This document shows positions 1 to 64,000 of a stretch of 64,000 bases of DNA, piece after piece. Source of the stretch: Massospora cicadina. Its lineage: Eukaryota > Entomophthoromycota > Entomophthoromycetes > Entomophthorales > Entomophthoraceae. A program made the translations under genes and the position numbers. The notes below the pieces were generated by a model. That model was given only the letters and a program-made list of their open reading frames with translations, ran no database searches and was not told where the DNA came from. Numbering within the stretch: position 1 is the stretch's first letter; every line of letters begins with the position of its first letter. Location of the stretch: the NCBI GenBank assembly GCA_022478985.1, contig JAKSZP010009548.1, forward strand, positions 1-64,000. The letters are read 5' to 3'.

Positions 1-1708
1 AAGGGCACCCAGAACAAGTTACTTGATGCTCTATCCTGAAATCCTGCCCTAGCCCCTGACCTAGAACTAGTTGATGCCCACAATACTCAGGTGTTGATTC
101 ATCTGGAACAGGTGAAGAAGTACCCCCTGTACAATCCCCCGCTTGTTTATTATGAAGCCTTTAGAAGAGGATGCTGATACCCCTGCCAGCATTATATTGT
201 CCCAACCTCTTTCAGCTGACTACAATAAGATTAAGAAGACCTTTCATAGAAATAGCGAATCCCTGGACAAAGGCTACCAGTTGCTGGATGGGTTCATCCT
301 TTATCAAGGCAAGTGGTGAGTACCATCTAGGCCCCCGCATGAGGAAGTGATCTGCAAAGATCATGACCCTCCAACTTCTGGCCATCCTGGCAAGGATAAG
401 ACGCTTGAGCTGGTCCGCCGCTCCTACAATAGGAAGGGTATTTCCACAGATGTGGAAAAATCACAAAAACCTGCTTGATGTGTAACCGGTCAAAGCCAAG
501 CCGCCTGATGAGTGCTTGGTTGCTTGTTCCCCTCCAAGCTGCTAAGGGCCCCTGGACATCAGTGTCTGTCAATTTAATTGTGGAACTCCCCTTGTCCCAG
601 GGCTATGATGCAGTAATGATTGTGGTGGACCATTTCACAATGGTTCACACTTCATCCCCTGAAACACCACAATTACTTCAGTTGAGACATCCCGCCTTTT
701 TGTAGACCACATCTTTTGCTTACTTGGTCTCCCAAGGGGATTATCAGCGATTAGGGCCCACATTTTACCTATCAGTTCTGGGAAGCCCTTATTTCCATCC
801 TTAGCATCCGCTCCTGACATTACACAGCCTAACACCCCCATTCAGAGGGACAGACGAAGAAGGCGAACCAAGGTTAGGAGCAATTCTTGCATTTCCATTC
901 TAAAGATGAATAGAACAATTTGTCCTCTTACCTCACACTGGTGAAAATTGCCTAAAAACTAACCTTACCCATACCTCAACAAGCACTTCCCCTTTTTTTG
1001 CAAACTATGGTTAAAACCCCAGTCTCAAACTAAGTATATGAATTGAGTTAACCATAATTTCTGCCAATGAGCGCACTAAGGAGCTCAGAGACATACATCA
1101 GGCAGTGAAGGACCATCTCGTGGGCGTTGTGAGGATCTACAAAACATATGCTGATTGAAAGTGCCGTGAAGGATCTGAGTACAAGCCTGGCGACTTGGTC
1201 ATGGTCAACGCCAAGAACCTCCACCTGAAGCAACCCTGCCGCAAGTTAGGTCCCAAGCGTGTTGGACCCTTCAAGATCCTCAAGATAGTTGGTCCATAAG
1301 TTTACCATGTTGATTTACCTTCCTTAATCAAAGTTTTCAACACCTTACATGAGAGCCTCATGACCCCCTTTGATGGTACCATGCCACCTCTCTCAGATCT
1401 CGCCATAGTGGATGTTGAACCCCAATATGATATCAAAGCCATTCTTGATTCTCGCCTATCCTGATGCCGCCTGCAATACTTGGTGTCCTGGAAAGGATAC
1501 AATGGGATGGAGAACAGCTGGTTATCCTATCAAGACATGACCAATGCTCAGTACCTAATTTGTGACTTCCACACTAGATTCTCAGATGCCCCAAGTCCCA
1601 CCACCCAAACCTCCTTAGCTGCCATGAATCTACCTACTCCCCACAAGAACTTTGCCTTGTCCAATGTCCCTTCAGGTGGTGTAGACCCCGTCCAAGAGCG
1701 GAGGGTGA
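1..1708 (+). pseudogene. Gypsy-1: integrase and chromodomain end of a chromovirus pol (decayed)
   Basis: This is the 3' part of a Ty3/Gypsy pol gene, cut by the window start. The integrase HHCC region lies at about 340-480 (HDPP...SGHPGKDKTLELVRRSY). The core begins at about 550 (PWTSVSV, then GYDAVMIVVDHF). A FANYG motif lies near 996, and the C-terminal barrel-like segment (LGPKRVGPFKIL) at about 1240-1280. A chromodomain follows at about 1425-1600 (YLVSWKGYNGMENSW). Chromodomains fused to integrase are known to direct such elements to methylated-histone chromatin. Several stops and at least two frameshifts interrupt the frame, so it is not functional. The order IN-chromodomain marks it as a chromovirus, related to Gypsy-4 on the other strand (shared KQPC-KLGPK motif). 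Family is secure; the extent upstream of 120 is inferred. Confidence 0.85.
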
Positions 1709-2400
1709 TGTCACAGCTAGTGACATAATTCCTGGTATTTACCGCCCCTCCAAAGCCAAGTCCAAAAAGCCCTTGGAGCTAAGGCCAGAACCCTTAGGAG
1801 CCACTGATGACCTCTCTAAGGTCATTGACAGAAAATTGGTTCTGGCTTTACCAGCCAAGACTGAGGAAAACGGCCCATCTGAGGTGAAAAATCTGGCGGG
1901 AATTGGCCAAAAAATCTGGAAAATCACAAAATATGAGGTTATGGAATTTGGCCAAGTTCATAAAGTTTCGATTTTTGTTGAAGAACAAGAAGTTTACAGT
2001 ATGGATTGGATTTCAATAACCATTTGGAATCTTCCTTTATTATTCTTTTGAATTAGGTCCCATGCCAATAGAGGCTTTGCTTTTCTCGGATACTCTAATC
2101 GATCTAATAAAGTTTAGGATTCGTTGGGCAAGTTTACTACTTTTTCTGGTTATTTTCAACAGAAATACACCTCTCAGAAGTTCCGCAATGTCAAGAATCC
2201 ATTTTATTCTCTAGCTGCCTCTACAGCTATATTCAAGCCCTCCGCCCACTCCATGGCTTATTCCGCTGGCTCTGCTGCTTCCTATTTTACAGTCCTTTGC
2301 TCTAGATTTTATATTATTATTCTCAGTTCCTAAGGCCTTTTGTCCATTATGATTGTGGCAAGTTTGCTATGAGTTTTGCTACATAGATAAATATGGAAAC
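1709..2400 (+). repeat. Putative 3' LTR of Gypsy-1
   Basis: A purine-rich run (GAGCGGAGGGTGA) just after the chromodomain is followed by TGTCACAGCTAGTGAC, the usual context for the start of a 3' LTR. Gypsy-4 has an equivalent junction (GAGGGTAT then TGTCATGG) on the minus strand at 56763. The 5' LTR is outside the window, so the right end cannot be fixed; 2400 is a guess. A 92-codon open stretch at 1773-2051 lies inside and is probably fortuitous. Confidence 0.4.
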
Positions 2401-3480
2401 ATAATACAGACTGTTTAGAATGTTTCTTCTTTTTTTGGGTCACTTGGCCTTGTTGACACACCTTTGGCCTGGGTCTTTCACCTCAGCGACCTTCTGCACT
2501 CCAGTTTCCCTGACATAACCCACCATAAACTTTGGACCCTGAAGCTTGCCAAGTCAGTTGGAGCTTTTTATCAGCTTTCCTGACAATTTAGTGCTTTCTT
2601 CAAGGACCCCTTGAGTACCCCATGAACATTAACAATTAATGAAGACGAGTGAACTTCAAGAAATGACCTCTGATCCAGTGTGAATCGGATAATACCATAT
2701 ATCTTCAAGCCAGCTCTAAGGAAAAGTTTTCTTACTTCAGCAGATAAACACTGTAATATAGTGCTGGGTTTACCAGAAGCTGTTAAGTTCAAGTGTCCTT
2801 TAAAATCTCTCACGCAGGGTCAGTTGGATCTTTTTTTCCAGCTAGCCCAACATACTACTATGGTTTTCTTTAATCTATCTAATATACTTGTTTTAATTTC
2901 AAATTATTTTGCTAGATTATAGATTTAATTTATTTTTAAGATTTCTTGGAACCTCACATTTCACCTATGAATTAGTTTTGGTAAGCTGCCTGAGAGCCAG
3001 CCAACAAAATTCCCATCCACAACCACCATGCCACCGCTCTCTGCCATTATTGTCCCCTAGCTAACTCATTTCTATAATGAGGAAAATGGGCAATGTTCTC
3101 TGTTGTCCACGCATGCAGCCTCCTTTACTCTGCCATCCTTAATATACTGTACCTAAACTTAAACTTTAACTGTTAAAAATATCTGCCAACGCCTCCATAT
3201 GCTTGGAACACATTAAGCAGATCTTTGAGGAGAACCTTGCCTACCTCCCACCACGCAAATTCAAGAGCGAGTGCACAAGGGATATCTTACCTTTGTTGGT
3301 TACTGTTCTGTATGCCTTTCCGTTACAATCATCTCTGGGCTATGCTCCAAGTGCATCAATCTTTTTAAATCATTGTTACAGTTGAGATCAATGTTTCCCT
3401 ATTTTTGAACCCTTTGAAATCTCTTTATCCTTCTCAGGTGCAGAATTTTCATCTCTTGTCCCAGTTGAGGCTTGGAGTGG
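2400..3480 (+). pseudogene. Highly decayed Ty3/Gypsy protease-RT region
   Basis: Two weak pol landmarks appear in the expected order. A segment at about 2750-2810 (CNIVLGLPEAVKF) resembles the end of a chromoviral protease (ILGLPWL). A segment at about 3200-3290 (IFEENLAYLPPRKF) resembles the entry to Gypsy RT (VF...LPPRRPYDH). Everything else is broken. A 55 bp stretch near 2541-2595 has a similar copy at 17890-17940. Gypsy-2 inserted at the right end (AGTGG target). The assignment is tentative. Confidence 0.35.
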
Positions 3481-4630
3481 TGTTGGGATTTTTGCCCATT
3501 TTCCCAGCCTGCTAGATTACCTGGTGTCTCTAAGGTAAAAATTCCCTAAAGCGAAGTGAATTAGAAATTGGTTGGCCCAAATTTTGGAGGAACTACATTT
3601 GGGGGATATTGGGATAATCATCAGGTCATATCAATCGGGGATCAATCCAGATAGATACCTAATATCTCTTCAGGTGGAGCGGCTGACGAAATAGGGGCAT
3701 CTGATAGTGATTAACTATCAGGTGTACCAATTGTGATTGGTCAGGTTTCATCACCAACATATTGGGAATGTATGATGAGTTGCAAGGCGAGTGATGCCGC
3801 CTGCAACTAGAAAATCAAAAAGTTGTGATGTGACCTGCCATAATGGGTAAAAAGTCCCATTACCTAAGTAGGTCGTTAGCCAATTATGGTTAGTTTACTT
3901 GGATCAAGAGGAAAACGTTAGGGACACGTTTCCAACTCTTTCCGTTTGAGGTCTCAAGGATGTCCAATCTTAGAATCCTAGCCAGGGTGGGGAAGACCAT
4001 TGCTGCCGAGATGAGGAAGGGTGATTCAATGGAAACAGCTGCTGTTTCATCAAAGAGGTGTCAATCAAGTGTTAGATGGCCAAATCCCCTATAAATTCTC
4101 TAGGATTTACTATAATAAAAAACACACATTAACACATACACTTATACATACTACTACTTTAGAACATTAATAGTTTTATTGTAGATTCAGTAATAGTTAG
4201 AATATCAGCATCTAGCGTGAAGATTCCATCACAAGAATATTATTTCAGAAGGCAATAATTGGTAGACACTCAGAGAGAAGAGTAGAGATCCAAGTGGGGA
4301 TCTAGAGATGAAGGGAACCATGACTAAGGGATTGATGCCAACTATGTATTGGGCTGAAGGAGACTTTCATCAGAGGATCTTGACGAAGATAGAGTGGACA
4401 GTAATATAGGGAACAAATCCCTACAAGTACGACTATTGAGTATTTAATCAGAAATACTGGCTGAATCGTTGGGCCTGAAAATAGTTCCAACTCAACTATG
4501 GATAATAGTCTACATACTATTATCAGATTATATATTCTTATAACGCGAGGTGCACAAGGAAACTGAACCTGTGCAGTAAAAATATTAATGGGTTGACAAC
4601 CAATAATCAACTCTTTAGTAAATTTTTACA
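3481..4630 (+). repeat. Gypsy-2 5' LTR
   Basis: It starts TGTTGGGA and ends TTTTTACA, giving the canonical TG...CA ends, and is 1150 bp long. It aligns almost throughout with the 3' LTR at 16132-17280 (for example both contain the same AAACGTTAGGGACACG and CACACATTAACACATACAC blocks). Differences are scattered substitutions and a few small indels, so insertion is not recent. A TATA-like and transcription start region cannot be placed with confidence. Confidence 0.93.
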
Positions 4631-4633
4631 AGT

Positions 4634-4651
4634 TGGTGCTCACTACAGGGG
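4634..4651 (+). other. Candidate primer-binding site of Gypsy-2
   Basis: TGGTGCTCACTACAGGGG follows the 5' LTR end by a few bases. It starts with TGG, the complement of the tRNA CCA tail, as in tRNA-primed elements. I cannot name the tRNA by eye. Confidence 0.45.
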
Positions 4652-5540
4652 TAGTTGAGTAGGAGAATCTATCATTTATGTCATATGAAGAGGATGTTTC
4701 CAATTTTTGAAATATGTTACCAAAGGAAGTAACGAAGGTGGAAGGTGAAGAGGATTACCCTCAGTGGCATTCACTCAGCTCAGCAGTGGAGCTCTGAGTG
4801 AAGCAAAATGAAGATACTCAAGTTCAGGGAAAAGGACTTGTAGCCTAGATACAGAACAATCTAGTGCTGCAAGGATACCAGTTCCACTGGATATCTACTT
4901 GAGATAAAGAGTATCAGCAGGGCCAACTTGGGTTGCGATGGGCTTGATGTAGATAGTCCCAAGGAACAGCAGGATCAACTCAGGTTGAAATTGTATCCGC
5001 TTTAAATAGTCCTGAGGAGAGAGTGTTTAGATGAGGCATTGGAAAAAATAAGAAGCAATCAATCTGGAGATTTGGATTGCTATACCAATGAAGAGATGAA
5101 GTCAAATAGGAAATGATTGATCCAAGATAGTGGAGGAAAACGTTTAGATTTAATAACACTCAATCACTGATCAGAAGTTGCTGGAGACGATTTCATTAAT
5201 TTCAGAAAAATTGAATGAAGCTAACGAGTCCAAAACGACCTGTTTAACTAAGGATAGCCATGAAGGCTGAAAACGTTTTCAGAGGAAAAAACGAGCTGTA
5301 CAATTGGATGAAACTGTTGGCTGATAAGATACAAAGATCCAAAAGCATCAGTTGTTGAATAAGAGATGAATTTAGGGCCTGTTGGACGAATTTCCAGTCA
5401 GGATTAAAAGGCCTAATTCAGAAGAATTGCCCAAAGTCAGAAAGTATGGCCTATACATGATTAGACAGCACTGCTGGTCATATAGGGAGAAAGGTCAATA
5501 CTAATTGGTAATATTGAGCCTAAGAGATAATAATTGCAAT

Positions 5541-5733
5541 GTTCCCAGCGGACCTTTGAACCATTAAATAATTATGTCCTGAGATTTTGGTCAAGTCACA
5601 GAAGGGGACCACTGAACCAAATGATTGGTTGAATCTTAAGAGAATAAGATTTTGAGCCATGATAACTGGTAGGTTTAAGTACCCATGACCCAGTCAAGAT
5701 GAAGTGAAAAGAAGAACCTCTGAGCCATTTTGT
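5541..5733 (+). repeat. Internal direct repeat of Gypsy-2, left copy
   Basis: It begins GTTCCCAGCGGACC and matches 14071-14250 in the same orientation, just after integrase. Shared blocks include TGAACCATTAA, ACTGGTAGGTTTAAGT and GAACCTCTGA. Within it a shorter motif (GTCAAGTCC...GGACC-CTGAACCA) recurs, so it has a minisatellite-like character. LINE-A landed 43 bp downstream. Confidence 0.75.
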
Positions 5734-5761
5734 AGATTGCAAGTCCCATTGCAAAAGAAAT

Positions 5762-5776
5762 TTACAATATATATAT
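5762..5776 (+). repeat. LINE-A target-site duplication, left
   Basis: TTACAATATATATAT is repeated exactly at 11039-11053 on the other side of LINE-A. Length and position fit target-primed reverse transcription. Confidence 0.85.
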
Positions 5777-5829
5777 TTGAATTTATCGCGGGGAAGGCCG
5801 ACCATGGGACGGACACTTCTGAATATGAC

Positions 5830-8800
5830 TCAGACGAGACAAAACATAGTACCAGGGGAGGCACCCCAGAGAAGTGATGCTATCTCTTGTTGCCAGCGGG
5901 AACGCCACTTATGGGGAGGGGGAGGGAACGTGTGAAGGGTCGTAGCCACTATTGAGCACGTGTGGAGGAAGGGGTCTGATTTGATAAACCAGACTGGGAA
6001 CCAGGAGGAGACCAGCTGTCGGCGACGCGGTGGGAGATATCCAAACATCCACGCTTGAAAGTGGTCCACCAAATGAGACCAGAATCTGTGGACATCTTCA
6101 GGGAGGGTGGGGATAGATCCAGCGATGGCATCCAAGACAATCGTGTGGATAGTCCACATGGCGATTGCAACCACCAGAGCACGGAGGGAGGGTGGGAGGG
6201 GGAGGCCATTGATGAAGCAAACATATCTCTTGACAGACTGAAGGGATGCGTTTGATCCTGGCCTAGCAGACGTTGGACTTCGCGGCATATCACTTTAGAG
6301 GTGGGGCACTTCTCCAGGCGGTGGAACAGCGTTCCATACTGGCCACACACGACACAGGATGAGTGTAAAGCGTTAGAGCGCTCAGCTGTACGATATACCC
6401 ACCTCAGTCAGCGCCACACATGGGAGCGGATTTGAGGCTGCAACAGAGGATGGTGTGCGTATTTCCAGATAGTCTTTTGGGTTTCAATGGAATAAGGGAT
6501 GTCCATCATGTCCAGGTAGTCCACCCTGGATAGGACTTGGGGTCGAATGGGGATCACGCCATCATGGATGGGTAGCCCCTGTACCTCTTGTGTGAACTGA
6601 GGAGAGGGGCGGCCTCTTTGGGTTGTATGTCCACTAATACGAATTCTCCACTCTGCGCTTCGCATGGAGAGTAGGATTCGTTTGTAGTGGGTTTTAGTCC
6701 TGTGAGGACCTGTGGCCGATGTGTGTGATGCGAGTTATTTCATCAGGGAGTGGGGGTTTGATGGATTATTGAGGCCCAAGGCTCGGGAGAAGTTGGAGCG
6801 GGCCGCGCGGGACCAGTGTTGGGATGGGAGTGTAGGAGCACTGACGGCCGCGATCCAGGTGCCCAGGATCTTGGCGGCAGGGCTTTGAAGTCAAGCAGGC
6901 CCATGCCACCATGATGATGAGGGCTAAACATGACCTCTAGCCATACTGGTGTAGGGTGGCCTGACCAAAGCCATCCTTGCAGCAAAGCATACAGGGATTT
7001 GAAGAAGCTTGGGGAGAAGGGGATGGCGTGGGCTCCGAACCAGACTTTGGATAGGAGCATAGAGTTGGCTAGAACAACCCTGCCAGTGAGGGTAGTAGGG
7101 TGGGCTCTGAGAGAGGCGATTCGCTTCGTCATGTTGTCCAGTATACAGCACTCCATTACTGCTGACGCGTATCCGCCTGCCTCCATCCACATGCCCAGAT
7201 GGCGTACCAGTCCTATGGTAGGACGTGGCACAAAGGGGAGCACCAGTGGAGCGGTGTGTGTTGAGTTAGTAAGGCGTGGACGTGGGCAAGCAGATTGGCC
7301 GGGTTGGGAACTACTTGCTGGGGCCCAGCAGTTCTGAAACTGACCAAGGAGGATAATTCAATTTTAGAGGCGTTCAGTGCCGCGTTGCTTACCCGGGAAT
7401 ATTCATGGATGAGGGCTTCAAGCGCGCGTGCATCTTTGTTATTAGACACCCCCACTACGCAATCATCTGCAAATGCCATCATTCTGACTGGGGTTTGGCC
7501 TGGCACATGGACCCCAGTGAGGTGGGCATTCACATTTCGCAGTAGTGGGTCAAGGCTGAAGTTGTATAAGAGTGGGCTGAGGGGGTCCCCTTGTCGCAGG
7601 CCCCTTTTGGGTGGACTACTTCCGTTAGGAAGCCTAGGCCACGCACTGCCATTGTTGCAGATTCTGTGAGCAGCATCACCCAGCTAATGAAGCAGGGGGG
7701 TAGGCGGAATTGATGGAGGCAGGCCCTAAGGTATTCCCAGTTTACTCTATCATAGGCCTTTTGTTGGTCCAAGAATACAAGTGCCCCAGAGGCTGTGGAC
7801 TGACACACATTAGCCACTGAGTGCACGTTATCGCAAATCGACCTTCTGGGGATGAAACCAAATTGTTCTGGGGTGATGGTGGCAGATGCTACAGTCCCTA
7901 AACGGTTAGCCATAATTTTGGTTAAAATTTTGGTGTCTGTGTTTGTTAGAGAAATGGGGCACCAGTTGGCTAAGTCAAGCCTATCCCCTTTCTTGAAGAG
8001 TGTGACAGTAAAGGCCTCTTGTCCTCCTGGTAGAAGGCGTGTTTCCAACAGGCTTTGGTTGAGTGAGGCTAGCAGCAATGGGGATATATATTTAAAATAA
8101 TTTTTTGTAGAACTCATATGGAATGCCATCTGGGCCTGGGCATTTTTGGTTTGGCGCACCGCGAATGGCTGTCCAGAATTCATTTGGAGTAATTAAATTC
8201 ATTATTTCTGGGTATCAAAAATGGTGCAGATATGAGCTCGGTCAAGAAATTCTGCCATTTCGGCCAGCTGAATTGGTTCAGCTCAGTATAACTTGGAGTA
8301 ATATCTTTGTGTTTTTTTTGCCACTTTGGCTGGTGTGTCCGCAATGGAATTATCTGATCTTCACACCTGTGTGCAGCCCATCCTCTGGCGTGGTGCAAAT
8401 TTTTTAAGAAGTATGCAGTGCACTTGTCACCTTTAGTGATGCGTGTGGCCCTGTATTGAACACAAACCCGATGTTTGTGTTGCCTTTTGAGTGCATTGAG
8501 GTGGGCGGCTGCCTCTGCCCACTTCCGGCCCCATGCAGGGCTATATCCTGTGGCTGAAATGTTGGACTCCAAGTAGACTAATTCTGCCAGCGCGCGCTAT
8601 ATAACTGCTGATGTGGCTTGTGAGCATCTGGAGGAGAGATGGCAATAGTGGCGGATGGTGTCTTCTTTGAAAGTTGCCCATGTGGAAATAGGGTCCGTGC
8701 AAAATGGTGCAACAAACGATTTCACCAAAGTTGCCTCTTCCACCCATGTGGAAAATTCTGGCGACGTGAGCTCGGGGGGGGCGGATTTTGCACCAATGTG

Positions 8801-9528
8801 GGGCCTTTGCAACTGTGACGGGTAAGTGGTATGTTATCAAGACCAGTCGGTGGTTGGAGAATTCCATTTTCATTGTTTTGAAGTGGGAGATGTGGGGTTG
8901 GAATTTCGCCAGCACTAGAATAAGGTCAATGCGGGTCATGGACCTTAATTGGCCGTTGTAGACATGGGGACGTGTCATGTTTTTGAGCAGTGGGGCATGT
9001 CGCAGCAGGACATCCCTTAGCCCAAGGGTGGCTTTTAGAACGCGTAGTTCTACGTGACCCTGTGGGGCATGGGTGAGGGTGGCCACCGGTCCATTGGTGA
9101 GGTTAGCCAACAGTTCATGTCACCAACTAGGAAAGAATTGGGGGGTAGCGGGAGGGATTTGACCAACAAGAAAAATTCCTGACGCTCATATGCACTGTTT
9201 GGGGCATAAATGTTGACAATTGTGTGCGCAACATCGGCCCATGAGAAGGTGACAACAAGCACTCAGCCATTTAGGAATGTTTCTGAAGATGTAAATTTGA
9301 AAAAATTGTTTTTCCGAATTAGCACCCCACAGTGCTTTGATCAAAAGGATAGGGATGGTAGGAGCATTGTTTTCCAAGCTTCCTCGGAACCTCATGGACA
9401 ATGGGACTCCTGGATGGCCAGGATATCCACGGGTAAATTGTTTTTAAAAAACTCAGTTTCCTAGCCCAGGATGGGGAGGCCTTGAGTCCAGCAATATTCA
9501 GCATCCCTAGGGTGAAGGTTTCCCCCAT
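5830..9528 (-). pseudogene. LINE-A ORF2 (APE endonuclease-reverse transcriptase), broken
   Basis: The ATG at 9528 begins MGETFTLGMLNIAGLK, the endonuclease start. The GDMN motif is at about 9124. The SDH-type motif reads SNH (EFSNHRLV), so a catalytic Asp is lost. RT follows, with a YDRVNWEYL block near 7760-7730, the QGDPLSP-type block near 7580 (partly frameshifted) and FADD at 7473-7462. The C-terminal CX2CX7HX4C finger is at 6356-6306 (CVMCGQYG...HRLEKC) and the frame ends near 5830. Stops and frameshifts occur throughout. ORF2 nicks target DNA and reverse transcribes the element RNA; this copy cannot. Confidence 0.9.
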
Positions 9529-9534
9529 TGCACC

Positions 9535-10941
9535 TTAGGTGCGAGGGGTGGGCCCCCGGGCCCACCAGCCTCTTCCAGGTCCCCACGGGCTTTCACAGCA
9601 GCACGGGTATTAACAGCAACGCTATCAAGTTTTGTTAATTTTTGCGGAAAGGGTCACATTGGCTTTGGCCTTCACTTTTTGTTTTCCTGACGTCGGATGA
9701 ATTTTTTGCGGTGCAGATAAGTTCGGTGCACCATTGAGTGGGGCAAAAAAAAATTTTCAGATGGGATAGGTCCCAAGTTTCAACTGGGGCTTGGGTGCAG
9801 CGATTGTGTGAGATTGAATCTCCCATCAGATCCTTGGATTGAGTGGCCCATTTGGCATGGGCCTCCCAATCTGATTGGGTGATGGATTCCCAAGTTGCTT
9901 CTGCCGTGAAGGTCTCCATGTCCTCCTGGCGTTGTGAGTGTGGGATGGTGGTGTTGGCCTTGGCCATTTCCTTGGCCACGGCCCTATGGGCCTGCTTGGC
10001 CTTCTTCCGCTCCTGCGGGGAGATGGGCTTCTCCATTAGGTAGCAGCCTTGTGCTCCCCACGGGAAAGCCTCCTTGGTGCTTTCAGTTGGTTCATAGTGC
10101 GCCTCTCCGCTGGTCATGGCCGCCGAGGGGTGCTCTTAAAATGTGACGCCCTCTTTGATGGGGCACACATGCGCCTTATGGCCGAACGCGTCACAGTGGG
10201 TGCAAATGGGGGCGCGCTGTCCACGGTTACCCAGAATGGGTGTGTGGTATGCCCTGCGATGTCAATAAAGGTGGAGTGCAGGATCTGGGTTAGGTCCTTT
10301 GCGATCTCCTCAGTTGGGGTCAGAACTGCGATGGCTTTGCTGGTGCACAGGTGTGGCATCAGCGTGAAATGTTGCATTTCGAAAGATTGTATTTTGCCAT
10401 ATATGGTGAGACCATCTTTCAGGTGTTGCTCCAAAATGTCACGTTTTACCATAGTAGGCAAAAAGTCAAACGTGAGGAAAATTTGGTTTTATTTTGTCCA
10501 TCTGGTGCATTTAGTTTCGATGACCCATTGCCCTTTGGGGAGGTCAACCACTATGCGCACTGCTGCAGCCTCGTCTGCTGCTATTTTGCTTTCAAAACCT
10601 AGGTTCAGCCAACCGCATGACATGGAGTGAGGTGCAACGTACACTGAAGTTGGGAAAATTTTGTGTACATCTTCACAAAATTTTTCCCATAGGGCCATTT
10701 TTTGGATGTCCAGATACACACGGACTCCGAATTCCACCAACGAAAGTGGCTGGGAATGTGGCATGTTGATGTACTGGTTGCATCGTGCTTGCCATGTGAG
10801 TATCTCCGGGGAAATTGTGACCGCCAGTTTTTTTAGATTTTTTTCTATTCCGCTGGATTCTCCGGGGCGTTTTCGAATGTTAGAGGCCATGGGCCTTCCA
10901 CCTGCTCCTCTTGCCTTGCTTGCCCAACTGCTCCCAGACAT
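9535..10941 (-). pseudogene. LINE-A ORF1 (CCHC-knuckle nucleic-acid-binding protein), frameshifted
   Basis: The start codon at 10941 opens MSGSSWASKARG and matches the equivalent ATG in LINE-B and LINE-C. An N-terminal conserved region (TISPEILTWQARCNQY, GVRVYLDIQKMALWEKF) is followed by an RRM-like region (FDFLPTMVK...EQHLKDGLTVYGEIQSF in the better copies). A CX2CX4HX4C knuckle lies near 10190. A charged lysine/alanine-rich tail comes last. The protein would coat the element RNA and act as chaperone, as known for LINE ORF1 proteins. At least two frameshifts break it. The stop TAA at 9537-9535 lies 9 bases before, and in frame with, the ORF2 ATG. Confidence 0.85.
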
Positions 10942-11038
10942 GGGCGCAGACTAATCCCCTCTAGGAGATTATCAAACTAGATTTAGTCTTGAATTGAATA
11001 GGTTGCAAAAGTGTTTGCAACAAGAAAGAAAAGTTAAA

Positions 11039-11053
11039 TTACAATATATATAT
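11039..11053 (+). repeat. LINE-A target-site duplication, right
   Basis: Exact second copy of the 15 bp sequence at 5762-5776, directly upstream of the LINE-A 5' end. Confidence 0.85.
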
Positions 11054-11461
11054 ATAATATCACTTTTATGGTCTAAGAGTTTTGGACCTAAGAAGTGACA
11101 AGAAATATGGATGGCCTAATGGAGGAAATTCTACCCTTGATGAGATGAAATTATTGGCTGGGTAGCTAGAAGTATCAACTATTGGTCGATTAAGAGAAAC
11201 TCCTTGATTTGTCAGAAGGCCAGCAAGAGGAGGTGCTCAAATTATTATAAAGTATTGGAGAAAATTCGCCCAAAAACGACCAGAGAATTGGGATACACAT
11301 GAAGTGAATTGCAAGGTCAATAATGGGAAATCTGCCAATCAGGCCTAATTGAGACGATTCTATGTTATAGGGTCTCTCAATGAAATAGGATTACTGGCAG
11401 GGGCGGCCAAAAGCATCAACCTATTGGTTGATCAAGAGCAGCTCACAGATTTGCTGGAAGG

Positions 11462-12860
11462 GCAGAAGGAAGAGGTGCTCTAATTATTCAGAAGATATCA
11501 GGAAGTATTCGCTCAGGTTGATTACATTTTGGGATGCGCACAAGGCGTAATTCACAAAGTCAACACTAGGGAAAATCTACCAATAAGGATGAGACCGATC
11601 CAAAGATCAAAAGCCACCAAAGCGGTAGTGGAAGATGAGATCAGCAAAATAGTAAAGCATGGGCTTCTAGTTCCATCATCAAGTCCCTGGGCAAGCCCAA
11701 TTTTGATTGTAAAGAAAAAAGATGGATCAAATCGGGTAGTGATTGAAAATCAGAGGCTGAATAAAATTACAAAGAAGGATTTGTATCCCCTACTGAGGAT
11801 TGACGATGTGCTGGCTCAATTAGGAGAAGCGAAGTATTTCTCTGCGATGGACCTAATCTTGGGATACTGGCAGATCGACTTTCCAGAAGAAGACCAAGAA
11901 AAATGTGCGATTATCACTGCAAAGGGGTTATACCAGCTGACTAGGATGCCCCAGAGTCTTTGTAATGCACCCACGACATTTCAGAGGGCCATGGACACAA
12001 TATTGAGTGACCTGAAGTTTTCATGCGTCCTGGTATATCTGGATGATATCATTGTGTTAGTAAAATGTTTACTGATCACCTTCAGCACTTGGAGGAAGTT
12101 TGTTAAGAGACTGTCCGCGACTAGCCTAAAGATCAAGCCACAGAAGTGCCACTTCTTCAAGAAGGAGCTTGAATACCTGGGATTTGTGATTAATGCAAAT
12201 GGATTGCAGCCACAACCCTGGAAGATAGCAGCTATTGAGCAGATGGCTGTGCCAAAAAGTGTCTGAGATATCCAAGTATTTCTTAGGATAGTCAGATACT
12301 ATAGAAGATTTTACTGGGACTTCACCCGAATAGCCAAGCCTTTGTTTCAATTATTAAAGGATCCAAAAAGAGGATTCATATGGTATGAGGAGGCCCAGAG
12401 TTCCTTCGATGAATTATGCTGGTACCCAATAAAAATTGTAGATTCTTAAATATCTGAATTTCAATTAGGAGTTTGTCATTCAAACTAATGCTTTGTTGAC
12501 ATTGATTGGCGCTGTACTGAGTCAAGTAGATGAACTTGGGGATGAACATCCAGTGGCATATGTGAGCTGGACACTCTCAGCCGCTGAGAGGAATTACACC
12601 ATGACTGAGCATGAATGCCTTGTGGTCATTTACACTTGTAAGCAGTTTCAGGTTTATGTCCATGGAACGCACTTTAAGGTGGTGATGGACCACTCTTTGC
12701 TGCGTTGGCTGCACAATTTATGGGAACCTGAAGGATGACTGGCCTGATGGGCATTTAAGCTTCAGGCTTATGATTATGAGATAGTCCACCGAGTGGGGGC
12801 TTCTCACCAGAATGTGGATGGCTTATCATGGTTACCAATGGTCCAGTTGGTATATCCGCA
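11462..12860 (+). pseudogene. Gypsy-2 reverse transcriptase and RNase H
   Basis: RT is nearly intact from 11529 to 12266. Visible blocks include SSPWASPILIVKKKDGS, DLYPLLRIDDVL, FSAMDLILGYWQI, MPQSLCNAPTTFQRAMD and the catalytic VYLDDI near 12035. Thumb and connection motifs (EYLGFVINANGL) follow; then a stop at 12264 and further breaks before RNase H at 12493-12740 (GAVLSQ, ERNYTMTEHECLVV, FKVVMDHSLLRWL). RT copies the genomic RNA and RNase H removes it. The first RNase H Asp region (normally DAS) is altered near 12488. Sequence is closest in layout to Gypsy-3 of this window. Confidence 0.93.
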
Positions 12861-13029
12861 GGCAGATGAGCTATTCCAGAGAATGGTCAAAGGAAGAATT
12901 GAGGATGAGCCTCGAGAAATCCAAGGTGCACTTCAAAAAGCGATGGAAAACACTGAAATCATGGATGGACAAGTATTCAAGATGTTAAATGGGAAACGAT
13001 TATTGTTTCTAAAACTGTCAGAAAGAACA

Positions 13030-14064
13030 GCATAGTTCAAGTAGTTCATAAGGTTGTTGGGCATGGAGGCCTGAGAAAAATGACCAATCATATTTGCCAG
13101 TATTATTACTGGGAATTGATTTACTACGATGTTGTGGACCATCTAGCTTGTTGCGTGGAATGCCAACTGCATAAACCACATAAGAATACAACTGAATACT
13201 GACTGGTCCAACATGGATTTGCATGGCACACGGTGTATATCTATGTGATGGGACCATTGGCAATGAGTACAGAAGTGAAATATATCATAGTAGCCATTGA
13301 CCATTTGAAGAGATGGTTTGAAACAAAAGCATTAACCTGAGTTGATGCTACCAGTACTGAGAGATTCATCCTGGATCATGTAGTATACCAGCATGGATGT
13401 CCACAAGTTATACTGAGCGATAATGGGACCAACTTGATGTCCCATGTGATCCTGTGTCTAAACTAAATAATTAGGATCCAGGGAGTCATGTCAGTACCAT
13501 ACTGGCTGGAGACAAATGGACTGGTAGAACGGGTCAATAAAACGCTGGCCATGACGCTGAGGAAGCTAGTCGCAGGGAGATCTTCCACGTGAGGAACATA
13601 TCTGAGTTCAGTGACATTCGCCTACAACATCAGTCATCATACAGTTATGGGAAAGACGCCGTTTAGTAACTTTATGGGAGGAAGGCCGCGTTACCGCCAA
13701 TATTATATCCAGTAGTAGAACCTATGTCAGGGATGAGTACCAAAAAATACCTGAACTGATGAGTATCCTGATTAATATGCAATCACAAGAATTTTATACT
13801 ACCTTAAAGAAAAGGATATGAGAAAAATTGGCAGATGATAAGAACTGACTGCCTTTAGAAGAATATCAAATAGGAGAAAGAGTCGCCTATTGCAATATGC
13901 ATGATTTCAGATGAAGAAACAAATTAGATGCATTATGTTCAGGTCCGTTCAAAGTAATCGCCAAGACAGCGAGCAATGCTTATTCCATCAAGAATCTCTT
14001 GGATGGAAGAGTAGTAAATCAAGTCCATGTTAAGTATTTAAAGCGGTGGATTGAGGAAAAATAA
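13030..14064 (+). pseudogene. Gypsy-2 integrase, no chromodomain
   Basis: The HHCC finger region lies at about 13040-13180 (VVGHGGLRKM, CCVECQLHK). The core follows: the first catalytic Asp position reads Tyr (TVYIYVMGPL), the second motif is intact (VILSDNGTNL near 13420), and the Glu motif is intact (TNGLVERVN near 13510). The C-terminal segment at 13960-14064 (GPFKVIAKTASNAYSIK, VHVKYLKRWIEE) ends with a natural-looking stop and has no chromodomain. Several stops interrupt the frame. Integrase would insert cDNA and make the 5 bp duplication seen at the element ends. Confidence 0.9.
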
Positions 14065-14070
14065 AAAAGA

Positions 14071-14250
14071 GTTCCCAAAGGACCAATGAACCATTAAGTT
14101 GGTCATGTCCTAATGATTAGGTCAAGTCCAAAAAAAGGACCTCTGAACCAATCTAGATGGTTAAGTCCGAAAAAGGACCTCTTAAACATAGAAAACTGGT
14201 AGGTTTAAGTGCCCAGGATCCAGTTTGGGGGAAAAATGAACCTCTGAACT
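14071..14250 (+). repeat. Internal direct repeat of Gypsy-2, right copy
   Basis: Matches 5541-5733 in the same orientation. It contains two or three degenerate copies of a roughly 40 bp unit with GTCAAGTCC/GTTAAGTCC and AAGGACCTCT. It starts seven bases after the integrase stop. Confidence 0.75.
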
Positions 14251-14529
14251 GAAACAAGGTCAAGTCCCATAGAGGAAGAAAAAGGGAAATAAAAATAAAA
14301 AAATTGATAAAAAATATTGAAAAAAAGATTTTTATAATGCATAGAAAAAAAGCTGATATGATTTTATAAAATTTTTATTTTACTGGTTGTCCTCAGTGTG
14401 GGGATTACGCCTATGTCACCTCTTGAGGGAGGAAGGATGGATAGCGGTAGGAAGAAATAGTCCATTGAAGTTAATATGTGATTGGACACTTGCAAGGGCG
14501 AGACCTATGCAAAACCAAGTTCATTGAGC

Positions 14530-15549
14530 TTACGCTGAGCCCTGAGAGAACGTGACTAGGGGAAGGGAAATGGATATGTTGGAAGAAGCCAATTGCGAAA
14601 CCCCAGAGTGGGGAGGAAAACAGTAATAAAGGAAGAGGCAATTGGCGAATAACCCTGAGTAATCCCAATAAGGCACTGGCACCAGAAGATTTGTCTTGAG
14701 TGCCTGCTGATGGGCCTCATCAAGAACACCAGACATGTGAGCTGGCAGCAAAGAAGGAATACTCGAGGGGGTTGTCAAATCATACCCCCAATTAACACCA
14801 TCAATGATAGCGATGAGAAGCTCCAGAGAAGAAGTAGTCATGCAAAGAGTGGATTGCATCTTGTAAATGACGACTACGGGCTTTACAGAAGCTAAAGCTG
14901 AATGACTGAAGAGAGTCAGGTGAGGCTGGAAGCTTCGTTGACTAACTTCGAGGAACTTAGCTGGCAAAGTGGAGAGCATAAGTGGCAGTATCTTGATCCA
15001 GAAGGTTGTCCAGATCTGAGGGATTCAGCACTAATGACAACGCCTCGGTGACTTGCACTCAAAGTTCAGTATAGGGGAGCTTGGAATGAATTCTGTTCCC
15101 AATTGAAAGCTCATAAACCAGAACAGCGGGTTGATAAGATTGTCCAAGTCAGAAGAGGAACTCAGGGAGCAAATCTGACCTGGGTAAAGAACAAAATGAT
15201 CTAAAGTGACTGGCATAACCTCCAGAGCATCAACAATGATGTTTAGAGCCTCAGTGAAAGGAGCTGAATCCAGAAGGGTTTCAAAGTCCAACTTGGGGAT
15301 CAACTGCAAGGGAAGAGTCAGCCGAGAGTTATTTGTAATGATGGCACGCCTGGTTTTGGTGGGATTGGATACCGTTTCTGGTAATTTGATGGAAGGACTA
15401 GCCCCTTGCGCCAGACTAGGCATATGAGTCCTGGAAGGACCATAGAAGAGGTTTCGTTGAGCATCCTGACTCATCCACTGGAAGAGGCAGAGGTCTGAAT
15501 CTGACAGACTGTTCAGAAGTTGCTGATAACGAGATTCTGAGTTTGACAT
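14530..15549 (-). pseudogene. Antisense reading frame between Gypsy-2 integrase and 3' LTR; function unknown
   Basis: Reading from 15549 (MSNSESRYQQLLNSLSDSD) the minus strand is open for 172 codons to a TAG at 15031. Two stops in three codons follow, then the same frame is open again from about 15020 to 14530. The total would be about 335 residues broken only by TAG-TGC-TGA. The product is Ser/Leu-rich and acidic at the N terminus, with no zinc finger, membrane segment or known motif that I can see. It lies in the 2 kb post-pol region that an autonomous Gypsy element does not need. Antisense genes in this position are described in some plant Gypsy elements. It could be captured host DNA or a chance frame. 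Confidence 0.45.
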
Positions 15550-16118
15550 ATGAGCAGGACTAGAGGGGGGATGTTAGACTTATATAGAAGTTGACATTAT
15601 GCACTCTACAATCCTTTAAGCTCCAATTTTGGGAAATCAATTTCATAAAATTAATGTAATAAGCTTTCTGAGGGAAGGATTAGAAATGACTTAAAGCCAA
15701 GAGGTTATGAGAGAAATAACGAGGGCAAATAGAAATAAGTATTCTTAATCAAGCTGTGAAACAAACATCGATGACAAGAGTCTCCTGTCTAGGATGAGGA
15801 GAGAATCAGGAATTCAAGGATGCCAGACCAAGAATCCTGAATATGAAAGCAGGTCATATACCCTGTTGGGGGAAAGCTGGATCCCAGGAAAATATCATCA
15901 TGAGTAAATAAATCATTCCGGCATGATGAGAGTTTGTGGGGACCGCGCTCTGAGTAGGCGGTAGCAAGGAGGAAGAGGAGTAATGCCATATGCCAAAGGT
16001 CATCTCGAGCAGCATTGAGTATTGATGAGTATACTCCGCTTGAACCAATGAAGTCTTTTACCAGGTGTCCGAAGCAGTGTTTCCATGACCCAGTCCTTTT
16101 CTCGCTGGAAATCTAGCC

Positions 16119-16127
16119 AAGAGGGGG
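16119..16127 (+). promoter_or_regulatory. Polypurine tract of Gypsy-2
   Basis: AAGAGGGGG, followed by TATG, lies directly upstream of the 3' LTR start at 16132. This is the expected site for plus-strand DNA priming. Confidence 0.7.
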
Positions 16128-16131
16128 TATG

Positions 16132-17280
16132 TGTTGGGAGTTTTACCCATATTCCCAACCTGTAAGATTACCTGGTGTAGCTAAGGGAAAATTCCCTAAA
16201 GCGAAGTGAATCAGAAATTGGTTGGCCCGAATTTTGGAGGAACTACGTTTGGGGGATTTTGGGATATTTGTCTGGTCATATCTGTTGGGGGATTGATCCA
16301 GATGAATACCTAATATCTCGTCGGGTGGAGCAGCTGACGAAATAGGGGCATCTGATAGTGATTAACTATCAGGTGTACCAATTGGGATTGGTCAGGTTTC
16401 ATCACCAACATATTGGGAATGTATGATGAGTTGCAAAGTGAGTGATGCCTTCTTCAACTAGCAAATTGATTGGTTGGTGAAGTGATCTGCCATAATGGGT
16501 AAAAAGCCCCATTACCTAAGCAGGTCGCTAGCCAATTATGGTTGGTTTGCTTGAATCAAGAGGAAAACGTTAGGGACACGTTTCCAACTCTTTCCGTTTG
16601 AGGTCTCAAGGATGTTCAACGTTGGAATACTAGCCAGGATGGGGAAGACCATCGCTGCTGAGTTGAGGAAGGGTGATTTAATGGCAACAGCTGCTGTTTC
16701 ATCAAAGAGGTGTCAACCAAGGGTTAGATGGCCAAATCCCCTATAAATTCCCTAGGATTTACTATAATAAAAACACACATTAACACATACACTTATACAT
16801 ACTACTACTTTAGAACATTAATAGTTTTATTGTAGATTCAGCAATAGTTAGACTATCAGCATCCAGTGGAAGTTCCATCTCAAGGATATTATTGCAGAAG
16901 GCAATAATTGGTAGACACTCAGGGAGAAGAGTAGAGATCCAAGTGGGGATCTAGAGATGAAGGGAACCATGACTAAGGGATCGATGCCAACTATGTATTG
17001 GGCTGAAGGAGACTTTCATCAGAGGATCTTGACGAAGATAGAGTGGACAGTAATATAGGGAACAAATCCCTACAAGTACGACTATTGAGTATTTAATCAG
17101 AAATACTGGCCAAAGTGTTAGGACTGAAAATAGTTCAAAACTCAACTATGGATAAAAGTCTCCATACTATTACTGGATTATGTATTCTTACAACGCGAGG
17201 TGCACAAGGAAACTGAACCTGTGCAGTAAAAAGGTTACTGTGTTGACAACTGATAATCAACTCTTTAGTAAATTTTTACA
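16132..17280 (+). repeat. Gypsy-2 3' LTR
   Basis: 1149 bp, TGTTGGGA...TTTTTACA, aligned with the 5' LTR at 3481-4630 and followed by the AGTGG target duplication at 17281-17285. Many differences between the two LTRs are transitions. Confidence 0.93.
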
Positions 17281-17285
17281 AGTGG

Positions 17286-17880
17286 GTTCAGTTGGAATTC
17301 ACCCAACTATGGATGAAGCCTCTACTTTGTGGCCACGTTTTATTAGAATTTAGTTACTATTAAGATACCAATGTGTGCTCTCCGTTTGCTCAGGTTTTTG
17401 TATTTCAATGAATTAATGCTTAACAATGTAGAAACAATCTGTACTCTCAGTCAATTGGGTTGATCTACTTCAAGGTATCAGCCGCTTCTAAGACTATTGG
17501 GGATTGATCTTGATAGCATTTAATTACCACGATCTAAAAAGCAATTGATGCTAAGGATTGATAGTTTATATTAGATATTTATTTCAGTTTACTAGTGATT
17601 GATGCTGAGGACAAAACAACAAATATTGCTGGCAATTAAGGCTACAGGTTTCTAAATAGGCAAGGAATACAATTGTCTTTGGTCGCCTAAGTAATTCATC
17701 TGCCTTAAGCTTCAATTGGATTTCATATTCAATATCAATTTTATCCTAGTAATTTAGATAGTATGACATTTTACCTAATAAACTATCACTTCTTTTACCT
17801 GACCATCTAGCTGTAGGCTAACTTCAATGATAGTTAAGTTAAGGCTTTAATCCTTTGGGGTAATCCACTGGTTAATTTAG
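17286..17880. other. No feature recognised
   Basis: AT-rich DNA with no long frame. It is the continuation of the target into which Gypsy-2 inserted. It may be decayed LTR or chromovirus sequence but carries no motif that I can defend. Confidence 0.4.
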
Positions 17881-18720
17881 GGACCTGAATCCTTCAAAGT
17901 CAGTTGGAGCTTTTTTCAGCTGTCTGACAGGTCTGTTCACCCTTGTGTAAATTATGGCAGCCTCAACAACATAATAGCACCAGACCTGCACTCTATACCT
18001 CAGGAGCAACAGTTTCACGTTATGTTGAAAAGGTCAAGGTTTTATGAGAGATAAACTACAAAAACGCCTTCAACCAGATCTTCATTAAAGAGGTCCAGGA
18101 ATGGTTGACAGCATTCAGCACCAAATAGACATCTATCTATTTTGTGTAATGAGTTTTTAGCTAAATAGTGCTCATGCCTGCTTCCAGCGCTCTATAGATG
18201 CCATGCTTGGGAATATCATTGGTGTGTGACATTGCATATATGGATGAAACCTTAGGTTTTCTCTAGATAGTAAGTCTCATTCTTAGCATCTTACAGAGGT
18301 GATGGAACACCTCACTTAGTTAAACCTCACAATCAAGGAAAATGAAAGTGAGTTCTTCTAGAACTCAGAAGCTTTTCTGGGAAACATTACCTTTACTAAT
18401 TGGCAAATAATTTTATTGGAAAAGTAATCAGCTATCCAGGATCGGCCACTCCCACGTCCTTGTCAGAGATGAGGAGAAACCTGTGCAGTTAAAATTTTAA
18501 AGAAGCTATTCTCCGACTATCAGAGGAAATTGCATCAAATTATTCTGCCTTTAGAAAAGAAAACTCAGACCTGAACTTCTCTGTGTGATGCAATCTTTAA
18601 AGCTATAAAGTCCATTTTTGTTATACTTCCCAGTCCTGGTCCATGCATACCCAACACGCCTTATATTTTAACAACTAAAGTCACCCACTATGCAATAGGA
18701 ATAGCCCTGCTAAAAGTAAG
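17881..18720 (+). pseudogene. Ancient chromovirus RT-RNase H remnant
   Basis: Frameshifted but ordered pol motifs are visible. A YLDD-box relic reads AYMDETLGFL near 18230-18260. It is followed by a palm/thumb relic (LTEVMEHL, SEAFLG) and AIQDRPLP near 18434. RNase H appears as PYILTTKVTHYAIGIALL near 18660-18715, where the usual Asp of TTDAS is Lys. This resembles Gypsy-1 and Gypsy-4 style pol rather than Gypsy-2. Decay is far advanced, so this is one of the oldest layers of the window. Confidence 0.6.
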
Positions 18721-19195
18721 ATATTACCAGTTTAAATGATTAGTAGTCTACTTTTTAAAAAGATATCCCTTGTTCAACTAGACTATTCCATATGTCAGAC
18801 ATCTGGATGCTTGTCATTAAAGGAATTTCAAAATGTCTGATAGCTTAAATCATTTCCTTAATTCTAATAATAATTTACCAAAAAAATAGACAAACTATCT
18901 ACTGAAGTTCACCCTCACACTAAATTGAACTTATCTATATATAGTTTAATAAAAGTTGACCCCTTTTATAATATGTAGGGGTTACAAATTAGAAAAATAA
19001 TCAAGCAGCCAAATAGAAGCCATAATCAAGTCATATTAAACAAAACAAATTAATTATAAGGCGACTTATCAATTGATTTCAACTAAATTATTATAACATG
19101 GAGATGTCAATTGATCAATAGTCTTTTTTGTTTCAATCAATTATTCAATTGAATTCAAATTTTTAAAAGTTTTTACTTTTAACCACCTTTTAGCC
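18721..19195. other. AT-rich spacer, nothing recognised
   Basis: Strongly AT-rich with no long reading frame or repeat that I can identify. It separates the chromovirus relic from HAL-1. Confidence 0.4.
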
Positions 19196-19199
19196 CACA

Positions 19200-20985
19200 C
19201 TGCTAATAGTCTATATGAACAGATCAATACCTGCTACCCCCACATGTGGTGGCGATGCACTTCCTCCTAGCATTTATTGGCCGCCACTAAATCGCCCCTG
19301 GGCTGGCCCAGACACCCTTCAAACACTTTCAGTCATTACATCCCACCTCAGGACTTAGCTCACCACCTCGCATGCTCCCAGGTGGTAGAAGAAGACCACT
19401 GTTGCTCCTTAAAGCAACCTGCTTTTGGCCTTTGGGTTAAGTTTGGGAACCTCTTCCCCTACATGAGTGTGGCCATCATCGAGATGGCAACGCCAGTTTA
19501 CAAGCCCACCAGATTCATAGATCTCCTCACTTCTTTTGACATATAATATTGGCTTTTCTTGTGAATCCCATTCCATGGAGGCAGCAAAGCTGCCCTTAAT
19601 ATATAATAATACCCCTATCCCAACCATACAAACTCTCTTTCCTGATGAGGCCACACTGGTGGTCCAATTTACAGGCTTGCCCTCCCGCCTCTCCCCTGAA
19701 CGCCTTTGCTACAAGCTCACTGAGGGCTTGGCTGCCTACAGCGCCGACACCAGCTGTCATTCATGGCTTAAAATGGTGCTTATCATCTCACTGGGCCTCG
19801 CACAATTGCTACAATCCACCCATTCTTTCAGGAACCCACCTCGCAATACCTCACCACGCCATGATCAGATTAGCCCCTGATTATCCCTTTTGGGTGCGTG
19901 TCAAAAATGGCCGCGCAATCTGTACCTTATCTCTGAACTTGACCATTTAAAGTGAAAATACCCACCAGCTTTAATAGAAGCTTCATCCGCCACTCCTTCC
20001 CCTGGCGTAATCCCAACTGATGTTTCTACTAACTTTTTTGAATGGTGTTTAATTCTCCCTCCGCCACCCTTAACCACCAAAGATGTTGCTTCCACCGCTC
20101 CATTAAACAAGAACTGACTGCCAGAACCATTGTTGAGCAGATGGATGCTCAAATGCTGGTAAGATTGCTGTGGTCCACTGTGAATGGCCAATAAGCTTCT
20201 TCCACCTCACTAGCTCCTGTCGCAGGTCCAAAGCTGGTCGTGTCAAATCCAATTGACAGCTTAAAATGGATCAACAATGATGAAATTTCTTATAAAATTA
20301 GACTTGAATTTGCCTGGTCAGATTTTCCCCAACCCTGATTTAACTCTCCACTTCTTCTTTCTCCCTCATGACAGATTCCCAAATTTAAGAAAAGTATTTA
20401 TTAAAAAGGATGTCAATGTAGCTGCTGCCCCACCAACTTTCTTCTCCACCAAGCCCTCCATATGGTGATTGACCACTTTGCTATGGTTTTACCATCTCAG
20501 ATTTCCCTGTGATTTCCCTGAAGATGTAAATTTTGATATTGGAGAGCTCACAGTTTCAGCTGGCCAAACATGAGTCACTGTGACGAGATCTTCACTTTAT
20601 AATAAAACCCACCCCCAACCTACCAACAAAAATAAATCATTCATTTGTGTGTCTAACTAGTCACCTTTGCTGAATAACAACTCGCCCAATATGTAAGGCA
20701 ATACACACTGTTGGCCTCATTGACAAGGAGAACCCTAACCTCTTTCTCCTTATAACCTATGCTGCTGATGCTCCAACCCCCTTTTATCAACCTTTTCCCT
20801 CCACCTAAAGCTGGTGCGTGATGAGACACCCCTAACCCCTCTGTCCCTTTCTATTATAGAAGCTTAGACCAACTCTGCAAACCATGTTAGAAATTTTTGT
20901 TTTTTATATATAATCCCTTTGTTTGGCACAAGGAAAATAGTGATGCATGGAGGGTTCCCCCTTGGGTGGGCACCACTGTTACAAA
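19200..20985 (+). mobile_element. HAL-1: ORF1-only retroposon, tail type 2
   Basis: The frameshifted protein relics follow the same order as HAL-4. An N-terminal Pro-rich start (PATPTCGG, PPSIYW) is followed by PSNTFSHYIPPQDLAHHL and a LWVKFGNLFPY...AIIEMAT block. Next comes the LPSRLSPERL...LTEGLAAY block near 19675-19740. A decayed knuckle lies at 19920 (ICTLSLNL, Cys lost) and a SLKWINNDE segment near 20260. A C-terminal relic near 20780 (AADAPTPF) resembles the HAL domain. There is no endonuclease or RT. The 3' end (CCCTTTGTTTGGCAC, ...CACCACTGTTACAAAAAAA) matches the tail of HAL-5 and HAL-2. I found no target duplication, so the ends are approximate. Confidence 0.7.
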
Positions 20986-21464
20986 AAAATAGATGCCAAT
21001 TAAATTTCTGAATTACTGAATACTCTAAGTTTGGACAGAACGAAAAATTATAATGTTCCAATTGTCTAGAGACCACAAAAAAAAGTCTGGCCTCTCAATT
21101 TTAAATGCAACAACATGGATCAGAAATGAGTGATTGGAATCAATTTAGATTAAAATTTAGGAGTTACAGAAGTTGAAACTTCTTGTCAGAGTAAGTTGAC
21201 TGACGCATAAAGCAATATGCCAATACCAAAAATACAAAAGTGTTGTTGGGTCCATAAATTGTGGTCCCAGTAGTTCAATGTGACATTGGAAGAGCTTGAA
21301 GCCCATCTGTATTATGTGTACTTCCTTCTAACCTAATTAGATGAAGATTCTTTTACATACTAAGTAATGCTTGATCATGGGTTTTTTCTTAGGGTAAATT
21401 CTAAAATATTTTTGATAAAGAAGTATATAAACCTCATTATGCAATAAAAGTTAGTTTTTTACTA
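20986..21464. other. No feature recognised
   Basis: AT-rich DNA without a long frame, between HAL-1 and the small repeated reading frame. Confidence 0.4.
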
Positions 21465-21761
21465 TCATAATTTAAATTTAAATTTAATTTTTATTGCGGG
21501 GTGTAACGCACTGGCTCCTTCCAATGAGCCACGAATGAGTTGGGCAACAGGATCCATGTTAAAGACCATAAGGCTGACAGGACTCCTGATACTACTCTCC
21601 TGGTGCGCGCTACAAGATTGGACAAGCACCCCCTGGAAGACAGTTGCAACTATACTTAACCCCAGCAACATGCCTTGACTCCAAGACAAGGTATAAAAGG
21701 AGGCAATAGCCCTCCCAAGCTCACTCTCAAAGTCCAATTCTTGTTGATTTAAGCCAAACAT
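21465..21761 (-). other. Small hydrophobic reading frame, repeated at 53807-54070
   Basis: A 98-codon frame whose middle (GMLLGLSIVATVFQGVLV) could be one membrane segment. The frame at 53807-54070 has the same layout: an acidic DFE start, AI-S-Y-LS, Q, LLG-SIV-T--Q---V, then a polar tail. At nucleotide level the two are only modestly similar, so the shared protein pattern suggests coding constraint or an old repeat. Both copies lie about 0.5-0.6 kb past the 3' end of a HAL element, on the opposite strand. I do not recognise the family. Confidence 0.35.
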
Positions 21762-21779
21762 GGCTGCAGTTAGGCAATA

Positions 21780-22328
21780 CCTTTAAAATAAACCCAAATT
21801 ATAAATATATGAATTTTAGGCTCTTTTATTTAATATTTAGCCGAGTTGATAAAAATAGAACTGAGAAGCTTCCAGCTCCCAGTTCCTTCCCTATATACAC
21901 ATGCTAAAAGCTAAAATAAAATATAATATAAGCTTATGGTGCCAACTTGAATGATGTTTGGTGTAAACTTTACAGCAGGATCGCGGAATCTTTACTCAAT
22001 GGTTCTGTACCAGTTCTGATCCTCAACAGTTCCGCACCAGTTCCATTTCAAATCCCAATCGAACTGCGAAACTCCCAAGCACCCGTTTCATTCCATTCTT
22101 GATTCAAATCCAAATCAAATCTTGAAACTACCCATCTTACTCGTTTTCCGTTTTGTTCTGACTTGGACGCCCATCTTGCTCCTTGGCCTACTCCAAGCTC
22201 CGGCCCCTTAGGCGTCCTTGCCAGAACCAACGCCCCTCCTCCTCCATACATACAGACACAGCCTGCCCTGTCTTACCAAAGATCAGGGCAATGTGATGCT
22301 GAGGATAGACCTCAACCGTCACACAGTG
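21780..22328. other. Unassigned segment upstream of LINE-B tail
   Basis: No defensible gene. It contains a short repeated motif (CAGTTC within ACCAGTTCTG, ACAGTTCCG, ACCAGTTCC near 22010-22045) and a 67-codon minus-strand frame at 22048-22251 of unknown meaning. Confidence 0.35.
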
Positions 22329-25300
22329 AAGGCTGACCATGGGACGGACACTTCTGAATATGACTCAGGAAAGACAAACTTAGTACCAGGGGAGGCACCC
22401 CAGAGAAGCAAAGCAATATCTTGTTGCCAGCGGGAACGCCACTTATGGGGAGGGGAGGGAACGTGTGAAGGGGCCGTAGCCACTATTGAGCACATGTAGA
22501 GGAAGGGGTCTGATTTGATGAACCAGACTGGGAACCAGGAGGAGACCAGCTGTCGGCGACGTGGTGGGAGGTATTCAAACATCCACACTTGAAAGTGGTC
22601 CACCAAATGAGACCGGAATCTGTGGACAGCTTCTGGGAGGGTTGGGGTGGAGCCAGCGATGGCATCCAAGACAATCGTGTGGATAGTCCACATGGCGATT
22701 GCAACCAGCAGAGCGCGGAGGGAGGGTGGAAGGTGGGAGGCCATTGATGAAGCAAACATATCTCTTGACAGACTGAAGGGATGTGTTTGATCCTGGCCCA
22801 GCAGACGTTGAACTTCGCGCCATATCACTTTAGAGGTGGGGCACTTCTCCATGCGGTGGAACAGCGTTCCATACTGGCCACACATGACACAGGATGAGTG
22901 TAAAGCGTTAGAGTGCTCAGCTGTACGATACACCCGCCTCAGGCAGCGCCACGCATGGGAGTGGACTTGAGGCTGCAACAGAGGATGGTGTGCGTAATTC
23001 CAGATAGTCTTTTGGGTCTCAGTGGAATAAGGGATGTTCATCATGTCCAGGTAGTCCACCCTGGATAGGACATGGGGTCAAATGGGGATCACGCCATCAT
23101 GGATGGGTAGCCCCTGTACCTCTTGTGTGAACTGAGGAGAGGGGCGGCCTCTTTGGGTTGTATGTCCACTAATACGAATTCTCCACTCTGCACTTCGCAT
23201 GGAGAGTAGGATTCGTTTGTAGTGGGTTTTAGTCCCGTGAGGACCTGTGGCCAATGTGTGTGATGCGAGGTATTTCATCAGGGAGTGGGGGTTTGATGGA
23301 TTGTTGAGGCCCAAGGCTCAGGAGAAGTTGGAGCGGGCCGCGCGGGACCAGTGTTGGGATGGGAGTGTAGGAGTGGTAACGGCCGCAATCCAGGTGCCCA
23401 GGATCTTGGCAGCATGGGCTTTGAAGTCAAGCAGGCCCATGCCAACTTGATGATGAGGGCCAAACATGACCTCTAGCCGTACTGATGGAGGGCGGCCTAA
23501 CCAAAGCCATCCTTGCAGCAAAGCATACAGGGATTTGAAGAAGCTTGGGGAGAAGGGGATGGCGTGGGCTCCGAACCAGACTTTGGATAGGAGCATAGAT
23601 TTGGCAAGAACAACCCTGCCAGTGAGGGTAGTAGGGTGGGCTCTGAGAGAGGCGATTCACTTCATCACGTTGTCCAGTATATGGTACTCCATTACTGCTG
23701 ACGCATATCCGCCTGCCTCCATCCACACACCCAGATGGCGCACCAGTCCTATGGTAGGACGTGGCACGAAGGGGAGCACCAGTGGAGCGGTGTGTGTTGA
23801 GTTAGTAAGGTGTGGACGTGGGGAGAGCAGATGGCCGGGTTGGGAACTAATTGCTGGGGCCCAGCAGTTCTGAAACTGACCAAGGAGGATGATTTTGGTT
23901 TTGGAGGCGTTCAGTGCCATGTTGCTTACCCGGGAATATTCCTGAATGAGGGCTTCAAGCGCGCGTGCATCTTTGTTATTAGACACCCCCACCACGCAGT
24001 CATCTGCAAATGCCATCATCTTGACTGGGGTTTGGCCTGGCACATGGACCCCAGTGAGTTGGGCATTCACATTTCGCAGTAGTGGGTCAAGGGTGAAGTT
24101 GTATAAGAGTGGGCTGAGGGGGTCCCCTTGTCGCAAGCCCCTTTGAGGGCGGACTACTTCCATTAGGAAGCCAGGGCCACGCACTGCCATTGTTGCAGAT
24201 TCTGTGAGCAGCATCACCCAGTTGATGAAGCGGGGGGTAGGCAGAATTGATGAAGGCAGGTCCTTAGGTATTCCCAGTTTACTCTATCTTAGGCTTTTTG
24301 TTGGTCCAAGAATACAAGTGCCCCAGAGGCTGTGGATTGACATGCAATAGCCACAGAGTGCACGTTATCCCAAATCGACCTTCTGGGGATGAAACCTAAT
24401 TGTTCTGGGGAGATGGTGTCAGATGCTACAGGCCCTAAACGGTTAGCCATGATTTTTGTTAAAATTTTTGTGTCTGTGTTTGTTAGAGAAATGGGGCGCC
24501 AGTTAGCTATGTCAAGCTTATCCCTTTTCTTGAAGAGTGACAGTAAAGGCCTCATGTCCTCCTGGTAGGAGGCGCGTTTCCAACAGGCTTTGGTTAAGTG
24601 AGGGTAGCAGCAATGGGGATATATATTTGAAATATTTTTTGTAGAACTCATATGGAATGCCATCTGGGCTGGGAATTTTTGGTTAGGCGCACCACAAATG
24701 GCTGTCCATAATTCGTTCAGAGTAATTAAATTCATTATTTCTGGGTATTGGAAAATGGTGCGGATATGAGCTTGGTCAAGAAATTCTGCCAATTTGGCCG
24801 GCTGAATTGGCTTGGCTTGGTATAACTCAGAGTAATATTTTTGCGTTTTGATTGCCAATTCAGCCAGTGTGTCCACAATGGAATTATCTGATCTTCACAC
24901 CTGTGTACAGGCCACACTCTGGCATAGTGCAATTTTTTTTTAAAGAAGTATGTGGTGCACTTGTCGCCTTTAGTGATGCGTGTGGCCCTGTATTGGACAC
25001 AAACCCAATGTTTGTGTTGCCTTTTGAGTGCGTTGAGGTGGGCGGCTGCCTCCGCCCACTTCCGGCCCCATGCAGGGCTGTATCCTGTGGCTGGAATGTT
25101 GGACTCCAAGTGGGCAATACCTGCCAGAGCGCGTGAGATAACCGCCGATGTGGCTCGTGAGCATCTGGAGGAGAGATGGCGATAGTGGCGGATGGTGTCC
25201 TCTTTGAAAGTTGCCCATGTGGAAATGGGGTCTGCGCAAAACGGTGCAACAAACAATTTTGCCAAAGTTGCCTCTTCCACCCACGTGGAAAATCCTGGCG

Positions 25301-26064
25301 ACGCGAGCTTGGGGGGCAGATTTTGCACCAATGTGGGGCCTTTGCAACTGTGATGGGCAGGTGGTAGGTTATTGAGACCAGTCGGTGGTTGGAGAATTCC
25401 ATTTTTGTTGTTTTGAAGTGGGAGATTTGGGGTTGGAATTTCGCCGGTGTTAGAATAAGGTTAATGCAGGTTATGGACCTTAATTGGCCGTTGTAGACAT
25501 GGGGACGCATCATGTTTTTGAGCAGTGGGGCATGTCATGGCAGCGCATCCATTAACCCAAGGGTGGCTTTTAGAACGCGTAGTTCTACGTGACCCTGTGG
25601 GGCGTGGGGTGAGGGAGGCCACCGGTCTGTTGGAGAGGTTAGCCAACAGTTCATGTCGCCAACTAGGAAAGAATCAGGGGGTAGCGGGAGAGATTTGACA
25701 ATGAGAAAAATTCTTGATGCTCATGTGCACCGTTTGAGGCATAGATGTTGACGATTGCATGTGCAACGTCGGCCCACAAGAAGGTGATGATGAGCACTCG
25801 GCCATTTAGGAATGTTTCTGAGGATGTGAATTTGAAAAAATTATTTTTCCAAATTAGCATCCCACAGTGCTTTAACCAAAAGGATAGGGATGGGAGGAGC
25901 ATTGTTTTCCAATCTTCCTCAGAACCTCGTGGACAGTGGGACTCCTGGATGGCCAGGATATCCATGGGTAAATTGTGTTGTAAAAAACTCAGTTTCCTAG
26001 CCCAGGATGGGGAGGCCTTGAGTCCGGCGATATTCAACGTCCCTAGAGTGAAGGTTTCCCCCAT
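22319..26064 (-). pseudogene. LINE-B ORF2 (endonuclease-RT)
   Basis: The ATG at 26064 lies 9 bases after, and in frame with, the ORF1 stop. Endonuclease motifs include LNIAGLK, AIQESH near 25960 (catalytic Glu) and VNIYA. The His motif reads SNH instead of SDH. RT shows RPISLTNTDTKILTKIM, FLDQQKA, LRQGDPLSPLLYNF and FADD at 24010-23999. The terminal region from 23059 holds DYLDMMNIPYS and a CCHC finger at 22891 (CVMCGQYG...HRMEKC). Three or more frameshifts separate these blocks. The frame runs slightly past the usual end because the normal stop is lost. Confidence 0.9.
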
Positions 26065-27580
26065 CGCACCTTAGGTGTGAGGGGGTGGGCACCTGGGCCC
26101 ACCAGCCTCTTCAAGGTCCCCACGGGCTTTTGCAGCAGTGCGGGTGTTAGCAGCAATGCTATCAGGGTTTTTGTTAATTTTTGTAGAAAGAGTCGCGTTG
26201 GCTTTGGCCCTCACTTTTTGTTTTCCTGACGTCGGACAAGTTTTTTGCGGTGCGGATGAGTTCAGTGCACCATCGAGCAGGTCAAAAAAAAATTTTTTCA
26301 GTTGGGATAGGTCCCAAGTCAGTTTTGACTGGAGCTTGGGTGCAGCGATTGGGTGAGATCAAATCTCCCATTGGATCCTCAGATTAAGTGGCCCGCTTGG
26401 CATGGGCTTCCCAATTTGATTGGATGATGGATTCCTGAGTTGCTTCTGCCGCGAAGGTCTCCATGTCCTCCTGGCGTTGTAGTGTGGGATGGCGGTGGTG
26501 GCCTTGGCCGCTTCCTTGGCCATGGCCCTATGGGCCTGCTTGGCCTTCTTCCACACCTGCGGGGAGATGGGCTTCTCCAATAGGTAGCAGCCTTGTGCTC
26601 CCCACGGGAAAGCCTCCTTGGTGCTTGCAGTTGGTTTGTAGCGCGCCTCTCCGCTGGCCATGGCTGCTGAGGGGTGCTCTTGGAATGTGACACCCTCCTT
26701 GATGGGGCATGCATGCGCCTTATGGCTGAACGTGTCACAGTGGGTGCAAATGGGGGGCGCGCTGTCCACGGTTACCTGGAATGGGTGGGTGGTATGCCCT
26801 ACGATATCAATAAAAGTGGAGTGCAGGATCTGGGTTAGGTCCTTCACAATCTCCTCAGTTAGGGTCAGAACTGCGATGGTTTTGCCGGTGCACAGGTGTG
26901 GCATCAGCGTGAAGCATTGCATTTTGAAAGATTGTATTTCGCCATATACGGTGAGACCATCTTTCAGGTGTTGCTCCAAAATGTCACATTTTACCATAGT
27001 AGGCAAAAAGTCAAACGTGAGAAAATTTTGGTTTGATTTTGTCCATCTGGTGCGTTTGGTTTCAATGGCCCATTGCCCTTCAGGGAGGTCGACCACTATG
27101 CGCACCACTGCAGCCTTGTCTGCTGCAATTTTGCTTTTAAAACCTAGGTCCAGCCAACCATGCGACATGGAGTGAGGTGCAACATACACCGCGGTTGGGA
27201 AAATTTTTGTGTACATCTTCACAAAATTTTTCCCACAAGGCCATTTTTTGGATGTCCAGATACACATAGACTCCGAATTCCACCGATGAAAGTGGCTGGG
27301 AGTGTGGCGTGTTGATGTACTGGTTGCATTGTGCTTGCCATGTGAGTATCTCTGGGGAAATTGTGACCACCAGTTTTTTGAGATTTTTGTCAATTCCGCC
27401 AGATTCTCCGGGGTATTTTCAAATGTTGGAGGCCGCAGGCCTTCCGCCTGCTCCTCTTACCTTGCTTGCCCAACTGCTCCCTGACATGGGCGCAGACCAA
27501 TCTCCTCAGTGAGATTATCAAACTAGATTTAGTATTAAATGAATAGGTTGCAAAAGTGTTTGCAACGAGAAAGAAAAGTT
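22329..27580 (-). mobile_element. LINE-B: near full-length LINE, same subfamily as LINE-A
   Basis: It is collinear with LINE-A along its whole length. The 5' end (right) has the same AACTTTTCTTTCTCGTTGC start. The 3' end (left) stops soon after CCCATGGTCAGCCTTC and lacks the AATAAATTC end seen in LINE-C, so it is clipped or the target boundary lies inside. I could not find a target duplication. Differences from LINE-A are mostly transitions. A single extra T in a T-run near 27206 shifts ORF1. Confidence 0.9.
26071..27487 (-). pseudogene. LINE-B ORF1
   Basis: The start codon is at 27487 and the stop TAA at 26073-26071. Apart from one frameshift near 27206 the frame is open from 27393 to 26359. 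It shows PTAVYVAPHSMSHGWLDLGF, FLPTMVKCDILEQHL...DGLTVYGEIQSF and a perfect CCHC knuckle (CTHCDTFSHKAHAC) near 26740. A basic, Lys/Ala-rich region (KKAKQAHRAMAKEAAKA) follows. It is the best ORF1 of this subfamily in the window. The role is RNA binding and chaperone activity by analogy to LINE ORF1 proteins. Confidence 0.88.
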
Positions 27581-27702
27581 TTTTTACTATCTTAATTCTC
27601 TCTAATATTACTTGTACGGTTTGTGGATTATTTTATGGTCTCAAACTCTTATATAGTTGCAAGTTTAAAAAACTTTCATGACTATCATTATTGTAGAAAA
27701 AG

Positions 27703-27875
27703 GGGTGCTGGCATAGTGGGTTGGGCATCACGCTATTGCCGCTCATGACGCAGGCTCAAATCCCATTGTGGCAGAAATTGTATTTCTGTGCAAAGAGAAT
27801 AGTAATACATGTGGATTTGTGCACCATGCCTCAGTCTGACAAAGAGAATTAGTAAAATCAAATCATGTAATACCA
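27703..27875 (+). repeat. tRNA-derived SINE
   Basis: A perfect A box (TGGCATAGTGGG, 27709-27720, consensus TRGCNNAGYNGG) is followed 33 bases later by a B box (GGCTCAAATCC, 27753-27763; consensus GGTTCGANTCC with two transitions, one at its CpG). This is the internal Pol III promoter spacing of a tRNA. The folded acceptor and anticodon arms are not convincing, so it is not a working tRNA. The following 50-60 bases (GCAAAGAGAATAGTAATACATGTGG, shown in pieces: AGAATAGTAATACATG) resemble the tail of HAL-1 (AAAATAGTGATGCATG). The end is not fixed. Confidence 0.65.
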
Positions 27876-28299
27876 GCCTACCAGAACATGCGCAGAAAAA
27901 TTTTACCCTCAGTACTTGGGTTTTTTCCTCTATTCCTTAACCTTCTCTCCTTACTCCCTGTCCCTCCTATTAATGCAGTATATGTGTCCCAAGGTCAGCC
28001 CACCTCAAAGAAAATATTACTATTATCATTCTTGTAGAAAATCCTGAATTAAGCACCTGTAAGCCTCGCCCTTACTATGATTTATATACCATATATATTA
28101 TAAGGTGATGTTAACTGTGGTGGAGGCTATACAATACTGGCGGCACCACCCTCATGATACTTAGTGACCATCTACCATCCAGCTCACCACAACCTCCTCT
28201 ACTACTAATCTTTATAAAAGTTGTCTTGCGCCAGTCTCACTAGCTTAAGACGCTTTTCATGATAAACTTAAAGTACATTTTAAGTAAAATGGAAACAAA
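27876..28299. other. No feature recognised
   Basis: AT-rich, with no long frame and no recognisable motif. Confidence 0.35.
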
Positions 28300-28890
28300 C
28301 TTTTCTTGATGTTTTTTCCTGAACCTTGCTCGTTTTCTAATACATCCCTGGTTGATGCCCAAAGCAAATATGTACTTATTTCTCTGGTATAGGTAGTGAC
28401 CAATCAAGAGATACCAGACCAAACAATAATTACCTGGATACTGATCTATAGAAAAAGTTTTAATTTTGTATTAGGCTAACACAACCCTCTCAGAAGAGTT
28501 GAAACCGATATTAAGGCCTGCGCAAAATATGGATAGACTATTGACTGGGGCTACCATGACTTAAAGGCGTTAATCTACATCATGTGATGCAGTGGATTCC
28601 CTAAGGTCCTTTCAGAGAAGAAGTCATTTGAGAGAGTATGAACCCCTGCATCAGGCAATCCTGAGAAGGACAAAACCACTAACCTCATAAGACGCACTTA
28701 TAGTAGGAAAAGATTCACTACAGATGTAGTAAAGTACGTTAAGACCTGCCTTACATGCCACCATGCCAAAGCCAAATGTCAGAAGCCAACCGAACTGCTT
28801 GTACAATTACAGGAAACAGAATGTCCTTGGACGTCAGTATTGGTGGATTTTATAGTGAAACTTTCTGAAATGGTCAAGGCGTTGCCTGAC
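28300..28890 (+). pseudogene. Chromovirus RNase H-integrase spacer and integrase N-terminal remnant
   Basis: A spacer-like segment near 28340 (SLVDAQSKYVLISL) resembles the start of Gypsy-1 in this window (ELVDAHNTQVLIHL). The integrase finger region follows at 28660-28800 (NLIRRTYSRKRFTTDV, CLTCHHAKAKCQ) and the core start at about 28830 (CPWTSVLVDFIVKL). The sequence then stops where HAL-2 begins, so HAL-2 probably inserted here. It may be part of the same old element as 17881-18720. Confidence 0.7.
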
Positions 28891-28914
28891 TGCCACATTT
28901 CCCTAATCCTTTTT

Positions 28915-30690
28915 AGTATTAGTGATTTACAACCAAAGAGGGGGTCCTTTATGCACCTTTATTTACTTTAGCAAAACAAAGGGACTATTAGATAAAAAAA
29001 TTATAGCATGGTGCCGTGGCGTTTGCCTAAGCATCAATATCAGAAGGGGAAGAGGGCATGGGGAGATTCTCATCTGGCGCTAGTTTCTTCAGATGGCAGC
29101 AAAGGCAGATAGAAAGGGGGTGGAGAGTCAGAGGTTGAGGCAGAAGGAGAAAGAGGTGATGGTTCTCTTCATCAATAAGGCCAAAGGTGTGCATTGCCTT
29201 AAACATATTGGGTGATCTGGTATTCAGCAAAGGTAATAAATTCAGACACACAAATGAATGCCTTGATGCGGTGGCAAGCTTGAGGTTAATTTAAGTCAAA
29301 CAGATATGATCTCGCTATGTCAACAAATGTTCTGCCTGATGGAAATAGATTTTTCGTTATTAAAATCTGCTTCTAAAATCTATAAGGAAGTTAGGAATGG
29401 AAAACCCTTTCATTGTGGTTTAAATGTCATATAGAGGGGTTAGAGGAGAAGGGAGTTGGTGGGGTGCAGCAGATGCTTTGAAAGCCTTTTGATGAATATA
29501 TAAATTATTTTGGGAATCAGTTGAAAGGATGGAAATGTCAGTGTAAGGTCAAATCAAGTGTTGTGTGAAGAATTCTGACCAGGCAAAGCCAGGTTTAATT
29601 CTTTAGGTGACGTTCAATATCATAAATACATTTAAGGGCGTCAAAAAGATCTTAGTAATGCCAGAGCTGGGCCAGTGACAGGAGTTGTTTAAGTGGTAGA
29701 TGCTGATTTTCCGCGCACAGTGTACCTTGGCAAATCTTCCAGTGCATGAGCCGCCATCTACTTAGGATATTTCTGCCATTTGAGCTTTGGGTGTGCGGAG
29801 AAATGTCAGCAATACCTGCGGCGGTCAAGAGTGTAGGAGGGAGGATTGATCCCCATGTGAAAAGCATTTAAGCTCTATTGGTTGATTCTAGATGGAGGAG
29901 TGGCGGAGTGGCGGAGGCAGCTTCAGCAGAAACTGCTGAACGCTTGCGCTTTAAATGGTCTAGTTTAAAGCACAAGATACACATGGCGCCACCGTTTTTG
30001 ATGCATGCCCAGAATGGATGATCAGGGGAAGATCTGATCTTGGTGCGGGGTATCACAAGATGGGTGTTGTGACAGAAGTGGAATATTGTCACAAATGCGC
30101 GAGGCCTGGCGAGATTATTAGCACCATTAAGAACCATGAACTTTAACACAGTGTCAGTGCTGTAGGCAGAAAAGCCTTCTGTGAGTTCGTGGCAAAGACT
30201 TTCAGGGGAGAGGTGGGGGGAAGGCCAGTAAACTAAACTACCAGTGTGTACTCATCTGGAAAGAGAGCTTGTATGGTCGGTATAGGTATTTTTATATTGA
30301 AGTCAGCTGTGCGGCCACCATAATGTGGGCTTCACAAGAGAAGCCATGATAAAAGTACCCTTAAAGCGGAAATCTATAGATCCAGTAGGTTTTTAACCTC
30401 GTGGCTATCTTGATGATGGCCGCACTTGTTTAGGGGGAAAATTCCATACTTGACTTAAAGGCCAAAATGAAGGTTATTCTGAGAGAGCACCAGGGGGCTT
30501 TTTAGCACCGCCTAGGAGCATGTGAAGTGATGTTCTATGCCCCAAGGAAGGATGTAGCGACCAGACTTGTTTGAAGGGCTATCTGGGCCATCCATGGGCA
30601 TTTTGGCAGCAGCTGATAAATCCCAGTAGCATTGTGCCAACGACCCATGTGGGGCAGCAGGCGTCAATTGAGTCAACATAGGCTACGAGT
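28915..30690 (-). mobile_element. HAL-2: ORF1-only retroposon, tail type 2
   Basis: On the minus strand from about 30690 the N-terminal block (GPDSPSNKSGRYILPWGIEH) matches HAL-1. A block resembling AIIEMAT then follows near 30410. The knuckle region at 30020-29960 (FWACIKNGGAMCILCFKLDH) keeps two Cys and the His but loses the last Cys. The C-terminal end at 29030 (LPMPSSPSD) matches the ends of HAL-5 and HAL-4. The 3' tail (CCCTTTGTTTTGC, GACCCCCTCTTTGG, CACTAATACTAAAAA) pairs with HAL-5. Many stops are present. No endonuclease or RT. Confidence 0.65.
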
Positions 30691-30889
30691 GGTGCAGGCA
30701 AGAGGTAAGTTAAGCATAATACTTTTCTTAAAATTCTAATTAAATTGATCAAGTTATTGGAAAAACTAGAAAATCTCCACGTAGCCCTAATCTTCATTGT
30801 TGCAAATACCAGGGCTGAAAAGAATGGTTATAAATGCAGGGGACTTCGCAAAATGGCATTCTAGCAATTAAGATGCCTCAAAACCTAAT

Positions 30890-31010
30890 TACAAATAAAT
30901 GTAGATGAGGATGGAAATACTTGTAAATGGTACTGGTCAACCAGATGCTGCCATATCAGATGAAAGAAACTGCCTCAAAATGGTTTCTAGAAAATCAGAT
31001 TCCGCCAAAA
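30890..31010 (-). repeat. Short copy of a dispersed ~75 bp minisatellite
   Basis: The minus-strand sequence here contains ACCAGATGCTGCCA and GATGAGGATGGAAAT on the plus strand. These are reverse complements of the unit tandemly repeated at 55470-55830 (GGCAGCATCTGGTTGGCC...TTTTCATCCTCATC). About one and a half units are visible. Confidence 0.55.
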
Positions 31011-31338
31011 CTTTTTTGAAATAAATTTAAAATTTAGTGATAAGGTTTTAAAAAAAGAAATGGGTTTGAAAACAATTTAACAAAATGGTAAATGTGAATT
31101 TTTTTGACAACCTGACGGTACCCAACTTAAGTTCTTAAACAGGTATTGATGAGGAAATTGAAGGTTGAGAATCTTGGAATATCCCTTCCATTGATAAGCT
31201 GCCTGTGGACTCTGCAAAGAACAAGACCTTAACTTCCCCATTACAAAACTTTTCTCTCGTTGCAATCACTTTTGCAACTTATTCAATTAAAGTCTAGTTT
31301 TAGTTTGATAATCTCATAGAGGAGATTAGTCTCCGCCC

Positions 31339-32744
31339 ATGTCAGGGAGCAGTTGGGCAAGTAAGGTAAGAGGCACAGGTGGTAGGCCCGCGACCTCAAA
31401 TGTTTGAAATGCCCCGAGAAACTGGCAGATTAGATAAAAATAAAAACTGGTGGTTACTATTTCCCCAGAAATCCTCGCTTGGCAGGTGCGATGTAACCAG
31501 TACATCTACACGCCGCACTCTCAACCACTCTTGTTGGTTGAATATGGAGTTTGGGTGTTCCTGGATATTCATCAAACAGTATTATGGGAAAAATTTTGTG
31601 GGGATGTGCAAACCCATTTCCTGACCGCGGTGTACGTTGCACCTCACTCCATGTCATGTAATTTGGCTGGATCTTGGTTTCAAAAACAAGGAGGCAGCAG
31701 ACAAAGCTGCTGCGGTGTGTGTATTGATCAACCTCCCTAAAGGGCAGCAGGTCAGTGAAACTAAGCGCACCAGATGGACAAAATCCAAACAAATTTTCCT
31801 CATGTTTGACTTTTTGCCCACTACAGTCAAGCGTGCCATTCTGGAGCAGCATCTGAAAGCTGGTCTCAACATATATGGCAAAATACAATCATTCAAGATG
31901 CAACGCTTTAAACTGATGCCACACCTGTGCACCAGCAAAGCCATTGCAGTTCTGACCCCAACTGAGGAGATTGTGAAGGACCTAACCCAGATCCCACACT
32001 CGCACTAGTATTAAAATTGAAGGGCATACCACCCACCCTTTCCAGGTAACCGTAGACAGCGCACCACCCATCTGCACCCACTGTGACGCGTTTGGCCATA
32101 AGGCACACGCATGCCCCAAAAAGGAGGGCATCACATTCCAAGAGCACCCCTTGGCGGCCATGACCAACGGGGGGCTCAAAATGAACTAACCACCAGTACC
32201 AAAGAGGCCTTCCCATGGGGAGCATAAGGCTGCTCCTTACTAGTAAATCCTGTCTCCCCTCAAGAGCGAAAAAGGCCAAACAGGCCCGCAGGGCCGCGGC
32301 CAAGGAAGCGGCCAAGGTCGCCTCCACTATCCCACACTCCCAATGCCAGGAGGACATCAAAACCTTCTCAGCGGAAGCATCTTGGGAATCCCTCAACTAA
32401 TCAGATTGGGATGCCCAAGCCAATTGGGCTACCCAATCTGAGGATCTGATTGGTGACTCTATCTCACCCAACCTTTGCAACCAAGCCCCAATTGGAACCA
32501 ATTTGGTCTCCAACTTACCTGAAATTTTTTTTGACCTGAACGTTGGTGCACCAAACTCATCTGCACTGCAAAAAATTTGTTTGACAGCGGGGAAACCAAA
32601 AGTGAAGGCAAAAGCCAACGCAAACCTACCTGCTAAAATTAACAAATCTTCTGATAGCGTTGCTGCAAACACCCACGCTGCCGTGAAGGCCCATGGGGAT
32701 CAGAGGAGGCTGGTGGACCCAGGTGCCCACCCCCTCGCACCTAA
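31339..32744 (+). pseudogene. LINE-C ORF1
   Basis: ATG at 31339, stop TAA at 32742-32744. Conserved blocks include ISPEILAWQVRCNQY, VYVAPHSMS, FLPTTVKRAILEQHL, GLNIYGKIQSFKMQRF and a knuckle near 32080 (CTHCDAFGHKAHAC) in the third frame. Two frameshifts and several stops break it. The stop is in frame with the ORF2 endonuclease (TAA at 32742, ATG of the LNIA motif at 32775). Confidence 0.82.
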
Positions 32745-35700
32745 GATGTGATAAGGGAAGCCTTCACTTTAGGGATGTTAAATATCGCCAGACTTAAGGC
32801 CTCGCTATCCCCAGCTAGGAAAATGAGTTTTTTTACAACAAAATTTACCTGTGGATATCCTGGCCATCCAGGAGTCCCACTGTCCGCAAGGTTCCAAGGA
32901 TGCTTGGAAAACCATGCTCCTCCCTTCCCTATCATTTTGGTCCGAGCATTGTGGAATGCTTGTTCAGAAAAACAATTTTTTTAAATTTTATTGTCTGAAT
33001 CCTTCCTCGATGGCTGAGTCCTCATTGTCACATTTTTGTGGGCTGACGTGGTGCACGCTATCATCAACATTTATGCCCCAACCTGTGCACAAGAGTGTTG
33101 GGAATTTTTCTTGTCAGTCAAATCCCTTCCATTACCCCCTGACCCTTTTGTAGTTGGTGACATGAACTGCAAACTAAACACATCCACGGACCGTTGGCCT
33201 TCCTCATCCCACACCCCTCAGGGTCACGTAGAACTTTGTGTTCTATAGGCCACCCTCAGGTTGATAGATGCCCTGCCGCGGCAAGCTCTACTGCTTGAAA
33301 ACATGATGCACCCCCACGTCCACAATGGCCAATTAAGGTCCATGTCCCATTGACCTTATCCTCGCACCAGTGAAATTTCGATCCCATATTTCCCACTTCC
33401 ACACATCCAAAATCGGTTTCTCTGACCACCAGCTGGTCTTGATAACTTACCACTTACCCAACACAGTGGCTAGGGCCCCACATTGGTGCAAACTCCGCCC
33501 ACCCAAACTTGCGTCGCCAGGATTTTCCACATGGGTGGAATCAGCAACTTTGGCAAAAGAGTTTATTACTCAGTTTTGCATGGACCCAATTTCCACATGG
33601 TCAGCCTTCAAAGCGGATACCATCCGCCACACTCGCCATCTCTCCTCCCACTGCTCACGGTCTGCCTCAGTGGTCATTTCGCGCGCTCTGGCAGAGTTGG
33701 CACACCTGGAGTCCAATATCCAGCCGCGGGCTACAGCCCTGCTTGGAGCCAGAAGTGGGCAGAAGCAGCCGCCCACCTCAACGCGCTTGAAAGGCAACAC
33801 AAACATCAGGTTTGTGTTCAGTACAGGGCCAAACACATTACAGAGGGTGGCACATGCTCGCTTATTTTTTAAAAAATTCTTCACACCGCGCCAGAGCGTG
33901 GCCTGCACACAGGTGCGGAGATTGGATGATTCCGTCGCAGATATGCTGGCTGAAGTGGTGATTAAAATACAAAAGTATTACTCTGAGTTGTAACAGTCTG
34001 ATCCAATTCAGCCAGCTGAAATGGCGAAATTTCCTGATAGCACTCACATCTGCACCGTTTCCTGATACCCAGAGTTAATGAATTTGATTACTCTGACTGA
34101 ACTCTGGTATGCTGTCCATGGTGCACCAAAACAGAAATGCCCAGGCCCTAATGGTATTCCATATGAGTTCTATAAGAAGTACTTCATATTTATATCCCCA
34201 CTGCTGCTTGCCTCCCTTGACCAGACCCTTCTGGAAACGCGCCTTCTACCAGGAGGGCAAGAGGCCTTTACCATCACACTCTTCAAGAAAGGGGATAAGC
34301 TAGACCTATCCAACTGGCACCCCAGATATCTAACTAACACGGATACTAAAATTTTAACTAAATTATGGCTAACCATCTAGGGATTGTAGCATCTGCCACC
34401 ATCTCCCCAGAACAATTTGGTTTCATATCCAGAAGGTTGATTTTAGGACAATGTGCACTCTGTGGCTAACGCATGCCAGTCCACAGCCTCTGGGGCACTA
34501 GTATTCTTGGACTAACAGAAGGCATATGATAGAGTAAACTGGGAGTACCTCAGGGCCTGCCTCCACCACTTCCTCTTACCCACTTGCTTCATCAACTGGG
34601 CGATGATGCTTACAGAATCTGCAACAATGGCAGTGAGTGGCCCTGGCTTCCTCACGGAAGTAGTCCGCCCCCAAAGAGGCCTACGCCAAGGGGACCCCCT
34701 TAGTCCACTCTTATACAACTTTAGAACTTGCCCCACTACTTTGAAACGTGAATGCCCACCTCACTGGGGTCCATGCACCAGGCCAAGCCCCAGTCAAGAT
34801 GATGGCGTTTGCAGATGATTGTGTGGTCAGGGTGTCCAATAATCAATATGCACGCGCGCTTGAAACTCTCATCCAGGAGTATTCCCGGGTAAGTAATGCT
34901 GCACTGAACGCCTCAAAAACTGAAATCATCCTCCTTGGCAGTATCAAACCAGCAGGGCCCCAGTGACTAGTGCCCAGCCCAGCACATCTACTTGAATACG
35001 TTCTTGCCTTCCCTGCTCACCCCACACCTCCCCACTTGTGCTCCCCTTCACGCCACGCCCTACCATAGGGCCTGTCCGCCATCTGGGTGTGTGGATGGAG
35101 GCAGGCGGGTATGCCTCAGCAGTAATGGAGTGCCATATTCTAGACAACGTGATGAAGCGCATCGCCTCCCTCAGAGCCCACCCTACTTCCCTTACAGGCA
35201 GGGTTGTTTTAGCCAACTCTATGTTCCTCTCTAAAGTCTGGTTTAAAGCCCACGCCATCGCCTTCTCCCCGGGTTTTTTCAAATCTATGAATGCCCTTTA
35301 TACAAGGGTGGCTCTGGTCAGGCCGCCCACCGCCAGTGCGGCTTGAGGTCATGTTTGGCCATCGTCGTCATGGTGGCATGGGCCTGCTAGACTTTAAAGC
35401 CCATGCTGCAAAGATCCTGGGCACCTAGTCGCAGCCATCACTGCCCCTATGCTCCCCTCCCAACACTGGTCCCACGTAGCCCGCTCCAACTTCTCCCGTG
35501 CCCTGAGCCTTACCAATCTGTTGAACCCTCACTCCTTGATGAAATATCTGGCTTCCCACCCATCGGCCACAGGCCTCATGGTACAAAACCACACTTCAAA
35601 CGAATCCTCCTCTCCATGCGGAGCGCTGAGTGGAGAATCCATAATTGTGGACACTCAGCCCAGAGAGGCCGCCCCTCTCCTCAGTTCACACAGGAGATAC

Positions 35701-36435
35701 ATGGGCTACCCATTCAAGATGGCTTGATCCCCACACGACCCCATGTCCTATCCAGGGTGGACTACCTGGACATGATGGACATCCCTTAATCCCTTGAAAC
35801 CCAGAAGACTATTTGGAAATACGCACACCACCCTCTGTTGCAGCCTCATATCCGTTCCCATGTGTGGCACTGCCTGAGGCAGGTGTACCATACAGCTGAG
35901 CGCTCTAACGCTTTACACTCATCCTACGTCGTGTGTGGCCAGTATGGAACGCTGTTCCACCGCCTGGAGAAGTGCCCTACCTCTAAAGCGATATGGCGTG
36001 AGGTGCAACGTCTGCTTTGCCAGGATCAGACACATCCCTTCAGTTTGTCTAGGGATATGTTTGCTTTATCTATGGTCTCCCCTATCCCACCCTCCCTCCA
36101 TGCTCTGGTGGTTGCAATCGCCATGTGGACTATCCATACGATTGTCTTGGATGCCATCGCTGGCTCCACCCCAACCCTCCCAGAAGCTGTCCACAGATTC
36201 TGGTCCCATTTGATGGACCACTTTCAAGCGTGGATGTTCGGGTACCTCCCACCGCGCTGCCATCAGCTGGTCTCCTCCTGGTTCCCAGTTTGGTTCATCA
36301 ACTCGGACCCTTTCCTCCACACATGTTCATTTGTGGTTACGACCCCTTTACACGTTCCATCCTCCTCCCCATAGTGGCGTTCTCGCTGGCAAAAAGAGAG
36401 CATCGCTTCTCTGGGGTGCCTTCCCTGTTACTAAG
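32745..36435 (+). pseudogene. LINE-C ORF2 (endonuclease-RT)
   Basis: Endonuclease blocks: MLNIARLKAS at 32775, AIQESHCPQG near 32860, INIYAP near 33064, VGDMNCK near 33155 and FSDHQLVLITYH near 33420, where the catalytic SDH is kept, unlike LINE-A and -B. RT blocks: CPGPNGIPYEFYKK near 34140, LRQGDPLSPLLYNF near 34680 and FADD at 34808-34819. The C-terminal finger near 35925 begins YVVC instead of CVMC, so its first Cys is lost (TGC to TAC type). Numerous frameshifts. The end near 36435 is inferred by alignment with LINE-A. Confidence 0.88.
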
Positions 36436-36514
36436 TTTTGTTTTCTTTTGTGTTTACATTTGGAAGTGTCCATCCCCTGGTCGGCCTTCCCCACAATAAA
36501 TTCAAATAACCCAC

Positions 36515-37072
36515 TGTTTACATTGTTGGATAGTATCATTAGGATCTGTTGTATTGTTCATATAGGTCAAACCCACTGAACAACAGAGAGATAATATGGG
36601 TATTGTTGGTCCTTTGGACACATTTGAGAATATACTAAAAAATAGGAGCAATCGCCCCATGACTCTTTTGTTTATTTTAATAAATACGGCAACTTTTTGC
36701 TGCTCCACTCTCTCTACTATAAACAACTTAACTTTTCATTTTTCCCATCTCGCTTATATACTGAGGGTTCAGATTATACTGCTCTCATAGCTTGGACTAT
36801 TCTATTCCGCCAATTCTCCTCGTTTTTAGCTTGTTATTCTCTATCTCTCTATTTCCCTAATTGTAGGCAATTTAATTCATATTTGTCAAATGTTGATATC
36901 GCCTTATTGCCTTATTGCCTTATTTAGAGGTGAACTAATAATAACCCATTATATCTCAATATCGCCTCATCTTGAGGCACTCAAATAATCATAACTAATA
37001 TTATGTTCAGTGGATTCTTCCCAATCTGCCTTAACTATCCCAAGCTTATCATCAAGTCATATTGGAATCACA
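36515..37072 (-). repeat. Gypsy-3 3' LTR
   Basis: About 558 bp. It aligns with 42488-43021 (shared AGGAGCAATCGCCCCA, TTTGCTGCTCCACTCTCTCT, ATTCTATTCCGCCAATTCTC). The inner edge, near TGTGATTCC on the minus strand, is less sure than the outer edge, which the CCCAC duplication fixes. Confidence 0.88.
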
Positions 37073-37173
37073 ATATTACTCCATCCGTGACTTGACAATA
37101 AGGCTCCTATTGCTTGAATGGTTGGAGGAACTTTGCATGTGCTTAATTATTGATCCAACCACTTGCGAGGTCC

Positions 37174-38300
37174 TTAGTGTATATTCATCAACTCCAGTTT
37201 TATGACATTGAACAGACCAATCCAAATACCGCCCAGATTGTGTTTCTGGCCAAACCCATGCTGATCATAATGTAGAACCATATCGCCTTCTTTGAACTCC
37301 ACTAAACTGCTACAACATACCTGATCAGCAGCCTGATTTCTGATCTTTCTGGCTAAGCTGAAGGAATATGCTTTAGTTTGCAATCTGATCATAGAGTTCA
37401 CAAGATTAGATAAATAGCGGTGGGGTTCCATATCACCTTTGTCTTCTACACATGAATAAAGTATTGTCAGAAAAGCTGAGTGTCAGCTGTTAGTAGTTGG
37501 AAGGGGCTCTTCTCTGTGGCGGAATGGTAACTAATGTTATAAGCAAACATGGCAGTAGAGAGGAGGGAGCCTCAATTGGAAGGTCGATCTGTTACTGATT
37601 TTCATAGTATGTTCACCAAAGTCCCATTCACCCGTTTGACTATTCCATTGGATTCAGGGTAGTATTGAGTTGTCAATACCCCATTGATACCCATAAGCTT
37701 ATTCAGTTTGGGGAGGATATGTAAGGTGAAGTTGGTTCCATTATTAATGAGAATGAACTGAGGGCAGCCAGGTCTCTGGATAGCGCATTCCAATATGAAC
37801 TTGGCCACTGTAACCACCCCTAAATCCCATATCATCCTCATTTCGACCCACTGGGTCAAGTGGTTGATAGCCACAAGAATGTACTTACATCAGTTGGCTC
37901 CTGTTGGCAGAGGACCAACAACATCAAGGGAAATCATATGCCAAGCAAAATGGGGTATCACTAACCAGTATGAGGTCTTCTTAAGTAACAGCTATTCCAC
38001 TTGGCACTGATGGCAGCGCAAATGGTTTTGAGCACATCAAACTGCATTCTTTCCCAATAGTACTGAGGGCACAACAACTCCATTGTCTTGCGCACCCCAA
38101 CATGTTAAACTGCCATGTGGGCGCTCATAATAATTCCCAGCTGTGCTGGGGGTCGCGGGAGCTTTTCACCATATAATTGTCAATCTGCTTGTACAGCTCC
38201 CTATTCCATTGAAAGATATTCGTTCACATCTCATTTTACGCTTTGATCACTTGGGGCAGTTATCATCATATTTTCTGCTAAGCGACTTATTGTACATCAC
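37174..38300 (-). pseudogene. Gypsy-3 integrase
   Basis: The finger region lies near 38110-38010 (HVGVRKTMELLCPQYYW). The core around 37874-37602 reads CPQFILINNGTNF where Gypsy-2 has LSDNGTNL, so the second catalytic Asp is Asn. The Glu motif reads SNGIVKRVNGTL where Gypsy-2 has GLVERVN, so the catalytic Glu is Lys. The C-terminal domain is at 37431-37174 (EGDMVLHYDQHGFG...GIWIGLFNVIK). There is no chromodomain. With two active-site residues lost, this copy cannot integrate. Confidence 0.88.
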
Positions 38301-38420
38301 GTCACTGAGGTCTGCTGTCATGGCAATAGTCAGCAGTCAAGATAAACAGTTAGCGTTCTGATGCTTTACTCCTGGGCGGTGAAGGATCATGAAGTCATAA
38401 GCCTGCAGCTTAAGAGCCCA

Positions 38421-39623
38421 TCAAGAAAAATGGCGTTCAGGTTCTTTAAGGTTCAGCAACCAGCATAATGACACGTGATCTGTTACAACTTTAAACTTTA
38501 CCCCATGCAAGTAGACTCTTAATTGCTTATATGCGTAGATCACTGCTAAGCACTCCTGCTCAATAACAGTATAATTACGCTCATGGCAGTTCAGACTTTG
38601 ACTACAGTACGCTATGTGATGCTCCTCTCCCTCATTGTCTTTCTGAGAAAGTACTGCCCCAACAGCAGAAGGGGTCGCATCCATATGAATAATAAACTCA
38701 CTATCAAAGTTTGGATAGCATAACATTGGTGCACTGATCAGTGCTGTACGAAGTGTATCAAAAGTGTATTGACGACATTCCATCCATTTGAAAACAGTAT
38801 TTTTTAACAACTCAAATAGTGGCTCCCTAATACAGATAAAGTTAGGGATGAGGCGCCAGTAGTAAATGACCATTCCCAAAAATACCTGTATGTTGCATTT
38901 ACTATTAGGTGTAGTCATTTTGCTGATGGCCTCCACCTTAGCTGGCTTTGATTTCAGCCCTTTAGAGTATACCAAAAACTCCATATATTCCAACTGATCT
39001 TTAAAGAAGTTACATTTTTGAGGTTTAATTTTGATGTTCGCTTCAGCGAGCTGGCGGAGTACTGCTTCTAAGTGATCAAGGTGCTCCAAAAAGGTTTGAG
39101 AGAAAACGTTAATATCATCAAGGTATACAAGGACGCATGACAGCTTCAAGTCACCAAGAATAGTGTCCATGGTTCGCTGAAACGTAGCTGGGGCGTTACA
39201 CAGCCCTTGAGGCATCTGAATCAGCTGAAAAAGGACTTTGGAGATGATTATGAAGCATTTTTCCTGTTCTTCCATGGGTAGCTCGATTTGCCAGTAACCT
39301 GATATCAAGTCCATTGCTTAAAAAATAGCTCCCCTTAACTGATCCAAAGCATCGTCAATCCTTGGCAAAGGGTATAAGTCCTTTTTTGTAATACTGTTGA
39401 GCTTCCGGTAGTCTATTACTACACAGTTGGTGCCATCCATCTTTTTTACATTCAGAACAAGTGAAGCCCACGGACTCTTGGATGGTTCAAGCATCCCTTG
39501 CTCCAGCAACTTGTCAATTTCATTAGTGACAATGTCTTCTACTGCCCTTGATTGGCGGATTGGCTGAGATCTTATAAATGATCTACTCCTGTGTCTACTC
39601 AATGGACAACCCCCAGAGCACAC
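38421..39623 (-). pseudogene. Gypsy-3 reverse transcriptase and RNase H
   Basis: This is the best-preserved coding part of any LTR element here. After [18 protein letters not shown] and [12 protein letters not shown] there is one stop/frameshift near 39315. The frame is then open for 297 codons: DLISGYWQIELP, MPQGLCNAPATFQRTMD, VYLDDINVF (catalytic Asp pair intact, near 39130), LEYMEFLVYSKGL and IQVFLGMVIYYWRLIPNF. RNase H follows (IHMDATPSAVGAVLSQ, ERNYTVIEQECLAVIYAYKQ, KVVTDHVSLCWLL). It lacks only a few residues relative to Gypsy-2. Confidence 0.95.
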
Positions 39624-40224
39624 CTTAAGTCATGATCGTTGACAGCAAAAATCACCTTATACTTCTTAAATCAGCTATTGCTTGGTCTTTTTGTTCTTCC
39701 AATAGCCTTATTAGATTACTCCATAGTACCACCATCATTACGTTAGCCAATGCCTCAACTGGTATACCAAATTCATCCAATGACCCAAAATCATGAACCT
39801 GAAGGACCTCTTCTATTAGAGTTAAATGTAAATACATCATTATTTGGTATTGTCAGATTTGCATTGGTTCGTTATGAAGGTTTGCTATCAAAACCTTAAT
39901 CTCACCATGGCCCAGAAGTATAATCCCTGGAGCCACTTGAGGCTCAACTGTGTTTGATGATAGAGCCCAATGACTTCCTCATATAGCCCAATAGGAAGTT
40001 CCACCTTTAACTCGTTGTTCACTAAGACTTTATGTCCAGAAGGAATAGATATGAGCCCTGCGGCTTGAAGAGGTATCCCTTGATATTCATATATCTGTTG
40101 GGGAAGGGGCTAAGTCTTGTGCTTTAGTCAGTGATAGCGAACTGGCATCACCCCGTCACTATATGCAAGGTTGATATGGTTCATGTGCACCAGATCCTTT
40201 GGCACTCCACTAGAGGTGAAATAA

Positions 40225-40580
40225 ATTGGTATCTGCTGTCCCCAAAATGGCAAGGGTCTCCTCCGTCATATTAACAACAGCCCAAAATGTCGCAGGAAAG
40301 CAGTTCCAATTAACAAGTTGTAGTTTTTGTTTGGTAACACAATCACTGGAGCTACAACAACGATGGACCCAAAGTGCAGAGGTAGTAAACCGTTGGATCC
40401 CACAGAGATAGTGCTTTCTGCTCCAGAAGTTCCATACACCATTCAATGGTCCACATCATGTTTTAACGTCAACTTCTCCATCAACTTAGTGGAAACTATG
40501 TTGAGTGGAGCACCAGTATTTATTACAGCGCAAACTCTATTTTTTACCAAAAAATATCACAGTACATGCAGTTGGAATAA
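40225..40580 (-). pseudogene. Gypsy-3 aspartic protease, catalytic Asp replaced
   Basis: The minus strand near 40540-40480 reads VCAVINTGAPLNIVSTKL, where an active retropepsin has DTGA. The codon is AAT where GAT is expected, a single G-to-A change on the coding strand. Downstream FGSIVVVAPVIV and LIGTAFL match the flap/C-terminal region of retroviral-type proteases. The protease would release gag and pol products. Confidence 0.75.
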
Positions 40581-41164
40581 GAAGAATATTGACTGTTTTA
40601 GTTTGTGGACATTTATGGCATCTCTTTTTTCAAGAAAACTCATTATTACCTCACCAACTTTTGGATATTCTTTGACAATGGCGTCTATTAGAAGGGCGAC
40701 GTTTACTCCTTTCAGAGTTGGTGCATCCGCAGCAGAATCCAGCTTGTCTGAGGAACCTTGATCAAGAATTTAACAGGCATACAGCTTCATTTGTTCTGGG
40801 GATTCTTCACCTGCCGCAGCCTTGGCTTGAGCCCTTGTCACTACGTTCACTCCACTGACTGGCTGCTAGTATATAATTCCGTCATTATACTGAGGGACTT
40901 CCATGGGATAAGCTACTATTGATTCAGGGACATTTTGGGTTGGAATCGCGGAGGTAGAGAGTTCCATTTCTACTCCGCTCCATCTTTTCCCTGGTAGTAT
41001 TGATCTTGATGTACATAGTGCACACGGTGGTTATGGCATAATATTGTCAAGTGACCAGAGCTGCCTCATTTGTAACAGCTAACCCCATAAGAGCCGCATC
41101 CTTGATTTTTATAAGAGGGTCCAGGTCAGAAAGTTTGGGGTCGTTTGGTGTAACCAGGCCCAGG

Positions 41165-42044
41165 TCAGTAAGATGATTGCTGACGCTCGCTGTAGCTAGG
41201 TCCTGGTTGGTAGCTAGGTTGCTGACAGGTTTTGCGACCAGCCCATGGACGCTGATTGAACTGTTGAGTATAATTCATCTGAGGACAAGGTGTAGAGTTA
41301 TAGTAAGGTCGAGGGTTGCTAGGCAGAACATGAGTTAGATGAGAGTATTCTTCTGAATAAGAGGGTACTGTAGAGGTGTTAGTCTTCCATTTCATGTTTG
41401 GCGCCAGAAAATTAGGGGAGTTGCGACTCAGAAACTGTACAATTACGTGCAATGGAACTTCATCATCCAGAAGCAGTAAAATGACATTGTGAGGCTCTCA
41501 GTATGGCTTCACCGTGGAGGTCATGGTGATGCACATGTAATCTTCTGCTAAGTATCCTGCCCCAATCAGCACGTGAGTTTCCATTGTAAGTCAATCAGCG
41601 AACTCCAGAAGAGTCTCGTTTTGGTGGGATCCAATTATTAGGATTTCAATTTCCGCTGTGACATCTTTGAGGTACCCCCAAACAGGCGAAGCATGGTACC
41701 TTTTACATCCCTGTAGGTGACAGAGCTACTTGGGAGGTAACAGGTAACTTGATTGGCACTCCTGACATCTAGGGCGGATATCAACAGTTTACCCTTCTGT
41801 CTATCAGATGCACCCTCCGCTGCATGTTCAACCATTTGAAGAAACCATGGATATTCCCATTTCAATCAAATGGAGGTAGTTTCTTAATAATAACCTCCTC
41901 ATCCCATTTGCAGCTTTTTGGGCCATACTGAGGAATTTTTTGGGATCTAAAAGCAGTTTCCCAATGAGAAGCTGGGTTAGCAGAAGTTGGGATGTCCGCC
42001 GCTTCAGGGGTAGTGTGGCCTTCTGCTGTGGTTAGCGCTGCCAT
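41165..42044 (-). pseudogene. Gypsy-3 gag
   Basis: Three collinear open pieces lie where gag belongs: 42044-41862 (with KKLPPFD), 41865-41638 (GASDRQKGKLLISAL, a capsid-like region) and 41452-41165. The last is rich in Pro, Ser, Tyr, Asn and Gln (QQPSYQPGPSYSER), typical of a disordered C-terminal gag tail. I do not see a clear CCHC knuckle. Gag would form the virus-like particle. Confidence 0.65.
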
Positions 42045-42487
42045 TACTTAATGAAATTGGCACTCTGACTCATATTTGTATCCAGTACTACCATCTTGGG
42101 TGTAGTAGCTCCGACCAGCGTCATATTCTTCATCATATTATGTCCCCTTGTTGTTCATCCTTGTCTCAGTGAGAAGCTGAGAGGCACTGGTCAATTTCTG
42201 CTCTGTGCACTGTAGCTGTTCGTTAGTATCATCCAACTGGTTGGCAAAAGCCTTGTTTTGTTGTCCCAAAATTTGCATTTGGCCAAACGCGCTATCCAGC
42301 TGGTGCATGACAGCATTTAGTTCTTAAAGATGTTCATCTTGCTTTTTAAACAACTGCATCTAAGGTAAGTTTGGGTTCCTCATACCTGGCTGGTGCAGTG
42401 TTTGTGAAGATTACCCAGCAACACATGCGGTTTAAGACATAGCTGGCAACTGGAGATTTGTAGTTCTTGGTTGATCAATGGGCCCCC

Positions 42488-43021
42488 TGTAACGAGCAAC
42501 AAAGTTATAAAATTAAATGGTATCATTAGGATCTGCCATATTGTTCGTACAGGTCTAACCCAATAAACAACAGACAGATGTTGTGGGGATTGTTGGTCCT
42601 TTGTACACTTGAGAATATACTAAAAACAGGAGCAATCGCCCCACGACTCTTTTCACATTTTTAATAAATACGGCGACCTTTTGCTGCTCCACTCTCTCTA
42701 CTATAGACAGCTTAACTTCTCAATTGCCCATCTCTCTTATATATGGAGGGTTCAAATGATACCGCTCTCATAGTTTGGACTATTCTATTCCGCCAATTCT
42801 CCTCAATTTCTGCTTGTTATTCTCTAACTCTTTATAGCCCAAATTGTAGGCAATTTAATTCATATTTGTCAAATGTTGACATCACCTTATCGTCTTGTTG
42901 TTTTTTAGAAGCCTTGAGATGAGGCACTCAAATAATTGTAACTGATATCATTTCAGCGGATTCTTTCCAATCCGCCCTAACTGTACCAAGATTATCATCC
43001 AGTCATATCGGAATTGTGACA
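42488..43021 (-). repeat. Gypsy-3 5' LTR
   Basis: About 534 bp. On the minus strand it starts TGTCACAATTCCGATATGAC and ends GCTCGTTACA. The adjoining internal sequence GGGGGCCCATTGATCAACC does not start with TGG, so no standard primer-binding site can be assigned. Outer edge fixed by CCCAC. Confidence 0.88.
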
Positions 43022-43032
43022 CCCACTATGAA

Positions 43033-44942
43033 ATACCTGAACTTCTTCTTTCTGCTTGAGCCTAGAGTTGAGAAATTTTGTAAAATTATAAAACTGAATA
43101 GCAATTCAGCTAGCCGCTTCCCTGACCCACTGATGTCCACGGCCCCACCTCCTGCTTTTCCAGTTTGTGGAAGAGGCAAAGCCTAACCCAGCATTTTCTT
43201 TTCAGGTGGAAATTGTGCTTGGACTAGTTCGTCCAGTCCTAACCAATATTTAGGCTGGTTTGTTCCACCTAAGGACCTCACCATTCACCTCACACAATCC
43301 CAGGTGGTGCCCCATTGCCCTCTCGTCCTGCCCCTCTCTCACATGTGTTTTGGCCTTTAGGTCAAATATGGAAGTTGTTCCCATATGCAGACAAACCCAA
43401 ATCAAAGTAACACAGCTGGTATGCAATCAACGGCTTCATCAATTAAACCCCTATAAGGGGTACTTTGACTTTGATTTTACAAGCAAAGCTGTTGCTGCCA
43501 CTGCAGCAACTATGCCTCTGGTTCTCCAGAACAACCCAATTTTCACAACGCGCACACATCTCCCCACTGACTCCAAGATGGTGGTTTAGTTAGCTGGGTT
43601 GCCTCTCATCTTCCCCCAGCAGTGCTTTATCAGGAGCTGATGGCATGTTTGGCAGCCTATGGCGCTGACCCCATCCTTCAATATGTGGTCACCAATGGAG
43701 CCACACGCTCTCTGGGCCTCAGGCTTTTGCCACAATCAGCCCTAAATTTACAAATATAGCTGACCAGATTCCCCCACGCTTTTTCATTGCTTCTGCCCAT
43801 GACCACCCATTCTGGGCCCACATCAAGGGCGGGTGGACCATCTGTACGTCCTGCTTTGAGTTGGACCACTCAAAGCGGAGTTTCCCCTTCCTCACTGCCT
43901 CTGCCGCCTCTACAATCTCAGCCATCAACTACTCATCTGCTGGCTACCCTGCAGCCCTCTCAGAATGGGGCAATCTTATCCCCCACCTATTCCAAAGCCT
44001 GCTGCCACTGATGCGTCTACAGCAGCCAATCAGACCCATCCTAAGTCTGGAGCCATCAATGCTCCCACCAATCAGGATTTGGCTTGGACAACAATTTGCT
44101 CCTAAGCCTCAACCCAATCTCCAGCCTCAGACATCCCTATTGAGGAAAACATGGACTTCTAGAACTTGACCCATGGTCCTCATTGGATGAAACTGACAAA
44201 TCAGGTAATGTAATTGAAGACTCTGAATTCGACATTAGAGAATTTATCCCAACACAATCCCCCATTGAGAACTCAGCAGTTTATGCCCCACACTCAAATA
44301 ATAATTTTTTATGCACCCAACACCATTTTGCTGTGGCAGCTGCTACCCAGTCTGATAAAATTTTTCCTCAACAATATTATATCCTGAACAGCGATGAAAC
44401 TTTCCAAAGGGCTTCCACCCTCCCATTCTTGCCCAGACCTGCCCCCAGAGAAAAAAACCATCCTCCAGCTACATAAACCTGCTGCAGATGCCATTCAGAT
44501 AGTGGTTGCAGCTTCACAATTCAAAACAAAAATAACTCAAGCTAACATTGCTTTAGTTTACCAACTTCCTGTTATCCGCATACAAGTGGGAAAGGGCTTG
44601 TCCACTTACCTGAGCGCCAATTATGACAATGATGATTTCTACAAACAACCAGTCCTCTTCGATCTCGCCCCCCATATTGCTGATAAACCCACGCCCTTGC
44701 TCTCTGCCTTGGCACGTGCTTTTTATGATGCAGATATAATGGATGAGCCCCCTGATCCCCCTTCCCCTTCCGCTATGGTGGGGTAAGTGGTTCACCGCTG
44801 TGCACATGGCTGGTTGTTTTTTTTTAGTCTTGCTGCTCATTTAGGGCAATTGGTTCAGGTTTTTGATTTGGGTTAGCTTTGATGCTTTTTTTAAGTAATG
44901 TCCATCCTGTGGTCAGTATAACGTGAATAAATTTATAATAAT
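43033..44942 (+). mobile_element. HAL-3: ORF1-only retroposon with LINE-type tail
   Basis: It is flanked by CCCACTATGAA at 43022-43032 and 44943-44953, an 11 bp exact duplication. It starts with a GAACTTCTT-containing leader resembling that of HAL-4 and carries one degraded protein gene. It ends TGTCCATCCTGTGGTCAG, then GTGAATAAATTTATAATAAT, a variant of the LINE 3' tail. No endonuclease or RT. Gypsy-3 inserted five bases into its left duplication. Confidence 0.82.
43133..44786 (+). pseudogene. HAL-3 ORF1-like protein
   Basis: The ATG at 43133 gives MSTAPPPAFPVCG, matching the HAL-4 start (MSLALPPATPVWG). Frameshifted relics follow in HAL order. The knuckle at 43843-43884 reads CTSCFELDHSKRSF, with the last Cys changed to Phe. 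An acidic motif ETDKSGN lies near 44190. The C-terminal domain near 44660-44786 (DLAPHIADKPTPLLSALARA, then DPPSPSAMVG and stop) is well kept. Predicted role is RNA binding for its own RNA or that of the partner LINE (inference). Confidence 0.7.
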
Positions 44943-44953
44943 CCCACTATGAA

Positions 44954-45279
44954 GCCTGCTGATGCTAAGATGACTACTAATTATTTATCCTTTTTAAGAA
45001 CTGGCCAAAGATCTCTATAGCCCTAAATGAGGTGCTTTCTGACAGGTATTTTCTGAGGAAAATGTGTGAAGAGGTATCTCTCCAGTGACATATAACTCTA
45101 GTGGTGACGACATTCACCAAATAGAGGAAAATATGAGTGTGACAATACGGGTCCACCTTAACAAGCATAAGAGTGTTTAAAATATGATAGATTTGCTATC
45201 TAGAGCGCCAATGTCATTTAACTTCTTGCCCCTAATGATTCAAACTATCATAGACAATCAGCTGAAAAACTGATATAAT
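44954..45279. other. No feature recognised
   Basis: Short spacer between HAL-3 and LINE-D. A 63-codon minus-strand frame (44977-45168) has no recognisable motif. Confidence 0.4.
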
Positions 45280-45380
45280 AAAATTTTTACTTTAAGGAAG
45301 CTTTTCTTTCTTGTAACAATCACTTTAGTTACTATGATTTGGATTCAAACAGCAAATTTGGATAATCACACACAGGAAAG

Positions 45381-46801
45381 ATGGGCGACTTTAATAACAA
45401 AAATAATACAACATGGGCGAGCGTCGTGGCAAGCGGTGCGCTTAACGGTGCAACTAAGGGCAAGAAACGCCCTGGAGGGGGACCAGGAACCCAATCTGCA
45501 AAGAAATCGCAAACTCAGACACTGTCTGGGTTTATGGTATTCACTGTAAAGCACGCGCAATACATGTACATTCAGTTCAACCAACCCTTGTCAAAGGTGG
45601 AGCATGGTATCAGACTATTCCTTGGGGATGAGTCACTGACCCTGTGGGAGAAAAAATATGAGGCACAGCCCTCACTTTTCCCTCACGCGGTGTAATAGCC
45701 ACCAACAACATGGGCCACAGCTGGATCAATATTGGTTTTGAAACAGCTGATGAAGCCAATGCCGCAGCAAAAGTCTGTGTGGAAATTGCCTCCCTGAGGG
45801 CAAAAAAATTGTGCGCACCATGCATACCAGATGAAACAAAGCGAAAACTTTGTTCATCTCTTTTGACTCGCTCCCCACCAACCTTCCTCATAAGGTAATT
45901 GAGGAGGAGCTCTTCAAAGGTCTCATGGTCTACGGAGAAATTCAGCAACTCAAATTACAGCAATCTCGCCTGATGCCCAACATGTGCATGGGCAAAGCTA
46001 TCGCCATAATCAACCCCTTCCCAGAAGTGGAAGAGGACTTATCCAGAATTCCCCGCACAGCAGAATTTCACTTTGTAGATGGGGGCCAGTCAGCCACATT
46101 CCAAGTTACACCAGAACGCGCACCGCCCATTTGCAACCATTATGTCTCACTGGGCCACAAGGAACACGCATGCCCTGTGAAAGAGGGCTTAATGTAAAAT
46201 GATTATTGTGAGGAAGCAATGGATGAAGATAAAGAAAACTTCGCCAAAATGACTGATGGTCACCACCCATTCCGCTGGGGTGAGGATGGACTATACTCCA
46301 TCGTGGACCCAGTTACACGCAAAGAATGTAATGCAACACAAAGAGCCCGCAAGTGAGCAGCAGTCAAAGCGGCGGCACATGTGGTCCACCATTAACCCCG
46401 AACAAATTTGGGAGGATATTTTGGATATTCACCGAGATAACCAATCAGAACAATATGCCCAGGTCAAAAATTTTCACAGTAACCAGACTGAGCCACAAAG
46501 CGTCATCAGTCATGAACATACTGAGGAACAATACAACCGCAATTTGGGCAAAAATGCGGTGCACAATTCACCAAAGTTGAACCTCAAAATTATAGAATCC
46601 AATCAACAATCCGCATCAAATCAACATGAGACCTGTGCAGGAAAGGTTGACGCAAATGCAAAAAACTGCAATTCCAGTGAATCATTAGGTCAGATCAAGG
46701 AAACCAACAATGGCAGTGAAAGAGTTGGAGTACAGATGTGGAGCATGGCCAAAATGAGCCGCAATGGGATAGGGCCAGAGGGCCCTCCCAACCGCTCCTG
46801 A
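45381..46801 (+). pseudogene. LINE-D ORF1
   Basis: The ATG at 45381 opens MGDFNNKNNTTWASVVASG, and a basic stretch (KGKKRPGGGPG) follows. Next come a middle region (SWINIGFETADEANAAAKV), an RRM-like block (SLPTNLPHKVIEEELFKGLM, then VYGEIQQLKL) and a knuckle near 46130 where the second Cys is Tyr (CNHYVSLGHKEHAC). A long hydrophilic Asn/Gln/Ser-rich tail follows. Three frameshifts interrupt it. The stop TGA at 46799-46801 is directly in frame with ORF2. The middle blocks are the ones shared with the HAL proteins. Confidence 0.85.
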
Positions 46802-49800
46802 GGAGCCACAGGCACCTCAGTGTCAATAGAGATGCTAAACATTGCGGGAGCCAAGGCTCATACATCCCAAGCCAAAAAGCTGGAATTCCTGTGAAAACCT
46901 CTTGTAGACATCTTGGTTATCCAAGAAACCCACTGTCTACAAGGGGAAGAAGGATCCTAGTCAACCAGGGTCGCACCATCACAATCAGTATGGATGCCTC
47001 ACTGTGGGGTGATCATCCAAAACAACAAAAAATTTAAAATTACAAATTTGTCATCACACTTACACAGTCGAGTCCTGGTAGCAACAATTACATGCAAGAG
47101 GAAATTGTTTTAGTAGCATGTGTCTATGCACTGTGCACCGCAACCAAGAGAAAACAATTTTTTGAAAACATTCCTACTCTCACTCTCCCACCAGATACCA
47201 TTTTGCTAGGCGATTTCAACTGCTGGGATAACCCTGATATGGATTGATGGCCTAATCCCAGGGGAACACACCTGGACACATTGAATTACACACAATGAAG
47301 GAATCTCTTGGCCTACAGGATGCTCTCCCCCCAGTTCACCACTCCTTCCCCACATGACGCGGCCCAACATACACAAGGGAGTGCTCATATAAATGAGTCA
47401 CATTGACCACATCCTCGTCCTGCAATCCCACCACTCAAGAATCTCCAATTTTACAACAAAAAAGATCAATTTTTCTGACCACCGATTGGTTATGGTGCAG
47501 TTAGCACCAACCCAATCCCACACACAGGTGTCCCCTTGGAGAAAGCTTCACCCAGAAAATATAAAATTGCCCAAAATATCTGACTGGGTCAAAAACGAGG
47601 CTACAAACCCATAATTCACAGCCCCATTTTCTTTGGATCCCATCAGAACATAAAAGATTTCAAAAAGGATTTATCAACAAAACCCAACATATTGAATCAT
47701 GTAATTACACCGCGGACACAGCCACAATCAAGCGTACCTTGGTGGAACTAGACCACCTGGAGAAAATACTCTGAGATCTGGCTATAGCCCCAACTGGGGA
47801 TGCAAATGGGCAGAAATATCTTCCCAACTTAACAATCTCATCTTCGAACACCAACACAGAATCAAATTATAGAACAAAGTTAAGTTCATAAAGAAAGGCG
47901 AAACCTGTTTGACATACTTTTTCCGCCAATTCCACTCCCGTGGAAACCAGCCCGCATGCACACAGGTCCATAAGACCAATGGCACCGTGGCAACTGACCC
48001 TGAGGAGGTCAAGGCAGAAGTACACTGTTATTACACCGAATTATATTGTGAAACGCCAACAGATTCACAAAAAGTTAAAAAATTTATACAAACTGCCAAG
48101 CTACAAAGTACACCACCGAATTACAACACACTATCCCCAATTACACGGGAGGAGCTTTGGGATACAATCCGCAGTGCACCACCTAGGAAATGCCCAGGGC
48201 CTGATGGGATACCCTACAAATTTTACAAAAATAACTTCAACAAATTGCCCCCCTCCTATTGACGTCTATGAACCAGTTCTTGTTAAAACACGCCTACTAC
48301 CAGGAGGCCATGAATCCTACGTTATAACCTTGTATAAAAATGGTGACAAGTTGGACCTGGCCAACTGGCGCCCAATTGCACTCTCCAACACTGACACAAA
48401 AATTCTAACAAAAACTTTATCAGCCAGAATAGGCGCAATTGCCTCTGACATCCTATCACCCAACCAGTCTGTGTTTATACCAGGGCGTTCAATCTGGAAC
48501 AACATTCACCCTGTTGCAAACATTTGCCAATCCAAAGCAACTGGTGCCCTGGTCTTCTTAGATCAGGAAAAGGCGTATGACCGTGTTAGCTGGCCATACC
48601 TAAAAGAATGTCTACATGCCTTCAAACTCCCACCAAGATTCCTAAAATGGGCGATGCTCCTAACAGAATCTGCAACCAAGCTGTATGCGGCCCTGGATTC
48701 CTAACAAACAAGATTAAACCACACAGAGGGCTCAAACAAGGGGATCCTTTCAGCCCACTTCTATACAATTTCAGCTTTGACCCACTCCTCTGAGTAACTG
48801 ACTCACATCTCATGGGATAACCGCATAAGGACAACCAACAGTCAAGTTACTGGCCTTTGTGGATGATTGCATAGCAGGTATAGAAAACAATGAAGATGCC
48901 CAACAGCTGGAACGCAATCTAGAGGATTACTCCAAGGTGAGCAATGCATCGCTCAACAAAAGAAAGACAGAAATCATCCTCTTAGGCAAATACACAAACA
49001 ATTGGGCCACAACATCAGAACCTCATACCAACACACAAAGAAAAAACCCAATCATTTTACCCTTTGCAACACCTCCCACCACCACTCCTGTCCGACACCT
49101 TGGAATTTGGCTAGAATCAGGGGGATATGCTAATGAGACAATGGAAAGTAACCTGTTACACGGGTATCCAAACGCGTCACCTCCCTCAAGGAAAGAACCC
49201 CAGGATTAACAGGGCGAGTTACAGTTTCTAACTCACTCATCCTCCCAATACTATGGTACACAGCCCACGCAATCAGCTTCTCACCTACCTTTATAACCTC
49301 AATCCGCGCGCTTATCCAGGGCTGGCTGTGGCCTGGCTCTCACCCTCCTATATGGATGGAAACACTATTTGGCTACGCTCAAGCGGAGGCATGGGACTAA
49401 TAGATCTCGAGTGCCACGCCAATCACATCCTAGGTACCTGGATAGAGGAAGTCCTTGCTCCAGACCTCCCACAACAACATTGGTTCAGAGCAGCAAGGAC
49501 TAACTTTGCACAGGCGCTCAAATCAATCAACCCACATAGCCCACCCAGACTACTTTCAAACCTTGCCAAGCACCCTACTTCAATGGGTCCGCATGGAACC
49601 TCACCTCATTTCAAACATATCCTTCAAACTATCCGCCATATGGGATGGACCATATAGAACATGGGTACTATACAGGGAAGGAGACGACTTAGCCCCCAAT
49701 TTAAAATTAAGATACCCAGAAAACCACCCCCAGAGAGATATGCTCACAACAACCCCAAACATAGCTAGGATAGAATACCTAGATATGTTGGACATTCCCT

Positions 49801-50306
49801 ATGATTTAACCACACAGAAGGCAGTGTGGAAAATGACTCACCACCCACTCCTACAGCTGAGGATAAGAGCAAACGCCTGGCGCTGTCTGAGAAGGACATA
49901 TAGGATGGCGGACCGCTCCAACTCCCTCCACAAAACATGTGCAGTATGTGGAGGGGAGGGATCCCTACATCACCGCCTAGAAACATGCCCCCCATCCAAA
50001 GCTATATGGCAGGAAGTCGCACACCTGCTTAAGATCCAAAATGAACAGGAATTCTCGATATCAAAGAGCATCTGTACGCTCCAAGTCGAGTCACCAATCC
50101 CATCTACCCTCTGCTCCCTAATAAAAACCATTGCAATGTGGACAATCCACACAATTGCATCAGATGCATTCAAGGGCATGGTCCCAACCAACCATGGGTT
50201 GTTTAACAGATTCCATGTCCACTTACTGGAGCACTTCCAAGCCTGGCTCTATGGATATATGAGACCAAGGCAAAAAGCGCTCATAGAATCATGGTTCCCA
50301 CTCTAA
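46802..50306 (+). pseudogene. LINE-D ORF2 (endonuclease-RT)
   Basis: The frame follows the ORF1 stop without a shift; the first ATG is at 46832 (MLNIAGAKAHTSQAKKLEFL). Endonuclease: VIQETHC (catalytic Glu), ILLGDFNCW near 47207 and FSDHRLVMVQL near 47480 are all present. RT: CPGPDGIPYKFYK near 48190, TDTKILTK, FLDQEKAYDRVSWPYL near 48560, LKQGDPFSPLLYNF near 48730, and the active site FVDD at 48856-48867 where FADD is expected. The C-terminal region to 50306 includes YLDMLDIPYD and a CCHC finger near 49938 (CAVCGGEG...HRLETC). About six frameshifts or stops. Confidence 0.9.
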
Positions 50307-50536
50307 TTCCTCCACACAGACCCTTTCCTTCACACCTGCTCCATAGCAGGGAAAACCCCCTCGGAGTAGTGCGCCAACCCCCTCATACCTGGCAGTCCCG
50401 CTGGCAAAAGGGGTAACTGAGTACCCTGGGGTGCAATTTTGTATCTGTCAGTTATTTCCTTAGTTTTACGTATATTTGGTAATGTCCATCCCCTGGTCGG
50501 CCTACCTCAGTTAAATAAAATTTACGCTTTAGGGAA

Positions 50537-51326
50537 CTTTATGACTTGTTAAATGATCCAATTACAGTTGTTTCACCTAGTTTTCAGATAAATTGATGCA
50601 CCTATACAATACTGCCGCCCTCCCAAGTACTTCAGTGGAAGTTTCCAAAACTAATTCATATCTTGAACTGTTTGTCCATAACGCTATCTATTATTATCTG
50701 CACTTTCTCAATTTCATCATATGGAGATTTAAAGACAATTCAGTCTTACCCAGTAGCTTCATTACTAACTCTTTGATTTATATAAGACTAATTTTATTTT
50801 TTTGGTAAAATAAGGAAGCCATTTTTGGTAACTGAATTATAAATCAATAGTTACATAATCAAATTGTTTATATTAATAATGAATTGGTAAATTCTTCACA
50901 ACGAAACTCCTCAGCAGATTGTAATGCCTCACCAACCATACATAGGCGATTGGAACAAGATATGATCAATTTCATTAGCCCATTAAAGTGAACAATAACA
51001 TGCTTATGAGTCCAGATTAAGGAGTAAAAAAATAGAATTACAAGCCTAATGAAAGAGCCAATGTTTAACCAACATCTGAAGTGAAGTTTAAAGAAGTTCA
51101 ACAGTTCCACTGTCCTGAAAGAGCAATAGGGCCTAGAGGAACTGAGAGGTCCAGAGGACCACCCCCAGGCCACCAGGAAACCCTCTGCAAATTAAGCCAA
51201 CCCAATATGAGGACCATAATTCAGAACAAAACCTGGAATGACAATTGGGTGATGACTCGTAGGATTTGGATGTTCAAGAAGGAAACTATCTCAATGCTAA
51301 TTTTACATAACTGCGCTTTGTAACAG
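50537..51326. other. No feature recognised
   Basis: AT-rich. Two overlapping frames on opposite strands near 50868-51323 show no known motif and are probably chance. This is the insertion target of LINE-D and HAL-4. Confidence 0.4.
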
Positions 51327-51339
51327 GTTTGCCACTATT

Positions 51340-53236
51340 GAACCTTCTTTGAACCGCTCAAAGTCACTTTTGAGAGATTTTAAATTTAAGTTTATTTATC
51401 CACAGCCATCTGCCCAAACCTATTCTTTGATGTCCTTGGCTCTGCCGCCTGCCACCCCAGTGTGGGGCAGCAGTGCACCCCCACCTAGCGTTTTCCGCCC
51501 TGCAGGCAAGCGCGTTTGAATGGGTTCAAACAGCCCGCCCACTGCTTCCAACCGTTTTGTCCCCCCACGGGACTTAGCGCTCCACCTGGCGCGCGTCCAC
51601 CCTTCTCGCCCCATCCTCTCGCCCTCCCTCGCTCTGCTATTCGCTATTGCCTCAGAGTGGACTATGGGCGTTTGTTCCCATATGCTGATAAGGCAATTAT
51701 TGACCTAGCCACTACAGCCTTTGCGCCAGCTGGCTTTATAGACTTCGGCCCTTTTAAGGGCTACTTTGGCGTTGGGTTCCAATCTGAGGAGGATGCTGAA
51801 GCGGCAGCACAAACTCCTCTAATTTATTAAAAACCCCCATTATCACAACCCGTACTCGCCTCCCTTCAGACACCACGCTAGTGGTATCCTTTGCAAATCT
51901 CCCATCCCACCTTCCACCCCAGATTTTGTATGACCAGTTGGTCGCGGGGCTCATGGCTTATGGCACTCAGCCCAACCTCATCTTTGCCATTCCATCTGGT
52001 GCAGAACGCCTTGCTGCTCCTCGTGCAACAGCCACCATCATACCACACCACCCTACCATAGCCCAACAAATCCCACCCCGCGCTAGTGTGCCTGCAGCGC
52101 CTGATCATTTCTTTTGGGCTTAGGTCGATAATGGTAGGCATATTTGTTCCCTCTGCTTTGGCCTCGAACATGCAAAAAGAGCGTGCCCTAAGGCCAAATC
52201 CGCTGATGCAGCTTCTGAGCCCCCTCTGGAGGTTCAGTATGGGGCGCTTTGCTGCCCCCTCCCACCCTCCAATCTCGTTCAGTGGGCCCACATGGAAAAT
52301 CAGCCCCACCCAAAACCTCCATCCTCACTCTCACACCTAAATCTACGCCAGCCAATCAGAGCAATGCTTGGACCATCATTCGCACCCAAGCAGCTGCCCA
52401 TTCGCCCAATCCTACCCACTCAAATTTAAGCGCCACTATTCCAGTGAACCAAAATCCATGGGATCTATTGGCTGAAACTGACGAATCAGGTAATATCCTC
52501 ATTAGTAAGCATACAGGTCAACCTCTCTGCCATGGCAATTATGGTCAGGCAGAATTTTTCCTTCCTGACTTTGATGAAACCCCTATCCCTCGCCACATTG
52601 CTCCTCTACCCAATACAGCCCCCTTCCAAAGTGACCACCAGCTCGCCTTAGCTGTGGTGGCCTCTCCTAATTGCCCAAAACTACGCACCGCGGTGGCCCA
52701 GTCAGTGGCTCAGCTCCAGCATGGCCTGCCCACCATCTTCTTCCCCCCGACTTCCCTGAATCTCCCTGCAGTGACATCTCAAAACTATTTGATGATGCTT
52801 AAATCGCTGTTATGAATGTCGCAACGCTTGCTTCATTCAACCCCTCAGCCAAAATCAACTGCCACAGTATCTCCCTTTTCACCCAACTTCCTGAAGCCCG
52901 CAAAGAAGCTGAAGTTCTCCTCGCAGCTTTTGTTGAAAAACTTTCCCAACATTATCTTGATGTAGAAGTAGAAAACTCCTACTACGCTGACCTCAGCCCC
53001 CACTATGCAGATGCCCCAACGCCCTGTCTCTCTGCTCTGATCTGGTACTGTAACCAAAACCCCTTGATCGTGGTGGGTCTTTCTGAAAACCAACCCCCGA
53101 CCCCTCCTCACCCTCTGCCATGGTGGGTTGAGAAGTTTTTGCTTCCCACCTGGTTAGTAGTTTGTTTTGCCATTTTTGAGTGTTGTGATCGGTACTGTCC
53201 ATCCCCTGGTCGGCGTACCTCAAATAAATCAAACAA
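51340..53236 (+). mobile_element. HAL-4: best-defined ORF1-only retroposon, LINE-type tail
   Basis: It is bounded by exact 13 bp duplications GTTTGCCACTATT (51327-51339 and 53237-53249), extendable to 18 with one mismatch. Between them lie a 90 bp leader, one protein gene and a tail TGTCCATCCCCTGGTCGG, then CGTACCTCAAATAAATC. That tail equals the 3' end of LINE-C and LINE-D. There is no endonuclease or RT, and 1.9 kb leaves no room for them. This is a complete non-autonomous retroposon moved by a LINE that recognises this tail (inference). Confidence 0.9.
51430..53131 (+). pseudogene. HAL-4 ORF1-like protein with extra C-terminal domain
   Basis: The start at 51430 gives MSLALPPATPVWGSS. Blocks in order, across frameshifts: SNRFVPPRDLALHLA; YGRLFPYADKAIIDLATTAF and YFGVGFQSEEDAEAAA near 51660-51815; NLPSHLPPQILYDQLVAGLM near 51895-51960, which parallels LINE-D ORF1; and a perfect CCHC knuckle CSLCFGLEHAKRAC at 52146-52187. 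A linker with an acidic ETDESGNI motif follows near 52480. The C-terminal domain near 52985-53035 reads SPHYADAPTPCLSAL, and the end at 53131 is SSPSAMVG. The knuckle and NLP block indicate a nucleic-acid-binding protein of LINE ORF1 type. The C-terminal domain is absent from LINE ORF1. About five frame breaks. Confidence 0.8.
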
Positions 53237-53249
53237 GTTTGCCACTATT

Positions 53250-53806
53250 CAGTAATTGTGTTCAGACGTGACCACTAGTCAATGAACCCATTAGACTACT
53301 TTACATGATAAAATTGATCAGATTACCTCCCAACTCCAAATTTGATACTCAAAGGGAAATTTTAAAAAACTTGCTGATCAGACTACCAAAAAATCTATGA
53401 GTTCTCCAGGATATCAGTTCCAAAACTGCCGCAACTTGCATGAAAAGCTAGGTTGAAACTATAAGAGGAACTCTATTTCACTTCAAAACAAAAAATTGCT
53501 TTGCATGATTAAGCTTCAAGAGACTGAACTTTCATAAACTGGATGACCCTCAACCACAGTTATACATGCTTTCTCCAAGCATGTTAACTCCTTTAAGCAT
53601 TACTTTATGGAGAAATATGTCCCTGGTATGGAGAACATTCACGCCTTCCTGTTCTTGTATAAGGGGCCAAGAATCTAGCCATCAATGGATAGAAGATTCA
53701 ACATATCTAGACCTGCCTTGAAAGTAGTGCTCAAAAAATAATCATCCTTGCTTTAAAGAATGTACTTTTTGGGATCAAGTAAAGTCTGTCAAGTGAGTGT
53801 CTGTAT
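53250..53806. other. No feature recognised
   Basis: AT-rich DNA without a long frame or known repeat, between HAL-4 and the small repeated frame. Confidence 0.4.
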
Positions 53807-54070
53807 CTATCTTGTTACCAAAGAGGTGGTGTGATGGGCGGGGTCCCTGAACACTGCCACAAAGCAGTTTGGCAAGTGGGCCCAGGTAAGTGCCCACAAG
53901 TAGGATAACCCTGCTTTGGAAATATCCCTAATCTGACTGTGTGGAAAGCACTTGACTATGAAATTTTGGACAATAGTCAGAACTATACTGGCGCCAAGCA
54001 AGAGGGTCTGCCCTCCAGAAAGCGCATACAAGGACTCAATGGCCTTTTCAAAGTCTGAGCTGTAGTCCAT
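53807..54070 (-). other. Small hydrophobic reading frame, second copy
   Basis: An 87-codon frame from 54070 with MDYSSDFEKAIESLYALSGG, then QTLLLGASIVLTIVQNFIV, a possible membrane segment. It parallels 21465-21761 as described there. No known family recognised. Whether it is expressed is unknown. Confidence 0.35.
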
Positions 54071-54074
54071 GTGC

Positions 54075-54639
54075 AGTTTTCATTGGTTTACTTAATAAAG
54101 ATGATTTTCTGATTTCAAAAATTAGCTTTCAATTTAAGTTTTATTTAAAAATATAGAGGATGAAACTTCTTTATACAAGATTGTCAGTTCATATTTATAC
54201 TAGCCTAGGTGGAAGAGTGAGTCTTGTTCTCCGCTGAGTCCACAGGCAACTTCTCAATGGCGGGCATAACCTGAGAATCTAGAACCTCAATTTCCTTATC
54301 AAGGACAATTCTAGCGCTAGTATTGGATACCTTTGCAGTTGTAAAAACTTTTACACATTTATTATATCACTTCAATTAACTCTCAAAGCCTGGACTTTTG
54401 TTGACATCCTTATCTATAGATTTTATGTTAAATATAAAAGTTTTGCCAGCCTCTGAAATTTCACAATTGCCATTTCTGAGAGGCTTGTCTAGCACGTCAG
54501 GGAATTATGGTGCTGCTTCCAAAGTGGCAGCCAATCAAAATTTAAGGAAAGTTAAAAATTTTGAAAGTTTGACTGGATTACAGAATCCTGAGTCGATGGC
54601 TGAACTAATTTCAGCTGAGCTGCCATGATTGACAGCATG
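54075..54639. other. Unassigned segment 5' of HAL-5
   Basis: Contains a 76-codon plus-strand frame (54398-54628) without known motif. It may include the 5' part of HAL-5, but I cannot align it to HAL-1, HAL-3 or HAL-4. Confidence 0.3.
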
Positions 54640-55465
54640 AGGCCAATCAGCTCCGGCCACAACCCCTATTCCTGTGGCTGGCCCAGCGCTGGCCAAATCC
54701 AATTCATTTGAGGCTCTCAAATGGATTGATGAGGATGAACAGCCATACCACGTGAAACCTAATTTTTGCTTTGGAGATTTTCTTCGTTGACCCTGCCAAA
54801 TTGTGTTCCTGCCGTTTTCATCCAAAAAACGAGTTTCCCATTTATAAAATATTAACAAAATGGCAGTTGTGGCTGCAGCTGCCCCAACCAACACCCTCCT
54901 CCGCCAGCAACTCCATGGGTAAATGGAGCCCCTTGTTAAGGGTATTCCTATCCCCAATTTTCCTCATGATTTTGAAGAAGATGCGAAGTACAAAATTGAG
55001 GAGCTTGTTTCATTGTGGGCTGCGCTTTCATCAATGCAGCAAAAACTTCTCTTTTTGACCCCAATTATCCCAAAACCCGCAGGCTCATCAAGTCATTTAC
55101 TTGCGTGCTGGCTCTTATCATTTTTGCTGAGTATCAACTTGCTCAATATGTTGAGGGGATGGACACCGCCAGCCTCATTAATAAAGAAAACCCCCAACTA
55201 TACCTTTTTACGCCCCATGTCGCTGATGTTCCCACCCCAATGCTGTCTGTCATGGTCCACCAGCTAAAGCTGGCGCCGGCTAAAAGTCTCCCCGCAGCCT
55301 CCTCGCCATCTGATATGGCTTCCTAGGCTGGTAGCCTAGGGGCTATATTAAGATTTTTTTACTTTATATTAATCCCTTTGTTTGTCCCATTTGTGAATAA
55401 AGATGCGTGGTGGCTCCCCTTTTGGGTTGAACCACTAGTACTAAAAAAAGAGAGGCTTGTCCAGC
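54640..55465 (+). mobile_element. HAL-5: 5'-truncated ORF1-only retroposon, tail type 2
   Basis: Only the 3' half is present. A SNSFEALKWIDEDEQPY block near 54700-54750 matches HAL-1 (SLKWINNDE). A helical region follows (DFEEDAKYKIEELVSLWAAL), then a C-terminal domain at 55080-55326 (LFTPHVADVPTPMLSVMV, ending ASSPSDMAS and stop). The 3' tail at 55372-55453 reads ATCCCTTTGTTTGTCCC, AATAAAGATGCGTGGTGG, ACCACTAGTACTAAAAAAAG. It can fold GTGGT/ACCAC and CCC/GGG into a hairpin. 5' truncation is typical of target-primed elements. Confidence 0.7.
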
Positions 55466-55469
55466 CTCA

Positions 55470-55830
55470 CCTGAAGTGGCAGCATCTGGTTGGCCATGCG
55501 TCATTTATGAAGATTTTCATCCTCGTCATCTTTTTTAGTAATAATGTGGTTGGAAGTCTCTGGTTGGCCAGAGCACCATTTGCAAAGATTTTCATCTTCA
55601 TCAACACATATGGAGACATCAGACTTGGCCACATCTAGTTGGCCAGAGATTCATTCATGAGGGTCTATACCCATGTCACCATAACTGGTAACATTTAATT
55701 TGGCAGCATCTGGTTGGCCGGAGCGCCATTTATGAGGAATAACCTCCTCATCAACATTTTATATTTTATAAAAAGTTCTTATTTGAGGCATCTGATTTTT
55801 CAGATTGCCATTTTTGAATTTCATTATGAT
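55470..55830 (+). repeat. ~75 bp tandem minisatellite, about five units
   Basis: The unit is roughly GCATCTGGTTGGCCAGAG, then CGCCATTTATGAAGATTTTC, then ATCCTCATCAACA. Copies start near 55482, 55556, 55634, 55706 and 55790, with spacing of 71 to 85 bp and decay toward the right. A partial copy in the opposite orientation lies at 30890-31010. It begins directly after the HAL-5 tail. Confidence 0.75.
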
Positions 55831-56762
55831 CATGCCATCACCCCTGGCCCTGATCATCACAAGAGGTAAGATTAGTGCAATGCGGCAGTTAGGCAAATCC
55901 TGACAATTACAGGTAGTGCAAGTTGAACAGCCACTACTAGGGTATTAGCCATTAACATGATTGGAAGTAGAGCACCTCAAAGGGTCCAGAGCAGAAGGGA
56001 TCTAGGGCAAGGGTGTACAATGCAGTGTATAAGAGTAAATAACAACTAAACAAAAAGAACCTGGTTGGACCCTAAAGGGTAATCATTAACCAAGTGGAGA
56101 TCGGTGCTAGTGAGCTTGGGTGCCTCAATCTGGAGGGGACCAGGGCGACCCACAAGTGCACTTTATGCTGCAGTTAATTTGGATAAAAAGTAGTGGCCAA
56201 CGTTGTTGGAGACCTCCTCAAAGAGGTCTGCACACAGGTCCACCCAAGGAACCATATTATTAAAACTAAAAAATGGGAAATTATTTATAGAAAAGTCACC
56301 CAATGAGGAAGGTTGGTCTCAAGGGAACATATTTAAAAAGTTTGGGGGGAATCATTGATCAAAGGAAGTGGTGCTTAGCCCAAGTGCACCAATAAGCGCA
56401 CACTTCCATTGGCTCATGTACTATAGCTCAAGATTAACTGAACTCGAGTTATTGATTGAAGGAAAGGCTGACCTGAGTTGGAAATTTCAAAAATTGAATG
56501 GGTTTTGAGATCCTGTTTTCCAAGCAATCAAATCAAACCGTCACCACTCATGATATAGCTATTTCATTTTAATGCCCTTGCCCAACACAGGGATAAGTGT
56601 CATGCACATCCCCTAGACTGACCTGGGCATATCTGGCCTGAACCCAGCGCTGGTCTAGTGTATTTTGAGGTCAGAAAGGCCTTCTAACTTTACCTTTATA
56701 GCCTCCTGACGACTAGCTTTATCTTTAGAGTTGGTTTTCTCAATCATTCATCTGACCATGAC
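55831..56762 (-). repeat. Region containing the presumed 3' LTR of Gypsy-4
   Basis: On the minus strand a purine-rich GAGGGTAT precedes TGTCATGGTCAGATGA at 56763, the same arrangement as at the start of the Gypsy-1 LTR. The LTR must run leftward from there but its end cannot be set, because the 5' LTR is missing (LINE-E lies where it should be). No gene seen in this interval. Confidence 0.35.
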
Positions 56763-56806
56763 AATACCCTCTTGTTCTTTTGAGACTCCATACCCTCTTT
56801 AAGGGG

Positions 56807-58230
56807 CTAGTGCCAGGGAAAGTTCATGTGGGCTGGGGCCAACTTCATAGCGGTGATGTCTTGCTGAGACTTGGGTCCTGCAGCCTCAGGGAACCGCTCT
56901 TGGAAAACTTTGATCAGGTTTTGGACATGGGCACAGTTGAATGCTTGTACCCAACTATTTTCCACTGCATCAAATCTCTTCCAGAACACAAGGTACTCAA
57001 AATTCTTCTTCTGACTCTGCATGAGTCAACAATCTCCTTCACTTCCCACTCCTGCCCTCATCAAGAGATAAGCCTCTGGTAAGGCTTCTCAAACAACGTA
57101 AGCTTGCTTTCATGAAAGACCAAAAAGGTCCGGAAAGAGGGGCGATATCCAACTGTTATGAGGCGTGGCCCACCTTTTTGACAATGCGGTAAGGCCCAAT
57201 ACTCTTTGGTCCCAATTTTTTACATGGTTGCTTGATGGGAATGTTTTTAGCATCCAGAATCACAAAATTCCTTTCCTTGTATGCAGGATCTACCCATCTC
57301 TTCATATCTGTTATCTCCTTGTAAGCTTGAATAGCGGCATCCAAGTTTGTGCTCACCCCCTGATCTGATTTCTTGATCATTTTTAAAATCCACCACCGCC
57401 TCCACCTTGGATTACGACTAGGCTCCATGTTGAAGTCGGTGTTGAAGCCATAGTTGGCGAAGGAGGGGGAACAACTGATTGATGCATTTTGGGCGTTTTT
57501 ATAGCTGAATTGGGCCATGGGGGAGATGGGAAACCCTATCTGAATGGTCTGCGGCAGTGTAACACCGCAAGAACTGCTCCAAGTACTGGTTCACTATTTC
57601 AGTCTGCCCAACTGATTTGGGGTGATAGGCAGTTGAACGTCAAGGTCATATCTGAAGAGACTTACACAACTCTTTTCAAAAAAGACAGAAGTAAACAGGG
57701 GCCTAAGCACTAATTATCTCTTGGGGGACCCCATGAAGAGCAAACACATGGGATACAAAGAGTTGATCCATCTCTGCTGCAGCTACTGTGGTTTGCAAGG
57801 GTAAATAGAGCAAACTTCATAAAACGGTCCACCACTACCATGATGGCATCGTAGCCATCAGATACGGGTAATTCCATAATAAAATCCACTAATAAAGATG
57901 TTTTGGGCCCTTCAGCTTTTGAACTGGTATTAACAACCCCGCTAGTGTCTGGCGATTTATTTTCATCTGGTTGCAGACCATGCACTCTTTACAATACTTG
58001 GCCACCTGCACGGCTAACCCCTTCCAATTGTAAGTACAGCTTGATAGCTCCAGATCCTTCGCCTTCCAAGGATGACCAACGGTGATTCCGTCATGATGAT
58101 CTTGGATGATTTCCAGGCAAAGTGGTCCAGCAGGAACCCATAGGCGTCCCTGATACCACACCATCTCATCCTTCACGTGGTAACCACATGTAATGTCCTC
58201 CTGATTCAACGCGTTCTTGGCAAGTACCAT
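56807..58230 (-). pseudogene. Gypsy-4 integrase with chromodomain
   Basis: The HHCC finger is at 58170-57920 (HHDGITVGHPWKAKDL, YCKECMVCNQMK). The core starts near 57890 (TSLLVDFIMELP, GYDAIMVVVDRF). The second Asp motif is destroyed: it reads IISA, stop, APVYF near 57715. The Glu motif is intact (GQTEIVNQYLEQFL near 57580). FANYGFNTDFN and KLGPKSIGPYRIVKKVG follow to 57156. A chromodomain lies at 57000-56880 (YLVFWKRFDAVENSWV, then AHVQNLIKVF). The layout is the same as Gypsy-1. Confidence 0.88.
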
Positions 58231-58340
58231 AGTTTATTCGGCTGACAAAGGCTGTGAAAGTAATGCCTTTCTTAACATACCATATTATCTACATTTTCCA
58301 GAGCAGCAAGCGCTGGCCCGTGGGCCAAAGGAGAAGGAAG

Positions 58341-59800
58341 TTAAGATACAATCTTAACCGGCGGAATCATCAAATGAGTATTATGCACCTTTACCTCTTT
58401 AAGATTGGGAGCTAGTGCAGTGTTGCAGCTCAAAGCATCCCAAACCATTCTCCTCGCCCTTAGTAAACTCATAGTAAAACACAAATTGGTCAAGGGTCTC
58501 ATGCCAATGAAATGCAATGGGGTCAAGACATGAGGTGCGTGGTAGTACAATAAAGCACGGTGAACTGTACACACGTGGAATGGTTGGGATGAGCCATGCA
58601 AGTGATGACGGCAATAAGTCAGCGCCCTAACAACAGCTATTAACTCTTTATCATATATGGCGTAAACTAACTCAGGCAGAGACAAGTTCCTGGAAAAAAT
58701 ATCCCACCGGATGCTCTATTCCATCCTCACCTACCTGTAGAAAAGCAGCCGCTATGGAAAATTGGAGGCATCAGTAGACACAATGAACTCCTTTTCTAGA
58801 TCTACATGGTGAAGGATGGACGTGGACAACAGGGTGCACTTTATCACTTGGAAGATATCCTGCAAAATGGGGACCAATGGAACACTTTAGCTCCAATCGT
58901 CTTATACATGGGCGCCACTACCTCAAAAGAATTGGCCGTAAATTTCTTAAGGAACATACACGTCCCTAAAAAACTCCTAAATTCCTTGGTCAAAGTTGGG
59001 ATGCGCCACTCACAAATCGCCTTCTCCTTGTCTGGAGCTATCATGTGTCCTTAGTCAAACACAACGTTGCCCCAGAAGGTGACCTGGGACTTAAAAAATT
59101 TACAATTACTGATTTTCAGCGTAAGGTTGGCTGCCGTTAACCTCTCCACCACTTGTCGAAGATGTACTTCATGGGACTCATGATAAAAAACGCCATGATA
59201 TCGTTATGTAGGCCACTGCACACACACCCAGAAGGTCCCCAAGGCCTCATCTATATGGCTTTGAAAATAGCAGGCGCATTTTATGCCTAAAGGGCATAAC
59301 TCAGTACTGGAATATTTTTTATTGGGTACAGAACACGGTTAGCCACTCCTGGCCTTTCTTGATCCTAGTCTGATTGAACACATTAAGTAATCTAGTTTGG
59401 AAAAGCCTCATGCCTTCTCCACATAGTGAGAAATCTGAGAAACCAATCAGATGGGGTGTAAATCTGAAACAGTGTCATTGTCTAGATTCCCATAAGCTAT
59501 TCATGGGCGTAAGTTACCATCAGCTTTCTCCTCGAAGAGAAGTGGGGAACATACTGGGGAGGTACACTAAAAAATTGCGCCTTTGGCCAACTGCTCCTTT
59601 ATTCACACATCTAATGCCACTTCCTCCCGTAAAGTCAAAGGGTAACTCTGGGATGATATACGCACCTGTCAATGATAAGCTTGAACTTGCAATCAAAATC
59701 TGAATTAGTTGATAGTACATTGGCTGAAGCATTTCAATCAACGATTTCAACCACTCCAAAAAGAAAGTTATGGGTACTTCCATAGAGGGCTTCAGCAACG
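58341..59800 (-). pseudogene. Gypsy-4 reverse transcriptase and RNase H
   Basis: RT is broken but ordered. The start region is near 59700-59620 (YIIPELPFDF). A YLDD-box relic near 59200 has lost one base, so the Asp pair is out of frame. The C-terminal part reads HLRQVVERLTAANL, then EFRSFLGTCMFLKKFTANS near 58930. RNase H at 58685-58500 reads ELVYAIYDKELIAVVRALTY and WRHHLHG-type residues. Identified as a chromovirus by its linked chromodomain. Confidence 0.78.
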
Positions 59801-60059
59801 GAGAAAAACTGAGAGTGTGGATATTGGTCCAGTAGGGCAGATCTCCCAGATAATTAGCCTCAGAAAAGGGGACAACTAATATATGACCATTTTCTAATGT
59901 TTAGGACAAGGTGTTGTCCTTCAAGTTGGTCCTGAAGTCAAACTTTCGCCACCAAACTACTCCCAAAAAATGGGGTACAGAAGGTTTTTGATTGCTTGGA
60001 AACGGTCCAACAAATGTTTTTGCCCACTTGATAATCCACTAACCTAGAACCTTCAGTGT

Positions 60060-60250
60060 GGGAATACCTTTAGAAGCCCCCTAACCATACCACCTGGCAT
60101 GTAACTTGGCTCATGGTAGTTGGCTAGGTCTTGTTCAATAAAATTCTCAGAGTTTTCTGTATCCACCAAAAAATAGTTTGCTGATTTTTCCTAAAGGGGA
60201 TGTAAGAGTAGAAGTCAACAAAATAATATCCAAAATAGACTTTATTCAAA
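60060..60250 (-). pseudogene. Gypsy-4 aspartic protease relic
   Basis: The minus strand near 60165-60130 reads FLVDTENSENFIEQDLA. The family pattern is LVDTGAS-NFI; here the Gly of DTG is Glu, one G-to-A change. It lies upstream of RT as expected. A 114-codon frame across this site (60468-60124) is in another frame. Confidence 0.5.
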
Positions 60251-60479
60251 GCATAAAACGATAAACCCTCTCCTGAAAACTCTTCATCAGGCTTAAGCAT
60301 GCCTCCGGGGTATGCTTTTGCATCATAAAATGGAGAGGGATAATTGGCCAATCTTACTACTGAGGCCACATATCCCACTATTTCCTCAGAAGTTGCATAA
60401 ACATTTTTATATTTTAAACGTAGTTCCTTTTCCACTTCCTGAGCTCTATGTTTCATAGTAGGGGTCAAGCGGGGCTTCT

Positions 60480-61462
60480 CAGGGGTAATTTGTATACTGA
60501 GATGGGGTCCTTGTCAGAGCTGTAAATGCTAGTGTATAGCTTGTTTTTTGTATGTCATTCGCATTATAAAACACGTTTTTAGTCTTCAATGACCCTATAC
60601 CTGCTCCGATGGCCAAGTGTGCTTTGTTATCCAAGGCCATCACCACCAAGCCCTTAGTTGATGCTTTGGCCTGAACTGTGGAAACACAGTGAAAAGATAA
60701 ATTACCTATTATTGATTTGTTTTTTTGCTAGATTTGGTTCTAGACTCTACATGACCCTCAAATTCCGCCGAAATGGGAAGGGGATTGATGTGGAGCTCTG
60801 CCCCAATCAAGGGAAAAACACTAGTCGCAGTTACTGTATTTATAGGGGCTGCCACGGGTGGCATTATTGCAGCAGAATTGTTAAACATTTTTTAAACTTG
60901 GGGCTAGACCCCTGTTCAACTTTTTTCGTCAAAACTCAAAGGTTTAGAAGAATAAGATTCCTCCTTTTGAGGGGCGCACATGACTTTTTTGGCCATATTT
61001 ATAGGGCCTCTCTTGGTGAAATGATGATGGAAAAATTACCTTGCCCCTTTTGGGTTGGGGTGGAGAAACTCTCCCAAAGAGCTTCAATAAGTTGGTCAAA
61101 GTTGGGAGGGGACAACTAACAATTAGGGAACGATATCACTGGGAGGTCCAAAGTATAATGGAGAAATGACGTTTTGGCAATGTTTGGCAACAGTAGGGCC
61201 AGTGCTTTCTCATAAAATTCATTCAAATATTCACTGTGTGACCATCTTGGTGAAGAGAAAAGAACTTGTAGAAGGGGTGGATGGACGACACGTCTGGATG
61301 ATGTTGCTCCAGAAAATGCTCCAAACCCTCCACTGATCTGCACAAAAGCGGATGTGCACAGAACACTACAAAGCCCCAGTTGGAAGCCTCTGGAGACAGC
61401 TGGTACAGAAAATCCACCCCACACAAGGGTGTACAAGAACCAGACAATTTGTTATTATCCAA
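60480..61462 (-). pseudogene. Probable Gypsy-4 gag remnant
   Basis: Minus-strand pieces include EASNWGFVVFCAHPLLCRSV, HPFYKFFSL and FDQLIEALWESFST near 61098. These have the length and spacing of a chromoviral gag capsid region, and the location upstream of protease fits. No knuckle seen. A 153-codon plus-strand frame at 60658-61119 overlaps it and is probably a shadow. Identification is weak. Confidence 0.35.
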
Positions 61463-61667
61463 AGAAGCTTCTGGTGAGAGGGAATCCAGGGCCTATTGAA
61501 TTTTGGAGTAAATCTTTGAGGAAAGATGGGGAATCATGATAACATGATCACGGAAAGTCCAAGTACATCAGGCACAAGCAGGAAGGGTGGGCACTTACCG
61601 GTTGGTAATTGACAGAATAACGTCAAGACGCACCAATACATAATCAAATGAGAAAAATGTGGTGACT

Positions 61668-64000
61668 CCAATATCATATCAATCACTTTCACCAAGGCAA
61701 CATTTTTCGCGGGAGATTTCAATTGCTGGCTTAACGCCATGACTGACTGCTGGCCTAAATCAAAGGCTATACCCCGCGGCCACCCAGAATTATGCATACA
61801 AAATGCAACGCTGGGCCTGTATGACACTATCCCCAAACAGGCCACCACGTTGGTCAACATGATGAGGCCACACTACAACAATAACCAGCTGGTCTCGATG
61901 ACCCAGATTGACCTGATGCTCGCCCCTGTAGACTTCCGTCACTGTGTATTAAATTTTACAACAATTATCCCTTTCTCCAACCACTGAATGGTTTCAATAT
62001 TGTTATCATTCGCGGCAAAATACCAAAAGCCACTGACCTAGCACAAAGCTCGCCCAAGCGCCATCCATCTTCTGGAGCTTAAACTTTGGATTGAGACAGT
62101 GCTAACAACACAGACAAAAAATGACCACCCAATGGGAATCCTATCGTTGAGTGGGAAATTTTCAAGGCTATAGTAACCAAGAAAGCTTGTCATTTGAACT
62201 CCAGAAAGCTGGCTGTGATGTTTGCGGCAATCAACAAGGCTATCAGACAGCTCCAGAACTTAGAAAACAACACATCTCGCGGGGGATACAGTCCTCAATG
62301 GGGACGCCTGTGGTTCCAACTATCTTCACAGGTCAAAACCCTCTTTAGAAAACACTAGCAATACATCGAAGTATGTTACAAGTCAAAATACATTCTATCT
62401 GGCGAAACTCACACGGCTCAATTCTTCCGCCATTTTAAACTAATTTCGATTTTGGCAACTTGCACACAGGTCCATCAAGCAGATGGCACACTGGCGTCCA
62501 CACCATCCGAAATATCAGCTGAATTACACCAATTTTACACTGATCTTTACATGGTGAATATGCAGCACCTAGCAAAGATTGGAAAATTTTTACTATCTTC
62601 TAATATTGACAATATAGCTGATCAACCAGACCTTGTCAAACCCATCACTAGAGATGAACTATGGGAGGTAATAAAATCAACTCCGCGCCACAAGTGCCCT
62701 GGGCCTGATGGCCTTCCATATGAATTTTACAAAAAGTAATTTAATTACATTGCACCAGTACTACTGGAAACTATGACCAAGTACCTGGAGGACACAGCCC
62801 TTCTAACTGGCGGCCAAGATGCATATGTGGTCACACTCTTCAAAAAAGGAGACCAGGCAGACCTAAACAACTGGCGTCCAATTACTCTCACCAATGCTGA
62901 TACTAAAATACTAACAAAAATTTTAGCTAAGCGTCTGGGTTGCATTGCACATACAGCCCTCTCCCCCATCAGTTTGTCTTTATCCCCAATCACTCAATTT
63001 TGGATAACATTCACACCATAGCCAACATCTGCCAAGCTAACCCCACAGGCGCCCCTGCTTTACTGGATAGAAAGAAAGCATATGACCGAGTGCACTGGGA
63101 CTACTTGGAACAATGCCTAAAGGCCTTCAACCTACCACCCCGTTTTATAAACTGGGCGCTTCTCCTAACGTGCTCAGCCAGGTTTGCAATCAGAGACCCA
63201 GGTTCCCTAACTGACACCATCATCCCACAAAGGAGCCTCAAACAAGGCGACCCACTTAGCCCCTTACTATACAATTTCAGCATTAACTCTCTCCTCCGCA
63301 TAGTAAACTCAAAGCTCTCTGGAATCAGATTGGAGGGACAATAACCAAAAGAAATGCTCGCCTTTGCTGATGACTGCATAGTCGGAGTCTCAGGCAATAG
63401 AGATGCCAGAGCATTTGAGCGCATTATTCTCCATTATGAGTCAGTGAGTAACGCCATGCTGAACAAACAGAAAACAGAGGTAATTGTAATGGGAAAATTC
63501 AGTTCAAATTGGACCTCACCCTCCCACCACCGACCAAACCAACTAACCACACATCCTACCACAAGACAAAGATCTAAGCCAATAAAACCACTATGTTTAC
63601 CATTTGCACCCCACCCCGCCACCAACCTAGTCCATCATCTGGGAATATGGCTCGAGGCTGGTGGATATGCACTTGACACAATTGAAACCAAAATATTGGA
63701 CAACATCACAAAAATAATGAAAAGTATGTGGAGGAGTAAAGCTATTTTAGTTGGAAGGGTTGTGTTAGCCAACTCCCTGATATTGTCAAAGTTATGGTTT
63801 GCTGCTCACGCAGTTCCCTTCTCCGCCAACTTTACCAACGCAGTCTACAAGCTCCTGCAGAACTGGCTGTGGTCTGGATACCGCGCACCAGTCATGCTGG
63901 AGACCATGTACGACCCATGGGAGGAAGGCGGGATGGGGCTGCTTAACTTCACAGAACGAGCAACGTAAATCCTTGGCTCATGGTATAGCTCTAATAATGT
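61668..64000 (+). mobile_element. LINE-E: 5'-truncated LINE, continues past window end
   Basis: The element starts inside the endonuclease domain, with no ORF1, and runs off the window. Sequence is closest in style to LINE-D. The truncated 5' end is typical of incomplete reverse transcription; it interrupts Gypsy-4 near its gag/5' LTR. The 3' tail is outside the window. Confidence 0.88.
61690..64000 (+). pseudogene. LINE-E ORF2 (partial endonuclease, RT)
   Basis: Endonuclease C-terminal half: AGDFNCW near 61708, MTQIDLMLAPVDF near 61900 and FSNH near 61975, where SDH is expected, then a stop. RT: KCPGPDGLPYEFYKK near 62690 followed by a stop; TLFKKGDQADLNNWRPITLT; KKAYDRVHWDYL near 63078 (usual DQEKAYD is DRKKAYD); LKQGDPLSPLLYNF near 63240; and an intact FADD at 63363-63374. 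LGIWLEAGGYALDTIE and ILSKLWFAAHAVPFS follow, with a stop near 63968. RT is nearly continuous from 62760 to 63968 apart from two shifts, so this is among the better preserved RTs here. Confidence 0.9.

What the first reader, a model, noticed from the sequence alone, without database searches (positions are those of the whole stretch)
51340..53236. A family of protein-coding, ORF1-only retroposons (HAL-like) parasitic on LINEs
HAL-4 is a complete 1.9 kb insertion with exact 13 bp target duplications, a leader, one gene and a LINE-type tail, but no endonuclease or RT. Four relatives occur in the window (19200, 28915, 43033, 54640). The gene product shares the NLP...GLM-YG block and CCHC knuckle with LINE-D ORF1. 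Mammalian HAL1 elements ('half-a-LINE') have this logic. I know of no well-described fungal equivalent, but I cannot search.
Basis: partly seen in the sequence, partly recalled or inferred. Interest (0 to 1): 0.88.

Follow-up and report, generated by a model that had tools for sequence, protein, structure and literature searches.

The report
Gene-carrying retroposon parasitic on LINEs
In the genome of what is very probably the cicada fungus Massospora cicadina there is an abundant mobile element, about 1,900 bases long, that carries a gene for an RNA-binding-type protein but no copying enzyme, and appears to spread by borrowing that enzyme from larger LINE elements whose 3' end signal it shares.

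Summary
Window 51340-53236 is a complete insertion with identical 13-bp target duplications, in a high-copy family of what is very probably Massospora cicadina. Of the 40 best genome copies, 36 have duplications of 10-26 bp (0 of 240 mismatched flank pairs). An exact 5' motif occurs 1592 times and an exact ORF-end motif 1462 times; of 100 listed 5' motifs, 54 have the ORF end 1788-1809 bp on.

About 90% of the element is one gene (about 566 codons, RRM-like region plus CCHC); no endonuclease or reverse transcriptase. Its core is homologous to LINE ORF1; its C-terminal half was not found in the LINEs compared.

Of the 3' region only the last ~45 nt matches LINE-D; that tail forms a covarying hairpin in both. 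Variants shared among copies are richer in synonymous changes than private ones, and families diverge with omega mostly 0.2-0.4 in the first half, so the protein has probably been selected.

The "ORF1-only LINE parasite" logic is supported, but it is not literally half of the LINEs seen here. It looks like an older lineage (three clades, two tail types) working like HAL1 or HeT-A. Open: no copy with the whole frame open was seen (homopolymer frameshifts, perhaps assembly error), and the second tail's LINE.

The parts
51327..51339 (.). left target-site duplication GTTTGCCACTATT
51340..53236 (+). complete ORF1-only retroposon (HAL-4 copy)
51355..51376 (+). 5' leader hairpin CGCTCAAA...TTTGAGCG (one mismatch in this copy)
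   Evidence: copy L002 folded; 18-mer CCGCTCAAAGTCACTTTT in 33 of 40 copies
51430..53131 (+). gag/ORF1-like gene, ATG (MSLAL) to stop after SAMVG; frame-broken in this copy
   Evidence: read
52145..52186 (+). CCHC zinc knuckle (CSLCFGLEHAKRAC)
   Evidence: LINE homology
52348..53131 (+). C-terminal half (from ANQSNAW to SAMVG), shared among the retroposon families, not found in the LINEs compared
53191..53233 (+). tail shared with LINE-D, with covarying hairpin 53191-53219
53237..53249 (.). right target-site duplication GTTTGCCACTATT
43033..44942 (+). related family (HAL-43), same layout and tail type; duplication CCCACTATGAA at 43022-43032 and 44943-44953
19128..20990 (+). related older family (lineage II) with a different 3' tail
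28910..30765 (-). related older copy (lineage II)
54600..55448 (+). 5'-truncated lineage II copy (start approximate) that keeps the C-terminal segment
45301..50520 (+). LINE-D: ORF1 and ORF2 LINE of the clade proposed to supply reverse transcriptase (start approximate); tail hairpin about 50478-50506

Best explanation
HAL-4 is a non-autonomous non-LTR retroposon that encodes its own RNA-binding-type protein. Its RNA is translated into a gag-like protein (RRM-like region, CCHC knuckle, own C-terminal part) that probably coats its own RNA in cis. The 3' end carries a ~45-nt hairpin tail like that of the resident LINEs. The ORF2 protein of a LINE-D-type element is proposed to recognise this hairpin, nick a site of the form Y|AAAA and copy the RNA into the genome by target-primed reverse transcription. 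Shown: complete insertions with duplications, a nick preference, the shared covarying hairpin, no endonuclease or reverse transcriptase. Well supported: selection on the protein. Inferred: that the LINE-D clade is the enzyme source, and cis packaging.
For: Full-length copies with 10-26 bp duplications, 36 of 40 vs 0 of 240; nick context T or C at -1 in 28 of 36 and A at +1 in 25 of 36. In 20 of 20 LINE-D ORF2 loci retrieved (136 scored, window copy included), of the last 300 nt of HAL-4 only the last 33-46 nt match. The tail hairpin covaries between retroposons and LINEs (pair 9-33 UA or AU; pair 11-31 CG, GC or AU): 86.4% of cells paired, 10 both-side-changed cells vs 5.0 shuffled, 1 of 500. 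Within the family, shared variants are 34 synonymous and 42 nonsynonymous vs private 103 and 280, one-sided p=0.002; the two shifted frames give p=0.15 and 0.75. Between families, omega in first-half segments where it can be computed is mostly 0.2-0.4. ORF1 homology: hhalign probability 96.7, E 4e-10, 147 columns. Annotated proteins P0001 and P0002, among others, run from before the CCHC into the C-terminal half.
Against: No copy with the whole ORF open was seen: A and B are one frame in only 5 of 40 copies, C and D in 2 of 40, and B/C is read as five C in all 38 copies that the pattern recognised, although the six-C form occurs 888 times genome-wide. The shared/private test left out the B/C overlap, where shared variants are 2 synonymous and 6 nonsynonymous in the B frame and 0 and 5 in the C frame. 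With transitions alone it is weaker (p=0.06; p=0.002 after also removing CpG-type contexts); five settings were tried. Omega is 0.25-0.6 in the second half with one short segment at 1.1, dS is near saturation, and protein-guided alignment favours codon positions 1 and 2. Two of five hairpin measures do not exceed shuffles (pairs with both sides changed, 328 of 500; further pair types, 248 of 500). The enzyme source is not demonstrated, and lineage II carries another tail whose LINE was not found.
Confidence: 0.8

Rival explanations
1. An ordinary internal-deletion product of a LINE whose full-length parent (same ORF1, plus ORF2) still exists or existed recently; the gene is a relic and is not needed for spread.
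For: Core ORF1 homology and the shared tail. 46 of 100 five-prime motifs have no exact ORF-end motif at about 1.8 kb. Frameshifts are frequent. LINE ORF1 regions were seen in only a few copies.
Against: The LINE ORF1 regions seen are of another type (window LINE-A, C and D, and L073). The C-terminal half is missing from the LINEs compared. The only same-strand ORF2 sequence downstream among 48 loci (L028) is a LINE into which the element inserted. Selection signals. At least 23 of the 46 unlinked copies carry the mid or six-C motif at the expected place (from partial lists, so a lower bound).
Confidence: 0.12
2. A large SINE-like element, mobilised only as RNA through the LINE tail; the ORF was inherited from a dead gene and is carried passively.
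For: Of the 3' region only the tail is shared with LINE-D. Most copies are frame-broken in this assembly.
Against: Codon-position pattern between families, for example 0.62, 0.71 and 0.38 identity at positions 1, 2 and 3. Shared vs private contrast only in the coding frame. Conserved C-terminal segment in HAL-4, HAL-43 and one lineage II copy.
Confidence: 0.07

Closest known systems
HAL1 (half-L1) retroposons of mammals
   Same: ORF1 only, mobilised by a LINE, coding capacity kept for long; passage in PMC3627910, which cites Bao and Jurka 2010 (not held).
   Different: HAL1 derives from L1. Here ORF1 has RRM-like and CCHC parts, the tail is a structured ~45-nt hairpin with an AATAAAT end, and the protein has a C-terminal half not seen in the LINEs compared.
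HeT-A of Drosophila
   Same: Non-LTR element with gag but no pol, dependent on a reverse transcriptase from elsewhere (passages in PMC5537684).
   Different: HeT-A extends telomeres. This element inserts with target duplications in unrelated flanks.
MoTeR2 of the fungus Magnaporthe oryzae
   Same: Fungal non-autonomous partner of a non-LTR element; passage in PMC7367193.
   Different: MoTeR2 shares 860 bp at the 5' end and 77 bp at the 3' end with MoTeR1 and has the RT region replaced by an unrelated 786-bp stretch with no obvious function; it sits in telomeres.
LINE-dependent SINEs with a shared tail (recalled)
   Same: 3' tail shared with a LINE.
   Different: SINEs carry no selected protein gene.

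Membership tests
HAL1 (half-L1) | encodes ORF1 only, no EN or RT | tested here: met
   neither half of the gene matches a Pfam family above its cut-off; complete insertions end at the tail with a duplication, 36 of 40
HAL1 (half-L1) | derived from the L1 clade | tested here: inconclusive
   ORF1 core matches the resident LINEs' ORF1, but the clade of those LINEs was not determined; an RRM plus CCHC layout differs from L1 ORF1 as recalled
HAL1 (half-L1) | coding capacity kept under selection | tested here: met
   with the limits stated there
HeT-A | gag without pol | tested here: met
HeT-A | addition to chromosome ends | tested here: not met
   insertions with duplications and sequence on both sides, 36 of 40
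LINE-tailed SINE | 3' tail shared with a LINE | tested here: met
LINE-tailed SINE | no selected protein gene | tested here: not met
LINE-tailed SINE | RNA polymerase III promoter | not tested
   promoter boxes were not searched for
LINE (autonomous) | ORF2 with endonuclease and reverse transcriptase | tested here: not met

The most novel reading that the evidence does not exclude
These elements are not recent halves of LINEs but a long-lived, independently evolving lineage of LINE satellites with their own gag (including a C-terminal part that the LINEs seen here lack), which has changed its enzyme supplier at least once by changing its 3' tail, while its protein stayed under selection.
Probability: 0.45. 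Interest if true: 0.75.

Novelty: new variant of a known kind. Interest (0 to 1): 0.62.

Why it matters
Why a retroposon that borrows its reverse transcriptase should keep its own ORF1 protein is an open question about cis preference. Here it can be asked with a very large natural sample: more than two thousand exact copies of one gene motif in one family, three clades, two tail types, a covarying hairpin that may mark the enzyme interface, and a measurable selection signal. It also extends the HAL1 and HeT-A way of life to an early-diverging fungus. Eight answered searches of the open-access library listed no fungal case of an ORF1-only LINE parasite that I could recognise, only MoTeR2 as a looser parallel; most subscription papers are not held there.

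Tried and rejected
Ideas dropped. (1) Half of LINE-D: rejected because only the core and the tail match. (2) Passive SINE: disfavoured by selection. (3) Programmed frameshifting: not needed, because all three frame junctions lie at homopolymer runs and the assembly is Nanopore R9 with Illumina polishing; not excluded. (4) Partner of the lineage II tail: not found; the three further tail copies in held flanks (L011, L025, L057) belong to lineage II copies. (5) Structure models were poor (pLDDT 44 and 39). The 26 best Foldseek hits of the second are tandem-RRM proteins, at low TM-scores (0.14-0.21 by query) and rmsd 6-16, used only as a hint. (6) Homologues outside Massospora: none in three searches; the tool only reaches relatives sharing exact 5-residue words. 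(7) The HAL fraction in flanks was too small a sample to use. (8) L044's translation could not be aligned because of stops and was dropped from that alignment; LINE-B was dropped from the tree for too few residues.

Full report
What the window is. The window is part of a 1.47-Gb genome in 16,968 contigs. All 18 proteins listed for the first half of the gene are Massospora cicadina hypothetical proteins (identity 65-100% over 5-85% of the query), and a 1.488-Gb assembly of that species is described in PMC9584336 (part 1 of 3 of the text seen). The species is therefore very probably Massospora cicadina. Contig numbers differ (19,694 there), so the exact assembly version is not established. That assembly is Nanopore R9 plus Illumina polishing, which matters for frameshifts at homopolymers.

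The element. The insertion is 51340-53236 with identical 13-bp duplications. The own-genome search scored 40 of 5216 first-look candidates: the window copy and 39 others, nearly full length and 95-96% identical to it. They were chosen by score, so this sample favours full-length copies. Pairwise divergence is 3.5% on average and 1.2-3.2% from the column majority. Of the 40, 36 have duplications at score 10 or more, lengths 10-26 and median 17, against 0 of 240 mismatched flank pairs. The four that fail are L004, L011, L018 and L040 (best scores 3, 6, 8 and 6). The nick context is T or C at -1 in 28 of 36 and A at +1 in 25 of 36.

Genome-wide counts not chosen by score. Exact 5' motif 1592, mid-gene motif 2167, ORF-end motif 1462, six-C junction 888, each with 0 in the reversed control. 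Of the 100 listed 5' motifs, 54 have the ORF-end motif 1788-1809 bp downstream, 4 have it at other distances within 8 kb (1588, 1955, 2625, 5391), and 42 have no exact copy of it. Of 92 ORF-end motifs on those contigs, 54 have the 5' motif at that distance upstream. Of 100 listed mid motifs, 49 have the ORF end at 1195-1278 bp and one at 2030. Of 60 six-C places, 25 are linked at 933-945 bp, with 0 in the upstream control. Exact motifs miss mutated copies, so the unlinked ones are not evidence of another structure, but they do not exclude one. There is no second spacing class.

The gene. In the window copy the frames are broken. Other copies show how the pieces join. Segments A and B are one open frame in 5 of 40 copies (L002 to L006) and C and D in 2 of 40 (L011, L017). 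No copy of the 40 has B and C joined; the run there is five C in all 38 that the pattern recognised. Annotated proteins P0001 and P0002 read through B and C in a way that needs one more C (inferred from the protein), and the six-C form occurs 888 times. All three junctions are homopolymers. The frame as a whole would run from ATG at 51430 to the stop at 53131, about 566 codons and about 90% of the element; no single copy open over this length was seen.

Protein relationships. The RRM-CCHC core matches LINE ORF1: hhalign probability 96.7, E 4e-10, 147 columns, 24% identity, and tblastn to LINE-D, A and C at E 5e-9 to 9e-5, not to LINE-B at 0.01. The C-terminal half gave no match better than E 1.6 to the five window LINE stretches and none at 0.01 to four of them; the weak profile match comes from first-half residues of fusion models in that alignment. 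It does match the related families, including the lineage II copy at 54600. Pfam gave no match to the gene above its cut-offs (one match of the second half, E 0.1, below cut-off); the LINE ORF2 pieces gave RVT_1, and zf-RVT below its cut-off. The structure model with the core has low confidence (pLDDT 39), yet its 26 Foldseek matches at E 1e-3 or better are tandem-RRM proteins, with low TM-scores. No sequence match in the Protein Data Bank for the first half.

Selection. Inside the family, variants shared by three or more copies should reflect the transmitted lineages and private ones decay after insertion. In the coding frame the shared ones are 34 synonymous and 42 nonsynonymous, the private ones 103 and 280 (odds ratio 2.2, one-sided p=0.002); the shifted frames give 1.4 and 0.8. 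With transitions only the result is 32 and 39 against 72 and 141 (p=0.06); with CpG-type contexts also removed 13 and 8 against 43 and 113 (p=0.002). Five settings were tried. The B/C overlap was left out of this test; there shared variants are 2 and 6 in the B frame and 0 and 5 in the C frame, which does not support selection in that stretch. Between HAL-4 and the 43033 family, codon identity is for example 0.62, 0.71 and 0.38 by position; omega where it can be computed is mostly 0.2-0.4 in the first half and 0.25-0.6 in the second, with one 42-codon segment at 1.1; dS is near saturation, often beyond computing.

The tail. In 20 of 20 LINE-D ORF2 loci retrieved (75,346 first-look candidates, 136 scored), of the last 300 nt of HAL-4 only the last 33-46 nt match. 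A hairpin in this tail was tested on 14 sequences chosen by me from HAL-4, HAL-43 and LINE-A to D: 86.4% of cells pair, ten cells change on both sides against 5.0 expected by shuffling (1 of 500 as high), and the covariation score exceeds all 500 shuffles and all slid versions; the number of pairs with both sides changed (3) and of further pair types (7) do not exceed shuffles (328 and 248 of 500). The structure was drawn from one of these sequences, and related sequences can exceed shuffles. The outer pairs differ between LINE-A/B/C, LINE-D and HAL-4 in a compensating way. The HAL-4 leader also folds into a hairpin in the copy tested.

Related families and history. The 43033 family (40 scored, 42 matches) has the same layout and tail kind; 6 of 10 copies have duplications at score 10 or more, against 1 of 90 mismatched pairs, though one of the six (L042) has two mismatches and one (L050) lies about 20 bp off the expected end. 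The 19128 family is older (68-74% to the window copy apart from one short piece) and has the same length of about 1.86 kb but another tail. A tree of the RRM-CCHC region groups the LINE rows with support 100, lineage II with 100 and HAL-43 with 98, and sets HAL-43 plus lineage II apart from HAL-4 plus LINEs with 100. Rows were laid on a HAL-4 query, which biases placement, and the LINE branch attaches next to one HAL-4 copy, so the order inside is tentative. Rooted on the LINEs, the tail would have changed once. The partner LINE of lineage II was not found.

No parent with ORF2 seen. Against whole LINE-A, C and D, 48 loci (39 HAL-4, 9 HAL-43; 35 kb of downstream flank in all) show LINE sequence downstream on the same strand in 2: in L028 ORF2 sequence that continues from the upstream side, with a 16-bp duplication, so the element sits inside a LINE; in L004 the 5' end of another LINE 0.7 kb away. 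L030 and L038 have LINE sequence on the opposite strand (an earlier search with two ORF2 pieces in 16 loci found none downstream). Of three LINE-D copies whose upstream part was fetched, one (L073) is full length with a LINE-type ORF1; L071 and L072 match LINE-D only in their later parts.

Mechanism. Most likely the transcript makes the gag protein, which binds its RNA; the ORF2 protein of a LINE with the same hairpin copies it by target-primed reverse transcription. The insertion mode, the shared hairpin and the missing enzyme are shown, selection on the gene is well supported; the enzyme source and cis binding are inferred. Similar counts of 5' and ORF-end motifs (1592, 1462) suggest little 5' truncation, but the mid motif is commoner (2167) and motif conservation differs.

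Literature. PMC3627910 (passages) says HAL1 encodes ORF1p only and that in guinea pig its coding capacity was kept for about 29-44 million years, citing Bao and Jurka 2010, which is not held. PMC5537684 (passages) describes HeT-A as lacking pol. PMC7367193 (passages) describes MoTeR2. PMC11105155 (one passage) reports an expansion of LINEs in M. cicadina after its Ty3 expansion. No fungal ORF1-only LINE parasite was recognisable in the listings (no paper); that library holds open-access papers only.

Noticed in passing
window 53191-53219 and 50478-50506: The LINE and retroposon tails share a hairpin whose outer pairs covary between LINE-A/B/C, LINE-D and HAL-4.
   Followed up: yes
L025: A HAL-4 copy has inserted into a lineage II copy (flank matches to the 54600 copy on both sides), giving relative age.
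   Followed up: partly
L028 and L038: HAL-4 copies inserted inside LINE ORF2 sequence, one in the same and one in the opposite orientation.
   Followed up: partly
L071: LINE-D sequence is present only in its later part, with frames that look like a Ty3-type polyprotein upstream (recalled resemblance).
   Followed up: no
window 3480-4637 and 16131-17287: Pair of 1.16-kb direct repeats, 91.6% identical, unexplained.
   Followed up: no
window 11484-12266 and 38421-39317: Open frames that look like Ty3-type reverse transcriptase (recalled resemblance, not scanned).
   Followed up: no
annotated proteins P0001 to P0023: These public 'hypothetical proteins' of Massospora cicadina match these retroposons (P0001-P0021) or LINE ORF1 (P0022, P0023), so at least some are parts of mobile elements and not host genes.
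   Followed up: partly
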